This document shows positions 1 through 64,000 of a stretch of DNA of 64,000 nt, one piece after another. Numbering within the stretch: the first letter of the stretch is position 1; every line of letters begins with the position of its first letter. Below the pieces are notes generated by a model. That model saw only the letters and a list, made by a program, of their open reading frames with translations, was not told the origin of the DNA and made no database searches. The stretch comes from an uncultured Flavobacteriaceae bacterium (lineage in GTDB: Bacteria > Bacteroidota > Bacteroidia > Flavobacteriales > Flavobacteriaceae): NCBI GenBank assembly GCA_947494695.1, contig CANLWB010000004.1:1-64000 (forward strand), given 5' to 3'. The position numbers and the translations under genes were made by a program.

Positions 1-1056
1 GTAGATATCTGGCAGGGTCTATTGGGTATAGATAGGATAGGGATCCATGACAATTTCTTTGAATTGGGAGGCCATTCTATAAAAGCAATACAATTACTGA
101 GTAGAATTAAAGAGATAGGTTTTAAAATAAATTTAAAAGAATTTATGTTTTCACCAACAGTTTTTGGATGTTCTCAGGTGTTAATGAAAAGTAAATTAGA
201 TTTAACATTTAGTTCTAAAAAAAGCAAACATACAATTTTGTTGAAACCTGGAGGTAGTAAAAATCCTATGTTTTTTATTCCGCCTGCAGGTGGCTCTACA
301 GTTGTGATGGAAGAATTTTCTAACTACTTTTTTGACGATAGACCTATTTACGGTTTAGAGTCACTAGGAATATTAGAAGGAGATAAAATTGTTGATAATA
401 TTGAAGAACTTGCTAAACATAATATAAAAAATATTAAAAAAATCAAAACAAAAGGACCATACCTTTTATTAGGACACTCGATAGGGGGACTAGTTGCTTA
501 TGAAATGGCTAAACAATTAGAAGCAATTCAAGAAGAGGTAGCTGTATTTAATATGGATTTTCAATTAGAAGCTTTACCTGATAAAGCTATGGTTAATAAA
601 GAAATTAGAGATGACGTGATTTCTATGATCGAGAAAGTAATAGAAGCCAATGATATAAAAACTGAATTAAATGATACATGGAAATTATATATAGAGAATA
701 CGTTTGACGCGGAGAATCTAGACGAGTCCTGGAAACATTTAAGGTCATTTATTATAAATAACAAAATTTATTTTAAGAGGGATTTAAATTATGTGAATAG
801 GTTTTTTAAAGTTTATTCTAATAACCTATCTATTTTATTAAATCATTTAGTAAAGGGGGAAATCAAACATATGGTTTTCATAGGAAATGAAAGATATGTA
901 GAAGATAAAGATTTTGAAGTAGATTTTCATTGGTCCAATTATGTGAAAAATTATGACTTTATACAAGGAAAAGGACTTCATACTGAAATGATTTATGGAA
1001 AAAATGCAAAATACATAGCAAATAAGATTGAACAATACCTTAAAAAACATGAATAA
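1..1056 (+). CDS. Nonribosomal peptide synthetase, C-terminal part (carrier protein + thioesterase)
   Basis: This is the 3' end of an NRPS that enters from the left edge; the frame is open from base 1, so the TTG at 22 is not a real start. The first ~70 residues are a peptidyl carrier domain with the phosphopantetheine motif LGGHS (Ser codon at 76-78). After a linker, a type I thioesterase domain follows, with an oxyanion-loop segment FFIPPAGG (~280-295) and the nucleophile elbow GHSIGG (Ser codon 478-480). A late His in GKGLHTEM (~970-990) fits the catalytic histidine. A PCP-TE end means this is the terminal module, which releases the finished peptide by hydrolysis or cyclisation. The adenylation and condensation domains lie outside the window, so the substrate cannot be read. 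The genes downstream up to ~13.7 kb look like its tailoring, precursor and export genes. Confidence 0.93.
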   Translation, partial: VDIWQGLLGIDRIGIHDNFFELGGHSIKAIQLLSRIKEIGFKINLKEFMFSPTVFGCSQVLMKSKLDLTFSSKKSKHTILLKPGGSKNPMFFIPPAGGSTVVMEEFSNYFFDDRPIYGLESLGILEGDKIVDNIEELAKHNIKNIKKIKTKGPYLLLGHSIGGLVAYEMAKQLEAIQEEVAVFNMDFQLEALPDKAMVNKEIRDDVISMIEKVIEANDIKTELNDTWKLYIENTFDAENLDESWKHLRSFIINNKIYFKRDLNYVNRFFKVYSNNLSILLNHLVKGEIKHMVFIGNERYVEDKDFEVDFHWSNYVKNYDFIQGKGLHTEMIYGKNAKYIANKIEQYLKKHE

Positions 1057-1310
1057 TCTTACTAATGAAAATGGACTTATTAAGCTTATTTTTAGACATC
1101 CTAATGTAAAAATAATAAATAGTGTTTGTTATAATTGAATGGTGAGCAGAAGTTTGCAGAATTAGTTTATCCCCTTTCGTTTGTTTAATGTTAAAATAAG
1201 AAAAAAAACTAAATTTAAGGTATGGGATGGTTTCTATTGAAAAGAAATAAATTATGCAATAATATTTATGCAAAACTGAAATATAATCATATAGAAAAGA
1301 ATAAAAAACT

Positions 1311-2222
1311 ATGAAAAAATTAGATGAATCATTTTTAAAAACAATAATCAATTCTAATGGTAGTTTGACTCAATATTTAATTGAAAATAAAAATAGTATT
1401 AATGAAGATTTAAATAAACGAGGGGCTATTTTATTTAGAAATTTTGATATTAACTCTGTTAATGAATTTCAAGAATTTATTTTGAGTTTAGAAAAAAACA
1501 CATTAGAATATAAATTAAGATCGTCTCCAAGAAATGCAATAGGGGACAACATATATGTATCGACAACTTATCCCAAGACCCAAAAAATAAATATGCATAG
1601 TGAAAGCTCTTACGCTATGCATAGCCCATCTAATATTATATTTTGTTGCGTGCAACCAGCTATTTCTGGTGGAGAGACTCCAATAGCTGATAATAGACTT
1701 GTACTTGACTATATTGACGATAAAATTATTGAGAAAGTTAAAACGCATGGCATTTTATATAATAGAAATATGGGAGGTTTTATGGGGATGAAATGGGAAG
1801 AAGTGTTTCAAACTTCTGATAAAAATGAGGTAGAAAATATTTGTCAGGAAAATAAAATAAACTTTGAATGGAAGAATAGCAATCATCTATCAATTAATTG
1901 GAAAAAGAAGGGAATATGGGAGTCTCCAATTTCAAAGGAACTTGTTTGGTTTAATCATGCTATGTTTTTTAATAAGTTAATTGCATTTCCTGAACTTCTT
2001 GATTTTGTTTCTTCTGATGATGAACTACCAAGTAATACATATTACGGAGATGGTAGTGAATTTTCTAAAGGGGAAATAGAAAATATTAAGAAAGCATATA
2101 ATAAAGCAACTATAGAGTTTGTTTGGAAAAAAGGGGATGTTTTGTATTTGAATAATATGCTGATATCACATGGAAGAAATTCGTATGTAGGAGAAAGAGA
2201 AATTATCGTATCTATGTATTGA
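1311..2222 (+). CDS. TauD/SyrP-like Fe(II)/2-oxoglutarate-dependent oxygenase
   Basis: The 303-residue protein has the TauD-family iron site: H96-S-E98 (HxE variant of HxD), inside a segment followed by the typical PAISGGETPIADN stretch. The distal His is in LISHGRNS (H287), and Arg residues ~9 positions later can bind 2-oxoglutarate. The Glu replacing Asp in the HxD/E triad is known in this family. In NRPS clusters such SyrP-like enzymes usually beta-hydroxylate an amino acid, often while it is tethered to a carrier protein. That fits its place directly after the NRPS end, but the substrate is inference. It stands alone, with 254 bases before it and 540 after, so it may have its own promoter. 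Confidence 0.88.
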   Translation: MKKLDESFLKTIINSNGSLTQYLIENKNSINEDLNKRGAILFRNFDINSVNEFQEFILSLEKNTLEYKLRSSPRNAIGDNIYVSTTYPKTQKINMHSESSYAMHSPSNIIFCCVQPAISGGETPIADNRLVLDYIDDKIIEKVKTHGILYNRNMGGFMGMKWEEVFQTSDKNEVENICQENKINFEWKNSNHLSINWKKKGIWESPISKELVWFNHAMFFNKLIAFPELLDFVSSDDELPSNTYYGDGSEFSKGEIENIKKAYNKATIEFVWKKGDVLYLNNMLISHGRNSYVGEREIIVSMY

Positions 2223-2762
2223 TAATTAAATAATCAATGGTTGTATTTATAGCTATTGAAGGATGTATTATTTATTAAAAACTCCTAAAACTTCTGAAAG
2301 AAGAGATAATCCTATTATCTATGTATTTCTGTTTCAAAACTATATATAATTATACCATTTTATTAAATTAATTAGGTCGTATTCATTTATATGTTGCTTA
2401 GGATGTTTTGGTAAAGAATAAACCAATATATAATTTCTATATAGCAGTGTTTACTGTGAATATATGCGGCATTATGCTAAAATATACTAAAAAAATAGTG
2501 ATGCTAAATTAGTTAGTAATAATAGAATTATCTGTCAATATAGTGGTCTTACCAAATTAAAGTATATACCGGAAGGCTTTATAACATAAATTTATTTAGA
2601 GGGATTATTACGAAAAATAGGTTAGTTCTTTCCATAAACGAAATACCAAAAATATAAAAAACACCTTTCAAAGGAATTTGTTATTCATTGTTAATATGGT
2701 CAACAACAATATTTTTTGTTGATAATACTACTAGAAATACCAAAAAATGAAACTTATTTAAT
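2223..2762. other. Geneless AT-rich stretch
   Basis: There is no ORF of useful length on either strand and no recognisable gene remnant. Near the right end an inverted repeat (CAACAA at ~2700-2705, TTGTTG at ~2716-2721) could fold as a weak hairpin. The promoter of the three-gene diamino-acid unit starting at 2763 presumably lies here, but no clear TTG/TAnnTTTG pair was found. Confidence 0.5.
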
Positions 2763-3713
2763 ATGCGAGATGCAATAGAAAAAGAAAAAGCTTTTAAATT
2801 GATTAATAAAGATGTCTTGCGAACTCCTAAATTGTATAGCACTGGGCATTCTTTTTGTCATCATGGAGAAATATTACAAGGCGTTTTTTATAATGATCAT
2901 TATAAGGATTATGTATATGGATTGACAACATTCAAATGCAATTTATTTTATTCTAAGGCTAGTTTTATTAAAAATGAAAAATCTAATCAAATAACAATAT
3001 ATCCTAAGGATAAAATTAAAGCAAAAATAGCTGCAGAAAAAATTCTAAACTTTTGTGATTTATCGATTGGAGGTAGTATTGAAATTCAAAGTAATATTAT
3101 TCCGATGGTTGGCTATGGTTCATCGACTGCAGACGTTCTATCAACTATTAGTGCCATAACGAATATGTTAGAAATTGATTTAAAAGAAGAGAGCATTGCA
3201 AAATTAGCAATCTTGTCGGAACATGCTAGTGATAGTTTGATGTTTAAGAAAGAGGTTTTATTTGCCCAAAGAAAAGGGGTGGTTTTAGATACATATAATA
3301 ATATGTTTCCTGCGTTTATCGCTTTAGGTTTTACCCATGATCCAAATGATAATGGTTTTAATACTTTAAGTATGAAACCATTAAAGTACTCTGTTAACGA
3401 ACGCATAGAATTTCAAAAATTAAGGAACCTTTTGTCTCATGCTTTTGATAATCAAGATATTTCAATGTTGGGAGAAGTTTCAACCCGATCAGCTTTAATT
3501 AATCAAAGGTATTATCCAAAATCAAATTTGGATGCTATAATAAAAATTTGTAGTAAATATGATGCGGTTGGAGTTCAGGTCTCACATTCGGGTAGTCTGG
3601 TAGGAATCATATGGAATCCATCCTGTTCACAAATATTTGAAAAGATTGAAATGGTAAAAGAAGAATTAATGAGGTTTAATATTGCTTCCACATGGACATT
3701 TAACAATTTTTAA
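2763..3713 (+). CDS. GHMP-family kinase, PduX-like (putative L-threonine/serine kinase)
   Basis: The 316-residue protein has the GHMP-kinase layout. Its N-terminal motif GHSFCHHGEILQG (~28-40) matches the 'CGELxQG' signature of PduX-type L-threonine kinases. The glycine-rich phosphate loop is PMVGYGSSTAD (114-124). PduX makes O-phospho-L-threonine for cobalamin side-chain synthesis, but no cobalamin genes are near. Instead the gene sits 2 bases upstream of a cysteine-synthase-like PLP enzyme, which would use an O-phospho amino acid as an activated substrate. I infer that it phosphorylates Thr (or Ser) as the first step to a beta-amino-substituted amino acid for the NRPS. The family call is firm; the substrate is inference. 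Confidence 0.82.
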   Translation: MRDAIEKEKAFKLINKDVLRTPKLYSTGHSFCHHGEILQGVFYNDHYKDYVYGLTTFKCNLFYSKASFIKNEKSNQITIYPKDKIKAKIAAEKILNFCDLSIGGSIEIQSNIIPMVGYGSSTADVLSTISAITNMLEIDLKEESIAKLAILSEHASDSLMFKKEVLFAQRKGVVLDTYNNMFPAFIALGFTHDPNDNGFNTLSMKPLKYSVNERIEFQKLRNLLSHAFDNQDISMLGEVSTRSALINQRYYPKSNLDAIIKICSKYDAVGVQVSHSGSLVGIIWNPSCSQIFEKIEMVKEELMRFNIASTWTFNNF

Positions 3714-3715
3714 TT

Positions 3716-4747
3716 ATGATATATAATGATTTAATAGAACTTATTGAAGTTCCCAAAGTGCTTAAACTATCTGATAATTTATATGCTTTAAAGTTTGACT
3801 TGATGAAGTTACTACCAGCACGGTATATTATAGAAAAGGCATTAGAAAATGGTGAACTAACTAAGGATATGACTGTTGTGGAATCGAGTTCAGGTACTTT
3901 TGCTTTGGGATTGGCCTTAGTTTGTTCGAAACATAAAATTAAGCTAATAATAATTGGTGATCCTGCAATCGATAAAAAGTTGAAATCCAAATTAGAGATG
4001 TTAGGGACTATAGTTGAAATTATTGAACCAATAGAAGGTATTGGGATACAAAAACTACGATTAGATAGACTGTATGAAATTAAAAATGGGTCTAATAATA
4101 TGTATTGGCCTAATCAGTATGATAATCCTCGTAATTCTGAATCCTATGGTTTGGTGGCTGATCTAATAAAATCTACAATGGGGAAATTAGATTGTTTGAT
4201 TGGACCAGTCGGTTCAGGAGGTTCCATGTGTGGTATAGGTCGTTATCTAAGAGAATCAAATAAAGATCTTAATATGATTGGTCTTGATACTCATGCAAGT
4301 GTTCTATTTGGACAAAATGATGGCCCTAGACCATTTAGAGGGCTTGGAAATAGCGTTTATCCCAAAAATTTGAAGCAACATATGTTTGATGAAATACATT
4401 GGATCAATGCAAATCATGCATATTTAGCTTGTAAAGTAATGTATAAAGGAACAGGTATGTTTATGGGAGGGACCAGTGGCGCTTCTTATCTAACCGGGGT
4501 ACTATGGTCAAAGACTAATAGTGATAAAAAAACACTTATAATATTACCTGATGAGGGGTATAGATATGAAGACACAATTTATAATGACGAATGGTTAAAG
4601 TTAAATAATCAATATGCCAATAATCTTCCTAAAGTACCTGTATTGGTAGATGATCCTTTGAATTGTAAAAGAATCGAATGGAATTATATGCATTGGAATA
4701 GAAGGGAAATCGAACATGTCCAATTAGAATTAAAAGAAAAGATATGA
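3716..4747 (+). CDS. Cysteine-synthase-family PLP enzyme (beta-replacement of an O-phospho amino acid)
   Basis: This 343-residue fold-type II PLP enzyme belongs to the CysK/SbnA group. The usual SxKDR segment is altered, but K31 aligns with the Schiff-base lysine, just before the conserved helix ending IIEKALENGEL. ESSSGTFALGLA (~56-67) matches the asparagine/substrate loop, NQYDNPRN is conserved, and GPVGSGGSMCG (~160-170) is the phosphate-binding GTGGT loop. Such enzymes add a nucleophile to an aminoacrylate formed from O-acetyl- or O-phosphoserine; SbnA uses O-phosphoserine and glutamate in staphyloferrin B synthesis. Here the preceding kinase would supply the phospho-substrate, and the downstream lyase suggests aspartate as nucleophile. 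The stop overlaps the next start (ATGA), so the two are translationally coupled. Confidence 0.86.
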   Translation: MIYNDLIELIEVPKVLKLSDNLYALKFDLMKLLPARYIIEKALENGELTKDMTVVESSSGTFALGLALVCSKHKIKLIIIGDPAIDKKLKSKLEMLGTIVEIIEPIEGIGIQKLRLDRLYEIKNGSNNMYWPNQYDNPRNSESYGLVADLIKSTMGKLDCLIGPVGSGGSMCGIGRYLRESNKDLNMIGLDTHASVLFGQNDGPRPFRGLGNSVYPKNLKQHMFDEIHWINANHAYLACKVMYKGTGMFMGGTSGASYLTGVLWSKTNSDKKTLIILPDEGYRYEDTIYNDEWLKLNNQYANNLPKVPVLVDDPLNCKRIEWNYMHWNRREIEHVQLELKEKI

Positions 4748-7434
4748 CTTTTGATAAAAATGACGCTTTAGTTTTAATAGAAAGCAATACTTCAGGAACT
4801 GGTTATGTATTAGCGTCTATAGCTAATGAAAAAGGGATCAAAGTATTTTTAATAACTGATGGGTTAACGCAATACAGGTTTGATGATTTTGTGACAAAAT
4901 TGATAACCGATACCTCAAATCTAGATCATATAAGAAGAGAAATAACTAAATTATCTGAATCTTTTATAATAAGAGGTATTACTTCTACCTCTGACTATTA
5001 TCTAGAGACTGCAACAATGGTAGCTGAAAAATTTAATTGTTCACATCCTTCCTTGGAAACTATAAAACTGTGTCGCAATAAGTTTTTATTCAGAAAAAAA
5101 TTAGACGAAAATGAATTTATAGTGCCCTCATTTAAAGTAATCAATAATTTAAATGAGCTTTCTGATTTTTTTCAAAAGGATACAATAGTATTTCCTTTAG
5201 TGGTAAAGCCAATTACGGGGTCTGGTAGTTTAGACGTGAAATTGTTCTATGACAAAAATCATGTTATTTCTCACGCCAAAAATATATTAAAAAGGGAAAC
5301 TAATGATAGAAACCAAAAGATAGATAATTCTATTTTGATTGAAGAATATTATATAGGAGAGGAATATTCATTAGAACTTTTCGATGGAAAAATAATTGGA
5401 GGTACTAAAAAATATAAAGGAGAATTGCCTTATTTTATTGAAACAGGCCATGATTTTCCGTTCCAATTTGATGAAGAGACTCAAGAACAATTAGATTCAT
5501 TAATTATGCGATTAGTTAAAATAATGGATTTAAGTTGGGGAGCTTATCACATTGAATTTATTAAAAATGAAAAAGGGATATGTATAATTGAGATAAACCC
5601 ACGATTAGCTGGAGGCTTTATCCCAGTATTGATCAAGGAGTCTATTGGCATTGACATAATTGAAATCCTATTAAATAAAGTGTTGAATGAAAGGGTGAAT
5701 TTAACTAGGACAGATAGTCTTTATTCGAGTATTCGTTTTCTTATTCCAAAACAAGAAGGGAAGATGAAAATAAAAATTGAAGACAAGTTATTTAGAAATA
5801 ATACATCATCGGTTCAGTATAAATTGTATAGACCAGAAGTGAGTAAGTTTACAAGGAATAATAATTTTAAGGATAGAATTGGACATGTTATAACTACAAA
5901 TATTCACAAGAATAAGGCGATTTCCGATTGTAATGAATTAATGAAAAATGTAATGGCTGAAATTGAATATGAAGAATTAAGTGCTACAGGAAGGCTAAAT
6001 AAAGGGATTCATAAAAATATACGTAAAATAATATTCGGTGATGTCACTAGTGTTAAAGATATAACAGAATTGCGATTACTTTCTAAAATTAATAGAGCAC
6101 ATTTGTTAATGTTAATAGAAGAAGGTATTTTATCAAGTGAAGTAGGAGTTCAATTGTTACATCATATTGTGGAATTTGAGAAACAAGAATTTCTACCGCT
6201 CTTGAATTGCGAAGCGCCTAGAGGGCTTTACATGCAATATGAAAAGTATTTTATTGATAAACTGGGTATGGATGTGGCGGGTTCAATGCATATTGGACGA
6301 TCTCGAAATGATTTAAACGCGACGCAAGCAAAAATAGAATCCAGAGAGTATACAGCTGAAATTTTAAAAGAGTTAATTGATTTTGGCATTGAATTAAGAG
6401 CTGTGTCAAAAAAGCATATTACTACTGTTATGCCAGCCTATACGCATTATCAGCCTGCTGTTCCAATTACGTACGGATTTTATTTGCAAGGAGTATTATT
6501 TTCATTAGTTGATAAAATTGATTCTTTTTTTAATATTCTTAAATCTTTAGAAGAATGTCCTTTAGGTAGTTGTTCTGTAGGAGGTACATCCATTCCAATT
6601 AATATGAATACTACGGCAAAATGTTTAGGATTTCAAAAGTCTGTTAGTAATGCAATTTATGCTGTAGCTACCAGAGATTTTTGGCTGGAATTATTAAGTG
6701 CTATATCTTCTACCAGTGTATTAATTAGTAGGATTTCTGCTGATTATTTATTATGGAATACTCAGGAATTTAACTTTTTTAACCTTACTGATAATATTAC
6801 TGGCTCAAGTTCTATTATGCCAAATAAAAGAAATCCATTTATATTAGAAAATATTCAAGGTAAAATGGGAGTAATTTCTGCCTCTTTTTTAGGAGCTATA
6901 ACAGCAATGCAAAAAACACCATTTACAAATTCTATAGCTGTTGGTACGGAATCCAAAATGTTTTTGACTAAAACGATTGAGGAATTCATAAACTCCATTA
7001 AATTGCTTAAGATATTTATTCTTAACTCAAGCCCAAATGATCAAATAATGAAAGACAAAGCCTCGTCTTCTTATACAATGGCAACAGAGTATGCCAATAA
7101 ACTGTATACAGAATATAACATCCCTTTTAGAGATGCTCATTATACTATTGGCAAAGCCATACGTGAATCGGTTCAAAAAAACACTTTTTTGGAACATTCA
7201 GATCTTTTGAAAGCTTTTCAGCTGGAGAGTGATTTGGATCAAATTGTAAAAGATTCAAAATATGGCGGAGGTCCTGCAGAGGAAAATTTAATCAAAGAGA
7301 ATAAAAATTTAAAAAAGAAATTTGATAAACGGTTGAAAAGACTTTCTAAATACCGAATGACATGGAATAATGCCGATGAATTATTGAATGAAAAGACTCA
7401 AGAATTACTCGACTTGTCTGGAAAAGTTAGTTAA
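4744..7434 (+). CDS. ATP-grasp / argininosuccinate-lyase-like fusion protein
   Basis: This 896-residue protein joins two enzyme families. Residues ~1-400 are an ATP-grasp ligase, with the ATP-binding lysine in KPITGSGS (K155) and the Mg-binding strand EINPRLAGG (E283, N285). Residues ~405-896 are an argininosuccinate lyase/fumarase-superfamily domain, with the SRND signature (520-523), THYQPAVPIT (canonical HxQxAxP) and the catalytic-serine loop GSSSIMPNKRNP (687 onward). All three lyase signatures are intact, so activity is likely. In context it would split an aspartyl adduct made by the upstream PLP enzyme into fumarate and a 2,3-diamino acid. The ATP-grasp half may activate a carboxylate for amide-bond or amino-acid addition. 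It overlaps the previous gene by 4 bases. Domain calls are firm; the pathway is inference. Confidence 0.9.
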   Translation: MTFDKNDALVLIESNTSGTGYVLASIANEKGIKVFLITDGLTQYRFDDFVTKLITDTSNLDHIRREITKLSESFIIRGITSTSDYYLETATMVAEKFNCSHPSLETIKLCRNKFLFRKKLDENEFIVPSFKVINNLNELSDFFQKDTIVFPLVVKPITGSGSLDVKLFYDKNHVISHAKNILKRETNDRNQKIDNSILIEEYYIGEEYSLELFDGKIIGGTKKYKGELPYFIETGHDFPFQFDEETQEQLDSLIMRLVKIMDLSWGAYHIEFIKNEKGICIIEINPRLAGGFIPVLIKESIGIDIIEILLNKVLNERVNLTRTDSLYSSIRFLIPKQEGKMKIKIEDKLFRNNTSSVQYKLYRPEVSKFTRNNNFKDRIGHVITTNIHKNKAISDCNELMKNVMAEIEYEELSATGRLNKGIHKNIRKIIFGDVTSVKDITELRLLSKINRAHLLMLIEEGILSSEVGVQLLHHIVEFEKQEFLPLLNCEAPRGLYMQYEKYFIDKLGMDVAGSMHIGRSRNDLNATQAKIESREYTAEILKELIDFGIELRAVSKKHITTVMPAYTHYQPAVPITYGFYLQGVLFSLVDKIDSFFNILKSLEECPLGSCSVGGTSIPINMNTTAKCLGFQKSVSNAIYAVATRDFWLELLSAISSTSVLISRISADYLLWNTQEFNFFNLTDNITGSSSIMPNKRNPFILENIQGKMGVISASFLGAITAMQKTPFTNSIAVGTESKMFLTKTIEEFINSIKLLKIFILNSSPNDQIMKDKASSSYTMATEYANKLYTEYNIPFRDAHYTIGKAIRESVQKNTFLEHSDLLKAFQLESDLDQIVKDSKYGGGPAEENLIKENKNLKKKFDKRLKRLSKYRMTWNNADELLNEKTQELLDLSGKVS

Positions 7435-7697
7435 TTGAAATTCCCAGGAGCACTTGATGTTTTTGATGACATGTCATAATTACAGGCATTACCTAATGGA
7501 CAATATATATGAAACCTTACACAATATCTATCAGTATTTCTGAAAATTAACATTGGTGAATCTTCTATTCAAAAGAGACTAATATTAGATTATTTAATCG
7601 GAACTTAATGTCGCACTGTATAATTAATCGTCCACTCTGATTTTTAGGATATAATAAAAAACATAATAATTAATAATATATTTTAACACTTTCAATA

Positions 7698-9272
7698 ATG
7701 AGAAAAGATAATAATTTAAAAAAAAATAAGATAATACCATATGTTATACTGGGTGCTGGACCAGGTGGTCTGCAATTAGCATATTATTTTGAACAGAATA
7801 ATATTGATTATTTAATCCTTGAGAAAAGTGATAACGCAGGTAATACATTTGAATACTTTCCAAGACATAGGAAATTGATTTCGATTAATAAAATTCATAC
7901 TGGTTTTGATAATGAAGAAATTAATATGAGATATGACTGGAACTCATTACTGAGCGAGGAAATGAATCCATTATTCAAAACGTATTCTGATGATTATTTT
8001 CCAAATGCAGATAAAATTGTTCAATATTTTCAGGATTATGCCAATTTGTACAATTTGAAAATTAGCTATAATTCAGAAGTGATTAACATTAAAAAAATAA
8101 ATGTTTTTAGTTTAGAAACAAAATCAGGCCAGACATACCTTGCTGAAAAAGTTATAATAGCTACTGGATTATTTAAACCTTATTTACCAAATATTAGAGG
8201 TATAAAAACATGTGATACTTACGTCAATTGCTCAGTAGACCCAAAGGATTTTATTAACAAAAGAGTTTTAATAATTGGGAAAGGAAATTCAGGGTTTGAA
8301 ACAGCAGATAATATAATTGCAACTGCAAGTAAAATACATATATGTAGTCCGAATTCTGTAAAATTAGCATGGAAATCTCATTTTGTCGGTAATTTAAGAG
8401 CCGTTAATAATAATTTATTGGATACTTATCAACTAAAATCTCAAAATGGTGTTATTGATGCTGAAATTTCAGAAATAATTTTAAAAGAAGATGGATATCA
8501 TGTTAGTTTTCATTATAGTCATGCAAATGATGAAATTGAAGAATTGATTTATGATAATGTTATATTATGTGCTGGATTTCAGTTTGATACGTCTTTTTTT
8601 GATAAAAGTACTTTGCCAGATTTGGCTATTGATGATAGGTTACCAAAACAAAAATCAAATTGGGAATCGACCAATGTAGAAAATTTGTTTTTTGCAGGTA
8701 CTTTAACACAAATGAGGGACTATAAAAAATCTACCTCAGGATTTATTCATGGCTTTAGATATAATAGCCGTTGTTTATTTCATATGCTACAAAAGTTAGA
8801 TCGAAACATAGATTGGCCACATGAAGTACTCGAACGATCTCCGGAAATTATTTCTGGTGCAATAATCAAGGATGTGAATGAATCATCTACTTTATGGCAA
8901 CAATTTGGTTTTTTAGGAGATTTGATGGTCATAAATCAGAATGAAGTACTATTTGTTAAAAATATTCCTGTTGATTATGCAAAAGAAGTCTATTGTCAGA
9001 GTTTTAATCATTACTTTATTATAACTTTGGAATATGGAAATGAAATATTTGAAATGGCACCAGATATATTCAGTTTAGAAAGAGTACATAGAAATGATAT
9101 AGAAAATGCTGATAAAAGTTCAGGGCTCCACCCAATATTAAGAGAATTTAAAGATGGCAAACTAGTAAATACGCATCATCTTATTGAAGATTTCGAAAAT
9201 AAATGGGATGAGCATGATATTTACTTTATACCTTTATTAAAATTTTTAAGAAAAAGTTTAAATCGGTCTTAG
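7698..9272 (+). CDS. FOXRED2-like FAD-dependent oxidoreductase / flavin monooxygenase
   Basis: The 524-residue flavoprotein has an N-terminal FAD Rossmann motif GAGPGG (19-24) and a second, NAD(P)-type motif GKGNSG (194-199). This two-dinucleotide layout is found in flavin monooxygenases and FOXRED2-like proteins. The later FAGTLTQMRDYKKSTSGFIHGFRYN resembles the FAD-contact segment of that family. The C-terminal ~130 residues have no motif I recognise. Its place in the NRPS cluster suggests oxidation or N-hydroxylation of a precursor or of the peptide, but the substrate cannot be deduced. A truncated paralogue lies at 10211. The preceding 263 bases are geneless, so it is probably transcribed separately from the kinase/PLP/lyase unit. 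Confidence 0.82.
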   Translation: MRKDNNLKKNKIIPYVILGAGPGGLQLAYYFEQNNIDYLILEKSDNAGNTFEYFPRHRKLISINKIHTGFDNEEINMRYDWNSLLSEEMNPLFKTYSDDYFPNADKIVQYFQDYANLYNLKISYNSEVINIKKINVFSLETKSGQTYLAEKVIIATGLFKPYLPNIRGIKTCDTYVNCSVDPKDFINKRVLIIGKGNSGFETADNIIATASKIHICSPNSVKLAWKSHFVGNLRAVNNNLLDTYQLKSQNGVIDAEISEIILKEDGYHVSFHYSHANDEIEELIYDNVILCAGFQFDTSFFDKSTLPDLAIDDRLPKQKSNWESTNVENLFFAGTLTQMRDYKKSTSGFIHGFRYNSRCLFHMLQKLDRNIDWPHEVLERSPEIISGAIIKDVNESSTLWQQFGFLGDLMVINQNEVLFVKNIPVDYAKEVYCQSFNHYFIITLEYGNEIFEMAPDIFSLERVHRNDIENADKSSGLHPILREFKDGKLVNTHHLIEDFENKWDEHDIYFIPLLKFLRKSLNRS

Positions 9273-9431
9273 GTTTTAGTTCCTATTTCGATTTTTTGAT
9301 TATACTAAATTATTGAATGGATTGTTATGAGTTTTTGGGTTTAATAAATATGTTAAAAGAATAATACTAAAATTATATTGTTTAAGCCTAAACTTACTTA
9401 TCTAAAAAAAAGTATTATTACTAAATTATAT

Positions 9432-10166
9432 ATGAAGTTTATTGGACAATTATTTTTACTTCATTTTGCAGGTGGGAATAAATATTCATTTGATTTCTTA
9501 ACGAAGGAAATCCGAAAAAGAACTAGTGAAATTGAGCTTATTCCATTAGAGTTACCTGGAAGAGGAGCTCGATTCAACGAGGAACTACTACTCGATAAGA
9601 TTAAAGCTATTGATTTTTATGTAAATCAAATTAAAAAAGAAAGAACAAATATTCCTTATCTTGTTTATGGACATAGTATGGGAGCCACTTTAGGGCTTTC
9701 TGTAATAAGAAGGATGGAAAATTATAATGACCCTCCATTACAATTTATTGCAACAGGAAATGCAGGTCCAGGAGTTATAGATAAACTTGATGAAAACTTT
9801 GGCAAAAAAAAGTATCTTTTGAATGATAAAGATTTAAAAAATGAATTAAGAAGATTAGGAGGCGTTCCAGAAGAAATTTTACATGATGATGAATTGTTTG
9901 TTTTTTTTTCAGAAATAATTCGTGCTGATTTCCAGTTACTTGAGGAGAAGGAAAATTATGAAATAGGTATGTCTATTAATACCTCTATAAATGTTTTTAT
10001 GGGGGATGAAGAGAGAACATCAAATCAAATAGATAATTGGAGGAATTATACTAAATCTCATTTTGAAAAACAAATATTATCTGGGAATCATTTTTTTATT
10101 TATAATCATACCAAAGAAATAGTAGATGCTATTTTAGAAAGATTTAGTTGTAAAGAATTAAAATAA
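9432..10166 (+). CDS. Type II thioesterase (TEII)
   Basis: This alpha/beta hydrolase has the type II thioesterase pattern: LLHFAGGNKYSF near the N-terminus, LELPGRGARF, the nucleophile elbow GHSMGA, and a C-terminal His in SGNHFF. TEII proteins remove wrong or stalled acyl groups from carrier proteins and commonly accompany NRPSs. I chose the ATG at 9432 because the protein then begins directly at the conserved first strand (MKFIGQLFLLHFAGG); an in-frame TTG at 9378 would add 18 unconserved residues. Its role in this cluster is clear from context, although its specificity is not. Confidence 0.9.
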   Translation: MKFIGQLFLLHFAGGNKYSFDFLTKEIRKRTSEIELIPLELPGRGARFNEELLLDKIKAIDFYVNQIKKERTNIPYLVYGHSMGATLGLSVIRRMENYNDPPLQFIATGNAGPGVIDKLDENFGKKKYLLNDKDLKNELRRLGGVPEEILHDDELFVFFSEIIRADFQLLEEKENYEIGMSINTSINVFMGDEERTSNQIDNWRNYTKSHFEKQILSGNHFFIYNHTKEIVDAILERFSCKELK

Positions 10167-10210
10167 ATTAACTACGTTAATTTTTTTTTTTAACTAAAAA
10201 TTAAAATTAA

Positions 10211-10708
10211 ATGAAAAAAATAAGTCATGAATACCTCATTATAGGAGCCAATCCTTCTGGTTTACAATTAGGACATTTTTTCGAAAATAATGATATGGAT
10301 TATTGTATATTAGAAAAAGATGATTGTTTAGGCAGTTTTTTTTTAAAATACCCTCGATACAAAGATCTTAATTTGATTAACAACGACCATAGAAACTATG
10401 AGAATAATGAACTTTCTTTGAGGTGGGATTTGAATTCCCCTTTTTGTGACAACCCTGATTTACTTTTTAAAAATCATTCAAAGGAACATTTTCCAAATTC
10501 TAATGATTTCGTAAAATACTTAAAAGGTTTTGCAGAATATTATAAATTAAATATCTCTTACAACTCAAGTATTCAAAATATTAAAAAAGATCAAAATGAG
10601 ATCTTCACTATTACATGTGGTGATATAGTTTATAAATGTGAATATTTAATTGTTGCTTCTGGTATACCAAAACAGATTATACCAAAAATTGAAGGAATAG
10701 AAGGATGA
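10211..10708 (+). pseudogene. Truncated FOXRED2-like flavoprotein (paralogue of the gene at 7698)
   Basis: The 165 residues match only the first third of the flavoprotein at 7698-9272, with the same order of blocks: FAD motif, a 'YPRYKDLNLIN' block, 'RWDLNS', 'FPNSNDFVKYL', 'ASGIPKQIIP'. The frame then stops at a TGA where the paralogue has a Cys codon shortly after its 'IRGIK' segment. The FAD motif is degraded to GANPSG (the paralogue has GAGPGG). Nothing clearly homologous to the missing two thirds follows in the next 337 bases. It is therefore best read as a decayed duplicate. A short functional protein is possible but unlikely, because the NAD(P) domain is absent. Confidence 0.75.
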
Positions 10709-11045
10709 AAATATAATTGCTATGTCTGTTTTTTGTTGTAAGTCGATATTTGATAAGTGCGGTAAATTTTTGGAATATTAGGTAATAATTAATAGTATAA
10801 AAGGATAATATTAAAAAATGAACCTTATTATGTTTAAAATAATTATTAAGTGAATAATTAGGATTTGCTATACTATTAATGGTAACTAGAGTTTTTGATA
10901 TTGATATCAAATAACAAGTGAAATTGTTGAACTAATAATTTAGTCTTGAATTTTTTTGAAAGGGCTGTTGGAAAAGGTAAAAAGACAAGAATATTGGTGA
11001 AATATTAAGAAAAAATAATTTTAAAAGAATTAAGATAAGTATACT
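10709..11045. other. Geneless stretch after the truncated flavoprotein
   Basis: No credible ORF is present. A few bases after the stop (to ~10722) can still be aligned with the paralogue's coding sequence; beyond that I see no convincing remnant. The promoter of the adaptor/TolC pair should lie in the right part but was not identified. Confidence 0.45.
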
Positions 11046-12302
11046 ATGGGAATGGATAAGAAAATTCAAAAAAAACCTTGGATTAAAAAAAATTTAATAT
11101 ACGTGATTTTAAGTATGTTGCTGTTAATATTTATCTTTTATAACCTAATCAATTATGATGATAGTTCTACATTACATGTAGCTAAGGATAAAATTTCAAT
11201 AGTTACTGTAAAGAATGAGGTATTTAAAGATTATATAGCTGTTACAGGAACTGTTGAACCTATTCAAACCATTTATTTGGATGCTACCGAAGGAGGGAGA
11301 GTAGAGCGTATATTTATAGAAGAAGGTACTAAAGTTAAAAAAGGAGATGCCATTTTGGCATTAAGTAATGATAAATTAGTATTAGAAATTTCTAATAATG
11401 AAGCTCAGGTAGAACGAGCTATTAACGATTTAGAACAAACTAGAATAAATTTACAAAACCAAAATATCAGTAACAAAAATAGATTGAATGCATTGTATTA
11501 TGATTTAATTCAATTTAAACGAGATTATAAGAATAATGAAGAGTTATTCAAAGGAGGTTATATTTCCGAAGAAGAGCTTGCTGTTTCCAGAGAAAACTAT
11601 GAAAGAAATTCTAAGGAGTACAAACTATTAAAAGAAAAAACGATTCAGGATTCTATTTTTAGATTGCATCGAATTTCATCTTCCAGAAAATCTATAAATA
11701 GAATGCATAAAAATTTAGATTTAACAAGAAAACGTTTAGAAAAGTTAACTCTAAAATCCCCGATAAATGGTGAATTAGCAAGTCTAAATCCTAAAATAGG
11801 CGAAGTTATTAATTATGGAATACGAATAGGTACCATAAACATATTAGATTCTTATAAATTAAAAGTCGACGTAGACGAATTTTATATTTCTAGAGTTTAT
11901 AAAGGATTTAAAGGGAATTGTGATTTTTCTGGAAAGTTGTTTTTAGCAAAAATATCAAAAATTTATCCAGAAGTAATAGAAGGCAAATTTGCTGTAGATA
12001 TGACCTTTGAAGAAGAAAGACCAAGTGACCTTAGAATAGGACAGACAACACGTATAGGTTTAGAATTAGGTGAATCAAAAGAAGCTTTGTTAATTCCTAA
12101 AGGAGGATTTTATCAAAGTACAGGCGGTCAGTGGGTATATGTTATTGATACATCGGGAACACAGGCGGTCAAAAGAAATATAAGCATAGGAAGACGAAAT
12201 CCAAAATATTATGAAGTATTAGGGGGATTGAATAAAGGAGAACAAGTAATCACATCAAGTTATGATAGCTTTGGAGATATGGATAAGATTATATTAAAAT
12301 AA
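11046..12302 (+). CDS. HlyD/RND-type periplasmic adaptor subunit (membrane fusion protein)
   Basis: The 418-residue protein has one N-terminal membrane segment (LIYVILSMLLLIFIFYNLI). A biotinyl-lipoyl-like half follows (AVTGTVEPIQTIYLDATEGGRVERIFIEEGTKVKKGDAIL), then a long helical hairpin rich in charged and Gln residues (~115-230), the second lipoyl half (LKSPINGELASL), and a beta-barrel/membrane-proximal end. It would link an inner-membrane pump to the TolC protein encoded 48 bases downstream. No pump gene lies between or after them in the window, so the partner is either upstream of the window or encoded elsewhere. It likely exports the NRPS product. Two Met codons (11046, 11052) can start it. 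Confidence 0.9.
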   Translation: MGMDKKIQKKPWIKKNLIYVILSMLLLIFIFYNLINYDDSSTLHVAKDKISIVTVKNEVFKDYIAVTGTVEPIQTIYLDATEGGRVERIFIEEGTKVKKGDAILALSNDKLVLEISNNEAQVERAINDLEQTRINLQNQNISNKNRLNALYYDLIQFKRDYKNNEELFKGGYISEEELAVSRENYERNSKEYKLLKEKTIQDSIFRLHRISSSRKSINRMHKNLDLTRKRLEKLTLKSPINGELASLNPKIGEVINYGIRIGTINILDSYKLKVDVDEFYISRVYKGFKGNCDFSGKLFLAKISKIYPEVIEGKFAVDMTFEEERPSDLRIGQTTRIGLELGESKEALLIPKGGFYQSTGGQWVYVIDTSGTQAVKRNISIGRRNPKYYEVLGGLNKGEQVITSSYDSFGDMDKIILK

Positions 12303-12350
12303 TAATAATTGAATACAAATTTCAATCACCTACCTATTTAAACCTAAAAG

Positions 12351-13721
12351 ATGATATTATATTTCATAAAAAAAAAAACGGCCTTACTTTGTTTTTTATT
12401 TACACTTTTATTTTATAAGCTATCTATTTCTCAAGATAAAATTTTTACGTATGACGACATTGTAGATCTAGCCGTTGATCAAAATATTGAAATAAAGCAA
12501 GAAAGGAATAAGCTTAAGATAAATAAGGCTGTTAAAAATCATGGTATTGCGAATTTATTCCCAACTTTAAATTTAAATGGAAATGCATCTAAAATTGAGG
12601 GACTCCAATGGTCTGATCAGGATGCAAGATTGTTAAATACAACGATTTCTAGCGTCAATTATAATATTAATTCTGAAATTACTATTTTTAATGGATTTAA
12701 AAATTTAAGTCAATTAAAACAGAATAAACATTTACTAATTGCTCAAAAAGAGCAAATTAATCAAAGTATCCAAGATATTATTTTAGAAACTTCACAACAA
12801 TACATACAAATACTTTTAGATAAAGAAATGCTAAAATTAGCAAAGTCAAATTTGGAAGTACAAAAACAAATTTATGAGCAAATTAAACTGTCTGTTCGTC
12901 TAGGTAAGAGAGCTTCAATTGATTTGTTATCACAAGAAGCATTTTATAAACAAAGTGAGACGAACTTAATTGAAATGCGCAATAAACTTCAATTGGATAA
13001 GGGACAACTATTGAAATCTTTATTATTGGAGTTAGACGAAGAGTATGATATAGTATCCTTATCTTGGGATGTAGATACAGTCATGAATATGTCACATGAT
13101 TTTGATCTGATGTTAAAAGAGGCACTTAGCAATCGCTCAGATTTAAAAAAAGTAAATGCAGAAAAAGTAGCCGCTTTTTCTCAGATTAGGATATCAAAAT
13201 CAGGAAACCTTCCTTCCTTATCATTATTTTATAGTTATGGTTCAAACTATGGTTCAAACAGAACAAGGGTCGACCCTATAGATAATATTTCTAGAGAGAT
13301 ACCTTTAACTGATCAATTATTTAAGGAAAATAATTACAATCGATATGGTGCTAGTCTTCGGATTCCCGTTTTTAATGGGCTTCGTAATAAAATCGATATA
13401 GTGCGTTCTAAAGTCTTGTATGAAAATTTAAGTTTGTCACATTTGAATCTTGAAAGAAGTGTTTTTATCGATTTACAAAATGCTTTTCAAAATTTTAATT
13501 TATTTAAGGAAAATTACATAACAAATGTTGCGAGCGTAGAAGCTTCTCAAAAATCTTTTGAAAAACAACAAGAACTATTTCGATTAGGAAAAGGGAGTTT
13601 ATTAAACTTCAATATTGAGACACAAAGAAACCTTCAGACACATTCTCAACATATTCAGGCGTTATATACTTTGTTATTTCAAAAAATTGTTATTGATTAT
13701 CACCTTGGGAAGATAAAATAA
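12351..13721 (+). CDS. TolC-family outer membrane efflux protein
   Basis: The 456-residue protein has an N-terminal signal peptide (hydrophobic residues ~10-25, ending near SISQD). Two repeats of long amphipathic helices, typical of TolC, follow, with recognisable segments such as 'FPTLNLNGNASK', 'ITIFNGFKNL' and, in the second half, 'GASLRIPVFNGLRNK'. It forms the outer-membrane channel of a tripartite exporter with the adaptor just upstream, and the two probably form one operon. No inner-membrane transporter is seen here. Confidence 0.92.
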   Translation: MILYFIKKKTALLCFLFTLLFYKLSISQDKIFTYDDIVDLAVDQNIEIKQERNKLKINKAVKNHGIANLFPTLNLNGNASKIEGLQWSDQDARLLNTTISSVNYNINSEITIFNGFKNLSQLKQNKHLLIAQKEQINQSIQDIILETSQQYIQILLDKEMLKLAKSNLEVQKQIYEQIKLSVRLGKRASIDLLSQEAFYKQSETNLIEMRNKLQLDKGQLLKSLLLELDEEYDIVSLSWDVDTVMNMSHDFDLMLKEALSNRSDLKKVNAEKVAAFSQIRISKSGNLPSLSLFYSYGSNYGSNRTRVDPIDNISREIPLTDQLFKENNYNRYGASLRIPVFNGLRNKIDIVRSKVLYENLSLSHLNLERSVFIDLQNAFQNFNLFKENYITNVASVEASQKSFEKQQELFRLGKGSLLNFNIETQRNLQTHSQHIQALYTLLFQKIVIDYHLGKIK

Positions 13722-13754
13722 AATATTTTTAAAAGAAGTCGTTATAATTTTGAG

Positions 13755-13788
13755 TAATGAGCACTTTATCTACACTCATTTTTTTAAT
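13755..13788 (+). terminator. Putative intrinsic terminator after the TolC gene
   Basis: AATGAG and CTCATT form a 6-bp stem with a ~13-base loop, followed directly by seven T's. It lies 34 bases after the TolC stop and before the glycosyltransferase genes, so it probably separates the exporter from the polysaccharide region. A competing short pairing (TGAGT/ACTCA) overlaps it. Confidence 0.5.
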
Positions 13789-13815
13789 AATAAAATAGCT
13801 TCATTTTTATAAATA

Positions 13816-14907
13816 ATGAAAAAAATATTAATTATTAGTTCATCTCCATTCATTAGTGGTGCCGAAATAAGTTTGACGCAATTACTTGAAAAAATAGATA
13901 CTAAGTGTCAATTAATGCTAATAACAGGTAATGTTGATTATTTTAATAGTATCAAAGTAGTTGACTTAGTAAAAGTTGACTCGATTATAGATAAAATATT
14001 ATGGTTACAGTTTTTAAGCCAATCACTTGTGATTAACTACAAATGTTTTTATAAGGTAGGAAGATTTAAGCCAGACTTTATTTATTTTAATACAACAAAT
14101 TCCTTTTTAAATTTTTTTTGGATAGGAATTCTATTTTTTAAAGCAAAAAAAATATGGCATGTTAGAGATGTTTTAAAAAGGAAAGGGGTTATAAAAATAC
14201 TTAGTTTTTTTGCAAATGTAGTAGTTTGCAATTCAATATTTATATGCAATCAATTTAAATTGACTTCAAAAAAAAGAGTAGTTTACGGAGGAATTGATGT
14301 TGATATATACAAACCGCAAAAAGGTATTAGCCAAGGAACAAGAAAGAAGCTAACTAAAATCAAAACGGTAGCTTGTATAGCGCAATTAACACCTTGGAAA
14401 AATCAAATTGATTTTATTAAGGCAGCTCAAATTATTCATAAAAAGAATTCTGATATTAAATTTCTTTTAATAGGAGATATTTTAAACCCAAAAGATACTA
14501 TTTACAAAAAATTATTGATAGAAGAGATTAAAAATCACAATTTAAATGGAATTATTGAACTTACTGGCTTTCAGAAAAATATTGTTGAGGGTCTTTCTGA
14601 GATAGATGTCTTAATACATCCAGCAATAGAAGAACCATTCGGACGAGTTTTGATAGAAGCCATGTCCATGGAGGTACCTATTGTTGCGTATAAATCTGGA
14701 GGCCCTCAAGAGATTATAGTTAATAAGGAAACGGGGTACTTAGTAACTCCATATGATTATGAATTATTAGCAACTCAGGCAGTGAAACTATTAGAGAATG
14801 ATGATTTAAGATTAAAGCTTGGTCAAGAAGGTAGAAAAAGAGTTGCAAAAAAATTTTCTATTGAAAGCTATGTAGATGGTATGGGAAAATTATTTAAGGT
14901 GATTTAA
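13816..14907 (+). CDS. Glycosyltransferase, GT4 family
   Basis: The 363-residue protein has two Rossmann-like halves. The N-terminal half contains 'SSSPFISGAEISLTQLLEKI', typical of the acceptor domain. The C-terminal half has 'VACIAQLTPWKNQIDFIKAA' and the nucleotide-sugar-binding block 'HPAIEEPFGRVLIEAMSMEVPIVAYKSGGPQEII', in which the EPFGRVLIEA segment is the retaining-GT4 E-x7-E motif. It transfers a sugar from an NDP-sugar at the cytoplasmic membrane; donor and acceptor cannot be read. It is the first of three close genes (GT, GT, flippase), 9 bases before the next start, likely one transcript. Confidence 0.9.
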   Translation: MKKILIISSSPFISGAEISLTQLLEKIDTKCQLMLITGNVDYFNSIKVVDLVKVDSIIDKILWLQFLSQSLVINYKCFYKVGRFKPDFIYFNTTNSFLNFFWIGILFFKAKKIWHVRDVLKRKGVIKILSFFANVVVCNSIFICNQFKLTSKKRVVYGGIDVDIYKPQKGISQGTRKKLTKIKTVACIAQLTPWKNQIDFIKAAQIIHKKNSDIKFLLIGDILNPKDTIYKKLLIEEIKNHNLNGIIELTGFQKNIVEGLSEIDVLIHPAIEEPFGRVLIEAMSMEVPIVAYKSGGPQEIIVNKETGYLVTPYDYELLATQAVKLLENDDLRLKLGQEGRKRVAKKFSIESYVDGMGKLFKVI

Positions 14908-14916
14908 AAAACGATT

Positions 14917-15993
14917 GTGAAAAAAATTATTTTAAATGGATTGCAATTAGAGAAACAAAACTCAGGAGTTCAATATTATACAGAATATTTGTTTAAAGCG
15001 TTGAGTCAAATAAAATCATCAGACTTTGAAATCGATATTTTAGATAGTAATACGGTTAAAATAAAAGGAGAAAGCAGTTTAAAAAGAGTTATGTATGAAG
15101 TCTTTTTATTAAAATCCTATGTCAAAAAAAAACATATTGATTTATACCACTCTCCACATTATATAGTACCCAATATATTTAAGATACCAACAGTTGTTAC
15201 TATTCATGACCTCATAACTTTAGATTTTCCTGAGCTATGTAAAAATCAATCTGTATTTTATTTTAGACTTTTTTTTAAAAGAACAATCCACAATTCAAGA
15301 GCGATAATTACAGTATCCAATACTGTTAAGAAAGATATTTTAAGACATTTTGATGTTGATGAACATAAAATTAAAGTCATATACCCTGGTATCGATTCCA
15401 TTTTCAAAAAAACAATCGATTTTGATGTAACAAAAAAGTACAGTTTACCTGAAAAATATATCCTTTTTGTTGGGAATATTGAAGGAAAAAAGAATTTAAC
15501 ACGTTTGTTATTGGCATATAAAGAACTCATCAATCAAAAGAAGATAGACCATAAATTGGTGTTAGTCGGTAAAGATGGATGGAAAAATAAATCGGTATAT
15601 AAGACTATTACAAAACAGAATTTAAAAGAACATATTTTATTTACAGGATATGTTCCTAAAAAAGATTTACCTGCTATTTACTCTATGGCAGATTTATTTG
15701 TTTTTCCTTCGATTTATGAAGGGTTTGGAATTCCTCCTTTAGAAGCCATGGCTTGTGGAACACCAGTAATAGTTTCAAATCAAGGAGCATCTCCAGAGGT
15801 TTGTAGAGATGCATGTTTGCAAGTCAATCCATACGATATCCACGGAATGGCAAAGGGTATAGAAATACTGCTTAACAATAAAGAACTCAGAAAAAACAAA
15901 ATTAATTTAGGTCTCGAAAGAGTAAAACAATTTAATTGGCAAACAACAGCAAAGGAAACATTAAAAGTATATGAAGAAGCAATTAGTATCTAG
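14917..15993 (+). CDS. Glycosyltransferase, GT4 family
   Basis: The 358-residue protein resembles mannosyltransferase-type GT4 enzymes: 'DLYHSPHYIVPNIFKIPTVVTIHDL' in the first domain, 'YILFVGNIEGKKNLTRLLLAY' at the start of the second, and 'FVFPSIYEGFGIPPLEAMACGTPVIVSN' as the E-x7-E donor-binding block. I use the GTG at 14917, 9 bases after the previous stop, because the conserved first strand (KKIILNGLQL) begins there. The 3' end overlaps the flippase gene by 23 bases, which indicates co-translation. The sugar is unknown. Confidence 0.9.
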   Translation: MKKIILNGLQLEKQNSGVQYYTEYLFKALSQIKSSDFEIDILDSNTVKIKGESSLKRVMYEVFLLKSYVKKKHIDLYHSPHYIVPNIFKIPTVVTIHDLITLDFPELCKNQSVFYFRLFFKRTIHNSRAIITVSNTVKKDILRHFDVDEHKIKVIYPGIDSIFKKTIDFDVTKKYSLPEKYILFVGNIEGKKNLTRLLLAYKELINQKKIDHKLVLVGKDGWKNKSVYKTITKQNLKEHILFTGYVPKKDLPAIYSMADLFVFPSIYEGFGIPPLEAMACGTPVIVSNQGASPEVCRDACLQVNPYDIHGMAKGIEILLNNKELRKNKINLGLERVKQFNWQTTAKETLKVYEEAISI

Positions 15994-17512
15994 TTTTTTT
16001 AAAAATGACATACTAAAGTCTTCTTTCTGGCTTTTAGTTATCACACTTATTGTTAAGGTGCTAGGATATATAGAGAAATTAGTTCTAGCTAATTATTATG
16101 GTACAGGCTATGAAGTTGATGTATATACAGTTGTTATAACAATAATCTTAAGTTTTTTCTTTTTTTTTAGAGAAGTTATTGAACCAGGTTTTTTACGAGT
16201 CTTTTTGGATGCAAAGCAAAAAGAGAAAGATGATAAACAATCTTGGAGTATTTTTAATTTAGGAATCCGAATTATTTTAGGAATTACAATTATAATAACC
16301 ATATTAGGGTTTTTTTTTTCGGGTAGTTTTATAACCATTTTTGCTCCAGGCTTTAGTGGTGATAAATATAATTTAGGTAGAGAATTGATTAGGATAACTA
16401 TACCTGCAACAATTTTTTTAGCATTATCTACATTAACAAGTATCATATTAAACGCACAAAAAAAGTTTCTTTTACCTGCCTCAGGTGAAATCGTATTCAA
16501 GGGAACAATTGTTTTATCAATGGTACTTTTATTTGGTACTTATGGAATCTATGGAGTTACTGTAGGAGTCGTTTTAGGCGCAATAGGACGTTTAGTAGTA
16601 CATCTTAGCAAATTATACACTAAAATTAGTGTAAAAAAAATTAGTGTTAAACCTGTATATAAAAAAAACATATGGAAGCTGACTTGGCCTTTGCTATTGG
16701 GGGTTGGGTTTTCTCAAATAAGTACATTTATAGATAACGGATTTGCTTCTTATTTACAAGAAGGAGCAATATCAGCTCTTAGTTACTCAAAAAAAGTTGT
16801 TGAATTGCCAATTGTTATGTTTCCTTATGTATTGAGCATTGTTGCATTTCCTTATTTTTCTCAATTAGCAACAGAAAAAAGTAATGATAAATTACAGCGT
16901 TTATTTACAAATTGTTTAAAATGGATTTTAATAACATTTATTCCGATAACTATTTTCTTTTTATTATATGGATATTTTATAATTGAAATAATATTTCAGC
17001 GAGGAGCTTTTGATATCAATTCGACCCAATTAACAGTAAAGCCCTTTATAATCTATTCAATAGGTTTGGTGTTTTTTGCATTAGAAACTATTTTGGTTAT
17101 CTTTTATTATGCAAATTCAGATACAAAAACACCTATTTTTGTTGGGATAGGATGTGTAGTTCTAAATATTTTACTAACATGGATTTTATTAGATAGTTTT
17201 GGATATATAGCAATCGCTCTTGCTTTTGTAATTCAAAAAATAGTTAAGAATTCAATTTTATTATTTCTTTTAAGAAATAAAATTAATTACAATATAAAAG
17301 ATTTAGTACTACCCTTTTTTAAATTGATAGGAGCTACTGTTGTATTCGGATCTTTTATTCTTATAGGGAAAATCCTTTTTCTAGAAAAATTTAATTATAG
17401 TGTTATTTCTAAAATCGGGTTTATTGGATTAAATTTTGGTATTGCAGTAATTTGTTTTGTCATTTTCTTAGTAATGACAAATGTCATTAATTTTAAAGAT
17501 AAGTTACGATAA
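15971..17512 (+). CDS. MurJ/MviN-like lipid flippase (Wzx-type, MOP superfamily)
   Basis: The 513-residue membrane protein has about 14 hydrophobic segments. The N-terminal region 'DVYTVVITIILSFFFFFREVIEPGFLRVF' and 'SGSFITIFAPGF' resemble MurJ/MviN and its polysaccharide-cluster relatives. It probably flips an undecaprenyl-linked oligosaccharide built by the neighbouring glycosyltransferases. A housekeeping MurJ role is less likely, given its place inside a glycosyltransferase operon and its overlap with the preceding GT gene. Confidence 0.85.
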   Translation: MKKQLVSSFFKNDILKSSFWLLVITLIVKVLGYIEKLVLANYYGTGYEVDVYTVVITIILSFFFFFREVIEPGFLRVFLDAKQKEKDDKQSWSIFNLGIRIILGITIIITILGFFFSGSFITIFAPGFSGDKYNLGRELIRITIPATIFLALSTLTSIILNAQKKFLLPASGEIVFKGTIVLSMVLLFGTYGIYGVTVGVVLGAIGRLVVHLSKLYTKISVKKISVKPVYKKNIWKLTWPLLLGVGFSQISTFIDNGFASYLQEGAISALSYSKKVVELPIVMFPYVLSIVAFPYFSQLATEKSNDKLQRLFTNCLKWILITFIPITIFFLLYGYFIIEIIFQRGAFDINSTQLTVKPFIIYSIGLVFFALETILVIFYYANSDTKTPIFVGIGCVVLNILLTWILLDSFGYIAIALAFVIQKIVKNSILLFLLRNKINYNIKDLVLPFFKLIGATVVFGSFILIGKILFLEKFNYSVISKIGFIGLNFGIAVICFVIFLVMTNVINFKDKLR

Positions 17513-17580
17513 TGTGACTTAAAAAGATAATCAAAGGTTTCTACTTTACATTAAACACGTATACTTTTAAACATCTTCTT

Positions 17581-19826
17581 ATGATTAAATTTATTAAAAA
17601 AGTTATTCTCGGTATTATTATAATTATTTTAATTACCGAGTTGGTTTTTAGACTTCTTTATTCAGATAAATTAGTAAAATGGACACAATCACCTTATCAT
17701 TCCGATCCTTTAATAGGTTCTAGATATAAACCAAATTCGGAAGGTTTTAAAACTCGACCTGTATTTAAGAATAAATATAAAATAAATGGGCAAGGATTCA
17801 ATTGGGATGAGTTTTCTTTAAAAAAGGATAAAGATATTTTAGAATTATAATTTTAGGAAGTTCAGACGATACTGGTATGGATACTGATGGACCAAGTTGT
17901 TATCCGAGACTTCTTCAAAAGTATTTTAAGGACAATAAAGATAAGGTCGAAATATTGAATTTTGCTATTGATGGTCGATTTCGTGAGTATAAAGATTTAC
18001 AGCTCATAAAAAAAGAATGTATAACATATAATCCAGATTTGGTTCTTATGAAGCAACGCTTTCCTATTTCTGATGACTTACGCTATAGAGAATCGTATAA
18101 AGGATATGCTATTAATTATTTTGATATTAATTCTTCATTAGAAGAAACCAAACAGTTTATAGATGAGAATTATGAAAGGCTGACATTATTTACATTTTTT
18201 TATGACGTATCTTTTATATACAGATATTTATGTAAATATGTTATAGAAAACGAAAAAGGTTTAGCTGGCTTTATTAGAAAATATTTTATAAAGGATACTA
18301 AATTTATTATAGGGTATGCTCGTAAAAATATTTCTGCTATTGGAGAAAAAAAGGGAGCTTTTAAAAAAGAATTTTCAATAGAAGAATCTTTAAAAATGTA
18401 TAAGGAGGTAAAGGTATTATTAGATAAAAATGATACTAAATATATTTTATTCAATACGTACTCTAACTCAGCCATTAAGGATGTCAATTTTTTGTTTAAA
18501 ATTAAAGAGATAGATTATTTAAATTTAAATATTCCATTTGACAGATCTTATTCTTTTGGTAAATATGATGCACATTCAAGTCAAAAAGGACATAAAATAA
18601 TAGGAGAGAAGTTTTATGAAAAATTAATAAAACAAAGAATTATTCTTTCAAGGTTTCTTTCGAAACAAACTCAAGATAAAATGTTGTTTTCTAAAGAAAA
18701 GAATGATTTTCAAAGTTCAATTTCGTTATCTCAATTAAATTTAAAAAGCTTTAAGGATGATTTTAAGTTAGACCAACTAACTAATTATAAGAATAAAATA
18801 AAACCAAGAGTTTTACTCTTCTGGAATGAAACTTCTGCAGAAAGTTTTTATAAGTATTTTAATGAGTTTTCAGAAATATCAGGTAACAGGATTGAATTAA
18901 GTGTTATAAAATATGACTCATCTATTTTATTAAAAGACTTTATACGAAAATTAGATAAAGAAGTAGTAAGATTCAAACCTAATATTATAATTTCTGAAGT
19001 TCCCAAAGAAATGCTATCAAAATCTTTTACAAACTTTCTAAATCTATCTATTGAATATAATAAACATATTAAGGATAAAAATGGAGAGCTTGTATTTTTT
19101 GATAGTGGGATTTCTAATTCTAGAAATATTTTTGAGTATATCATGACTGAACATGATATAAGTTTACTTAATCTAAATAATGTAATAGCGAAATGGGAAG
19201 TACGAGAGCGAGGAGAAGATTGGAAAAAAAAGATGTTAGCTAAATTGAGTGCGGAAATTTTATTTAAAACTATATGCTCAGATCTTTTACCGAAACCATC
19301 TTTAAACCCTGAATATAATGTAGCATTAAATAAAAAAGTAGTAGTTTCAAGTAGCTTGAGAAAACATGGTTGGCATGAAAAAAATATTGTTAATGGGAGC
19401 GTATATCACATAGCAACATCTAGAGGGTGGGTAAGCAGAGATCAGGATACCAAAGAAAAGACAAATAAATGGGTTCTTATTGATCTAGATACTTTTCACA
19501 AAATTAATAAAATAATTCTTTATCCTAGAAATGATGAAGGTTTGGAAGGAAAAGGGTTTCCAAAAGATTTTACTATTAATATTTCTAAAGATTCTATTCG
19601 TTGGAAAAAAATAGTTGATAAAAAAGATTATCCAAACCCTAAAAAAGGAGAGCCGCAAATTTTTTTATTCGAAGATGAATTAATAAGGTATGTAAAAATA
19701 AAAGGAACTAAAATTTCTGAATATTCAGTAGGGAAAAATAAAAAAGATAAGATAGATGAAATGTCTCTTACGGAGGTAGAGGTTTATGGAATAAAGGAAA
19801 AAAATGACAATATAATTGAATGGTAA
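17581..19826 (+). pseudogene. SGNH-hydrolase-like protein with C-terminal F5/8-type domain, broken by a frameshift
   Basis: The reading frame from ATG 17581 stops at 17850 but continues in another frame. The break is in the ATTTTAGA segment (17836-17843), where one missing T in the T run explains the shift; restoring it gives an exact 749-codon gene. The intact paralogue at 20409 matches on both sides of the break (GFNWDEF before, GSSDD and DTDGP after). Features in order: N-terminal membrane anchor; SGNH block I GSSDDTG; DAHSSQKGH as the catalytic D-x-H block; a middle region of unknown fold; and, from ~19310, an F5/8 type C (discoidin-like) domain with WVLIDLDTFHKINKIILYPRND. It may be a sequencing error, a phase-variable tract or a true pseudogene. 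Polysaccharide acyl modification is a plausible role. Confidence 0.78.
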
Positions 19827-20408
19827 AAAATATGAATGAATTTCAGAAGATGGTGTATCTTTTAAAGAAGTATATTTGATGTCAATTCTATATTATTATA
19901 GCAATTTAGTTTTCTAACTTCATTTTAATTATCTATAATTTTCCTTTTTTAGTATTTTTTATTAAAATATTTAGATCAATACTTTATAGATGGCAAAAAA
20001 TCTCATTAAAACTTTTCGAGATTATAGTATATCAACTTAGTTTTTGTCAAAATTCAAGAAAAACCAAAAACTACATTTCCATGCACATTTTTCTTTTTTT
20101 ACTGTAGATTTTTCCTTTGTTAGTTAAAATAAACAAAGGAAATACAGCATTAAGATGTATGCGCATGATATTTATACTAATAAGTTGAAACTAAAACTTA
20201 TTTTAATTTCTTGAAAGCAATATAATAAGTAGCACTTAAACAATCAAGGGAAGCAAAAAGAGTATAAACAGATTCATTCGAATCAATTGAGGCTATTTTA
20301 ATAATTCAGATACCTCGACAGCTTGCTGCGGGGTTATCCATTGACTTTATAGAAAAACATTTTTTTGAAAATTATGGATAGAATATTCTAACCAAAATAA
20401 TATAAAAT
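19827..20408. other. Geneless stretch containing a glycosyltransferase relic and a hairpin
   Basis: There is no intact gene. The middle part (about 20063-20205) is a decayed glycosyltransferase piece, listed separately. At 20313-20333 a GC-rich imperfect inverted repeat (CCTCGACAGC / GCTGCGGGG) stands out in very AT-rich surroundings and may be a repeat-element remnant or a hairpin. Confidence 0.55.
20063..20205 (+). pseudogene. Decayed fragment of a GT4 glycosyltransferase (related to the gene at 21685)
   Basis: DNA here aligns with about 22028-22165 inside the glycosyltransferase gene at 21685. Shared stretches include 'CATGCACATTTT', 'CTGTAGAT' and 'GATATTTATACTAAT'. In translation 'DIYTN' and surrounding residues (MYAHDIYTN versus MHAQDIYTN) are preserved, with an in-frame stop between blocks. 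Only ~140 bases survive. It is a leftover of a duplicated glycosyltransferase, and shows that the SGNH-GT segment was duplicated and then partly lost. Confidence 0.72.
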
Positions 20409-21530
20409 ATGAAAAAAATTAAGATTGGAATTTTAATTATCTTGTCTATTATCTTTTTAACAGAAATAGGATTGAGATTATTTGCTAAAAAAAAACTCAC
20501 AAAATGGACTCAACCATCTTATCAAACTGATTCAATAATTGGATGGAGGTATGAACCAAACTCGGAAGGAATTAAAATAAGGCAGGTATTTCAGAATCAA
20601 TATAAGATTAACAGTCAAGGATTTAACTGGGATGAATTTTTAATTGAAAAGGGACAAGGAGTTTTTAGAATTGCAATTATTGGTAGTTCCGATGATGCAG
20701 GAATGGATACTGATGGGCCAGATTGTTATCCTAGACTTCTCCAAAAATATTTCAAAGAAAATAAAGATAAAGTAGAAATACTAAATTTTGCCATTGATGG
20801 TAAACATCGTGGGTATAAAGATTTACAGTTAATAGAAAAAGAATGTATAAACTATAATCCTGATTTAATTCTTATGAGAGTGCGTTTTCCAATTGTTAAT
20901 AAGATTCTATATAGGACCTCTTATAAAGGCTATTCGATTGGTTATGGAGATATAAATGCTTCGTTGGAAATTACAAAAAAATATATAGATGAAAATTTTT
21001 TGGATCAATCTATATTTACCTTTTTTTTCGATAATTCATATATATATAGATATATATGTAAATATACAATAGAAAACGAAAAAGGTTCAGAAACTTTTAT
21101 AAGAAGTTATTTAATAAAGGATTTACGTCTTGTTAATGGATATGCTCGAAATAGTATTGGACATTTAGATAATAAAAAAAAGACAATTAAATATTTTACT
21201 AAAGAAGAATCAATCAATATGTATAAGGAGACAAATGAGTTATTAGAAAAAAAGAATATTAGTTTTGTTTTATTTAACACATATTCTGACTTCTCTTTAA
21301 ATCATGTTAATGGCTTATTGGCGAAAAATGAAATTAGTTATTTAGATCTAAATATTCCCTTCATAAGTTCTTATTCTTTTGGTAAAATTGATGGACATTC
21401 TTCCCAAGAAGGCCATGAAGTTATGGCTAAATCATTCTATGAAAAATTTTATACAAAAGATATTGTTCCGAAAAAATATTTTTCTGATAAAACTAAATTA
21501 TTAATGCAGGATGTTGAAAAACAAAATTAA
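20409..21530 (+). CDS. Membrane-anchored SGNH-hydrolase-like protein
   Basis: The 373-residue protein has an N-terminal hydrophobic anchor (IGILIILSIIFLTEIGLRLF), then a globular part exposed outside the cytoplasmic membrane. IIGSSDDAG fits SGNH block I (Ser nucleophile), and DGHSSQEGH near the C-terminus fits the Asp-x-His block. It is the intact paralogue of the frameshifted gene at 17581 but lacks its C-terminal F5/8 extension. A second, more distant paralogue is at 24989. Such proteins in polysaccharide loci often add or remove acyl groups from glycans; that role is inferred from context. Confidence 0.75.
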   Translation: MKKIKIGILIILSIIFLTEIGLRLFAKKKLTKWTQPSYQTDSIIGWRYEPNSEGIKIRQVFQNQYKINSQGFNWDEFLIEKGQGVFRIAIIGSSDDAGMDTDGPDCYPRLLQKYFKENKDKVEILNFAIDGKHRGYKDLQLIEKECINYNPDLILMRVRFPIVNKILYRTSYKGYSIGYGDINASLEITKKYIDENFLDQSIFTFFFDNSYIYRYICKYTIENEKGSETFIRSYLIKDLRLVNGYARNSIGHLDNKKKTIKYFTKEESINMYKETNELLEKKNISFVLFNTYSDFSLNHVNGLLAKNEISYLDLNIPFISSYSFGKIDGHSSQEGHEVMAKSFYEKFYTKDIVPKKYFSDKTKLLMQDVEKQN

Positions 21531-21684
21531 ATTAAAGAATAAGAAAACCAGTTTATAAATTGGGTGAAGTTTAAATGAGTTGTAAGCTTACAGAAGAAAT
21601 AACTCCCCATATATAAAAAAGAAAAGAGAAATGAAAACATTACAGAATCTGAACTAAATAATTAATAAACTTAAGTTTTTAAAA

Positions 21685-22884
21685 TTGAAAAAAATTGTTT
21701 ATATCATCGAGAAATTTCCGTCTCCAACAGAATACTTTATTCTAAATGAAATTCTACAATTTGAAGGAAGAGGTATTGAATCAAATATATTGGTATTAAA
21801 AAAACAAAAAGAGTTTTTAGGGATTATTGAGTTAGGAGATTTAAAATCAACAATTTTCTATTTACCTAAAATATATTTCTATTTTCCTTTTTTTATTTTT
21901 TTTAAGCAACCAATTCTTTTTATAAAATCATTAGATTTTTTAAGTAGTGATATTAAAAAGAAACCACTTAAGACCTTTCGTGATTATTGTATTTCAATCT
22001 ATTTTTCATCAAAATTAAAAAAAAATAAAAAAATACACTTTCATGCACATTTTGCTTTTTTAGCTGTAGATATTGCATCAATTTTGGCCAATATAAATAA
22101 AACAAAATATAGTGTTTCGATGCATGCACAGGATATTTATACTAATGAGTCGAAATTAGGACAAGTAATTTCAGAATGTAGTTTTTTAGTTACCTGTACT
22201 CAATACAATAAGCAGTATTTAAATAATCTCACAAGTTATCGGTATGAAAATAAGATTCATATTATATATCATGGAATTGATATATCGAACTGGATATATG
22301 AAAAATGTAATTTTTTGAATAGTTCTCAAATTAAAATAGCTTGTATTGCTAGGCTAGTAGAAAAAAAAGGTTTGATCTATTTATTAGAGGCAATATCTAA
22401 ATTGGTTAGACAAGGACATAATATTAAATGCACTATTGTGGGAGAAGGTTATTTAAAAGAAAAATTTATAGAGTATATAAACGAGAATGATTTAGAAAAG
22501 AGTGTCAACTTATTAAATTTTCAGTCACAAGATAAAGTGAAAGATATTCTATTAGAATCAGATATGTTTATTCTTCCAAGTATAATTGCCAAAAATGGAG
22601 ACCGAGATGGATTACCTAACGTAATTGTAGAAGCAATGGTTTTGGGAGTACCAGTTATTTCAACGGAAATTTCAGCTATTCCAGAAATGATAGAAAACAG
22701 GTATTCAGGATTGTTGGTGAAAGACAAAGATGCAAATGCCATTGTAAATGCAGTTAAGGAATTGATTAATGATAAAAACTTATATGGATCAATTTCTGAA
22801 AATGCAAAAAAGAAGGTGAAGTCTGAATTGGAAATTCAACATTGTACAAATAGTCTTATAAAAATTTTTCAAAATAACTTGTAA
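21685..22884 (+). CDS. Glycosyltransferase, GT4 family
   Basis: The 399-residue protein has 'FHAHFAFLAVDIAS' in the acceptor domain, 'KIACIARLVEKKGLIYLLEAI' at the second domain, and the donor-binding block 'LPSIIAKNGDRDGLPNVIVEAMVLGVPVISTEISAIPEMI'. The last block is typical of GT4 enzymes close to colanic-acid WcaL/amylovoran types. It starts at a TTG (21685) directly at the conserved first strand; there is no ATG nearby. It is followed by another GT 9 bases downstream. A decayed copy of its 5' third lies at 20063. Confidence 0.88.
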   Translation: MKKIVYIIEKFPSPTEYFILNEILQFEGRGIESNILVLKKQKEFLGIIELGDLKSTIFYLPKIYFYFPFFIFFKQPILFIKSLDFLSSDIKKKPLKTFRDYCISIYFSSKLKKNKKIHFHAHFAFLAVDIASILANINKTKYSVSMHAQDIYTNESKLGQVISECSFLVTCTQYNKQYLNNLTSYRYENKIHIIYHGIDISNWIYEKCNFLNSSQIKIACIARLVEKKGLIYLLEAISKLVRQGHNIKCTIVGEGYLKEKFIEYINENDLEKSVNLLNFQSQDKVKDILLESDMFILPSIIAKNGDRDGLPNVIVEAMVLGVPVISTEISAIPEMIENRYSGLLVKDKDANAIVNAVKELINDKNLYGSISENAKKKVKSELEIQHCTNSLIKIFQNNL

Positions 22885-22893
22885 TAATGTTAG

Positions 22894-24036
22894 ATGTATA
22901 AGAAGATTAAAGTTTTATATGGTATAGAATCTACTGGCGGAGGAGCTTTAAAACATTTAGTATATCTAACTACAAAATTAAATAAAGAAATATTCGAAAT
23001 TACAGTTATTTATTCTGATGCTAGAAATGAATATATTCAGATTCAATTTAAAGAGATGAAAAATAGAGGTGTAAACCTAATTCATCATCAAATGTCTAGA
23101 AAAATTCATCTTTTAAAAGATTTAAGATCATTATTCTATTTAATAAGATTTATAGATAAAACAAAGTTTGATATTGTACATGCGCACAGTTCAAAGGCAG
23201 GTTCTTTATTTCGAGTTGCATCTTATTTAAATGGAATAGAGAAAATATTTTATACACCACATTGTTTTTATTTTCAAGGGACCAGAGGGTTTAAAAAACG
23301 TGTATTCTCTTTTTTTGAAAAGATGCTATCCAAAATAACAACTAAAATAATAGTATCTCAAAGTGAATATAAGATAGCTATTAATAATAGAATCACTAAT
23401 GATTCTAAACTTGAGGTTATAAATAACGCAATTTACTTTGAAGAGTATAAAAGAAATAAACACATTCATCAAACATTGATGAAATATAAAATAAAGAAGG
23501 AAAACTTTATTGTTGGAGCTATTGGACGATTGTCGCTTCAAAAAGATTGGGAAACATATATTTATGTGGCTAATGAGGTTTTAAAAAGATACCCAAAGGT
23601 AGTTTTTTTGATAGTAGGAAATGGAGAACAAGAAAAAGAACTTCGAAAACTTATTCTTGAATTTGGTTTAGAAACTAAAATAATATTGACAGGTTATATT
23701 GCAGATATTCATAATATATATGGTATCATGGATATTTTTGTAAGTACTTCTTTATGGGAAGGGCTTCCTTATGTATTTTTAGAAGCAATGCATTATAAAA
23801 AAGCTATTGTAGCAACAAATTCTACAAATCAAGATATAATATTAACCAAAGACAATGCCTTCTTATGCCCAATTAAAGATTATAAATATATTTCAAATAA
23901 AATAATTAATTTGATAGAGAATAAGCAATTGTCCAAAAGAATGGGAGAGAATGGGAGAGAACTATTAGAAAGGAAATATTCCTTTGAGTTGTTTGTTAAA
24001 AAACATGCAAAATTATATAGCAAAAAGTCATTATAG
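22894..24036 (+). CDS. Glycosyltransferase, GT4 family
   Basis: The 380-residue protein has 'GGGALKHLVYLTTKL' near the N-terminus, 'DIVHAHSSKAGSLFRVASY' in the acceptor domain, 'VGAIGRLSLQKDWETYIYVA' at the second domain and 'STSLWEGLPYVFLEAMHYKKAIVATN' as the donor-binding block. This pattern is common in enzymes that build undecaprenyl-linked repeat units. It is contiguous with the dehydrogenase-like gene (next start one base after this stop), so they are co-transcribed. Confidence 0.88.
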   Translation: MYKKIKVLYGIESTGGGALKHLVYLTTKLNKEIFEITVIYSDARNEYIQIQFKEMKNRGVNLIHHQMSRKIHLLKDLRSLFYLIRFIDKTKFDIVHAHSSKAGSLFRVASYLNGIEKIFYTPHCFYFQGTRGFKKRVFSFFEKMLSKITTKIIVSQSEYKIAINNRITNDSKLEVINNAIYFEEYKRNKHIHQTLMKYKIKKENFIVGAIGRLSLQKDWETYIYVANEVLKRYPKVVFLIVGNGEQEKELRKLILEFGLETKIILTGYIADIHNIYGIMDIFVSTSLWEGLPYVFLEAMHYKKAIVATNSTNQDIILTKDNAFLCPIKDYKYISNKIINLIENKQLSKRMGENGRELLERKYSFELFVKKHAKLYSKKSL

Positions 24037-24963
24037 ATGAAAGTATTAGTAATAGATCCATTAAGTGAAAATACCATTTGTCGTTTAAAGAAAATAAAAT
24101 CTATTCAGATTGATTATTTTCCTAATCTCAAAGAATGTGAAATTTTAGAAAGAATAGATCAAACTTCTGTTTTGATAATGAGAACTACTCATGTTTTTAC
24201 CGAGAAGTGGTTAGAAAAAGCACTTCTACTACAAGCAGTCATAGTAGCTGGAAGTGGTACAGAAAATGTGCCAGTAAAGCTTTTGAAAAATAATGGTATA
24301 ATTTTCAAAAATATTAAAGAAGCATCTACTATTTCTGTTGCCGAATATGTAGTTTGTTTAATATTGATGGGTTTAAGAAATATTACTGATGCAATTAAAT
24401 CGATAGAAACTGGAAAGTGGAAAAAAAACGAGTTAATTGGTAATGAGATTAAAAGCAAAACTATTGGGTTAATTGGTTTTGGCAATATAGGCAAAGCTAT
24501 TGCAAGTTTATTATATAATTTTGATGTAAAAATAATATATACAAATAAATCTGGAAGGATTGAAAATTCCAATTTAGAATATGTTGAATTAGAAGAGTTA
24601 TCAAAAAGATCAGATATTATTTGTATCCAAGTGCCATTAACAAAAAGCACAAAACATTTTATTAATGATGGTGTTTTTTCAAATATTAAAAGAGGTTGTA
24701 TTTTAATTAATATGTCAAGATATGAAATTATTGAGATGAGTCAATTAATAAAAAAGTTAAATGAAGGGTTTTTTAAGCATGTGTATATTGATCCTATTGA
24801 AAAAAGGCATCTTAAAGATCTTTCAAAATTCAAAAATCTATCAATTAGCTTTTTACCTCATTTAGGAGCTAATACTTATGAAGCTCAAGAAAGAGTAGGA
24901 AGAGATTTAATTAAAATAGTGAAAGAATTAATAATAAAGTTTAACTCATTTTCTCAGAATTAG
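24037..24963 (+). CDS. D-2-hydroxyacid dehydrogenase-like protein (PGDH family)
   Basis: This 308-residue NAD-dependent enzyme is of the phosphoglycerate/2-hydroxyacid dehydrogenase fold. The nucleotide-binding motif is GLIGFGNIGKA (~146-156). The Arg of the 'INMSRYE' loop replaces the usual 'NxaRG'. A Glu lies in 'DPIEKRHL', and the catalytic His is in 'LPHLGANTYEAQERV'. All three catalytic positions appear present, although the Arg loop lacks the usual Gly. In a polysaccharide locus it may make or reduce a 2-keto or 2-hydroxy acid used as a glycan substituent; that use is inference. Confidence 0.8.
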   Translation: MKVLVIDPLSENTICRLKKIKSIQIDYFPNLKECEILERIDQTSVLIMRTTHVFTEKWLEKALLLQAVIVAGSGTENVPVKLLKNNGIIFKNIKEASTISVAEYVVCLILMGLRNITDAIKSIETGKWKKNELIGNEIKSKTIGLIGFGNIGKAIASLLYNFDVKIIYTNKSGRIENSNLEYVELEELSKRSDIICIQVPLTKSTKHFINDGVFSNIKRGCILINMSRYEIIEMSQLIKKLNEGFFKHVYIDPIEKRHLKDLSKFKNLSISFLPHLGANTYEAQERVGRDLIKIVKELIIKFNSFSQN

Positions 24964-24988
24964 GAGTATAAAATTATATAAATAAGGC

Positions 24989-26032
24989 ATGCTAAAAAAA
25001 ATAAAAAAAATAATACTAATATCTGTTGTGTTATTTGTAGTAATAGAAATTTTCTTAAGGATATTTTATTCTCAAAAACTAATAATAAGACATTACCCAG
25101 ATGTATATGAGAATGTTGAAGGGTTTGGGTATAAGTATAAACCAAATTCTAGGGGGATTTATTCAAATGCAGCTTTCAGTTTTGACATGGAAATCAATAA
25201 TCTTGGCTGGTATGACAAAGAATTTACAAAAATTAACAAAAATAAATTCAGGATAATTTTTGTCGGTTCATCTGATATGAATGGATATGTTAAATTTCTG
25301 AAGAAAAAGTTTTTGAATTCAGATATTGAAGTAATTAATTGTTCTATTGACGGGGCTTATAGAGAATTAGAAAGGTTAAAAATTATTAAAGACCTCATTA
25401 TAGGTTATCAGCCAGATGTTATATTTTTTTCAGGGGATTTACCTTTTAGCTCAAATGTTGTTTATAGGTCTTATTATAAGGGTTTCCAAATTTCTTATAG
25501 TGATTTATCTAGATTAGAGAAACTAAAGGTCCATATAGAAAAAAAACATATAGAAGGATCATTAGTGAATATACTATTCAAGAGTTCTTACATGTTTAGA
25601 TATTTATGTAAATATTATTCTGAGAACGACAATAGTATTACTAAATCTATATCTTTTGTACCTTTATTAAATGATAAAAATAGAATAACAGAACAAGTTG
25701 AAAGGATGGTAATAGTAGATAAATTTAAGAATAAACGAACTTTATCATTAAGAGAAACTACAATTGAACTGATAGAAATAAATGAATTTTTAAAAAATAG
25801 AGAAATAAATTTTGTGTGTTCAAGTTTAATCTTAGATCAAGACATGTATAGGTTATGTGATTCAATTGGTATAAAATATTTTAGTACAAATAACAAATTT
25901 GATAATAAAGACACTTTTGGTAAGGCTGATGGACATCTAACTCCTGAGGCAAATCAGAGATTAGTAGAAGATTACTATAAATTATTGATTGATTCTGATA
26001 TTATTCCATCTCAATTTAAAACTAGTTTATAA
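24989..26032 (+). CDS. Membrane-anchored SGNH-hydrolase-like protein
   Basis: The 347-residue protein has an N-terminal membrane segment (IILISVVLFVVIEIFLRIFY), SGNH block I 'FVGSSDMNG', 'INCSIDGAYREL' in the place of the paralogues' 'NFAIDG', and the C-terminal 'GKADGHLTPEAN' D-x-H block. It is the third member of the family in this region (others at 17581 and 20409) and the most diverged. It probably acts outside the cytoplasmic membrane on the surface glycan or its carrier. Confidence 0.72.
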   Translation: MLKKIKKIILISVVLFVVIEIFLRIFYSQKLIIRHYPDVYENVEGFGYKYKPNSRGIYSNAAFSFDMEINNLGWYDKEFTKINKNKFRIIFVGSSDMNGYVKFLKKKFLNSDIEVINCSIDGAYRELERLKIIKDLIIGYQPDVIFFSGDLPFSSNVVYRSYYKGFQISYSDLSRLEKLKVHIEKKHIEGSLVNILFKSSYMFRYLCKYYSENDNSITKSISFVPLLNDKNRITEQVERMVIVDKFKNKRTLSLRETTIELIEINEFLKNREINFVCSSLILDQDMYRLCDSIGIKYFSTNNKFDNKDTFGKADGHLTPEANQRLVEDYYKLLIDSDIIPSQFKTSL

Positions 26033-26347
26033 TAAAAGAAACTCAACTTTTAAGGGGGGAAATATCCCTAATTTTATAAGAGTACTCTTTAATACATATT
26101 TAGCTACAATAACTTAAAGGAAATAAATTTGCTTTATATTAGACTGACTGCACAGAAAATATTCCAATAATTTTTAGAAATATTAAAGAGGTGCCTATTT
26201 CTGAATATTCTACACTTGTTTTTTGTTTAGGTATATATGCATAGTTAACCACCTAACTCATTTTGGCCCCGTACTCAATAAAAAAGAATTAGCGTCTCCT
26301 ATTGGCTAATAGGGAAGGGAGCTCTCCTGTAAACGGAGAGTTTATCC
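26033..26347. other. Geneless stretch up to the first IS element
   Basis: No ORF of useful size. A hairpin CTCTCC (26322-26327) / GGAGAG (26335-26340) lies just left of the first IS256-type element. A short stretch near 26185-26215 reads as a few residues (ISEYS) shared with the end of the F5/8 domain at ~19720, too short to call a relic. Confidence 0.4.
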
Positions 26348-27684
26348 AAAATTTTGTGTTTTTGAAAAATAATTTCAAAATTCATAGGTTAAAAGTTTGT
26401 TTATTATAACCTGTTAGGGAAACAAATATACAATTGGTTGTAAATTTGCGTCCATTTAAATCGAGTTTTCTTCCATTTTTTTCTAATTCCTTGAGCAGCT
26501 AGATATATGGATTTTAAAGCTGCATCATCATTAGGAAACACTTTTTTGTTACGAGTGTATTTGCGTAAACTAGCATTGAAACTTTCAATGATATTGGTAG
26601 TATAAATGAGTTTCCTAATCTCTTTTGGGTAGTTTAAAAAAGCCATTAAATTATCCCAGTTATTTTCCCAAGATTGTACGGCTGATAAATATTTGCCTTC
26701 CCAATTTGCTTAAATATTTCGAGAGCTTCTAATGCCAGATGTTCATTATCTGCTCCATAAATACATTTAATATCGGCCATTATTTCTTTGCGGTCTTTAT
26801 AGCTTACATATTTCAGAGAGTTTCTAATTTGGTGCACAATACATATTTGTCTTATACTGTCTGGAAAAATGGCTTCTACGGCTTTGTCTAGCCCAGAGAG
26901 ATTATCCGAACATAAAAAGAAGATGTCTTTTACCCCACGTGTACGCAAGTCATCTAAAATAGACATCCAGGCAGATGCTTTTTCGGATTCAACAATGTTC
27001 ATACTTAAAATATCTTGTTGCCCTTCGGTATTGACTCCTAAAACAATCATACAAGCTTTAGAGACGACTTTGCCTTCGTGGCGTATTTTATAATGAATGG
27101 CATCCAATCCAGATTATGGGATAGACATCCTCCAACGGCCTATGCTGCCAAAGTTTAATATCTTCCAATAACTGGTTGGTAATGAGTGACACTTGTGATG
27201 TTGAATAGTTGACCCCGTAAGTGTGCTTTATGAAGTCTATGATATCACTATTACTTATGCCTTTGGCGTAAAGCAATTGAATACAGTCCTCTAATTCTTG
27301 ACTTATGGATTGATGTTTGGGAACAATCACAGGATCGAAACTCGATGCTCTATCTCTAGGGATTTTTATACGCTGTTCGCCATTTTGAGTTTTTAAGGTC
27401 TTCTGGGAGAAACCATTGCGCTGGTTATCTGTTAATGTTGGATCTCCTTTTGAATAACCTAAATGAGCGGTCATTTCTGCCTACAATAGTGATTCTATAC
27501 CTCGCTTAAGTAATTGTTCTTTTACTTGATCAAAGTCTTCTTTGTTTGTGATTTTGCCTATTAAGGCTTCTAATTGTTTTTCTAGTTCTGGATTCATAAA
27601 ATAAAAATTTATAAGTAAATTTTTTGCCTATGAATTTCAAAATCATTTTTCAACTAAATAAATGACAAAACACAAAATATTTTA
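26348..27684 (-). mobile_element. IS256-family insertion sequence, degenerate
   Basis: A ~1.34-kb element surrounds the broken transposase. Its ends carry imperfect inverted repeats: ATTTTGTGTTTTT at the left (about 26350-26363) and, read on the other strand, ATTTTGTGTTTTG at the right (about 27666-27678). A second shared block, 'AATTCATAGG', is at ~26379-26388 and, reversed, ~27631-27640. TTATCC abuts both proposed ends (26342-26347 and 27685-27690) and may be a remnant target duplication. The exact ends are less certain than for the second IS. Confidence 0.7.
26404..27597 (-). pseudogene. IS256-family transposase with a stop codon and two frameshifts
   Basis: Translated from ATG 27597 leftward, the gene would be 398 codons, the usual size. 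Three lesions break it. One is a TAG at 27481-27483 ('ESLL*AEMTAHL'). Another is an extra T near 27105-27108, just before 'MDAIHYK'. The third is a missing base near 26695-26700, before the C-terminal 'NLMAFLNYPKEIRKLIYTTN' part. The DDE-type blocks 'WMDAIHYKI', 'CSDNLSGLDKA', 'VHQIRNSLKYV' and 'TTNIIESFN' are still readable. The net frame change of the two indels is zero, and the C-terminus is complete. It cannot make a working transposase. Confidence 0.9.
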
Positions 27685-27690
27685 TTATCC

Positions 27691-27879
27691 CTAAATGGAT
27701 TCTATCAGCTTATACTTTTGGCTTCAATACCAACAGCTCTAATAAGGGTTTTAAAATATCCCCCTAAAACTTCTTAGGGGAGATGTCTGATGGCTTCACG
27801 CACATAAATATTTATTGAGTTGTCTGATTTAGTTTAAAAAAATTACAAATAAAAAAACAATAATATTAAAGAAGAAGTG
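27691..27879. other. Spacer between the two IS elements with a terminator-like hairpin
   Basis: No gene. CCCCTAA (27761-27767) and TTAGGGG (27774-27780) form a 7-bp stem with a short loop. The right end (27866-27879) contains the original 3' end of the hotdog gene that the second IS displaced. Confidence 0.55.
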
Positions 27880-27887
27880 CATTTTGA
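27880..27887. repeat. Target site duplication, left copy (second IS256)
   Basis: CATTTTGA directly abuts the left end of the IS at 27888 and is repeated at 29226-29233 on the other side. Eight bases is the duplication size expected for IS256-family insertion. Confidence 0.9.
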
Positions 27888-27937
27888 GACACTATCCCGT
27901 AAAGTGTGTAAATAAAAATTATCGAGGGTTTGACTTT

Positions 27938-29134
27938 TTAAAGTTGAACCCTTTTTTCAAATATAGTTAAAAACTGATTTAAAATGATGCCCCAATTCCG
28001 AATAGGCATGGACCACTTTTTAGTAGCTTCTCTGAGGGCCAAAAACGTAGATTTCATAAGAGCTTGATCAGTTGGGAATTAGAGTTTGTTTTTGGTATAT
28101 TTTCTAATCTTACCATTGAGATTTTCAATAAGGTTTGTTGTATAAATGATTTTTCTGATTTCTAAGGGGAACTCGTAAAAAGTTGTTAGTTCTTCCCAAT
28201 TGTCCCTCCAGCTTTTAATGGCATAAGAGTACTTGGACTCCCATTTTTCAGCAAAATCATTCAAAGCTGCTTTAGCAGCCTCTTTAGTAGGGGCATTATA
28301 AATCTCTTTCATATCTTTAGAGAAAGTCTTTTTGTCTTTCCAGACCACATATCTGCTAGCATTTCTAATCTGATGTACCACACAGATTTGTGTAGTGGAT
28401 TCAGGGAATACATTTTTTATGGTCTGTGTAAATCCATTGAGATTATCTGTAGCGGTAATAAGTAGGTCTTCCACTCCACGAGCTTTTATATCAGTGAGTA
28501 CACTCATCCAAAAAGCAGCAGATTCATTCTTGCCCAACCATAGACCTAAAACCTCTTTTTTTCCATCCCTACGCAGTCCTACAGCAATATACATAGTCTT
28601 GTTAATGACTTTGGAGTTTTCCCTGACCTTGAATACGATACCATCCATCCAAGTAATTAAATACACAGGTTCTAGCGGTCTGTTTTGCCATGCAACAATA
28701 TCGTTGGTTACTTTATCCGTAATACGTGATATAGTAGATGTAGAAACATCAAAATCGTATACTTCACGTATTTGTTCTTCTATGTCTGAATTGCTCATTC
28801 CCTTAGCATAAAGACTGATAATGACATTTTCGATACCATCAACCATGTTGGTGCGCTTGGGTACTAGCATAGGGTTGAAAGAAGCCTCTCTGTCTCTGGG
28901 CACTTTTATGTTAGTTTCACCAAGAGAGGTTTTTACCTTTTTTGAAGTATAACCATTGCGGGAATTTGTATTATCTGACGGTTGATGCTTGGTATAATCT
29001 AAATGAGCATCTAACTCTCCTTCAAGCATTTTTTCAATGCCACGTTTTTGAATGGATTTTAGAAAGGAGGTAAGTTCTTCTCCTGTCTTGAACTGTTTTA
29101 AAAATTCGTCGTTTAATAAATCTTCTTTGTTCAT
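27938..29134 (-). pseudogene. IS256-family transposase with one premature stop codon
   Basis: The frame begins at ATG 29134 and runs 351 residues to a TAA at 28079-28081. After it the same frame continues through recognisable C-terminal transposase sequence ([10 protein letters not shown], then [11 protein letters not shown]) to a natural stop at 27938-27940, giving a normal 398-residue protein. The core blocks are intact: '[12 protein letters not shown]', '[11 protein letters not shown]', '[11 protein letters not shown]' and '[19 protein letters not shown]'. A single base change therefore separates it from a full-length gene. Loss of the last 47 residues probably inactivates it, although truncated activity is not excluded. 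Confidence 0.9.
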
Positions 29135-29164
29135 TGTGTATAAAATTTAAAATTAATCAAAAAA

Positions 29165-29190
29165 ATATCGAGGGTTGCAACCCTCGATAT
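29165..29190. repeat. Perfect 26-bp palindrome inside the right end of the second IS
   Basis: The two 13-base halves (ATATCGAGGGTTG and its complement) are exact. It lies between the terminal repeat and the transposase start and could act as a terminator that shields the transposase from outside transcription. Confidence 0.8.
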
Positions 29191-29220
29191 TTTTTTAAAC
29201 TTTACACACTTGGTGAGATA

Positions 29221-29622
29221 CTACCCATTTTGAACAACATCAGATATACTTTCAGGTAAGTATGGTCTTCTTCCTTTGGCTGGTACACATACACCTGTAA
29301 AAGTTGCGCTAGTAAATACCTTGTCATTCACAAGTGTTTCTTGCTTGAAATAGAATTTTGTATCACGCTTACTATCACGATACAAATTGCATGTTACTTC
29401 CATTTCATCGTCTTTTTTCAATGGGCGTAAAAATTTAATTGTATAACCCGCCAGAACTATATTTATCCCATTTTTATCCTCTTCTTCTATATCAAACCCC
29501 ATTACGTCTTTAATGAAATTGTGTCTACATTCTTCCATGTAGAACGGGTAATAAAGACCGTCCATAATGCCTTGTACATCAATATGCTCTTGTTTTACTG
29601 TGTATCTTTTTTTGTAACCCAT
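29221..29622 (-). CDS. Acyl-CoA thioesterase, 4HBT/hotdog fold (3' end altered by IS insertion)
   Basis: The 133-residue hotdog protein has 'VKQEHIDVQGIMDGLYYPFYMEECRHNFIKDV', in which Asp and the following helix match the 4-hydroxybenzoyl-CoA thioesterase active-site region, and 'AGYTIKFLRPLKKDDEMEVTCNL'. It would hydrolyse a small acyl-CoA. Its stop codon is supplied by the end of the IS: the last residues read VVQNG then TAG. Removing the IS restores VVQNALLL and a TAA at 27866-27868. Only four residues were changed, so function may persist. It starts one base after the stop of the unknown gene at 29624-29878. Confidence 0.85.
   Translation of the reverse strand: MGYKKRYTVKQEHIDVQGIMDGLYYPFYMEECRHNFIKDVMGFDIEEEDKNGINIVLAGYTIKFLRPLKKDDEMEVTCNLYRDSKRDTKFYFKQETLVNDKVFTSATFTGVCVPAKGRRPYLPESISDVVQNG
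29226..29233. repeat. Target site duplication, right copy (second IS256)
   Basis: CATTTTGA, identical to 27880-27887. It lies within the 3' part of the hotdog gene. Confidence 0.9.
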
Positions 29623-29623
29623 T

Positions 29624-29888
29624 TTAACTTCCTTTTTGCTGTTCTATTTCTTCTGTTTCTTCCGTTTTTTCGTATCCATAATGGTCTAGCAACCAATCTT
29701 TTGAATTTTCTAATAAGTTAACCTTATTAATGAGCCCTCTGTTATGATCCGTTACCGATAGTTTATTACTAAAGTTTTTTGTGTCAAGGAATCCTTTGTC
29801 ATCCCAAACACCAAAACCAGTTAACTCCCATTTTTTTGTATTTACGGCAGATTTAGATAGCGGTGTAAAGATTGCCAAAAGTCCAGAT
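29624..29888 (-). pseudogene. 3' fragment of an unrecognised gene
   Basis: An open frame of about 85 residues ends one base before the hotdog gene start and has acidic Glu/Thr-rich C-terminal residues (EKTEETEEIEQQK). The frame is closed by a stop at 29888-29890 and has only a TTG (29878) as a possible start, with no sign of a normal N-terminus. It meets a 5'-truncated DUF5131 gene head to head at about 29880-29890. I do not recognise the family. The best reading is the tail of a longer gene that was co-transcribed with the thioesterase before a rearrangement. Confidence 0.5.
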
Positions 29889-30516
29889 TATGTCTAAAAG
29901 ACTAAAAGCAATGGGAGTAGAAAAATATAAGGACAATTTTAAAGTTCGTACTCATGAATCAGCTTTAAAAATATCTTATACATGGAAAAAATCAAAAGTT
30001 GTATTTGTAAATTCTATGAGTGATTTATTTCATGAAGAAATTCCGTTAGAATTCATTAAAAAAGTTTTTAAAGTAATGAACGATAATCCCCAACACGTTT
30101 TTCAAGTATTGACAAAAAGAGCTAAACGACTGTTGGAAGTGCATGAAGAGTTAAAGTGGTCTCATAATATTTGGATGGGTGTTTCAGTTGAAGAAGAAAA
30201 AGTAGAAAATAGAATTGATTATTTGAGAAAAACCAATGCTAGAGTTAAATTTCTTTCTTTAGAACCTTTAATTGGGCCTCTACCAAATTTAAAATTAGGT
30301 AAAATTGATTGGGTAATTGTTGGTGGGGAAAGTGGGCATAGCCCTAGACCAATGGATGCTGATTGGGTGATTGATATACAAGAACAATGTGAAAAATCAG
30401 ATGTAGCATTTTTCTTTAAACAATGGGGTGGAAAAAACAAAAAGAAAAACGGTAGAGAATTAAATGGACGTACTTATGATGAAATGCCAGAAATTGTACT
30501 ACAACATAACGTATAA
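29872..30516 (+). pseudogene. DUF5131 (phage Gp37/Gp68-like) protein lacking its N-terminus
   Basis: The 214 residues match the DUF5131 family from just after its Cys-rich segment. Family members normally begin with a W-NP-TGC-C-NCYAE block followed by 'RMxKRLKAMG'; here the sequence picks up at 'MSKRLKAMG', and the Cys residues thought to bind an Fe-S cluster are missing. The rest looks complete: 'VNSMSDLFHE', 'QVLTKRAKRL', 'WMGVSVE', 'LSLEPLIGP', 'WVIVGGESG', 'FFKQWGG'. A TTG at 29872 or the ATG at 29890 could still start a short protein. The 5' loss coincides with the truncated gene on the other strand, suggesting a deletion or recombination joint. Confidence 0.8.
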
Positions 30517-30552
30517 AAGATGTTTGTTGTACATATGTTGTACATAAACAAA

Positions 30553-30579
30553 AAACCCAAGACATTACATCTTGGGTTT
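30553..30579. terminator. Bidirectional intrinsic terminator
   Basis: AAACCCAAGA (30553-30562) and TCTTGGGTTT (30570-30579) form a 10-bp stem, with A's upstream and T-rich sequence downstream. It lies between the DUF5131 remnant and the tRNA gene transcribed toward it, so it can serve both. Confidence 0.85.
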
Positions 30580-30595
30580 CTCTTTGTTTACTTAG

Positions 30596-30669
30596 TAGCG
30601 AGAACGAGATTTGAACTCGTGACCTCCGGGTTATGAATCCGACGCTCTAACCAACTGAGCTACCTCGCC
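30596..30669 (-). tRNA. tRNA-Met type (anticodon CAT)
   Basis: The minus strand folds as a 74-base tRNA. It has a 7-bp acceptor stem (GGCGAGG with TCTCGCT, including two G-U pairs), a D arm GCTCAGTTGGTTAGAGC, an anticodon loop with CAT (30633-30635), and a T arm with GTTCAAATC. CAT may be elongator Met, initiator Met or a lysidine-modified Ile tRNA; the GG start and general form favour elongator Met. The 3' CCA is not encoded. Its 3' end faces the accessory region to the left. Confidence 0.95.
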
Positions 30670-30800
30670 ATATTTTGAGGGTGCAAATATAAAAACATTA
30701 TTGATGTAAGCAAATAGATGAGGGATAAAATATTATTAAAAATAGTTGTATTACTTATTAATTAATGTATATATTGGTAACATAAAATTTTAATGCATTT

Positions 30801-31190
30801 ATGGACGATAAAATAAAGTTTAATATTGAATTTCCAATACAGGCTTCCCCTCAGCTCTTGTATCAATATATTTCTACCCCTTCCGGTCTATCAGAATGGT
30901 TTTCAGATAATGTGAATTCTCGTGGTGAGTTATTCACGTTTATATGGGATGGGAGCGAAGAACAAGCAAAATTATTAAGTAAAAAGAGTGGAGAGCGTGT
31001 AAAGTTTAGATGGCTAAGTGATGAAGAGGACCAAACATCATATTTTGAAATACGAATTCAGGTTGATGAAATTACGAAAGACGTATCTTTAATGATTACC
31101 GATTATGCAGATGAAGATGAAGTAGAAGAGGCTAAGATGCTTTGGGATAACCAAATTTCCGATTTAAAGCATGTTCTAGGCTCTGTATAA
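30801..31190 (+). CDS. START-like (SRPBCC/AHSA1-type) domain protein
   Basis: The 129-residue protein begins like SRPBCC proteins ('FNIEFPIQASPQLLYQYISTPSGLSEWFSDNVN') and keeps the fold's alternating beta strands ('FTFIWDGSEEQAKLL', 'RVKFRWLSDEEDQTSYFEIRI') and a C-terminal helix. Flavobacteria have a conserved single-domain 'START-like' protein of this length, often next to the class IV aminotransferase, as here. It probably binds a small hydrophobic ligand; no ligand is known to me. Confidence 0.82.
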   Translation: MDDKIKFNIEFPIQASPQLLYQYISTPSGLSEWFSDNVNSRGELFTFIWDGSEEQAKLLSKKSGERVKFRWLSDEEDQTSYFEIRIQVDEITKDVSLMITDYADEDEVEEAKMLWDNQISDLKHVLGSV

Positions 31191-31205
31191 TTCTTTATTT
31201 TAAAT

Positions 31206-31254
31206 TATATTTGTCCCGCTCTTAAAAATAGATAAGTTAGAGTGGGATTTTTTT
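31206..31254 (+). terminator. Terminator hairpin overlapping a promoter -7 element
   Basis: TCCCGCTCTTAA (31213-31224) pairs with TTAGAGTGGGA (31237-31247), followed by seven T's that run directly into the ATG of the aminotransferase gene (31255). Just before it, TATATTTG (31206-31213) matches the Bacteroidota -7 consensus TAnnTTTG, although no well-spaced TTG was found. The hairpin should end the START-gene transcript. If the -7 element is used, the aminotransferase mRNA would start inside the hairpin. Confidence 0.7.
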
Positions 31255-32097
31255 ATGGTAAATGTTAACGGAAATATACAGGAAGAGAACACCGTTCTTT
31301 CCATTGGAAATAGAGGCTATAATTATGGAGATGCTTTATTTGAAACAATAAAAGCGAGTTTTGGGAAGCTGCTGTTTTGGGAAGATCATTATTTTAGATT
31401 GATGGCTTCTATGCGAATCATGCGTATGGAGATTCCCATGAATTTCACCATGGAGTACCTGGAAGAGCAAATTATAGATACTTTAAAACGTAATGTATTA
31501 GATAAAGCTTCTGCTCGTGTAAAATTGATGGTCCATAGAAAGGCGGGAGGTTTATACACCCCAGACTTAAATGACGTGGAGTTTATGATTTCGGTGAGAC
31601 CTCTTGAGGATGACTTTTACGCGCTTAGCGATACCTCTTATGAAGTCGATTTATTCAAAGATTACTATCTGTCCCCTGGTTTATTGTCGACTCTAAAAAC
31701 CAATAACAAGGCGTTAAACGTAGTTGGAAGCATTTTTGCTAAAGAAAATGATCTAAATAACTGTCTTATTTTAAATACCAACAAACACGTTGTGGAATTC
31801 CTTAACGGCAACATTTTTGTTGTGAAAGGAGATCAAATTAAAACATCTCCATTGGGTGATGGTTGTTTAAAGGGGGTAATGCGCAAGCAGATTATCGATA
31901 TTATCAAGGAAAGTCCAGATTATAACCTTGAAGAAGGTTCTATATCGCCATTCGAACTTCAAAAAGCTGATGAGATTTTCTTAACCAATGTTATCGTGGG
32001 AATTCAACCGGTAACCAAATACAGAAAAAAGAATTATACTAATGAAGTAGCAAAGGTACTTCTGCAAAGATTACATGTGAAAACTAGATTAAGCTAG
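31255..32097 (+). CDS. Class IV aminotransferase (PabC/D-aminotransferase/IlvE-like)
   Basis: This 280-residue fold-type IV PLP enzyme has 'NRGYNYGDALFETIKASFGKLLFWEDHYFRLMAS' at the N-terminus, the PLP lysine region 'LLSTLKTNNKALN', the Glu/phosphate region 'HVVEFLNGNIFVVKGDQIKTSPL' and 'GCLKGVMRKQI'. The family covers branched-chain aminotransferase, aminodeoxychorismate lyase and D-amino-acid transaminase; the sequence alone does not decide. Aminodeoxychorismate lyase (folate synthesis) fits its length. Its 3' end overlaps the convergent YqgE gene by 4 bases. Confidence 0.85.
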   Translation: MVNVNGNIQEENTVLSIGNRGYNYGDALFETIKASFGKLLFWEDHYFRLMASMRIMRMEIPMNFTMEYLEEQIIDTLKRNVLDKASARVKLMVHRKAGGLYTPDLNDVEFMISVRPLEDDFYALSDTSYEVDLFKDYYLSPGLLSTLKTNNKALNVVGSIFAKENDLNNCLILNTNKHVVEFLNGNIFVVKGDQIKTSPLGDGCLKGVMRKQIIDIIKESPDYNLEEGSISPFELQKADEIFLTNVIVGIQPVTKYRKKNYTNEVAKVLLQRLHVKTRLS

Positions 32098-32654
32098 TTA
32101 TAATTGGGATTTTCTGGTGCGTTAGACCAAATGCTATACTCGCCTCCAAATTCTAACATTTTTTCTTTCCAAAACGATTTATGGTCTTTGGCGATAATAT
32201 TATTTTTATAAATATTCTCTGCAACTACCCAGGAATTTGCTCTAAGTTCATCTTCTAGTTGAAGGGCATCCCAACCCGAATATCCCAGGAAAAAACGAAT
32301 ATCGGTTTCTTTTATCGCTCCGTTTGTAATGAGCTCTACAACTTTCTTGAAATCGCCACCCCAAAATATCCCAAAAGAAATTTCAATACTATCGGGAATT
32401 AATTCTGGCACTTTATGGATAAAATAGAGGTTATCTTGTTCAACGGGGCCGCCATTGTAAACTTTAAAAGTAGTTTCAATTTCGGGAACTAATTCGTCAA
32501 TCGTGTAACTCAAAGGTTTATTAAGAATAAATCCAATGGTTCCATCTTCGGAATGATCAGCAATTAACACAATGGAGCGATTAAAAGAAGCATCACCCAT
32601 TATGGCAGGCTCGGCGATTAACAAATTACCTTTATTTGGGTTTATTGTCGTCAT
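32094..32654 (-). CDS. YqgE/AlgH family protein
   Basis: The 186-residue protein has the family signatures: 'GNLLIAEPAIMGDASFNRSIVLIADHSEDGTIGFILNKPL' at the N-terminus, 'VYNGGPVEQDNLYFIH', and 'RFFLGYSGWDALQLEDELRANSW'. YqgE/AlgH is widely conserved in bacteria; its molecular role is not settled. Length is normal. It converges with the aminotransferase gene. Confidence 0.95.
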   Translation of the reverse strand: MTTINPNKGNLLIAEPAIMGDASFNRSIVLIADHSEDGTIGFILNKPLSYTIDELVPEIETTFKVYNGGPVEQDNLYFIHKVPELIPDSIEISFGIFWGGDFKKVVELITNGAIKETDIRFFLGYSGWDALQLEDELRANSWVVAENIYKNNIIAKDHKSFWKEKMLEFGGEYSIWSNAPENPNYN

Positions 32655-32732
32655 ACTTTTAAAGTATTATTAATTAAATCTAATATATATTTCGCAAAAA
32701 TACAACTGTTTTATTGTTAATATAAAAAGAAA

Positions 32733-32753
32733 AGCCTTCAAAAATTGAAGGCT
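32733..32753 (-). terminator. Intrinsic terminator of the HU gene
   Basis: AGCCTTCAA and TTGAAGGCT form a 9-bp stem with a 3-base loop, 26 bases downstream of the HU stop. On the minus strand it is followed by TTTCTTTTT. Confidence 0.85.
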
Positions 32754-32778
32754 TCTCTTTATAATAAGAAGTAAGTTA

Positions 32779-33051
32779 CTAGTTTACTGCGTTTGATAAA
32801 TCTGAACCAGCTTTAAACTTCACAACGTTTTTAGCTTTTATTTTTATAGTTTGTCCAGTTTGAGGGTTTCTTCCTTCTCTTGCAGCTCTTTTTGAAACTG
32901 ACCAAGATCCAAATCCAACTAAAGAAACTCTGTTACCTTTTTGTAAAGCTCCTTCAATTTCAATGATCGCACACTCTAAAGCTTTTTTTGCCGCAGCTTT
33001 AGTGATTCCTGCGTGCTCAGCCATTGCGTCGATTAAATCTGTTTTGTTCAT
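32779..33051 (-). CDS. HU-family DNA-binding protein
   Basis: This 90-residue histone-like protein has the typical helical start (MNKTDLIDAMAEHAGITKAAAKKALECAI) and the DNA-binding arm 'VGFGSWSVSKRAAREGRNPQTGQTIKIKAKNVVKFKAG', including the RNPQTG tip. It compacts and bends DNA as a dimer. A good Bacteroidota promoter lies ~55-85 bases upstream and a terminator follows, so it is a single-gene unit. Confidence 0.96.
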   Translation of the reverse strand: MNKTDLIDAMAEHAGITKAAAKKALECAIIEIEGALQKGNRVSLVGFGSWSVSKRAAREGRNPQTGQTIKIKAKNVVKFKAGSDLSNAVN

Positions 33052-33105
33052 AATATAAAATTTAATTATTAATAAATTGGTTAAACATTTTGTTAAATCC
33101 TAATA

Positions 33106-33135
33106 CAAATTTATACGGATTATGTAACCATGCAA
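33106..33135 (-). promoter_or_regulatory. Bacteroidota-type promoter of the HU gene
   Basis: On the minus strand TTG (33133-33135) is followed after 19 bases by TAAATTTG (33106-33113), an exact fit to the TTG-N~19-TAnnTTTG consensus. Transcription should start near 33100, about 50 bases before the HU start codon. Confidence 0.78.
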
Positions 33136-33240
33136 GTAATGGCAAGGGAAAAACATGGTATTGTTAATAACTTCATCTATTTGTTAATAAAGGCAATGCA
33201 TTTCGTCGATATTTTTTATAATATCAATAATGATAGGCAT

Positions 33241-34191
33241 TTAGAGCATTTTTGCGTTGGCCTCAAAATTGTAACCGTTCAATAGTGATTTTATATCCAT
33301 AGTTCGTTTACCAGGGAGCTTAATTTCCATAATATTTATGTAACCATTTGTTACTGCAACCTTTAAGAAGGTCTTATTTACTACGATGGTTCCAATATCA
33401 TCATTATGGGATATAATTTCCTTTTCGGCTTTATATATTTTAATATCAAGCATTTCATCTCCATTTATTAAAGTACACCATGCGGCAGGGTAAGGACTTA
33501 AACCACGTATTTTATTGTAGATACCGTTTATCGATGTTTTCCAATCGATCTTACAATTGTCTTTATTTAGCTTATAAGCGGTTTTAATATCTGCGCTCGC
33601 ATTTTGTTGTGGTGTAGAGCTTACAATTCCACTTTCAATAGATTTTACAGTCTTTATAACGAGCTGACTTCCAATATCCATTAATTTGTCATGTAAGTTG
33701 CCTACGTTTTCATCGGGCTCTATGTGTATTTCTTCCTGAAGAATCATATCACCAGTGTCAATCTTTTCGTCGATAAAAAATGTGGAGACTCCAGTTTTGG
33801 TTTCACCATTAATAATAGCCCAGTTAATAGGAGCAGCTCCCCGATAGTCGGGTAATAGAGAAGCGTGTAAGTTAAAGGTGCCATGTTCGGGCATTTGCCA
33901 AACGACTTTAGGTAGCATTCTAAAGGCGACTACAATTTGTAGGTTTGCCTGAAGCTGTTTGAGAGTTTCTAAAAAATCGTTATCCTTTAAATTGATGGGT
34001 TGCAATATATTTAGGTTGTTTTCTTTGGCGTATAGTTTTACAGCGCTCTCGTTTAATTTACGTCCTCGTCCTGCTGGTTTATCCGGAGCAGTAATCACAC
34101 CAACAATATGGTATTGATTTTCTACCAGTGCTTTTAAAGTGGCCACCGCAAAATCTGGTGTACCCATAAATACGATTCTTAAATCTTTCAT
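33241..34191 (-). CDS. fmt: Methionyl-tRNA formyltransferase
   Basis: The 316-residue protein has the formyltransferase N-terminal domain: 'RIVFMGTPDFAVATLKALVE', 'VITAPDKPAGRGRKL', and the catalytic block 'NLHASLLPDYRGAAPINWAIINGETKTGVSTFFID', with the N-x-H-S-L-L-P-x-x-R-G-A-A-P folate site. A C-terminal OB-like domain follows. It formylates Met-tRNAfMet for initiation. It is downstream of recQ on the same strand, 75 bases apart. Confidence 0.97.
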   Translation of the reverse strand: MKDLRIVFMGTPDFAVATLKALVENQYHIVGVITAPDKPAGRGRKLNESAVKLYAKENNLNILQPINLKDNDFLETLKQLQANLQIVVAFRMLPKVVWQMPEHGTFNLHASLLPDYRGAAPINWAIINGETKTGVSTFFIDEKIDTGDMILQEEIHIEPDENVGNLHDKLMDIGSQLVIKTVKSIESGIVSSTPQQNASADIKTAYKLNKDNCKIDWKTSINGIYNKIRGLSPYPAAWCTLINGDEMLDIKIYKAEKEIISHNDDIGTIVVNKTFLKVAVTNGYINIMEIKLPGKRTMDIKSLLNGYNFEANAKML

Positions 34192-34266
34192 GTGTTGATA
34201 TTATTTTTATTTCTTTTAGAAGGTGTAGTTTCTAGTATTTTAGTGTTTTGAAATTAAGAAGTTCAC

Positions 34267-36174
34267 CTATAAAGTCTTTGTTAATTTATATGTGTTCGTA
34301 GATGTCACGGTAACTATATTGTGTTCTAAGAGTAGTTTTAAGGTTGTTTTTAACTCTACTTCATTACAGTTTAATGTATTTACCATGTCTCTTGATGATT
34401 TATCTTCATGTTCTAATAACTCTATAATGCGATGCTTTAAACCTTTGGTAGCCTTAGACGTTTTCGGTTTTTTAGCACCTAAACATACCGAGCAAATTCC
34501 ACAGGGCTCTATATCTTTTTCTCCAAAATAAGACAGAAGTTGTATGCTGTTACAAACAGAATCATCCTCAATATAGCTTAGAACGGCATGTACCTGGTCT
34601 TGTTTTAGTGTGTTTTGTTGCTCTATGGTAGACGCAATTCTGTTAATCGTTTTATCGTCTTCACGAGGTTCAATAAAGGTAATTTGAGCGTCTGTTTCTG
34701 CCAGGTTCAGCGTGATAATGTCATCCTTTTCCAGTGCCTTGAGAGTATCTATCAATCTACTCTCAGATATGGATGCTTTTTTAGAAATTTTGTTCAAATC
34801 AATTTTGGTCATGTGATCGAAAATACCCCCATACATTCTCAGCATAGATTTTACAATAATACTATGATTTTCGTGAGTTTCTAAATAATTAAAAAGTGCG
34901 CTACCGGGTATAATAAATTGAGTAGTTACCTTATTCTTAAATTGTTTTGACAATGAAATAATGCTATTCCTGTCCAATAATAATAACGCATTATAACAGA
35001 TGGTAGAATTAAAGTTATAAGCTTTACAAAAGGCCTTAAATTTAAAGTCGAAGGTGGTGTATGCGCCTTCACCGTAGGATATTTGGAAAAAGCTAAATAA
35101 CTTTCTATAAACCGTTTTAATAAAACCAACGGTGGGTAAAATACTTAAAAACTGTTTTTTTACGAGAAGTATATCACTGTCATTTTTTAAAATCACCGCA
35201 AAAGCCTTTTCTCCATTACGACCAGCACGACCTGCTTCTTGAAAATAACTTTCAATACTTTCTGGTAAGTTAAAATGAATAACCGTTTTAACATCGGGTT
35301 TGTCAATCCCCATACCAAAGGCATTGGTGGCTACCATAACCTGCTTTTGGTTTTGAGACCAATCGCGCATATGGTTTTCCTTTTCATCATTAGAAAGTCC
35401 GCCATGATAGTAGGTTGCTGTAATATGTTTCGAATTCAAATACGAACTAAGTTCCATAGTTAGCTTTCTATTTCTAACATAAATAATAGAAGAGGCTGTA
35501 TATTTTTTTAAAATAGTTTCAATGCGGTAATATTTATCGTCTTCGTGATAAACCATATAACCAAGATTTGGCCGGGCAAAAGACTGTCTAAATATTTTTG
35601 GCTGAATAAAGTCCAGTTCCTTCACAATATCTTCGACCACATTAGGCTTCGCAGAAGCTGTAAGGGCAATAACATTAGCACCAGGTTGCAATTGACGCAA
35701 TATTGTGATGTTTTTATATGCTGGCCTAAAGTCATTTCCCCATTGCGAAATGCAGTGTGCTTCATCTACTGCGATTAGGTTGACATTCATTTGTCGAATT
35801 CGGTTCTGTACCAATTCCTGCTGCAACCGTTCTGGAGATAAATAAAGAAATTTGTAATTTCCGTAAATACAATTATCGAGCATGGTATCGAGTTGATTGT
35901 AGCTAATTCCGCTGGTTATAGCCATGGCTTTAATGCCTTTACTAGTCAGATTAAGTACCTGATCCTTCATAAGGGAAACTAAAGGCGATATAACAACACA
36001 AAGCCCGTCTTTATATAATGCAGGAATTTGAAAGCACAACGACTTTCCTCCTCCGGTAGGAAGTAATGCAAAGGTATCCTCACCATCTATTACAGCATTA
36101 ATAATGGCTTCCTGATTAAACCTGAACGCTGTAAACTTCCAGTAACGTTCTAATATGTTTATGGGATGCTCCAT
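34267..36174 (-). CDS. recQ: RecQ-family ATP-dependent DNA helicase
   Basis: The 635-residue helicase has Walker A 'LLPTGGGKSLCFQIP', the DEAH box 'AVDEAHCISQWG', motif VI 'QEAGRAGRNG', and a zinc-binding RecQ-Ct region with CGICSVC (following CNSIQLLSYFGEKDIEPCG). The C-terminal ~40 residues are a short winged-helix-like tail rather than a full HRDC domain. It unwinds DNA 3' to 5' during recombination and repair. It ends only 2 bases after the upstream ATPase gene's stop, so the two form an operon. Confidence 0.95.
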   Translation of the reverse strand: MEHPINILERYWKFTAFRFNQEAIINAVIDGEDTFALLPTGGGKSLCFQIPALYKDGLCVVISPLVSLMKDQVLNLTSKGIKAMAITSGISYNQLDTMLDNCIYGNYKFLYLSPERLQQELVQNRIRQMNVNLIAVDEAHCISQWGNDFRPAYKNITILRQLQPGANVIALTASAKPNVVEDIVKELDFIQPKIFRQSFARPNLGYMVYHEDDKYYRIETILKKYTASSIIYVRNRKLTMELSSYLNSKHITATYYHGGLSNDEKENHMRDWSQNQKQVMVATNAFGMGIDKPDVKTVIHFNLPESIESYFQEAGRAGRNGEKAFAVILKNDSDILLVKKQFLSILPTVGFIKTVYRKLFSFFQISYGEGAYTTFDFKFKAFCKAYNFNSTICYNALLLLDRNSIISLSKQFKNKVTTQFIIPGSALFNYLETHENHSIIVKSMLRMYGGIFDHMTKIDLNKISKKASISESRLIDTLKALEKDDIITLNLAETDAQITFIEPREDDKTINRIASTIEQQNTLKQDQVHAVLSYIEDDSVCNSIQLLSYFGEKDIEPCGICSVCLGAKKPKTSKATKGLKHRIIELLEHEDKSSRDMVNTLNCNEVELKTTLKLLLEHNIVTVTSTNTYKLTKTL

Positions 36175-36176
36175 AA

Positions 36177-36716
36177 TTACATATTCACTGTATTTAAAAT
36201 AAAATCGGTTCGATTTTCAACAGTATCAAAGGGGACATCTATAAGTGTGTAATTATAGTTTTGATAGGTATTTACCAAATGTTTATGAATCTCTAAAGCC
36301 TGTTCAAAACTCTCATAGCGTTCGCTGTCGCTCTTATAAATAGCCTTCCATGGCTTTAAAATAAAAACGGTGTCGTATATGGCTTCCTCACAGCGATTTA
36401 TAAAGCTTTGTGGATAGGAGTTTTTAAGGTAATCCATATAAGCGACCACATCAGGAATGCCTCTATCTAAAAAAACAAATTCAGAAGCCAGAGTTTCAGC
36501 ATTTCTAAATTGGTCTTGTCTTCCCTTTAAGAGCAGTTCACTAAAAAGTAAAGGGTTGGATAAAAATAACTGGTCAATACCTTCTTCCTGAGCTTTTTTG
36601 GTTACCTGACGCGAAATTTCTTCAAGACAAGTATAACCTCTGCGTATCAATTCATTGATGATGGTCGATTTTCCAGTTCCTGGACCTCCCGTAATTACAA
36701 TCCTTTTAGTATTCAA
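36177..36716 (-). CDS. AAA_28/TTD14-like P-loop ATPase or nucleotide kinase
   Basis: The 179-residue protein has Walker A 'ITGGPGTGKSTI' at its very N-terminus and 'FVFLDRGIPDVVAYMDY' as a Walker-B-like/substrate segment. This is the pattern of the AAA_28 family, which resembles the NadR nicotinamide-riboside kinase domain. The substrate is not known. It precedes recQ on the same strand with 2 bases between, indicating co-transcription. Confidence 0.82.
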   Translation of the reverse strand: MNTKRIVITGGPGTGKSTIINELIRRGYTCLEEISRQVTKKAQEEGIDQLFLSNPLLFSELLLKGRQDQFRNAETLASEFVFLDRGIPDVVAYMDYLKNSYPQSFINRCEEAIYDTVFILKPWKAIYKSDSERYESFEQALEIHKHLVNTYQNYNYTLIDVPFDTVENRTDFILNTVNM

Positions 36717-36827
36717 ACTCGTCTTATTTTGCTGTAAAATTCGGAATTAAAGCGCGATTAAAAAAATACAATCAAAAAAGTGGTTATTAATAGCCATTTT
36801 TTATTCTTAAAATACGGTAAAAGTATA

Positions 36828-36900
36828 GGGTCACTTTAAACTTTTTTGATTGAAGAGAAACAGTGGTTTTTACTCAATTAAAAGTTTATTTGAGTTGAAG
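36828..36900. repeat. Dispersed non-coding repeat, copy A
   Basis: The stretch GTCACTTTAAAC ... ATTGAAG.GAAA ... TTTTnACTCAATT resembles 51772-51825 (GTGACTTAAAC ... ATTGAAGCGAAA). It lies in a 288-base geneless space between the divergent AAA_28 and DUF493 genes; the rest of that space shows nothing else. It may be a small dispersed repeat; only two copies are visible. Confidence 0.4.
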
Positions 36901-37021
36901 ATACAGTCATTCAGGCATAAAAAAAGGGAGTACATAAGTAAAAAATAACATGTTGTGACCACTTGAAAAAAGTTTAAATCAGTTCATGATGATAAAATGA
37001 GGATATGAACGAACGAAACTG

Positions 37022-37029
37022 TATATTTG
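37022..37029 (+). promoter_or_regulatory. Candidate promoter -7 element before the DUF493 gene
   Basis: TATATTTG fits TAnnTTTG exactly and lies 11 bases before the ATG at 37041. If used, transcription starts near 37035, which excludes the earlier ATG at 37005 as the start. No clear TTG is found at the expected distance. Confidence 0.5.
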
Positions 37030-37040
37030 CAGATATAAGT

Positions 37041-37340
37041 ATGACTATGAGTTCACCTACGAATCCGGATGAGTTTTATAAAAAACTTAAAGGACAGCTT
37101 TACGATACGGTAAGTTGGCCTGCAGAATATTTATTTAAGTTTATTGTAAAGTCTGATCTCGAAAAAATAGCTAGACTTGAGACTATTTTTGATAATTTGG
37201 GAGCCGTTATAAATACAACTGAATCTAAAAACGGTAAGTATACCAGTGTTTCTATTAATTTATTAATGAAAGACCCGGATGCTGTAATTGAAAAATATAA
37301 AGAAGTTGCAGAAAAAATTGAAGACGTGATAAGTCTATAG
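37041..37340 (+). CDS. DUF493 (YbeD-like) family protein
   Basis: This small ACT-like protein has 'NPDEFYKKLKGQLYDTVSWPAEYLFKFIVKSDLEKIARLETIF' and 'SKNGKYTSVSINLLMKDPDAVIEKYKEV', typical of DUF493/YbeD, a family thought to regulate by protein or small-molecule binding. I place the start at ATG 37041 (ATG 37047 is also possible) rather than the first in-frame ATG at 37005. The 12 residues in between are unconserved, and a -7 promoter element lies within that stretch. It begins a rightward run with DUF4290 and murA. Confidence 0.85.
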   Translation: MTMSSPTNPDEFYKKLKGQLYDTVSWPAEYLFKFIVKSDLEKIARLETIFDNLGAVINTTESKNGKYTSVSINLLMKDPDAVIEKYKEVAEKIEDVISL

Positions 37341-37409
37341 TTTTTTTTTGTATTTTGCGCTAGTAGGGCAACTTACCTGCAGTAATAATTAATTCTACAC
37401 ATTTTAATT

Positions 37410-38045
37410 TTGACTATAGACAATTTAGAATACAATACAGAGCGTGAGCATTTGATTATTCCCGAATACGGGCGTCATATGCAGAAAATGATTAATTACG
37501 CTAAAGCCATTGAAAACAAGGACGAGCGTAATAAAGTTGTAAGAGCAATTATCTCGGTTATGGGAAATATGCAACCACATTTAAGAGATGTGCCCGATTT
37601 TCAACATAAACTTTGGGATCAACTTTTTATCATGTCTAATTTTGAATTGGATGTGGATTCTCCGTTCGAAAAACCGACAAAAGCACTTTTTGAAGCGCGT
37701 CCAGAGCCATTAAAATACCCGCAAAACTTCCCAAAATATCGTTTTTATGGAAATAACATAAAAATTATGATAGATGTGGCGAATACATGGGAAGAAGGGG
37801 ATCTAAAAGAGGCTTTAACCTATACGATTGCTAATCATATGAAAAAGTGTTTCTTGAATTGGAATAAAGATACCGTTGAAGATGCTGTGATTTTCGATCA
37901 TTTATTTGAGCTTTCGGGAGGAAAAATTAACTTGAAAGACTCCAAAGAAGATTTGTCTGATTCGTCTAGTTTAATGCGTTCAAAAAACAAATTTCTAGGA
38001 AACAAAAAGAACCACAAAAAAAATTCCAAAAGAAAACGCTACTAG
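37410..38045 (+). CDS. DUF4290 family protein
   Basis: The 211-residue protein is characteristic of Bacteroidota, with 'YNTEREHLIIPEYGRHMQKMINYAKAI' at the N-terminus, 'FQHKLWDQLFIMSNFELDVDSPF' and 'RYPKYRFYGNNI'-type segments in the middle, and a Lys-rich tail (NKKNHKKNSKRKRY). Function is unknown. The start is a TTG at 37410, immediately before the conserved region, as no ATG is available. It sits 6 bases before murA, an arrangement common in flavobacteria. Confidence 0.88.
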   Translation: MTIDNLEYNTEREHLIIPEYGRHMQKMINYAKAIENKDERNKVVRAIISVMGNMQPHLRDVPDFQHKLWDQLFIMSNFELDVDSPFEKPTKALFEARPEPLKYPQNFPKYRFYGNNIKIMIDVANTWEEGDLKEALTYTIANHMKKCFLNWNKDTVEDAVIFDHLFELSGGKINLKDSKEDLSDSSSLMRSKNKFLGNKKNHKKNSKRKRY

Positions 38046-38051
38046 CACAAC

Positions 38052-39362
38052 ATGGGAACATTTAAAATTGAGGGAGGCCACCAGCTTAAGGGAAGTATAC
38101 AACCTCAGGGGGCCAAAAATGAAGCGTTGCAAATTTTATGTGCGGTTTTACTAACCCCGGAAATAGTAACGATTCATAATATACCAGACATCGTAGATGT
38201 TAATAAATTAATCAACTTACTAAAAAAGCTAGGAGTTAAAATTGAAAAACTGAAGCACGGATCTTATTCGTTTCAGGCAGACCATCTCGATTTAGACTAT
38301 TTAGAATCTGATCAATTTAAGATTGACGGACGTGGTTTACGAGGTTCGATTATGATTGTTGGACCACTTCTAGCACGTTTCGGAAAAGGGTATATTCCGA
38401 AGCCAGGAGGAGATAAGATAGGAAGACGACGGTTAGATACGCATTTCGAAGGTCTTATAAATCTAGGGGCCAAATTCAAATATAGTCGGGAAGAGCAATT
38501 TTATGGTGTAGAAGCCGATAGGTTAAAAGGCGCTTACATGCTTCTTGAAGAAGCGTCTGTGACCGGAACAGCAAATATTGTTATGGCTGCAGTACTGGCA
38601 GAAGGTAGAACTACTATTTATAATGCTGCCTGCGAACCTTATTTACAGCAGTTGTGCAAAATGCTTAACCGGATGGGAGCCAAAATTAGTGGAGTAGGTT
38701 CTAATCTGTTGGTTATCGATGGGGTAGAGTCCCTCGGAGGAACAGAGCATACCATGTTACCGGATATGATTGAAATTGGGAGTTGGATTGGACTTGCTGC
38801 CATGACCAAAAGTGAATTAACCATCACCAATGTGTCCTGGGATGATCTTGGAGTAATTCCTAATGTGTTTAGAAAATTAGGTATTACTGTGGAACGTCAG
38901 GGAGATAATATCTACATTCCTGCACACCATGATGGTTATGAAATCCAAAATTTTATCGACGGTTCTATTTTAACCATATCTGATGCACCTTGGCCAGGAT
39001 TTACGCCAGATTTACTTAGTATTATTTTGGTAGTCGCAACACAGGCTAGAGGGAGTGTTTTGGTACATCAAAAAATGTTTGAAAGCCGCTTGTTCTTTGT
39101 TGATAAGTTAATTGACATGGGAGCCAAAATTATCTTGTGTGACCCACATCGGGCAACTGTAATAGGACATGATTATAAATCAACTTTAAAAGCAACTACA
39201 ATGACATCACCAGATATTAGAGCTGGAGTGTCTTTACTTATTGCGGCGCTCTCGGCAAAAGGAACATCAACGATTCAAAACATTGAGCAGATAGATCGTG
39301 GTTACGAACGTATTGATGAACGTTTAAGGGCTATAGGAGCTAAAATTGAAAGAATTGACTAG
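38052..39362 (+). CDS. murA: UDP-N-acetylglucosamine 1-carboxyvinyltransferase
   Basis: The 436-residue enzyme has 'GGHQLKGSIQPQGAKNEALQILCAVLLTPE' (Lys and Asn that bind substrate), 'RGLRGSIMIVGPLLARFGK', 'EEASVTGTANIVMAAVLAEG' and 'DIRAGVSLLIAALSAKGTSTI'. It performs the first committed step of peptidoglycan synthesis (PEP + UDP-GlcNAc). The catalytic Cys of the usual 'GGCxIG/PxxR' loop is replaced by Asp in 'PGGDKIGRRRLD'. This natural Cys-to-Asp form would resist fosfomycin, as known for other bacteria with that substitution. Confidence 0.96.
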   Translation: MGTFKIEGGHQLKGSIQPQGAKNEALQILCAVLLTPEIVTIHNIPDIVDVNKLINLLKKLGVKIEKLKHGSYSFQADHLDLDYLESDQFKIDGRGLRGSIMIVGPLLARFGKGYIPKPGGDKIGRRRLDTHFEGLINLGAKFKYSREEQFYGVEADRLKGAYMLLEEASVTGTANIVMAAVLAEGRTTIYNAACEPYLQQLCKMLNRMGAKISGVGSNLLVIDGVESLGGTEHTMLPDMIEIGSWIGLAAMTKSELTITNVSWDDLGVIPNVFRKLGITVERQGDNIYIPAHHDGYEIQNFIDGSILTISDAPWPGFTPDLLSIILVVATQARGSVLVHQKMFESRLFFVDKLIDMGAKIILCDPHRATVIGHDYKSTLKATTMTSPDIRAGVSLLIAALSAKGTSTIQNIEQIDRGYERIDERLRAIGAKIERID

Positions 39363-39395
39363 AACCTAACATCTAACAACCTTTAACACCAGTTT

Positions 39396-39680
39396 TTATA
39401 GAATCTCAATTGGAGTCATACTCCATTCTCCATTCAATATAAATACATATTTACTTGGTTTTAGGGCAAAGCATAATTCGTCGTAATGATGCTTAATGTG
39501 TTCCAGGAAATACTGGTCTTTAAAATCTGTATGTTCAAATTCCTGCCAGGCATCCAATGGGAAATTTAGATATTGCCTTACTTTTCGATTCTTTTTTAAC
39601 TCTATTTCCAGAGTTTTACTTACAAAGTCATAACCGATACTGGCGAGAATAGAGGATGTGATTTGTTTTCGTTGTATCAT
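39396..39680 (-). CDS. KTSC-domain-like small protein
   Basis: The 94-residue protein matches the KTSC layout: 'SSILASIGYDFVSKTLEIELKKNRKVRQYLNFPLDAWQEFEHTDFKDQYFLEHIKHHY'. The domain is found in phage and bacterial proteins of unsettled role. It is convergent with murA and stands alone. Confidence 0.65.
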   Translation of the reverse strand: MIQRKQITSSILASIGYDFVSKTLEIELKKNRKVRQYLNFPLDAWQEFEHTDFKDQYFLEHIKHHYDELCFALKPSKYVFILNGEWSMTPIEIL

Positions 39681-39874
39681 TAAAATTGGGTTTAATCATT
39701 ACAATAAAAATAATGATTTATATTTAAAAACATAAGTTTTTACTTACATAATAATAATTAAAATGTTATTCGAAGATTAAAAGCGTTTATAAACGATATT
39801 TTTGTTTTAAAATACTAGAGGAAAGCCTATAAGTCTCTTTAAAAATATTGAAAATTCTAACTGAAGTTTTTTGA

Positions 39875-40666
39875 TTAATCCATGGTGTTTTTCCCCATAA
39901 TATACAGGTAGTCACCTAATTGATTCTCGTAGTTTTTTGAAATTTCATTAAATGCCCCGCTGTCAATATCTTCTCTTAAATGTTGTAAACCATGCTGTAC
40001 TTCGACGCTGTTTGCCAAAGCAGAAAACGAAGAAATTCCTTGTCTAATTTGTTCATCAAAGTATAGTTCTGGATGATGTTTTCCACAATATAAAAACTGA
40101 TCTTGTAGGTCCTCCCTTATAGCGTATTTTTCTGTTCCCGTAATTTCAATTTGGGCTCCAGACATAGCGTTTTTAACGTGTTCTAATGTTGGCATTTGGG
40201 CTATAGAATCTTCGAGCATTTTTGGAAAGTAATGATTTAGCCAATACCCTTTCATTTGTTCTGGCGTCGATGTAAATAATACCAAACGACCTCCCGGTTT
40301 TAAAATATGCTTTAATTCTAAAAAGGCGGTATCCAGATTTGTCCAGTGATGAATGGTTAAAGACCCCATAATACCATCGGTCGAATGTTTGGGCAGCCTC
40401 GTATGTTCGGCTGTTCCGATACGCCAGTTAATACTACCATTTTTAGCCCTTGCTTTATCTAACATTTCCTGAGAAGGGTCAATACCAATACATTGAAATC
40501 CTTTTTTTTGAAGTTCATTGGTATAGTTACCTGTTCCACAACCAATATCCAAATAGATGCCTTGCTTATTAGGGTTTAAATGGTGCAATAATCGCTTAGA
40601 TATGAATTTATCGGCTTTACGGGTTAAATTATAGTCAATCCCAATGCTATCATACTTGGCTTTCAT
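39875..40666 (-). CDS. Class I SAM-dependent methyltransferase
   Basis: The 263-residue protein has SAM motif I 'YLDIGCGTGNYTNELQ', motif II 'CIGIDPSQEMLDKA', 'GTAEHTRLPKHSTDGIMGSLTIHHW' and 'LKHILKPGGRLVLFTS'. It belongs to the UbiE/COQ5-like methyltransferase_11 group, but the acceptor is unknown. It has no operon partner. Confidence 0.87.
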   Translation of the reverse strand: MKAKYDSIGIDYNLTRKADKFISKRLLHHLNPNKQGIYLDIGCGTGNYTNELQKKGFQCIGIDPSQEMLDKARAKNGSINWRIGTAEHTRLPKHSTDGIMGSLTIHHWTNLDTAFLELKHILKPGGRLVLFTSTPEQMKGYWLNHYFPKMLEDSIAQMPTLEHVKNAMSGAQIEITGTEKYAIREDLQDQFLYCGKHHPELYFDEQIRQGISSFSALANSVEVQHGLQHLREDIDSGAFNEISKNYENQLGDYLYIMGKNTMD

Positions 40667-40759
40667 ACGTTTGTTTTTGAATGTAATTTGGTGTTTGGAT
40701 CATCTCAAAATTATAAAATTCCTGGCACCTGATCTAATACTAAAATTAGGATTCAAAAT

Positions 40760-40791
40760 ACGTCGTTCTTAGGAACTCCTCAGAACGACGT
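40760..40791 (-). terminator. Hairpin after the esterase gene
   Basis: ACGTCGTTCT (40760-40769) and AGAACGACGT (40782-40791) form a long stem with a short loop, about 70 bases downstream of the esterase stop. Without a strong T run it may be a factor-dependent or structural terminator. Confidence 0.55.
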
Positions 40792-40863
40792 AAGAATGTG
40801 CTAATAGAACCTGTCTAAGTTGCATGTTTTCTATAATGGCAAATTTTACCACCTTTAAAACAA

Positions 40864-42375
40864 TCAGTTTTTAGAGGGCTTGTGCCAAAATTTATCAAAC
40901 CCTAACAGGCTAGGAGCTTTTCCAGGTATTTTACACTGAAGGTTTATTTCTGCTCCATCTTTATGCTGAAAATACTCATAGCGAATAGGGTGTAAGCCTT
41001 TTTCAAGATAGATCACAGTGGATTTTTCAGCATATGCCGCATGTTTCCAGTCATTACTAATCATAAGTTTATCATGGATATAGAATTTAAGTCCGTCGTC
41101 TGAAGACAAACCGAAGTAGTGATACCCACTGGACTTAGCTTCAAAGTAACCCGAAAACACACAGGAAAATAGCTCTTTTTTAGGGAAAGAGGCTAAACTA
41201 AACCCATCTGTAACCGTTCCTTTTTTAATGACTTTTAAAGTATCAAAATTAGGAAGCTTGTTAAAATCGCCTTCATAGTACGTATATTTTAACCCTTGTA
41301 TAAACCTTTTACTCTTTTTGATACCCTTATGTTTCTTGCCTTCAACAAATTCACCGCTTATGGCGGGTAACCTACTGCTTCGTTTTGTAGGGACCTTTAC
41401 CTTAAATGTTAAGGGTTTAGAAATGCTAACAGAATCTTTAAGAAACTTAGAGGTGAAATTTGGCTCGCTACCATCTGTTGTATAGCGCAATGCGTCACTT
41501 GCCCCCATTTGGTAAACAGTTAAAGGCATACCGGAGATGATTTCTCCTTGTTCTGGAATAAACCTGAGTGACTTATTTCTAAATTCTTGAGATATAAATT
41601 TCATACCATCGTAATTGAGCTTATAAGAAACACTATTGTGAGTTTCGTCTTCGTAAGCTATAATTTTCCAATCCAGGTTATCTGGGGCATGCTCTTTTAA
41701 AACGTCTTCCATAGCATCTATCCCCATACCGGTATAAGCCCTGCCTTTTCTTGCTCCTATAAATAAAACTTTGCCTTCAGTATGCTTTAGTTTTTCTTTT
41801 GCCATAGAGACTAGAAATTGGTTGTCATACCAAAATGACGGATCACCAACCAAATAGGAGTCGAAGTATTCTGGCGACCTCAATAAAGCATGCATAACAC
41901 AGAGTCCACCAAAGGAATGTCCGGCAAATATGTGATGATCTGTTGTTTTATATTTTGAAGTTACAAAAGGTTTAACCTCTTTTCCTATAAAGTCTATAAA
42001 ATTTTCAGCATTTCCAGATGTTGGGAAATTTTTCATATTTGTTGGAGTCATATCCGATGTTCTATCCGGACTCACAACACCAACAAGAATTATTTTTGGA
42101 GACATGGCGTGACCTTGCATAAAGTCTAGTAAAAACTTTCGGCGTTTCATCCCCCAATTCGGGTCTAACATGTATTGAACATCGTATGCTGTGTCTTCAT
42201 TATAGTTTTTAGGGAGTACGATTTGAATTTTTCGATCCCCTTTCATATACTCTGAGGTCAATGTGAAGGATTCACCCGGCATGTCTTGCGCGTTTAAAAC
42301 TGTACTGCATACGGTGGTTGCCAAAAAAGCGAATAAAAAGATTTGTTTTTTAATTTTGATTGATGTTTTTTTCAT
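40864..42375 (-). CDS. Secreted alpha/beta-hydrolase esterase with a C-terminal PA14 domain
   Basis: The 503-residue protein has a signal peptide (hydrophobic ~10-28, ending near LNAQD) and an esterase domain of the Fes/IroE type with nucleophile elbow 'FAGHSFGGLCVMHAL' and a His in 'DETHNSVSY'. A short 'RYTTDGSEP' chitobiase-C-like segment (~305) and a PA14 domain (~365-490: 'FSGYFEAKSSGYHYFGLSSDDGLKFYIHDKLMISN') follow. PA14 domains bind sugars, so it probably removes esters from a glycan or siderophore-like compound outside the cytoplasm. It is monocistronic. The exact substrate is unknown. Confidence 0.87.
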   Translation of the reverse strand: MKKTSIKIKKQIFLFAFLATTVCSTVLNAQDMPGESFTLTSEYMKGDRKIQIVLPKNYNEDTAYDVQYMLDPNWGMKRRKFLLDFMQGHAMSPKIILVGVVSPDRTSDMTPTNMKNFPTSGNAENFIDFIGKEVKPFVTSKYKTTDHHIFAGHSFGGLCVMHALLRSPEYFDSYLVGDPSFWYDNQFLVSMAKEKLKHTEGKVLFIGARKGRAYTGMGIDAMEDVLKEHAPDNLDWKIIAYEDETHNSVSYKLNYDGMKFISQEFRNKSLRFIPEQGEIISGMPLTVYQMGASDALRYTTDGSEPNFTSKFLKDSVSISKPLTFKVKVPTKRSSRLPAISGEFVEGKKHKGIKKSKRFIQGLKYTYYEGDFNKLPNFDTLKVIKKGTVTDGFSLASFPKKELFSCVFSGYFEAKSSGYHYFGLSSDDGLKFYIHDKLMISNDWKHAAYAEKSTVIYLEKGLHPIRYEYFQHKDGAEINLQCKIPGKAPSLLGFDKFWHKPSKN

Positions 42376-42803
42376 TACTAATGTGTGTTTTTAGGTGGTA
42401 TTGATGAAAAGGTTAATCATAACTACTATTGGGTTTTGATAGTTTGGGGATATGATTTTAAATGTACAAAATTCGTAAAAGATTGACATGAATATATATG
42501 GGCTTTAACAGTAAATAGCAACCTAATTATTTGGCTCGTATTCATACTGTTTTAGACCATGTAATTCACGTATTGTTACAGAAAACAAGGATAAATTTGC
42601 AAGATAATAGGCAAAACTTGAAAAGCGGGAGGGGATAGGAGCAGTTTTATAAATAATATGGGGGTACCAGATACGCCACATCCTAAAAATACATGGTTTT
42701 GGTACAAAAGGTTTTCCAGGGGGAAAAGGGATACTCCATCCAGTGGTTAAGCTCAAAATTTAAACAATATAGTACGTGTTTAAGCGGAAAGAGAAATATA
42801 CAT
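42376..42803. other. Geneless stretch
   Basis: A 77-residue minus-strand ORF (42523-42756) exists, but it has no domain, an odd Pro/Phe-rich composition and no sign of selection, so I do not call it a gene. The promoter of the esterase gene is likely in the left part. Nothing else is seen. Confidence 0.4.
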
Positions 42804-43019
42804 TTACATTCTTGCTTTTAGCCTTTTCTCTATTTTTTGTTTTATAGCAGTTAGGCGTTTCATTAAATCCATAATTTCAGGATCTTTTTCTTCTTTATAA
42901 ATTTTGTTTAAGCCTAGTATTAAATCCTTAACCTCTCTCGACGCTTTAATGCGCTCGCTAGTTGTTTTAAAGGATTGCTTACGTTGTTCAAATTCTAAGG
43001 CATCTTTAATAACATCCAT
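42804..43019 (-). CDS. Small helical protein, tandem paralogue 1
   Basis: The 71-residue protein is highly charged and predicted all-helical: ALEFEQRKQSF, RIKASREVKDLIL, IMDLMKRLTAIKQKIEKRLK. It is a clear duplicate of the next gene, with shared blocks in the same order. Function is unknown to me; the 'ALEFEQRK' and 'KRLTAIKxKxEKRLK' blocks could mediate protein or nucleic-acid binding. The pair is separated by 134 bases. Confidence 0.75.
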   Translation of the reverse strand: MDVIKDALEFEQRKQSFKTTSERIKASREVKDLILGLNKIYKEEKDPEIMDLMKRLTAIKQKIEKRLKARM

Positions 43020-43153
43020 GTATTAAAATCTATATTTAACTTAACATGGCAATTTAACAAAATATATAGGGTATTCTATTTTAGTATAGAATAATTAAGA
43101 AAATTTTAATATTTAGAAGTTTTTTTATCTATATTTTATAAATAATTCAATAA

Positions 43154-43378
43154 TTATGCCGTTAAAGGTGCTCCTTTTAAGCGTTTTTCAACCTTTCTTT
43201 TTATAGCTGTTAAACGCTTCATGATATCCATGATCTTTTCGTCCTTTTTAGATTTGTATAATTGATTTAAATCCAGGATTAGAGCTTTCGCTTCTCTCGA
43301 AATTTTTATTCTGTCACTTGTTGTTAAAGCTTTCATCTTTCTTTGCTCAAATTCAAGAGCTCTTTCTATCAGATCCAT
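43154..43378 (-). CDS. Small helical protein, tandem paralogue 2
   Basis: The 74-residue protein has the same architecture as 42804-43019: DLIERALEFEQRK, SDRIKISREAKALILDLNQLYK, IMDIMKRLTAIKRKVEKRLK. Conservation across the whole length, including spacing, shows that both copies are real coding sequences under constraint. No domain is recognised. Confidence 0.75.
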   Translation of the reverse strand: MDLIERALEFEQRKMKALTTSDRIKISREAKALILDLNQLYKSKKDEKIMDIMKRLTAIKRKVEKRLKGAPLTA

Positions 43379-43861
43379 AATATTAATTGTTTTAATTATA
43401 AAGAGTTGTTTTTATTTTAGAATGACCTCCTGATATATAACTCTTTATTGTTTTATATATTATGTAAGTCCATCAATTTGATAAACGGTTACACTATAAA
43501 AACAAAACTTTTACTGTTCTTTTTTAAGTTTTGTCGAAAAACATCCGGTTTTTCTTAAAATTATGGGAACCTTTAATAATAATGTTCGGCCCCCTCATTA
43601 AAAGTATATTTAAACGCACAAAAACCTTGCCTAATTTTATAATCTAAGTCTATTTAACTTTTGATAATAAGTTTTTAAAGCTAAAATTATAAATGGTAGA
43701 CAAGACAAATATATTAAAATGTCTGACATGTGTAAGTATATACCAAACAGAAATATTGATGGTACTATTAGAATAATCTATAATTTCAATCACCTTCAAT
43801 ACGGGGAATCAAGAAGACAAAATAGGGGGTAGAACGATCTAAAACCGATCCATATAGCACA
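43379..43861. other. Geneless stretch
   Basis: No ORF, repeat, RNA gene or clear promoter pair was seen in these 483 bases between the small-protein pair and the aquaporin gene. Confidence 0.4.
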
Positions 43862-44518
43862 TTAGCAACACTGGTCATCTTTAACCAGTTTACAACTAGA
43901 AACCGCGGTTATAGCTCCAAGAATAGGGGCAGTAATATATAACCATAAGAATTGAAAATTACCAGTAAAAATAGCCGGAGCAATCGAGCGAATGGGATTC
44001 ATAGAAGCCTTAGTCATTGGTCCGGCAAACATGGCTTCTAAAAGAATAACACCTCCTACGGCTATAGCCGCCATGGTTCCAATTTCTTTACTTCCTGTAG
44101 ATACGTTTATAATAACGACCATTAAGAAAAAAGTTAACAAAAACTCAAGAATGGCCGCTTTGTAAGGGGGAAAGCCATGAGCAGGTATAGTTTCACCTAA
44201 AGACTCACTTTCAGGAAATAAAAACCAAAGTAGAAGGCAAGCAAATATACCTCCAAGAGCCTGCGCTCCAATATATTTCGGGACTTCTTTCCATGAAAAC
44301 TTTTTTGCAAACGCAAAACCAATAGTTACGGCAGGGTTGAAATGTGCACCGGAAATTTCACCAAAAGCATAAATCATGGCCATAACAATCAATCCCCAGG
44401 TAATGGCCACACCAACATGCGAAATACTTCCATTAGAAATTTCATTTATTGTCATGGCCCCGCAACCACAAAATACCAGGGCAAATGTTCCTATTATCTC
44501 AGCGTAATACTTTTTCAT
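43862..44518 (-). CDS. MIP-family aquaporin/glycerol-type channel
   Basis: The 218-residue membrane protein has six hydrophobic segments and the two half-helices of the MIP fold. The first is canonical ('GAHFNPAVTIGFA'). The second reads 'KASMNPIRSIAPA', so the usual NPA is NPI. This variation at the second motif is known in some plant and bacterial MIPs and can change selectivity. Likely cargo: water or small neutral solutes. It is a single gene, divergent from the DUF2911 gene. Confidence 0.9.
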   Translation of the reverse strand: MKKYYAEIIGTFALVFCGCGAMTINEISNGSISHVGVAITWGLIVMAMIYAFGEISGAHFNPAVTIGFAFAKKFSWKEVPKYIGAQALGGIFACLLLWFLFPESESLGETIPAHGFPPYKAAILEFLLTFFLMVVIINVSTGSKEIGTMAAIAVGGVILLEAMFAGPMTKASMNPIRSIAPAIFTGNFQFLWLYITAPILGAITAVSSCKLVKDDQCC

Positions 44519-44711
44519 TGTGTTCGTTTTTTCAAAGTAGGTATTCTCTTATTTCAGCAATTATGGGCGATGAGCTACTTATAAATTGTTGTTCAATTGA
44601 CTTAATAAGCCGCAAAGATACAACCTCTTATTTTAAGTTTTTGTTAACAATAAAAGGATTTGGTATATGTAATTTTAGGGCGATATAAACTCTTAATTAA
44701 ACGTAATCAAA

Positions 44712-45560
44712 ATGAAAAAACTTTTTTTAATCACTTTGGCACTTACACTTTCTCTAAATATTAGTGCTCAAGTAGAAACACCACAACCTAGTCCTTTTTC
44801 TAAGCAAGAACAAAAGGTTGGTTTAACAGATGTAACTATAGAGTATTCTAGGCCAAGTATGAAAGGGCGTGCCATTTTTGGTAACCTTGTGCCTTATGGA
44901 AAACTTTGGAGAACAGGAGCTAATAAGAACACAACGATTTCTTTTAGCAATGATGCCACCATAGATGGACAAACATTAAAAGCAGGGACCTATGCTATTT
45001 TTGCGAAGCCAGGTGAAACAGCATGGGAGATTATTTTCTATGCCGATACTAATAACTGGGGAACACCTCGAGAATGGGATGATGCTAAAGTAGCAGTGAA
45101 AACGAGTGCGAAGGTTTTTAAATTACCTGTAAAAATTGAAACATTTACCTTATCGTTTGACGATTTAACAAATAGTTCTTCAGTTTTAGGGCTTATGTGG
45201 GAAGATGTATATGTTGGTGTTAAATTTGAAGTGCCTACAGATAAGGCTGTTCTGACTAGCATAGAAAAAACAATGAATGGCCCTGGTGCTAACGATTATT
45301 ACGCTTCTGCTGTTTACTATTTACAGGAAGGTAAAGACATTAAGGAAGCTCAAAAATGGATTGATAAAGCTGTAGACATGACTAAAGACAAACCACGTTT
45401 TTGGTTTTTAAGACAGCAATCTTTAATTCATGCAAAAGCTGGAAATAAAAAAGGTGCAATCGCTGCAGCTAAAAAGTCTTTAGAAGGTGCTGAAAAAGCT
45501 GGAAATGCAGATTATGTAAAAATGAACAAAGATGCTCTTAAAGAATGGGGAGCTATGTAA
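44712..45560 (+). CDS. DUF2911 family secreted protein
   Basis: The 282-residue protein starts with a signal peptide (KLFLITLALTLSLNISAQ). The DUF2911 domain shows 'VTIEYSRPSMKGRAIFGNLVPYGKLWRTGANKNTTISFSND' and 'LKAGTYAIFAKPGETAWEIIF'. A C-terminal TPR-like region follows ('ASAVYYLQEGKDIKEAQKWIDKAVDM', 'KAGNKKGAIAAAKKSLEGAE'). The family is abundant in Bacteroidota and its function is unknown. A strong bidirectional terminator follows. Confidence 0.9.
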   Translation: MKKLFLITLALTLSLNISAQVETPQPSPFSKQEQKVGLTDVTIEYSRPSMKGRAIFGNLVPYGKLWRTGANKNTTISFSNDATIDGQTLKAGTYAIFAKPGETAWEIIFYADTNNWGTPREWDDAKVAVKTSAKVFKLPVKIETFTLSFDDLTNSSSVLGLMWEDVYVGVKFEVPTDKAVLTSIEKTMNGPGANDYYASAVYYLQEGKDIKEAQKWIDKAVDMTKDKPRFWFLRQQSLIHAKAGNKKGAIAAAKKSLEGAEKAGNADYVKMNKDALKEWGAM

Positions 45561-45585
45561 TTCTGTAAGTTCTAAAATAGAATAG

Positions 45586-45643
45586 AAATGGTCTCAAAAG
45601 TGTTATTCTTAAACGAAAAGACATCATTTTTGAGACCATTTTG
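45586..45643. terminator. Bidirectional intrinsic terminator
   Basis: AATGGTCTCAAAA (45587-45599) pairs with TTTTGAGACCATT (45628-45640). The stem is 13 bp, with T's on both sides. It separates the convergent DUF2911 and Gfo/Idh genes. Confidence 0.88.
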
Positions 45644-45646
45644 TTT

Positions 45647-46624
45647 TTAAGAGTATTCTAATTTAATTTGTGATCTAACCTGATCCAGAAGCGCTATGAG
45701 CTGTTTACTAAAATCGAAAGTCATAATATCGCTTTCCAGTTTACCTTCCCTAAGCAGCGCGTTAAAATGTAGAACTTCGTAATTATAGCCCACAGTTTTG
45801 TAGTTAAAATCAATGGTTTTCTCTTTATTACCTGAATGAATTGTAACCGTGGTAGGCATAAAGAAACCACTATTCATTTTAATCGTGCCTTTTTCACAGT
45901 AGAAAACTGCCTCAGTAGGTGTTTTTTCCAGAAGGGTACTTCTTAAATGTGCAGTAACTCCATCATTGTACTCAAAAACCATACGACAAGAAGAATCTGC
46001 TCCATTTTCAAAAAAAGTAGCATCTGCTTTAATATTTTTAGGAACTCCTAGAGTTGACAACGCTACAAAAATAGGGTAGATGCCAATATCTAAAAGACTC
46101 CCGCCACCGAGTGACTTTTTGAAGAGCCTGGAGCTGTCATCAAATTTTTTGTAAAAGCCAAAATCGGCTTCGACCTTTAAAAGCTTCCCAAAGGTCTTAT
46201 TTTTTAGTTCTTGTAAGACGTATTCGTAATGAGGAAGAAAGTAAGTCCAAAGCGCCTCCATTAGTAATACGTTGCTTTCTTTGGCTTTAGAGATCATGGT
46301 ACTAACTTCATCAGTGTTCATAGCAAAGGGCTTTTCACATAACACAGCAATACCATGATTCAAACATAATAGTGTATTGTCTTTGTGCATACTATGTGGT
46401 GTAGCAATATAAACAGCATCTATATTAGTGTCTTTTACAAGAGCTTCATAAGTGTTATAAGCTTTAATCGCACCATACTTAGAAGCAAAGTCATCTGCTT
46501 TTTCCTGGGTTCTGGAAGCCACAGCATATAATTGGGCTCCTCTTACAGTTATTAAATCTTTGGCAAATTTATTAGCAATATTTCCAAGGCCTATAATCCC
46601 CCAGTTTATAATCTTTTCGTTCAT
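45647..46624 (-). CDS. Gfo/Idh/MocA-family oxidoreductase
   Basis: The 325-residue protein has the Rossmann motif 'WGIIGLGNIANKFAKDL' at the N-terminus, 'YIATPHSMHKDNTLLCLNHGIAVLCEKPFAMN' with the EKP motif (Lys catalytic), and 'GGGSLLDIGIYPIFVAL' (Asp/His region: here D-I-G-I-Y). It probably oxidises or epimerises a sugar derivative with NAD(P). It is the last gene of a leftward operon (PIG-L, small membrane protein, symporter, this gene), 4 bases after the symporter. Confidence 0.88.
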   Translation of the reverse strand: MNEKIINWGIIGLGNIANKFAKDLITVRGAQLYAVASRTQEKADDFASKYGAIKAYNTYEALVKDTNIDAVYIATPHSMHKDNTLLCLNHGIAVLCEKPFAMNTDEVSTMISKAKESNVLLMEALWTYFLPHYEYVLQELKNKTFGKLLKVEADFGFYKKFDDSSRLFKKSLGGGSLLDIGIYPIFVALSTLGVPKNIKADATFFENGADSSCRMVFEYNDGVTAHLRSTLLEKTPTEAVFYCEKGTIKMNSGFFMPTTVTIHSGNKEKTIDFNYKTVGYNYEVLHFNALLREGKLESDIMTFDFSKQLIALLDQVRSQIKLEYS

Positions 46625-46628
46625 AATT

Positions 46629-48488
46629 CTAAATTATATGATACCCGAAATATAGAAGTATAATAATTAACGCCGATAATAAAAATTTATCAATTTTCGA
46701 TATTTTTCTAAAATCTATGACAAGCGCCATAATCATGACCAAAATACAGCCAAAAAGATTTAGCCATAAGTAAGGCATCCAATCGTACCACCAGCCTACA
46801 ATAACTAAAAATTGAGTGATTAGTGCGGCAACAAAAACAGCATTTCCTTTAACCGATTTGAAGAAAAATGCCAATAAGAAAATTCCAAGTACATTACCGT
46901 AAAAAATAGACCCGATAATATTAACCAATTGTATTAAGTTCTCTGCCAGATTAGCAAAACAAGCTATAATAATAGCGATAACACCCCAAATAAGTGTAAA
47001 AACCTTGGTTGCTTTTACCATGTGTTTTTCATCACTTTTCGCTCTTAGATTTCTACCATACAGATCTATAGATGTTATAGTGGCAAGTGCATTAATTTCT
47101 GAAGCTGTAGATGACATGGCTGCAGATAAAATAACGGCTAGAAGTAACCCTATTAAGCCTTTAGGAAGGTGTTTGAGAATAAATGATATAAACATGTAAT
47201 CCCGATCATTTGTTTGCGTGTCTTTGGCAGAGTCGTTATACAAAGTTTGTAACTCTTTTTTCTTCAAATTGTAAACATCAATGTTTGTATCCCCAATGGC
47301 ATAAAGTTGGCTACTAAGGGCATCAAACTTATTCGCGTATGCTGTATCTATTGCCCTTTTAATAAGATATTTCGATTCCAGTCGATAGGCCTTTTCAATA
47401 CTATCTATTTGGAATAATTCATTTTTTATAGCTGCATCATTATTTTTCGAAAACTGAAGGCTTAATGCTTTCTTTTTGGAAAAAAGTTCATTTTGCTTTT
47501 GTTGAAGGTTTTTATACTGTTGCGAATACTCTGAAGTTAAAACCGTTTTCGTAGAAGCATCAATAAAGTTTAGAGGAGCGGGATTAAATTGATAAAATAC
47601 AAATACCATGACACCCACCAAAAGAATGAAAAATTGCATAGGTACTTTTAATAAACCATTAAAAATAAGCCCCATTTGCATTTCTTTCATGGATTTTCCG
47701 GATAGGTAGCGTTGTACCTGACTTTGATCTGTCCCGAAATAGGAAAGCATTAAAAATGTACCACCAATTAAACCAGACCAAACCGTATACCTATTCTCTA
47801 AGTCAAATGAGAAGTCTAAAACCTCCATTCTGCCACTGGCCCCGGCAATGTCTATAGCCTCTGTGAATGAGACATCTTTTGGAATTAAATTCAATATGAT
47901 AAATAAAGCGGCCAGCATACCTGCAAAGATGACAAACATCTGTTGTTTTTGGGTTACTGTAACTGCTTTTGTGCCGCCGGTTACCGTATAAATAATAACC
48001 AATACACCGATAGCAATATTTAAATAGGTGATGTTCCAGCCTAAAACAACTGAGAGTATAATTGCAGGTGCAAAAATGGTGATTCCGGCAGCAAGGCCAC
48101 GCTGTATTAAAAACAATACAGCCGTAAGACTCCTTGTTTTTAAGTCGAATCTGTTTTCAAGAAATTCATAAGCTGTATAAACTTTTAAGCGATGATATAA
48201 AGGGATAAAAACCAGGCAAATAATAACCATCGCAATGGGTAAGCCAAAGTAAAACTGCACGAAGCCCATACCATCTGAAAACGCTTGCCCGGTGGTAGAT
48301 AAAAACGTAATGGCACTGGCCTGAGTAGCCATAACAGATAGGCCGATAGTCCACCATTTAGACGAGTTACCACCACGAACATAGTCTTCTACACTTTTAC
48401 TGTTTTTAGTTTTCCACGTACCATACCCAACTATGGCCAGAAGTGTAAATATTAAAACACCCCAATCGATCCAATCTAGAGTCTGCAT
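46629..48488 (-). CDS. Sodium:solute symporter (SSS family)
   Basis: The 619-residue protein has about 13 membrane segments. The first cytoplasmic loop contains 'KNSKSVEDYVRGGNSSKWWTIGLSVMATQASAITFLSTTGQAFSDGMGFVQFYFGLPIAM', typical of SSS transporters. 'AAMSSTASEINALATITSIDLYGR' is the conserved late segment. A ~100-residue coiled-coil-like hydrophilic insert (about 320-420) is unusual. The neighbours suggest that it imports an amino sugar or related organic solute. It is preceded, 3 bases upstream, by a 36-residue membrane peptide. Confidence 0.88.
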   Translation of the reverse strand: MQTLDWIDWGVLIFTLLAIVGYGTWKTKNSKSVEDYVRGGNSSKWWTIGLSVMATQASAITFLSTTGQAFSDGMGFVQFYFGLPIAMVIICLVFIPLYHRLKVYTAYEFLENRFDLKTRSLTAVLFLIQRGLAAGITIFAPAIILSVVLGWNITYLNIAIGVLVIIYTVTGGTKAVTVTQKQQMFVIFAGMLAALFIILNLIPKDVSFTEAIDIAGASGRMEVLDFSFDLENRYTVWSGLIGGTFLMLSYFGTDQSQVQRYLSGKSMKEMQMGLIFNGLLKVPMQFFILLVGVMVFVFYQFNPAPLNFIDASTKTVLTSEYSQQYKNLQQKQNELFSKKKALSLQFSKNNDAAIKNELFQIDSIEKAYRLESKYLIKRAIDTAYANKFDALSSQLYAIGDTNIDVYNLKKKELQTLYNDSAKDTQTNDRDYMFISFILKHLPKGLIGLLLAVILSAAMSSTASEINALATITSIDLYGRNLRAKSDEKHMVKATKVFTLIWGVIAIIIACFANLAENLIQLVNIIGSIFYGNVLGIFLLAFFFKSVKGNAVFVAALITQFLVIVGWWYDWMPYLWLNLFGCILVMIMALVIDFRKISKIDKFLLSALIIILLYFGYHII

Positions 48489-48491
48489 AAT

Positions 48492-48602
48492 TTAAAATGA
48501 CTGTGTTATTAAATAAAACAAAATAAAGTATATGGCATTCGCAATAAGAACAATAGAATAAAGCTTAAGCCATGGCTGTTTTGGTGGTTTTTCTTCTGCC
48601 AT
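48492..48602 (-). CDS. Small single-pass membrane protein upstream of the symporter
   Basis: This 36-residue ORF runs from ATG 48602 to TAA 48492-48494, 3 bases before the symporter start and 2 bases after the PIG-L gene. The sequence is a charged Pro-containing head (MAEEKPPKQPWLK) and one hydrophobic helix (LYSIVLIANAIYFILFYLI). The tight spacing on both sides argues that it is translated as part of the operon. It may be a subunit that stabilises or regulates the symporter, but I recognise no family. Confidence 0.65.
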   Translation of the reverse strand: MAEEKPPKQPWLKLYSIVLIANAIYFILFYLITQSF

Positions 48603-48604
48603 AA

Positions 48605-51127
48605 TTAATCGTTTAATGTAGCTTCTTGTTTTAAATCCTCTTTACCAATAGAAAGCATATTTGCAAATAGACGGTAGGCTCCCGAAACACCTTCGGGAAA
48701 TTCTCTAAAGAAGCTTAAGCCCGTATAGATGTAGTAGCCTTCCCCATATTTAGCCACCAATAAGCTTCCTTCTTTAGGAGACTCGTTTTTATCATTCATA
48801 GATAGTATAGGAGTGAATTCCTTACCCCACTCACTAGGGAAATATAAACCACGTTCCTGTGTCCAACCTTCAAAGTCCTTTTTTGTGATTTTGTTTGGAA
48901 AATTCAATAGTTCATGCTTCGGATTCAAAAGGCGTACTTCTGCATGTTCATCAGTGACACGATCTCTGGACAGTTTTAAGTGATATGGTGCTAATTTGTC
49001 CGTTTTTAAGCGATGTGCTGTGTTGTATTGCACAATCATATTACCGCCTTTTGCTACAAAATCGAATAAGATTTGTTGTTTGAAATCTAATGCTTCAACC
49101 GTGTTATAGGCTCGTATTCCTAACACCACGGCATCAAAAAGACTAAGCGTTTCGGGATTGATATCTTCTGGCGTTATAGTACGTACGTTATAACCGATTT
49201 GCTCTAAACTTTGGGGAACCACATCTCCAGCACCGGCAATATAGGCTATATTTTCACCTTTCTTCTTAATATCTAAGCGTACGACCTTGCTTTTACTAGG
49301 AAGTAATACAGTTTGAAATGGAATATGGTCATAATCAATTTCAATAAGTTCCTTCGTGTAAATTTTGTTACCTACATAAACAATAGGGCGAATGTAACCC
49401 TCATGCTGATTTTTAGGAGGAATAACAGTGAAAATAAGTGTTTGCTCTTCACCTTTTTCAGTTATATTAATTTTTTGTTTTTCGGGGTATACACTCCATG
49501 CTTTTGGATGACTAAGCTCTACATGGCCTTCTAAATTATCATGCCCAGCTTTTACGGTCACCGCAATATCGTGTTGCTTATCATTTTCAAAAATAAATAC
49601 CTTTTCGGCTATTTTAGCCGAAGCTTCCGGGATGATCTCAAAAGGACGATACAATTCCCCTTTATCAGGTTTAGAAAATCTTCTTATAACATTTTTTGTA
49701 AAGGTTATAGGAATGTTATTAATGAGAAGATTGAAGTTAATATGAAACAGTCTTGGTGTTTCGGGTAAACCAATATGGGCTTTATCTGCCTTGTACATAC
49801 CCAAAGACCCTTTTTCATTAAGCCAATACGGTGTTGTAGGAGGGGTTATGTTACTAATTTTTAAAACTTCCTTAAAGTTAAACTTGATATTGTTTTTAAG
49901 ATGGATATTTTTCTTTACGTTTAAACCATTATCATCATTAAAACTCACTAAGTTAATGTTTGTATTACTTCTATTTAGAGCTTCCATGCTTAGGTTAATA
50001 GATTCACCTTTGGTAGCCCAGTTGGTGTCTGCTGAGACCTCTAAATACAGGCCGGCACACATTTCTATAATAGATTTAAGTTCTTTTGTCTTTAGAGATT
50101 TCCAGTGTTCATCCTTAACTTTTTGAAGTAATTTATAGGCTTCCATTAATTGTGGAAGATGAGAGGATGGGTCTATAAAATTAAATTCCTTTTCAACCTT
50201 ATAAAGGATGTCTCCAATAGCTTTTCCTCCTTTTATTCGACTCCATGAGGTATTTATACCGGCAAAAACATCTCGATTTTTGGTAAGTGGCTCACCTTTT
50301 AAAAACTCAACATACTCTTCTGTTGAACCACGTTGGGTTAAGCGTCCGAACCCTTGACATAAATGCTGACTACTGGCTAATGAGGCTACTTCGTTATTGG
50401 ATAACCCTTTTAAAGGATAGTACACACCAATATCGAAATTTAGCATGTTACTTTTATCTGCTTTTTCGAAATTTTCTCGACTTCCGTAAAACCACCATGA
50501 TGTATTAAAAAAAAGACGTTTAGGTTGCCATGTAGTGGTTATGTCCAACTGATCTGAATAGGCTGATTTCGAATTTGCTAAATCGAAAGCCTCAAAACTA
50601 AGCATGGCAGAACTGGTGTGGTGTCCGTGTGTTGTACCCGGACTTCTGTGATCAAATCGGTTAATGATAATATCTGGTTTAAATTTTCTAATTGCTAATA
50701 CCACATCGCTTAAAACAAGGTCTTTATCCCAAATATTTAAAGTTTCATCAGGGTGTTTTGAGAATCCAAAATCATTAGCTCTTGTAAAAAGTTGTTCACC
50801 ACCATCGACATGTCTTGCAGCCAGCAGTTCCTGCGTTCTCATAACGCCTAATAGCTCTCTTATTTCCGGACCTATTAAATTTTGCCCACCATCACCTCTA
50901 GTAAGAGATAAATAAGCCGTTCTTGCTTTTACATGATTAGACATATAGGCAATTAAGCGCGTATTTTCATCATCTGGATGAGCGGCGACATATAAAACTG
51001 AACCCAAAAAGTTAAGTTTTTGAATAGACTCATAGATCTCTGAAGATGATGGGGTTTTGGGTTTTTGAGCAAAAGTCAAAGAAACCATTAAGAGAAATAT
51101 TAAAGAGTAGCGTGTACTTTTTCGCAT
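48605..51127 (-). CDS. PIG-L family deacetylase with large C-terminal region
   Basis: The 840-residue protein has a signal peptide (SLIFLLMVSLTFAQ) and a PIG-L (LmbE) domain with the metal-binding 'AHPDDENTRLIAYM' motif (~45) and 'HGHHTSSAML' (~170). Such enzymes remove acetyl groups from GlcNAc-containing molecules. The C-terminal half contains beta-rich regions and a ThuA/GATase-like end segment ('VVLGIRAYNTVEALDF', 'GGNMIVQYNTAHRL', 'GEGYYIYTGLSFFRE'). It heads the leftward operon with the small membrane protein, symporter and oxidoreductase, which suggests uptake and catabolism of an N-acetylated sugar product. Confidence 0.88.
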   Translation of the reverse strand: MRKSTRYSLIFLLMVSLTFAQKPKTPSSSEIYESIQKLNFLGSVLYVAAHPDDENTRLIAYMSNHVKARTAYLSLTRGDGGQNLIGPEIRELLGVMRTQELLAARHVDGGEQLFTRANDFGFSKHPDETLNIWDKDLVLSDVVLAIRKFKPDIIINRFDHRSPGTTHGHHTSSAMLSFEAFDLANSKSAYSDQLDITTTWQPKRLFFNTSWWFYGSRENFEKADKSNMLNFDIGVYYPLKGLSNNEVASLASSQHLCQGFGRLTQRGSTEEYVEFLKGEPLTKNRDVFAGINTSWSRIKGGKAIGDILYKVEKEFNFIDPSSHLPQLMEAYKLLQKVKDEHWKSLKTKELKSIIEMCAGLYLEVSADTNWATKGESINLSMEALNRSNTNINLVSFNDDNGLNVKKNIHLKNNIKFNFKEVLKISNITPPTTPYWLNEKGSLGMYKADKAHIGLPETPRLFHINFNLLINNIPITFTKNVIRRFSKPDKGELYRPFEIIPEASAKIAEKVFIFENDKQHDIAVTVKAGHDNLEGHVELSHPKAWSVYPEKQKINITEKGEEQTLIFTVIPPKNQHEGYIRPIVYVGNKIYTKELIEIDYDHIPFQTVLLPSKSKVVRLDIKKKGENIAYIAGAGDVVPQSLEQIGYNVRTITPEDINPETLSLFDAVVLGIRAYNTVEALDFKQQILFDFVAKGGNMIVQYNTAHRLKTDKLAPYHLKLSRDRVTDEHAEVRLLNPKHELLNFPNKITKKDFEGWTQERGLYFPSEWGKEFTPILSMNDKNESPKEGSLLVAKYGEGYYIYTGLSFFREFPEGVSGAYRLFANMLSIGKEDLKQEATLND

Positions 51128-51221
51128 AACGATGGAGTTTGTTCAAATCAAATATAGCAAAGTAAAAAGCCCTGCGATAAGGTTTTAATGTTTCTTTAAC
51201 TTATGTGTAGTAATTTAACTT

Positions 51222-51743
51222 CTACTTATCAAATGCGTCTTTTTCAATAAGGGTAACTGCCTTTTGAAGTAGCATACTATTGGGGTAAGTAACGAGATCC
51301 CCATTGTCTTTTCTCAAGTGAATTTGGTAAGATCTTATGTCTTCAATAACCGCTTCGATTTCGAATTCTTTGTCGTGAATTTTAATCTTATCTCCAATCT
51401 TGTAAGGGAAGGAGAAAAACAAGATAATACCAGAAGTGACATTACTTAAAATAGACCAACTGGCAAATAAAGCGAGTCCAATAACGGCAAAAACCGAAGA
51501 AAAAACAACGACTAAATCATCGATATCAATACCAAAAATAAAGCCAACGATAAGTAGAGTTACCAGAAAAAGACTTACCGAGAAATAGCGCGCTACAATC
51601 TTTGCACGACTTACTAGTATTTTTTTCGATTTTCCAATACCCCGAACTATGATGCCTACAACGATTCTAAATACGAAGAATACAACAAGGACAATCGCAG
51701 AGCTAATAATTTTATCTTGATGCGAATAAAAATAGTCTATCAT
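51222..51743 (-). CDS. Small MscS-type mechanosensitive channel
   Basis: The 173-residue protein has three hydrophobic segments followed by the MscS signature 'GLALFASWSILSNVTSGIILFFSFPYKIGDKIKI' and a short beta domain. It is shorter than classical MscS (~280), lacking the C-terminal domain, but the pore-lining helix and beta domain are present. It probably relieves osmotic pressure. It is monocistronic. Confidence 0.9.
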   Translation of the reverse strand: MIDYFYSHQDKIISSAIVLVVFFVFRIVVGIIVRGIGKSKKILVSRAKIVARYFSVSLFLVTLLIVGFIFGIDIDDLVVVFSSVFAVIGLALFASWSILSNVTSGIILFFSFPYKIGDKIKIHDKEFEIEAVIEDIRSYQIHLRKDNGDLVTYPNSMLLQKAVTLIEKDAFDK

Positions 51744-51771
51744 TATTAAGAATAATTTTTAAAAGTCGAAG

Positions 51772-51845
51772 TGACTTAAACTTTTAAAATTGAAGCGAAA
51801 ATTTATGATTTTGAGCCAATTGAGAAAGGTTAGGTCACTTCTTTT
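51772..51845. repeat. Dispersed non-coding repeat, copy B
   Basis: This stretch contains GTGACTTAAAC ... ATTGAAGCGAAA, similar to copy A at 36828. It is bounded by GAAGTGAC (near 51768) and the inverted GTCACTTC (near 51833), a possible inverted-repeat boundary. It overlaps the space after the lipoprotein gene. Confidence 0.4.
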
Positions 51846-51866
51846 GATGTTCAAAGATAAAATAAA

Positions 51867-52823
51867 CTATTTCAATAGAAGTTCTTTTCTTAAAATTTCA
51901 TCTTTATTACTGTTTTTACCCCAGTATGCAGATTTGATGGTTTTTAGTTTAGAAGCTTTGGTTGTTAGGGATTTGGCATTTGGTCCAAAACCACTTTTAA
52001 AGACTTCTTCCCAACCTAAAATATCATGTGGGAAACTAACATTAAAATTAATAGTTAAGGTTCTATGGAGTTTTGGATATGAAATGGAGTATGAATTTCC
52101 GTTTAATGTTGCTTCCGCTTTATATGCCTTTATAGGAACATGCCTTAATCTACAATACTCAAAAGAAGGAATAATATTTAGATGTCCCGTAGGAAGGGAC
52201 TTTGGGTCGATACGTAACTGCGTCCACAATTCATTTTCAAGGACAGCTTTACTTAAACTAAAACTTTTATCGGCCTCTCCTTCAAAGTAGGAGTGCGAGG
52301 TCACTTCGAAGGCGTCTCTATTGTTTAGTTGCGCGTATACATGGCCGCACCATTCTTGCATGGAACTGGATATTTTTATCGCATGGTCATCGTTTGAAAC
52401 CGGGAAGAAAGTACTTTGCATGATGGAATACGGATAGATTCCGGTAAAGAATTTTTTAGTAGTATTTAGTTTTAAAACAGAAACATTGCTAGTATGGTGT
52501 CGATCTGCTTTTACCTGTTCCTCGGGTAAAAAATCCTCGGTAACATAAATTAAAACAGCATGCCCCTTTCGTATTTCACCGTAGCGCGCTTGCTCTAATT
52601 GATATGAAGATACCTCGGCTTCACCCGCATACCAGTAATTTTTAAATTCTGGGGAGGGTTCTTTTGCTTCCAAAGGAAGGCTTATTTCAGAACGTTTATC
52701 AACATTATGAGCCAAATCTTTAGATGTTTTTTGCTCTTTACAGGAGGTGAGTAGACCTAGAATCATTACCACGGCGTAAAAGGCTAACTCGACTCTAACA
52801 ATTTTTTTGAATGGCTGTATCAT
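51867..52823 (-). CDS. Lipoprotein of unknown function, downstream of Maf
   Basis: From ATG 52823 the protein begins MIQPFKKIVRVELAFY with a signal segment and a lipobox LLTSC, so it is a lipoprotein of the periplasm or outer membrane. An earlier in-frame ATG (52880) would put 19 extra residues before the signal and is less likely. The body contains 'YWYAGEAEVSSYQLEQARYGEIRKGHAVLIYVTEDF' and 'SMQEWCGHVYAQLNN'; I recognise no functional domain. The gene overlaps the end of maf. This pairing recurs in flavobacteria, and the protein is sometimes mislabelled as a septum-formation inhibitor for that reason. Confidence 0.75.
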   Translation of the reverse strand: MIQPFKKIVRVELAFYAVVMILGLLTSCKEQKTSKDLAHNVDKRSEISLPLEAKEPSPEFKNYWYAGEAEVSSYQLEQARYGEIRKGHAVLIYVTEDFLPEEQVKADRHHTSNVSVLKLNTTKKFFTGIYPYSIMQSTFFPVSNDDHAIKISSSMQEWCGHVYAQLNNRDAFEVTSHSYFEGEADKSFSLSKAVLENELWTQLRIDPKSLPTGHLNIIPSFEYCRLRHVPIKAYKAEATLNGNSYSISYPKLHRTLTINFNVSFPHDILGWEEVFKSGFGPNAKSLTTKASKLKTIKSAYWGKNSNKDEILRKELLLK

Positions 52824-52857
52824 GACTTGCGATTTTAAGTATGTTAAAGTTACGAAC

Positions 52858-53451
52858 TTATGTGGCGTCTGCAATATCATTTAACGTTTTGTAAACATGA
52901 TGCGTAGGCAGGCCCATCACATTAAAATACGAGCCTTCTAATTTGGTTACGCCTATTTGTCCAATCCATTCCTGTATGCCATACGCTCCTGCCTTATCAT
53001 AGGGCTTACAAGTATCAATATAGTACTCAATTTCATCATCCGTTAAGCTTTTAAAAGTTACGGTGGTGATACTGTGCAAAGTCTTTTCGTAAGTTTTGGA
53101 GGTAAAGCAAACCGATGTGATAACTTCGTGAGTCGCATCACTTAAAGATTTTAAAACCGCAAAAGCTTCCGCTTTATCCTGAGGTTTTCCTAAAGCTTTA
53201 TTGTTATGCCAAACAATCGTATCGCTTGTAATAAGAATATCTTTATCATGTAATGCATCCTTAAAAGGAAGTGCTTTTAATTGAGCCAGATAATTGCTTA
53301 TTTCAAAATGAGTTAAACGCGATGGATATTCTTCTTTCACTGGTTTTAAAATAATTTCGAAATCTAAGTCAAGGGTTCTAAAAAAGTTTTGCCTTCTGGG
53401 GGAACCGGATGCCAGAATGATTCGGTAATCTTTTAGTTTGTCTTTGAGCAT
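52858..53451 (-). CDS. maf: Maf-family nucleotide pyrophosphatase
   Basis: The 197-residue protein has the Maf signatures 'ILASGSPRRQNFFRTL' at the N-terminus, 'ITSDTIVWHNNKALGKPQDKAEA', and 'YDKAGAYGIQEWIGQIGVTKLEGSYFNVMGLP'. Maf enzymes hydrolyse non-canonical or modified nucleoside triphosphates such as dTTP/UTP analogues. It is 2 bases from the UbiA-like gene, in the same operon. Confidence 0.95.
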   Translation of the reverse strand: MLKDKLKDYRIILASGSPRRQNFFRTLDLDFEIILKPVKEEYPSRLTHFEISNYLAQLKALPFKDALHDKDILITSDTIVWHNNKALGKPQDKAEAFAVLKSLSDATHEVITSVCFTSKTYEKTLHSITTVTFKSLTDDEIEYYIDTCKPYDKAGAYGIQEWIGQIGVTKLEGSYFNVMGLPTHHVYKTLNDIADAT

Positions 53452-53453
53452 GG

Positions 53454-54407
53454 TTAGAAAATATACTTGTATAAAAGTAAGGAAAGCATTCCAAAGAGCA
53501 TAACCAGTTTAAGGATGTTACTAATATGATGGTGGTCTTTTTTAGTTTTTGCACTAAACGTTTTAATCGTTATATAAAACAGTGGGCCCACTATAAACAA
53601 CAAGAAATATATAACAGCTATAAGCTCTTTATAAAGCTCATTAATGGTATATAGTGTTGTTAAGAACAGGGGAGCAAGTGAAAGAACAAACAGTATTTTA
53701 GATGTACGTTCTCTTCCTATAACAATGGGTAAAGTGTGCATTCCTGCTTTGTAGTCTCCATCAATATCTTCAATGTCTTTAGTTATTTCCCTTAAGAGGT
53801 TAATCATAAAGGCAAATACAGCATAACTAAAGATGACTTCAAAAAATGTAAGCTGCAATTGTTGATTTTGAGGTGTAATAGTGGGGAGTAGTTCAAAAAT
53901 ACCTACAATAATTAGGCTTAGAGCAACCAGAGCCGAAACAACAATATTGCCTATTAAAAAAGTACGTTTTAAATAAGATGCGTATACATAAAGCAATACA
54001 GAAATGATGACAAAAATAGAAAAGAAAGCACTTTTTCCAACTAAATGAGACACGTAAAAGCCGGTACCAACTCCAATAACGTTAAGAGCAATAAAAAGGT
54101 TGTAAGCCGTTTTTTCTGAAATAGATGTTCCAACAATGAGTTTGTCGGGTTTATTAATCCGGTCGGTTTCTATATCATGAATATCATTAATAATATTACC
54201 AGCTGCAGCAATAGAAAGTGTAGCCAAAATGAGTAGAAGAATACCTAGGGTACTCAGACTTGTCTGAATGCCATAAGACTCTAAAAAAGCATATTTAATA
54301 AGTAATTGCACCAAGGCAATCATGAGTAGGTTTTTCCAGCGAATAAGGTTTAAAAAATCCAATATGTAAAGGTTCTTTTTATGATATGTTTGACATGAAA
54401 GCGTCAA
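53454..54407 (-). CDS. UbiA-family prenyltransferase
   Basis: This ~317-residue membrane protein has the two Asp-rich motifs of the family: 'NDIHDIETDRINKPDK' and 'DIEDIDGDYKAG'. The N-terminal motif region is consistent with geranylgeranylglycerol-phosphate geranylgeranyltransferase-like enzymes. About eight hydrophobic segments surround them. The start is uncertain: the open frame begins at TTG 54407 and overlaps the preceding gene by 29 bases, while a later TTG (about 54365) gives a protein beginning at the first conserved helix. The substrate is not known. It is co-oriented with Maf and the KdsC/DUF2520 pair. Confidence 0.88.
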   Translation of the reverse strand: MTLSCQTYHKKNLYILDFLNLIRWKNLLMIALVQLLIKYAFLESYGIQTSLSTLGILLLILATLSIAAAGNIINDIHDIETDRINKPDKLIVGTSISEKTAYNLFIALNVIGVGTGFYVSHLVGKSAFFSIFVIISVLLYVYASYLKRTFLIGNIVVSALVALSLIIVGIFELLPTITPQNQQLQLTFFEVIFSYAVFAFMINLLREITKDIEDIDGDYKAGMHTLPIVIGRERTSKILFVLSLAPLFLTTLYTINELYKELIAVIYFLLFIVGPLFYITIKTFSAKTKKDHHHISNILKLVMLFGMLSLLLYKYIF

Positions 54408-54696
54408 TCAATAGTTTAAGTATGAAAAGTATAAAAATAAATATTAAGATGAATAAAACAATTGTTTTACGAGTTCTTATTTTTTCATCTCGCCTTATTT
54501 TAGTCTTTATGGTGTCCTTTTCGAGTTTACTTAAATCCCTATGAGTGAAATCGAGCTGAAAGTGCAAGCGCGTCTCATGATTTAAATTTTCCTTGAGAAC
54601 AGAGAACGGTTTGTTGGAGTGTTTGTTAAAAAGACTTTGATTATTACCAAAACCAATATAACCAAAACCGGTACTATGCCTTCTTTTGTTTCTCAT
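54379..54696 (-). CDS. Small protein with a C-terminal membrane segment
   Basis: The 105-residue protein has a basic N-terminal half (RNKRRHSTGFGYIGFGNNQ, RHDLSKLEKDTIKTKIRRDEK-like) and a strong C-terminal transmembrane helix (IVLFILIFIFILFILKLLIDAFM). It overlaps the UbiA-like gene and lies 88 bases downstream of the KdsC gene. No family is recognised; it is kept because of its position in a tight, conserved operon. Confidence 0.6.
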   Translation of the reverse strand: MRNKRRHSTGFGYIGFGNNQSLFNKHSNKPFSVLKENLNHETRLHFQLDFTHRDLSKLEKDTIKTKIRRDEKIRTRKTIVLFILIFIFILFILKLLIDAFMSNIS

Positions 54697-54784
54697 TAAG
54701 ATGACATCTCAAGTTTAAAAAGTTCGAGTCTTTAAATTTCAAAATTGTTAATTTCATCTTTCATTTATAATCCAACTCCAAAAT

Positions 54785-55315
54785 CTAATCATAATTCGCT
54801 TCAAAATTACCATTCCATTTTTCCTGAACTTTTAGAACCTGTTCAATAACATCACGAACGGCTCCTTTACCACCCTTTTTGTGTGAAATGTATTTAGAGA
54901 TGTTCTTTATTTCGGGAACGGCATCTTGCGGACAACAAGGGAGTCCAATGATGTTCATAACCGGAAAATCTGGAATGTCATCGCCCATGTACAGAACGTT
55001 TTCAGATTTAATGCCTTTATTGCTAAGATAGGTTTTGAGCTGTTCAATTTTGTTATGAGCCCCTAGGTAAATATCAGAAATACCCAGTCCTTTCAAGCGA
55101 ATACGAACGCCTTCATTTGTTCCTCCAGAAATAATACAAACGTTATACCCCTTGTCAACCGCCGTTTTCAAGGCATATCCATCTTTTATATTCATAGTTC
55201 TTAGCATTTCACCAGAGGAGGTAATAGTAATAGTGCCATCTGTTAAAACACCGTCAACGTCAAATATAAACGTGGTAATGTGCTCTAAATATTCTTTATA
55301 ACTTTTTTCTTCCAT
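54785..55315 (-). CDS. KdsC-like HAD phosphatase
   Basis: This 176-residue HAD of the KdsC (3-deoxy-manno-octulosonate-8-phosphate phosphatase) type has 'TTFIFDVDGVLTDGTITI' with the DxD nucleophile pair, 'MNIKDGYALKTAVDKGYNVCIISGGTNEGV' and the C-terminal 'YMGDDIPDFPVMNIIGLPCCP'. KdsC makes Kdo for LPS. No kdsA or kdsB is nearby, so the substrate may be another 2-keto sugar acid. It overlaps the DUF2520 gene by 20 bases. Confidence 0.88.
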   Translation of the reverse strand: MEEKSYKEYLEHITTFIFDVDGVLTDGTITITSSGEMLRTMNIKDGYALKTAVDKGYNVCIISGGTNEGVRIRLKGLGISDIYLGAHNKIEQLKTYLSNKGIKSENVLYMGDDIPDFPVMNIIGLPCCPQDAVPEIKNISKYISHKKGGKGAVRDVIEQVLKVQEKWNGNFEANYD

Positions 55316-56063
55316 GTGTATGTTGTATCGAGGTCGTTAGGAGTTCGTAAATAGCTTTATGATGTTTATTTTCTAATGCTTTTAAATGTTTACGAATGGT
55401 CTTTTTGTCATGTCGTTTTGCAGGCCCGGTTTGTGCTTTATAAGGCGATAAATCCAGTACTTTTTTTGCCGTTTCAAGAATGAGCGGTTTTAAAAGATCG
55501 AATTCGGCACCTTCACTTTCAGTAATTTCGTGTCCGATTCTATATAGCTGATTTGTGAAATTGTTTACAAAAACAGCAGCCAGATGAAGAACTCTACGCT
55601 GATCACCGTTTACCTTCTTGTTCGGACTTCCAATAGCCTGTGCCAGATTTTTAATCACCGGGTAGCTGTGCTTGTCGATAGTTTCTATACAGATTGGAAC
55701 ATTAGAAAAGTCTAAACTCGCATCCTTGCTAAAGGTTTGCAACGGATAGAATACACCGCGCTTGTGTTTTTTGTCAATATCGTAAACATTAACACTTCCC
55801 GAGGTATGCACCACCAACCTGTCTTCAAAAGGAAGCAGAGATGATAGTTCTGCAATGGCATCATCGCTTACTGCTAAAATATAAACATCGGCTTCTTTTA
55901 TTAAGGATAAATCATCGGTAACGTCAACCTCTTTTTTATAAGAAGCAATGTTACTAAAAGTTCTGCTATACCACTGACTCACTGTTATACCATCAGCTTT
56001 ACTAAAAGCTTTATACAGATGTGTGGCCACATTTCCGGAACCAAGAATCACTACTGAAATCAT
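55296..56063 (-). CDS. Rossmann-fold DUF2520 protein
   Basis: The 255-residue protein has an NADP-type Rossmann start 'VVILGSGNVATHLYKAF', 'DVYILAVSDDAIAEL', 'LVVHTSGSVNV' and the C-terminal helical domain 'AAVFVNNFTNQLYRIGHEITESEGAEFDLLKPLILETAKKVLD'. This is the Rossmann-like plus DUF2520 arrangement related to ketopantoate reductases. It heads the leftward operon with the KdsC-like gene. Confidence 0.9.
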   Translation of the reverse strand: MISVVILGSGNVATHLYKAFSKADGITVSQWYSRTFSNIASYKKEVDVTDDLSLIKEADVYILAVSDDAIAELSSLLPFEDRLVVHTSGSVNVYDIDKKHKRGVFYPLQTFSKDASLDFSNVPICIETIDKHSYPVIKNLAQAIGSPNKKVNGDQRRVLHLAAVFVNNFTNQLYRIGHEITESEGAEFDLLKPLILETAKKVLDLSPYKAQTGPAKRHDKKTIRKHLKALENKHHKAIYELLTTSIQHTHGRKKL

Positions 56064-56164
56064 TTCGCTAAAATACTAACGAATTACGAATTTCAGATTA
56101 TGAATTACAAATTTTTAACCCGATGTGTTTTAACAATTAAATGAGGTCAGGATTTATGACGTTG

Positions 56165-56197
56165 TTGCACCTTCACAAGAAAAATAACCTAACTTTG
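56165..56197 (+). promoter_or_regulatory. Bacteroidota-type promoter of the truncated hemoglobin gene
   Basis: TTG (56165-56167), 22 bases, then TAACTTTG (56190-56197) fits the consensus. The start codon is at 56203, at or within a few bases of the expected transcription start, so the mRNA may have almost no leader. Confidence 0.7.
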
Positions 56198-56202
56198 CTT
56201 TA

Positions 56203-56592
56203 ATGAATAAGAATGATATCAAATCCAGAGCCGATATATTTTTACTGGTGTCGTCGTTTTACGATAAAGTAAGAAGAGATCCTGTTTTAGGCACTTTTTT
56301 TAATGATGTGATTGACGATTGGGACGAACACCTGCAGCGATTAACGAGCTTTTGGGAATCCAGTTTGTTTTTACGAACTAAATATTTGGGAAATCCGTTG
56401 GAAGCGCATGTGAAAGTTGACCAGGACAACAATCAAAGCATTACAGAGCAGCACTTCGGCTTATGGCTTAATTTATGGTTTGAGACGGTAAATGAACATT
56501 TTGAAGGCGATTATGCCGAAAATGCCAAAAGACGAGCTCGAAAAATGAGTACCTTTTTATATCTCAAAATTTTTGAAGCGAGACAAAATTAA
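56203..56592 (+). CDS. Group III truncated hemoglobin
   Basis: The 129-residue protein has the 2-on-2 globin pattern: N-terminal 'RADIFLLVSSFYDKVRRDPVLGTFF', then 'WDEHLQRLTSFWESSLF' with the B10/E-helix region, and a proximal-His-containing 'EQHFGLWLNLWFETVNEHF'. Group III trHbs bind haem and oxygen or NO and may protect against NO stress. The start is at the conserved N-terminal helix, a few bases after a -7 promoter element. It is divergent from the DUF2520 gene. Confidence 0.93.
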   Translation: MNKNDIKSRADIFLLVSSFYDKVRRDPVLGTFFNDVIDDWDEHLQRLTSFWESSLFLRTKYLGNPLEAHVKVDQDNNQSITEQHFGLWLNLWFETVNEHFEGDYAENAKRRARKMSTFLYLKIFEARQN

Positions 56593-56689
56593 CAGTACCC
56601 TGTTTCTTTTAATCGTATTGCGCTTTTATTTAACAGTTTTTATAATAAAACGAGGCCGATTCGTACACAAAAGAATCAACTTAATTGTG

Positions 56690-56697
56690 TAAATTTG
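56690..56697 (+). promoter_or_regulatory. Candidate -7 element before the CcsBA gene
   Basis: TAAATTTG matches TAnnTTTG exactly and lies 24 bases before the ATG of the cytochrome c biogenesis gene. No well-spaced TTG was found upstream. Confidence 0.5.
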
Positions 56698-56721
56698 CAC
56701 GACCTAAAAAGGGTTTAAATC

Positions 56722-59700
56722 ATGCAAAAAAAGCTCACCAACATTCTTTTTTCAACACGTCTTACCGCTATTCTATTTATTCTTTTTGCTGCTTCCATGG
56801 CCACTGGAACATTTTTAGATGTCGGACAAGAAACATCTCCAACACCTTACACCAGAAATTTAATATACAATGCCTGGTGGTTTGAAGCCATTATGGTGTT
56901 TTTTGTGATAAACTTCACGGGGAATATTTTTAGGTTTCAATTGTACAAAAAAGAAAAATGGGCCACTTTTATATTACACCTGTCATTTATTTTTATTTTG
57001 TTAGGTGCCTTTATTACGAGATATGTGAGTTTTGAAGGTATGATGGCCATTCGTGAAGGCGCAACCGAGAATACATTTTTATCCAGAGATACCTATGTTA
57101 TCGGACAGATTGTAGGGGATTATGAGGTAAATGGACAGTTACAACAGCGTTATCTGGAAAGTAAAGTTGATTTTTCCGGAAGACTGAAAAATGATTTTGA
57201 GATTAATACCGATTATAACAAACAACCCGTTACTATTGAGCTCGAAAAGTTTATAAAAGGAGCAGAGGAAGATATTGTACCCGATGAAAATGGTGAGGCG
57301 TATTTAAAGCTCGTTGAAGCTGGGGGAAGCGGACCACACAACCATTTTTTAAAACTAGGGCAGGTACAGAATATTCATAATATTTTGTTTGCTTTTAATA
57401 AACCCACAAATGGTGCCATAAATATTACTTACGATAAGGATGAATTAACCATTCAGTCGCCTTTTGAAGGTGAATATATGACCATGGCAACGGGAGCTCA
57501 GGGGAGATTGGTAAAAGATAGTATTCAGCCATTAGCCTTACGTTCTCGTTATGTGATTGGTAACATGCAATTGGTGTTCCCAAAACCCGTAGTAAAAGGT
57601 GTTTTTGATATTGTTCAAAAATCCAAACTGCTGAGAAATGATGCCGATGGTGCTGTCTTTAAAATTACGGCAAACGGAGAAACGAAACGCGCCGGTGTTA
57701 TTGGAGGAAAAGGACTTAATGGAAATTATAAACAAATTAAAGTAGGAGGGCTGGACATCGCTCTAAAATACGGTTCTAAAGTGTTAGAATTACCCTTTAG
57801 TATTAAGTTAAACGATTTTGAGGCCGAGCGTTATCCAGGAACCGATAAAGGATATTCAGCCTACTCCAGTGAGGTTACTGTAGTCGATGAGCAGGAAGGT
57901 GATTTTGATTATAAAATCTTTATGAATAATATTTTGGATCACAGAGGATATAGATTTTTTCAATCTGGTTTCGATCCGGACGAGAAAGGAACCATTCTTT
58001 CTGTGAATCATGATTACTGGGGAGCTTTACTAACCTATATTGGCTACTTTATACTTTACTTTGGCTTAATGGCTATTTTATTTGTGAAGACATCGCGTTT
58101 TGGAGATTTAAAAAAGCAATTGAAAAAAATAAAAACCAAGAAAGCGAAGTTGCTTACCGTTTTACTTTTATGTTTTGGTTTAAGCGGACTTGCACAGGAA
58201 CATACTCCAGATGATGGACATAACCATGCAAAACCTACTAAACATCAAATTGATTCTATTTTGGGTGCTAATGTGACACCTAAAGCACACGCCGATGAGT
58301 TTGGGCATTTGGTGATTCAAGATTTGAGCGGACGTATGATGCCTGTAAATACTTATGCCTCCGAAATGTTGCGTAAACTAAGTAAATATGACACCTACGG
58401 AGCGTTTGATGCTAATCAGGTATTTCTATCTATGCAGGAGAGTCCAATGCTTTGGTATAATGTCCCAATCATCTATCTAAAGGCTAAAAAAGCAGATTCT
58501 ATTAGAAGCATGATTGGTGTTGCAAAAGATGAAAAATACGCTACGCTGGCCGATTTTTTTACTGATAAAGGCGTATATAAACTTGGACCATATTTGGATG
58601 AGGCTTATAAGGCTCAGGTTCCTAATGGGTTTCAGAAGGAATTTAAGGAAACAGATCAACGCGTAACGTTATTATATAACACGATAGAAGGTTTATCTCT
58701 AAAAATATTTCCAATTCCAGAAGACGCCAATAATAAGTGGATCTCTAATTACGATTATCGATCTGGTGGTTATAAAATGAAGGATTCACTCTATGAGAAC
58801 TTTATAAAAAATGGGTTTAATGTGTATTTATATACTCTAAATCAAGCAAAGAAGACCAAAGATTTTTCCGAAGCTTCTAAGCTTCTTAGGGCGTTTAAGA
58901 AAACACAGCATCAGTATGGAGCTGAGGTTATGTTGGATGATGATAAAGTACACACCGAAATTTTATATAACCGATACGATATTTTTAAGAGGTTGTTTAG
59001 TTGGTATATGTATGCAGGGACAATATTCTTCATTTTATTGATTGCTCAAATTTTTAAGGATCGTAGTAAAGTGTTAAATATATCTGTAAATGTTTTTAAG
59101 TACATCATTCTTGGATTATTCATTTTACATACTGCCGGATTGATTATACGCTGGTATATTTCTGGACATGCACCCTGGAGTGATGCCTATGAATCCATGA
59201 TCTATGTGGCATGGTCTACCATGCTATTTGGATTTATTACTGGAATTAGTGGAAAAGGCGATAAGGTTGCTAAAAAGAATGTATTTGGAATTATTCTGGG
59301 TATTTTAAAACAAAAAAACTCGTCCAATTTAACCATAGCAGCAGCAGCATTCGTGACCTCCATGATCTTAATGATTGCACACTGGAACTGGATGGATCCA
59401 GCTATTGCCAATTTACAGCCTGTATTGAATAGTTATTGGCTCATGATTCATGTAGCCGTAATTGTGGCTAGTTATGGACCGTTTACTTTAGGGATGATTT
59501 TAGGTGTGGTATCGCTAATCTTAATGATTTTTACAACCAAAGCCAACAAGGCAAAAATGGCTCTTAATATAAAGGAGCTTACCATTATTAATGAAATGGC
59601 TTTAACGGTTGGGTTGGTTATGCTTACTATTGGGAACTTTTTAGGAGGTATGTGGGCTAATGAAAGTTGGGGACGCTACTGGGGCTGGGATCCTAAAGAG

Positions 59701-59979
59701 ACCTGGGCATTAATTAGTATTATGGTGTATGCCTTTGTAGTGCATATGCGATTGGTTCCAGGACTTCGAGGACGTTGGTTTTTTAATCTCATGTCTATCG
59801 TGGCTTTTGCCAGTATTTTAATGACTTATTTTGGAGTGAATTTCTATTTAGCCGGACTGCATAGTTACGCTAGTGGAGACCAGATTGTGAGTGTGAAATT
59901 TATTGGTATTGCTTGTGTTATTATTGCTGTTTTAGGAGCTTTTGCTTACAGAGGTTATGCTAAACATTATAAAAAATAA
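56722..59979 (+). CDS. ccsBA: CcsBA-type cytochrome c biogenesis fusion protein
   Basis: The 1085-residue protein joins a ResB/CcsB-like N-terminal half (membrane helices, then a large periplasmic part, ~1-440) and a CcsA/CcmC-like C-terminal half. The hallmark haem-handling WWD motif 'WGRYWGWDPKETWALISI' is near residue 990. Several His residues in periplasmic loops, such as 'HAPWSDAYESM', fit haem ligation. The enzyme carries haem to apocytochrome c in system II. The middle region has an extra hydrophilic segment with 'HTPDDGHNH' after a signal-like helix. A 50-residue gene follows 8 bases later. Confidence 0.93.
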   Translation: MQKKLTNILFSTRLTAILFILFAASMATGTFLDVGQETSPTPYTRNLIYNAWWFEAIMVFFVINFTGNIFRFQLYKKEKWATFILHLSFIFILLGAFITRYVSFEGMMAIREGATENTFLSRDTYVIGQIVGDYEVNGQLQQRYLESKVDFSGRLKNDFEINTDYNKQPVTIELEKFIKGAEEDIVPDENGEAYLKLVEAGGSGPHNHFLKLGQVQNIHNILFAFNKPTNGAINITYDKDELTIQSPFEGEYMTMATGAQGRLVKDSIQPLALRSRYVIGNMQLVFPKPVVKGVFDIVQKSKLLRNDADGAVFKITANGETKRAGVIGGKGLNGNYKQIKVGGLDIALKYGSKVLELPFSIKLNDFEAERYPGTDKGYSAYSSEVTVVDEQEGDFDYKIFMNNILDHRGYRFFQSGFDPDEKGTILSVNHDYWGALLTYIGYFILYFGLMAILFVKTSRFGDLKKQLKKIKTKKAKLLTVLLLCFGLSGLAQEHTPDDGHNHAKPTKHQIDSILGANVTPKAHADEFGHLVIQDLSGRMMPVNTYASEMLRKLSKYDTYGAFDANQVFLSMQESPMLWYNVPIIYLKAKKADSIRSMIGVAKDEKYATLADFFTDKGVYKLGPYLDEAYKAQVPNGFQKEFKETDQRVTLLYNTIEGLSLKIFPIPEDANNKWISNYDYRSGGYKMKDSLYENFIKNGFNVYLYTLNQAKKTKDFSEASKLLRAFKKTQHQYGAEVMLDDDKVHTEILYNRYDIFKRLFSWYMYAGTIFFILLIAQIFKDRSKVLNISVNVFKYIILGLFILHTAGLIIRWYISGHAPWSDAYESMIYVAWSTMLFGFITGISGKGDKVAKKNVFGIILGILKQKNSSNLTIAAAAFVTSMILMIAHWNWMDPAIANLQPVLNSYWLMIHVAVIVASYGPFTLGMILGVVSLILMIFTTKANKAKMALNIKELTIINEMALTVGLVMLTIGNFLGGMWANESWGRYWGWDPKETWALISIMVYAFVVHMRLVPGLRGRWFFNLMSIVAFASILMTYFGVNFYLAGLHSYASGDQIVSVKFIGIACVIIAVLGAFAYRGYAKHYKK

Positions 59980-59987
59980 GTCATGTT

Positions 59988-60140
59988 ATGGCGAAAATTG
60001 GTCGTGAGAAGAATACAAAAAATAAGTCAAAGCACACCAAATTAATGACTCAGAAGAAAAATAAGAAGAAATCTGAGGAAGCCCTAAGAAAGGAGCGCTT
60101 AAAAGCCATTATTCAAAAGGCAAATTCGCAAAAGGAGTAA
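59988..60140 (+). CDS. Small Lys-rich protein (50 residues)
   Basis: A 50-residue ORF runs from ATG 59988 to TAA at 60138-60140, 8 bases after the ccsBA stop. It is extremely Lys-rich, with repeated KK/KNK blocks and an Ala/Glu/Lys-rich helix (KSEEALRKERLKAIIQKA). No other ORF competes in this interval. The composition suggests a nucleic-acid-binding or ribosome-associated peptide, but I recognise no family. It converges with the HAD gene, 3 bases apart. Confidence 0.6.
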   Translation: MAKIGREKNTKNKSKHTKLMTQKKNKKKSEEALRKERLKAIIQKANSQKE

Positions 60141-60143
60141 GGA

Positions 60144-60809
60144 TTAGTTTGGGTGAATCAAACCACTTATTTTATCAAACGCAATATCCTTAAACTCTTT
60201 TATTACGATGTCGGCCTTGCTATAATCTTGGTTTTTGGAGTGAAAGCTGTCAAAACCTACACAAAAAATGTTAGCTGCATTGGCCGCTTTAATCCCGTTT
60301 GTTGAATCCTCAATAACAAAGCATTCCTCATTTTTAAAACCAGAAGCTTCTGCGGCCTTAATAAAAATTTCGGGATGAGGTTTAGAGGCTTTTAGATCAC
60401 CACCACTCAATTTTGCTACAAAATACTGATTTAGATCAAAGCGCTCAAAAATTTGATTAATACTGGTCATGGCAGCCGAGGACGCTAAAACCAGAGTTAA
60501 ACCATTACTGTGGTAGTCCTTAATTAAATCAAGTACCCCATCTATAAGGGTGAGATCGGAGTGACTCTCAAAAAAACGTTTATAGTGTTTACGTTTAATG
60601 GCTACCAGGCTTTCCGGAGTTTGCGAAAGGTTAAAATGATCACATAAACGCTTGCAAATATTAATGGTCGATTGGCCTGTGAACGATTCGTATAATTCGT
60701 TTGAAACAGCAATACCAACCTCATCAAACATGTCACTGTACGCTTGTCTATGCATAGGTTCACTATCGATTATGACCCCGTCCATATCAAAAATTGCAGC
60801 TTTTATCAT
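60144..60809 (-). CDS. HAD-family phosphatase (beta-phosphoglucomutase-like)
   Basis: The 221-residue HAD has 'AAIFDMDGVIIDSEPMHRQAYSDMF' with the DxD nucleophile/acid pair, 'LVLASSAAMTSINQIFERF', 'KLSGGDLKASKPHPEIFIKAAE' and 'CFVIEDSTNGIKAANAAN'. The cap region resembles beta-phosphoglucomutase and its phosphatase relatives; mutase activity cannot be told from sequence. It is a single gene. Confidence 0.9.
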   Translation of the reverse strand: MIKAAIFDMDGVIIDSEPMHRQAYSDMFDEVGIAVSNELYESFTGQSTINICKRLCDHFNLSQTPESLVAIKRKHYKRFFESHSDLTLIDGVLDLIKDYHSNGLTLVLASSAAMTSINQIFERFDLNQYFVAKLSGGDLKASKPHPEIFIKAAEASGFKNEECFVIEDSTNGIKAANAANIFCVGFDSFHSKNQDYSKADIVIKEFKDIAFDKISGLIHPN

Positions 60810-61008
60810 GATTTCGTTTTTTTTTGTTGCGAAGATATTAGAATGTCCTTTAAAACCCTAAAAAATCATTTTGTAAATCAAAATTAATTGCACATCTTTG
60901 TGCCATGATTGTTTAATTCCACTTCCACATGAGTATCGGGATTCTCCCGTTTCATTTAAATTCACCTGAATCTACTTAGGTGTATTATTCATTTTAATAC
61001 AATCAGAA

Positions 61009-62415
61009 ATGCAATCAAAAAAAATATCTTTAAAACAATATATTCAATACTTTGTTACCGCCGTTCGTGGCAAAGAACAAAATTTCACATCCGGAAGTAT
61101 TCGTAGAGCAGTTTTTATGCTGTCTATACCGATGATTATGGAAATGCTCATGGAGTCTATTTTTGCAATAGTAGACATCATGTATGTCTCTAAAGTAAGC
61201 GTGAATGCTGTGGCTACTATTGGTTTAACCGAATCTGTCGTTACGCTGGTATATGCTGTGGCCATTGGTTTAAGTATGGCTGCAACCGCTATTGTAGCAA
61301 GACGTGTGGGCGAACAGGACATTCAAGGGGCGTCCATTGCCGCTGTTCAGGTTATTTTTATCGGTATTCTTATTTCCATAGGGATTAGTGCCATTGGCAT
61401 AATATACCCAAAAGAAATACTTGGGCTTATGGGAGGCGCTCCCGATCTAATAGAGGAAGGTTATGGTTATACACAAATCCTATTAGGAGGAAACATAACC
61501 ATTACGTTATTGTTTTTAATCAATGCCATTTTTAGAGGAGCTGGTGACGCTTCAGTAGCCATGTGGGCTCTGGTATTATCAAACGGACTTAATATTATAT
61601 TAGATCCCATATTTATCTTTGGCTTTGGGCCTGTTCCGGCTTTTGGTGTAGAGGGGGCGGCTATTGCTACCACAATAGGTAGAGGAACTGCTGTGGTGTT
61701 TCAATTGGCCATTCTATTTATTGGTTACAGCAAGATAAAAATAGGTCTTAAGGACCTGGTGATACGGATAGGAGTGATGCTTAATCTAATAAAAGTATCG
61801 TTGGGTGGTATTGGACAGTTTTTAATAGGAACATCGTCATGGGTCATTTTAATGCGAATTATGAGTGAGTTTGGTAGTGAAGTACTCGCAGGATATACCA
61901 TTGCTATTCGAGTTATGTTGTTTACATTAATGCCCGCTTGGGGTATGAGTAATGCAGCAGCGACTTTAGTTGGACAGAATTTGGGAGCTCAAAAACCAGA
62001 TCGGGCAGAACAGTCTGTTTGGAAAACCGGAAAGTACAGTGCCATTTTTATGGGTATCGTTTCCATTATATATTTGGTATTTGCACCACAGATAATCGCC
62101 ATGTTTAATACGGCCCCAGATGTGGTTAAATACGGGAGCCTGTGTTTACGTGTTATTGCGGCTGGCTACATTTTTTATGGCTACGGTATGGTGGTGATAA
62201 ACTCATTTAATGGAGCTGGAGATACGACAACACCAACATGGATAAATTTTGTATGTTTTTGGCTCTTACAATTGCCTTTTGCATATGTAATGGCCATTAT
62301 ATTAGATTTTGGTCCGGCAGGTGTATTCTGGGCCATTACCCTGGCAGAGGTACTTATCGCTATTGTATCTATAATCTTGTTTAAGAAAGGACGTTGGAAA
62401 TCGGTTAAAGTTTAA
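61009..62415 (+). CDS. MATE-family efflux transporter
   Basis: The 468-residue membrane protein has 12 hydrophobic segments in two homologous halves. 'GSIRRAVFMLSIPMIMEMLMESIFAIVDIMYVSKVSVNAVATIGLTESV' is the MATE start, and 'VLIAIVSIILFKKGRWKSV' its end. It probably exports cationic compounds or a metabolite using a Na+ or H+ gradient. The ~110-base leader contains a small hairpin CACCT/AGGTG. A DUF1801 gene starts 11 bases downstream. Confidence 0.92.
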   Translation: MQSKKISLKQYIQYFVTAVRGKEQNFTSGSIRRAVFMLSIPMIMEMLMESIFAIVDIMYVSKVSVNAVATIGLTESVVTLVYAVAIGLSMAATAIVARRVGEQDIQGASIAAVQVIFIGILISIGISAIGIIYPKEILGLMGGAPDLIEEGYGYTQILLGGNITITLLFLINAIFRGAGDASVAMWALVLSNGLNIILDPIFIFGFGPVPAFGVEGAAIATTIGRGTAVVFQLAILFIGYSKIKIGLKDLVIRIGVMLNLIKVSLGGIGQFLIGTSSWVILMRIMSEFGSEVLAGYTIAIRVMLFTLMPAWGMSNAAATLVGQNLGAQKPDRAEQSVWKTGKYSAIFMGIVSIIYLVFAPQIIAMFNTAPDVVKYGSLCLRVIAAGYIFYGYGMVVINSFNGAGDTTTPTWINFVCFWLLQLPFAYVMAIILDFGPAGVFWAITLAEVLIAIVSIILFKKGRWKSVKV

Positions 62416-62426
62416 CATATTACAAT

Positions 62427-62777
62427 TTGGAGACAAAAGAAACAGATACCTATTATCTGAATATTAAGGAACCCAATAAAAGTTCGATGTTAGCTTTAAG
62501 GGATATTATTTTAAATCAGGATAATGCCATAGTGGAGTTTTTAAAATTTAAGACACCTTGTTTTAGATATAACGGTAGGGTACTCTGCTATTTATGGATT
62601 GATAAAGAAACTGGTCATCCCAGTATTTTAATGCAAGATGGCAAATATCTTAATCATCCCGATTTGGAAGAAACAAGTCATAAGCAAATCGGGATGATAA
62701 GGGTGTATCCCTTGGAAGATTTACCTATAAAAACGATTGAGTCAATTTTAAATGCAGGAATAAAATTTCTTAAATAA
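62427..62777 (+). CDS. DUF1801-like protein
   Basis: This 116-residue protein has the DUF1801 pattern of helices and strands ('LNIKEPNKSSMLALRDIILNQDNAIVEFLKFKTPCFRYNGRVLCYLWIDK'). It starts at TTG 62427; the only upstream ATG would be in the MATE gene. The family has a small YdhG-like fold of unknown role. It lies between MATE and VOC genes. Confidence 0.82.
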   Translation: METKETDTYYLNIKEPNKSSMLALRDIILNQDNAIVEFLKFKTPCFRYNGRVLCYLWIDKETGHPSILMQDGKYLNHPDLEETSHKQIGMIRVYPLEDLPIKTIESILNAGIKFLK

Positions 62778-62784
62778 TCATACT

Positions 62785-63213
62785 ATGGAACAGCGATTAA
62801 CTATTGTAGGATTGGGAGTAGATGACTTAAACGTGTCTAACGATTTTTACGAAAATAAATTTGGTTGGAAAAAAATGGCATCCAGTACTGATGATATTTC
62901 CTTTTTTCAACTAAATGGTCTTTTGCTATCCCTATATCCCAGGGAAAAACTGGCCGAAGATGCAGGTGTTAGTCATGTAGGAAGTGGGTTTAAGGGATTC
63001 TCTTTGGCATTTAATACAAGAACCAAAGAAGAAGTTGATGACCTTATAACGACCTTAGCGTCTAAAGGGGTGTCTATTGTAAAAAGGCCGGAAGATGTTT
63101 TTTGGGGCGGGTATAGTGGTTATATATCGGACCCCGATGGAAACCTTTGGGAAATCGCTTTTAATCCATATTTAAGTTTGGATGAAAAAGGTAATACCAT
63201 TGAGGACGCATAG
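62785..63213 (+). CDS. VOC-family (glyoxalase/bleomycin-resistance-like) protein
   Basis: The 142-residue protein has two beta-alpha-beta-beta-beta repeats, with 'LTIVGLGVDDLNVSNDFYENKFGWKKM' at the start and 'DVFWGGYSGYISDPDGNLWEIAFNP' near the end, typical of VOC proteins. The start is 7 bases after the DUF1801 stop. It may detoxify or bind a small compound; the specificity is unknown. Confidence 0.88.
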   Translation: MEQRLTIVGLGVDDLNVSNDFYENKFGWKKMASSTDDISFFQLNGLLLSLYPREKLAEDAGVSHVGSGFKGFSLAFNTRTKEEVDDLITTLASKGVSIVKRPEDVFWGGYSGYISDPDGNLWEIAFNPYLSLDEKGNTIEDA

Positions 63214-63321
63214 TCTGATATGATGAGAATCCTGAGCGGATAAAGTTATTGAGACCATGTTTTTCGATTTTATTCCGATTTTTGAACAGGGTTTAAGATT
63301 TTTTAATTAAAAACAGACGTC

Positions 63322-64000
63322 ATAAAAAAGAAATTAAAACTTCATTCAAATAACAAACATAAATCCGGATACGATCTAAAACGTTTATGCGATTCGTATC
63401 CGGACTTAATGGCATTCGTATTCGAAAATGATCATGGGATTAAAACCATAGATTTTTCAAACCCCAAAGGCGTAAAGGCTTTAAATACGGCACTATTGGT
63501 TACGCACTATGGTATTAAATTTTGGGAGTTTCCAGATGCTAATTTATGCCCACCAATACCGGGCAGAGTAGATTATATACATCATTTAGCCGATTTATTA
63601 AAAATATCTGATGTTCATAAGGAGGTAACCATTTTAGATGTGGGAACCGGAGCCACCTGTATTTATCCTATTTTAGGCCATGCCGAATACAACTGGAAGT
63701 TTATAGGAACCGATATCGATAAGAAATCGCTACAGCATGCACAGGAAATTGTTTCGAAAAACACACTTGATCATGGCATTACATTAAGACATCAAGAAAA
63801 CCCATTGCATATTTTTAATGGGGTTATAAAGCCTTCAGATAGGTTTACCGCGACACTATGTAATCCGCCATTTTATAAATCGGAAGTCGAGGCCATTGCA
63901 GCCACTACACGTAAATTAAAAGGCTTAAATAAAAATGAAGCCGGGGTGGTTCGGAATTTTTCCGGAACGCATAATGAACTTTGGTATAAAGGCGGGGAAA
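63322..64000 (+). CDS. rlmF: 23S rRNA (adenine(1618)-N(6))-methyltransferase, 5' part, runs off the window
   Basis: The open frame reads KKKLKLHSNNKHKSGYDLK..., the RlmF N-terminus, then 'FPDANLCPPIPGRVDYIHHLADLL', the SAM motif 'ILDVGTGATCIYPILG' and the catalytic 'TATLCNPPFYKSE' (NPPF). RlmF methylates A1618 of 23S rRNA. No ATG, GTG or TTG precedes the conserved N-terminus in this frame; the nearest candidate is an ATA at 63322 (an in-frame TAA lies at 63306-63308), and the first ATG (63409) is already inside the conserved domain. The gene continues beyond base 64000. Confidence 0.85.
   Translation, partial: MKKKLKLHSNNKHKSGYDLKRLCDSYPDLMAFVFENDHGIKTIDFSNPKGVKALNTALLVTHYGIKFWEFPDANLCPPIPGRVDYIHHLADLLKISDVHKEVTILDVGTGATCIYPILGHAEYNWKFIGTDIDKKSLQHAQEIVSKNTLDHGITLRHQENPLHIFNGVIKPSDRFTATLCNPPFYKSEVEAIAATTRKLKGLNKNEAGVVRNFSGTHNELWYKGGE

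What the first reader, a model, noticed from the sequence alone, without database searches (positions are those of the whole stretch)
2763..7434. Three-gene unit likely making a 2,3-diamino acid for the NRPS
Seen: a PduX-like GHMP kinase, a CysK/SbnA-like PLP enzyme and an ASL-domain protein are coupled (2-base gap, then ATGA overlap) inside an NRPS cluster. Known: PduX-type kinases phosphorylate Thr; SbnA-type enzymes replace the phosphate of O-phosphoserine with an amino-acid nucleophile; ASL-family enzymes release fumarate from aspartyl adducts. As I recall, uridyl-peptide antibiotic clusters (pacidamycin/napsamycin) use a similar kinase/PLP/ASL set for 2,3-diaminobutyrate. Inference: Thr -> O-phospho-Thr -> N-aspartyl adduct -> 2,3-diaminobutyrate + fumarate (or 2,3-diaminopropionate from Ser). 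Such a set is unusual in Bacteroidota.
Basis: partly seen in the sequence, partly recalled or inferred. Interest (0 to 1): 0.85.

Follow-up and report, generated by a model that had tools for sequence, protein, structure and literature searches.

The report
Gene set making a diamino acid

Summary
In detail: a GHMP kinase (2763-3713), an SbnA-like PLP enzyme (3716-4747) and an ASL-domain protein (4744-7434), coupled as described, 1.7 kb downstream of an NRPS end (PCP-thioesterase) that is cut by the contig edge. Missed: the third protein (896 aa) is a fusion whose first ~409 residues are an ATP-grasp ligase of L-amino-acid-ligase type, so this is a four-activity cassette. Of 80 loci (the best of 270 PLP relatives), 67 carry all four; ATP-grasp is as constant as ASL. 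ATP-grasp is fused to ASL here, in two rhizobial loci and in 4 of the 80, and to the PLP enzyme in four Streptomyces loci, so it belongs to the pathway. The PLP lysine and two of three SbnA phosphoserine-selectivity residues are invariant in 97 of 97 rows; the third is Gly in all. The kinase profile hits 1 of 395 phylum genomes (this one). Best reading: phospho-Thr (or -Ser) plus Asp, then fumarate release, gives 2,3-diaminobutyrate (or diaminopropionate); the ATP-grasp step is unresolved. No product is shown, and the A domain thought to precede the thioesterase lacks its specificity region. New variant of a known kind.

The parts
2763..3713 (+). GHMP-superfamily small-molecule kinase (316 aa), inferred L-threonine or L-serine kinase
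   Evidence: Pfam GHMP_kinases_N/C over cut-off; model pLDDT 92.4, best PDB match homoserine kinase 4p52; weak match to annotated pduX; GE..QG and G..SS residues invariant in 31 of 31 aligned, window included
3716..4747 (+). SbnA-like fold-type II PLP enzyme (343 aa), inferred beta-replacement on an O-phospho amino acid
   Evidence: TIGR03945 210.9 bits, below its 349.95 cut-off; best PDB matches SbnA 5d84-5d87; Lys31, Arg115, Gln134, Tyr135 and Gly166 invariant in 97 of 97 rows
4744..7434 (+). bifunctional ATP-grasp / argininosuccinate-lyase-fold protein (896 aa)
   Evidence: NF002563 631.9 bits over cut-off 625, residues 8-890
4744..5970 (+). ATP-grasp domain of the fusion (aa 1-409, boundary approximate), L-amino-acid-ligase type
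   Evidence: PF13535 62.9 bits; profile's best PDB match 3vot, L-amino acid ligase BL00235, 135.7 bits; Lys155, Glu283, Asn285 invariant in 8 of 8
5971..7434 (+). ASL-fold C-N lyase domain of the fusion (aa 410-896, boundary approximate)
   Evidence: Lyase_1 and ASL_C2 over cut-off; SRND, THYQ and GSSS.MP.K.N motifs intact; TIGR00838 ArgH cut-off not reached, 264.3 versus 279.5; the genome has a separate ASL gene on C2
1..1056 (+). NRPS C-terminal end: peptidyl carrier protein and thioesterase, open at the contig start
   Evidence: PP-binding 42.5 bits, Thioesterase 63.8 bits; window is contig C4 from base 1
1311..2222 (+). TauD/TfdA-family dioxygenase between the NRPS end and the cassette; possible tailoring enzyme
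   Evidence: PF02668 111.3 bits; BLAST relatives lie in 27 of 80 cassette loci
9378..10166 (+). stand-alone thioesterase (type II), proposed to belong to the same NRPS cluster
   Evidence: PF00975 97.1 bits

Best explanation
A horizontally spread four-activity cassette that supplies a 2,3-diamino acid, most likely (2S)-2,3-diaminobutyrate, to the neighbouring NRPS. Proposed steps: (1) the GHMP kinase phosphorylates L-Thr (or L-Ser); (2) the SbnA-like enzyme eliminates phosphate to a PLP-bound aminocrotonate (aminoacrylate) and adds the amine of L-Asp at C-beta; (3) the ASL domain releases fumarate, leaving the new beta-amino group; (4) the ATP-grasp domain activates a carboxylate with ATP and joins it to an amine, either a ligation of the diamino acid or of an intermediate. 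Shown: fold families, intact catalytic residues, operon coupling, and frequent co-occurrence and fusion of the four functions. Inferred: every substrate and product, Thr over Ser, Asp as nucleophile, and the place of step 4.
For: Families and motifs. 67 of 80 PLP loci carry all four functions. ATP-grasp is fused to ASL in the window, in L036, L037 and in 4 of 80 loci, and to the PLP enzyme in 4 Streptomyces loci, the kind of double fusion expected of partners in one pathway. NRPS motifs lie beside many cassettes. PF06368 methylaspartate mutase lies within about 22 kb of the cassette in 6 of 10 hand-picked genomes; a carbamoyltransferase of the OTC fold follows the cassette in Actinoplanes TFC3, and relatives of that fold act on diaminopropionate (PMC6022934, passages). 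In two plasmids (Bosea, Mesorhizobium) a kinase-PLP pair stands beside a gene annotated threonine synthase. In SbnA, Arg132, Tyr152 and Ser185 select O-phosphoserine (PMC12414870, passages); Arg and Tyr are kept here.
Against: No product, no assay. The PLP enzyme is far below the SbnA equivalog cut-off, and Ser185 is Gly in 97 of 97 rows. In print, friulimicin DabA/DabB are described as VioB/VioK-like, diaminobutyrate as made from threonine and ammonia (PMC10714638, passage), and the gausemycin cluster of strain INA-Ac-5812 lacks the PLP and ASL genes found in that of B188M101 (PMC12471526, passages), so they are not proven necessary for its diaminobutyrate. The scheme does not need an ATP-grasp step. 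The kinase family is wider than the cassette: of four plasmid neighbourhoods read for kinase hits, two have kinase and PLP gene without annotated ASL or ATP-grasp, one a kinase with a longer PLP-enzyme gene, and one a kinase with an NTP transferase and a CDP-alcohol phosphatidyltransferase (PLSDB gene tables are incomplete). No matching A-domain code found.
Confidence: 0.58

Rival explanations
1. The same route from L-Ser: the kinase makes O-phospho-Ser and the set yields 2,3-diaminopropionate, which Bacteroidetes NRPS clusters are known to use.
For: SbnA uses O-phosphoserine and is the nearest solved relative. sbnA/sbnB diaminopropionate subclusters are reported as abundant in Bacteroidetes clusters (PMC9248904, passages).
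Against: Bacteria already have O-phosphoserine from serine synthesis (recalled), so a dedicated kinase argues for Thr. No SbnB-type partner among the ten proteins scanned around the set. The only amino-acid kinase by name in the 60 annotated kinase rows listed is PduX, a threonine kinase.
Confidence: 0.2
2. ATP-grasp and ASL form a net amidation pair, as in purine synthesis: ATP-grasp joins a carboxylate to the amine of Asp, ASL releases fumarate and leaves a carboxamide. Kinase and PLP enzyme then make a different beta-substituted amino acid.
For: ATP-grasp and ASL are fused in the window and in several other lineages; at least three changes of state are forced on a quick PLP tree. ATP-grasp enzymes make carboxylate-amine bonds (PMC6022934, passages).
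Against: In four Streptomyces loci the ATP-grasp is fused to the PLP enzyme instead. The ATP-grasp profile is nearest to L-amino-acid ligases, which I recall as dipeptide-forming.
Confidence: 0.12
3. The set makes an N-succinyl or aspartyl diamino compound (metallophore- or EDDS-like), with the lyase acting in the direction of addition or not on the adduct at all.
For: The ASL profile matches PDB entries 6rx8 and 6g3d (293 and 292 bits) as well as ASL 1tj7 (295); I recall 6g3d and its kin as EDDS lyase.
Against: The set lies beside NRPS genes in this genome and in many relatives; no family for iron or zinc uptake was named among the 19 window proteins scanned in 1-26 kb, two of which matched no family.
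Confidence: 0.08

Closest known systems
PRK02186 / NF002563 'argininosuccinate lyase' (subfamily model, 890 positions, NCBIfam)
   Same: Full-length match above cut-off, so the same ATP-grasp-ASL architecture.
   Different: I read nothing on the function of that subfamily; identity to the fused rhizobial relatives is only about 28-31%.
SbnA (staphyloferrin B; O-phosphoserine plus Glu)
   Same: Fold, PLP Lys, and Arg132, Gln151 and Tyr152 equivalents.
   Different: Ser185 replaced by Gly; 210.9 bits versus cut-off 349.95; neighbours are ASL plus ATP-grasp, with no SbnB among the proteins scanned.
Streptomyces kinase-PLP-ATP-grasp-ASL sets (L034, L040-L044, L047-L052 and others)
   Same: Same four functions in the same order; NRPS motifs close by in many.
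   Different: ATP-grasp and ASL are mostly separate genes there; the A-domain code DALQMAGGF seen in 13 loci is absent from the 11 A domains extracted from this genome.
DabABC of friulimicin and laspartomycin; diaminobutyrate genes of mureidomycin and pacidamycin
   Same: Proposed substrate and product (Thr to 2,3-diaminobutyrate) and a PLP beta-replacement (PMC4052310, passages).
   Different: That review describes DabB as VioK-like; I had no sequences of these clusters, so homology is untested.

Membership tests
GHMP kinase superfamily | GHMP N and C domains over Pfam cut-offs; GHMP fold | tested here: met
   36.7 and 25.3 bits; model versus PDB
PduX L-threonine kinase | Close sequence relation to PduX and activity on Thr | tested here: inconclusive
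   27.9% over 57% of the query to annotated pduX, E 3e-5; activity not testable
SbnA equivalog (TIGR03945) | Score at or above 349.95 bits | tested here: not met
   210.9 bits
SbnA-like phospho-amino-acid beta-replacement enzymes | PLP Lys plus Arg132, Tyr152 and Ser185 equivalents | tested here: inconclusive
   Lys, Arg and Tyr invariant in 97 of 97 rows; Ser185 is Gly in 97 of 97
SbnA/SbnB diaminopropionate pair | SbnB (ornithine-cyclodeaminase-like) partner next door | tested here: not met
   None among the ten proteins scanned in 1-13.7 kb; rest of the genome not searched
Housekeeping argininosuccinate lyase ArgH (TIGR00838) | Score at or above 279.5 bits | tested here: not met
   264.3 bits; the genome has a separate ASL gene
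NF002563 ATP-grasp-ASL subfamily | Full-length match at or above 625 bits | tested here: met
   631.9 bits, residues 8-890
2,3-diaminobutyrate biosynthesis sets | Verified conversion of Thr to 2,3-diaminobutyrate | not testable with these tools
   needs enzymes or product
2,3-diaminobutyrate biosynthesis sets | NRPS A domain that loads the diamino acid | tested here: inconclusive
   Codes SAMHYAGIC, DTESIGTVC, DILQLGMIW, DVSTIGAVC from contigs C18 and C26, whose link to the window is inferred; last A domain cut before its specificity region

The most novel reading that the evidence does not exclude
The ATP-grasp enzyme is an obligatory, so far unrecognised step of a widespread diamino-acid route: the phospho-amino-acid/aspartate chemistry runs on, or ends in, an ATP-made amide (a dipeptide-type intermediate), and the ATP-grasp domain hands substrate to the lyase (here) or receives it from the PLP enzyme (fused Streptomyces forms). 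The proposed three-step scheme would then be incomplete for the many bacterial clusters that carry this set.
Probability: 0.3. Interest if true: 0.6.

Novelty: new variant of a known kind. Interest (0 to 1): 0.45.

Why it matters
2,3-diamino acids shape several peptide antibiotics, and I found no paper that shows how this enzyme set works (ten searches of an open-licence library; most subscription papers are not in it). A Bacteroidota-like member with ATP-grasp and lyase fused into one protein is a compact system in which the role of the ATP-dependent step can be tested directly, and the set is a marker for finding clusters that may load such residues.

Tried and rejected
Rejected: third protein as a plain ASL (it is a fusion); ASL domain as the genome's ArgH; L165 as a uridyl-peptide cluster, which I had suspected from its split NRPS genes (17 neighbouring proteins scanned gave no marker that I recognise).

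Led nowhere: viral contigs (16 pattern matches, 0 relatives); overlaps of 16-400 bases between the ends of the four NRPS contig stretches compared, C24, C26, C12 and C4 (none; C18 was not in that test, and the far ends of C12 and C4 were cut stretches); a first residue count on the PLP family was shifted in numbering and was redone by motif; one search compared a domain with an alignment that contains it and says nothing; an early note counts 75 full ATP-grasp loci, the right sum is 76. Thr versus Ser could not be settled from sequence. Four papers asked for by id are not held.
Full report
What is there. Three ORFs lie at 2763-3713, 3716-4747 and 4744-7434 on the plus strand, coupled by a 2-base gap and an ATGA overlap. 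Pfam and NCBIfam make the first a GHMP kinase, the second a PALP/SbnA-like PLP enzyme, and the third a fusion of an ATP-grasp domain (about residues 1-409) with an argininosuccinate-lyase-fold domain (about 410-896). The whole third protein fits NF002563 above its cut-off (631.9 versus 625 bits).

Active sites. In the PLP enzyme the catalytic Lys and the equivalents of SbnA Arg132, Gln151 and Tyr152 are invariant in 97 of 97 rows (94 different; window included), and the equivalent of Ser185 is Gly in all 97. Arg132, Tyr152 and Ser185 are the residues credited with O-phosphoserine selectivity (PMC12414870, passages). The lyase domain keeps the SRND, THYQ and GSSS.MP.K.N motifs; R and N of SRN are kept in 96 of 96 lyases compared and the His of TH in 90 of 96. 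The ATP-grasp domain keeps Lys155, Glu283 and Asn285, invariant in 8 of 8 aligned, and its profile is nearest in the PDB to L-amino acid ligase BL00235 (3vot, 135.7 bits). The kinase model (pLDDT 92.4) is nearest to homoserine kinase 4p52 (TM-score 0.69); by sequence it reaches annotated Salmonella pduX only weakly.

The unit recurs. A scan of named genomes with the PLP alignment found 270 relatives and kept the best 80. With HMMs built from my own eight-row alignments and score thresholds of my choice, 67 of 80 loci have kinase, PLP, ATP-grasp and ASL; 8 lack only the kinase; 5 lack two functions (L065, L069, L084, L116, L118), of which L065, L069 and L084 show partial matches to what is missing, short loci or contig ends among them. 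Most of the 80 are actinomycetes; others are Azospirillum, Neorhizobium, a cyanobacterium, Acidobacteriota, Chloroflexota, a Melainabacteria bin and an archaeal MAG. Of 401 plasmid records with some match to the fused protein (ordinary ArgH included), I read seven neighbourhoods: all seven show the set, in Streptomyces (three), Sulfuriferula, Azospirillum, Sinorhizobium fredii next to nif genes, and Mesorhizobium, the last two fused as in the window and with kinases of only 24-25% identity that are annotated hypothetical.

The ATP-grasp enzyme belongs to it. In the 80 loci a full ATP-grasp hit is present in 76 and a full ASL hit in 77. Searching 150 Streptomyces genomes with the ATP-grasp alignment (140 have some match, unrelated ATP-grasp enzymes included) gave 30 fetched loci with short flanks: 13 have a strong ASL next door; 6 (L148-L153) have PLP and kinase hits but no strong ASL in the flanks; 11 have neither, four of these with a weak PLP hit. 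Longer stretches around four of the six show PLP and ATP-grasp in one reading frame, and in two of the four a divergent lyase (236 and 240 bits) close by; one of these proteins was confirmed as PALP plus ATP-grasp_4 plus LAL_C2. So ATP-grasp is fused to the lyase in some lineages and to the PLP enzyme in another. On a quick PLP tree the ATP-grasp-ASL fusion needs 5 changes, at least 3 forced by well supported branches; the window sequence is a long branch (1.72) of odd composition without a supported sister, and the tree warns of long branches meeting.

Rarity near home. At E <= 1e-10 the kinase alignment hits 1 of 395 genomes of the phylum, this one. Among 198 relatives (this genome included) 183 have a match to the fused protein, but the best match outside this genome covers only the lyase half (129.5 bits). 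The first 26 kb of the contig have 27.4% G+C against 35.1% for the rest of the window. Together this suggests acquisition from outside, without a visible donor.

The assembly line. The contig starts at window base 1, inside the last carrier domain. Read by motif and by eye, contig C18 (an acyl-AMP-ligase-like start that I take for FAAL, then C-A-T-C-A-T, and a separate C-A end) and C26 (T, stop; C-A-T-C and the start of an A domain) could precede the window's T-TE, and third-position G+C agrees (0.20-0.25 for C18, C26 and the cassette; 0.27-0.32 for the other NRPS contigs), although the last 2 kb of C18 and the first 2 kb of C26 are richer in G+C (38% and 35%). Nothing proves the join; no end overlap was found among C24, C26, C12 and C4. 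A-domain codes on C18 and C26 are SAMHYAGIC, DTESIGTVC, DILQLGMIW and DVSTIGAVC; from memory DILQLG.IW is Gly-like and D.ESIG.VC is Lys-like, so a basic residue is possible. The A domain at the end of C26 is cut before its specificity region. In actinomycetes the cassette keeps company with codes DALQMAGGF (13 loci) or DIWQSTADD (28 loci, plus one variant), neither of which is among the 11 A domains extracted from this genome. The A-domain test is therefore inconclusive.

Links to diamino acids. PF06368 methylaspartate mutase lies within about 22 kb of the cassette in 6 of 10 hand-picked genomes (Actinoplanes TFC3, S. canus, S. griseofuscus, S. muensis, Streptomyces RKAG290, Actinokineospora NBRC 105648); in one (S. 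aureus NRRL B-2808) the only match is on contig C585, whose relation to the cassette is unknown, and in three there is none. This genome has no such gene. In TFC3 an OTC-fold carbamoyltransferase follows the cassette. In print, friulimicin and laspartomycin use DabABC, with DabA VioB-like and DabB VioK-like (PMC4052310, passages); mureidomycin-type diaminobutyrate is said to come from threonine and ammonia (PMC10714638, passage); the gausemycin cluster of B188M101 has PLP and ASL genes, but that of INA-Ac-5812 lacks them (PMC12471526, passages); sbnA/sbnB diaminopropionate pairs are common in Bacteroidetes (PMC9248904, passages).

Verdict. I hold it as a new variant of a known kind: a four-function diamino-acid cassette with a fused ATP-grasp-lyase, in a phylum sample where I found no other copy.

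Noticed in passing
   Followed up: partly
L036 (Sinorhizobium fredii NXT3), L037 (Mesorhizobium sp. 113-3-3): Kinase-like gene, PLP enzyme and fused ATP-grasp-lyase on rhizobial plasmids without NRPS genes listed nearby; in S. fredii next to nif genes.
   Followed up: partly
L171 (Bosea), L172 (Mesorhizobium) plasmids: Kinase and PLP gene pair beside a gene annotated threonine synthase and an acyl-homoserine-lactone synthase, without annotated lyase or ATP-grasp.
   Followed up: no
L057, L064, L067, L070, L090 and similar loci: A conserved Streptomyces cluster: PLP, lyase, ATP-grasp, single NRPS module with code DIWQSTADD, kinase, TauD dioxygenase, and in the two such genomes checked (S. muensis, S. 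canus) a methylaspartate mutase.
   Followed up: partly
window 1-26000 versus 26001-64000: Sharp step in G+C (27.4% versus 35.1%), suggesting an island that ends near 26 kb; it also holds glycosyltransferases and a MurJ-type flippase.
   Followed up: no
window 10211-10708: Short FAD oxidoreductase ORF (165 aa) resembling the N-terminal part of the full-length one at 7698-9272; probably a remnant.
   Followed up: no
L120 4979-13243 (contig C18): NRPS with an acyl-AMP-ligase-like start and an A domain whose code begins with Ser instead of Asp, hinting at a substrate without an alpha-amino group.
   Followed up: no
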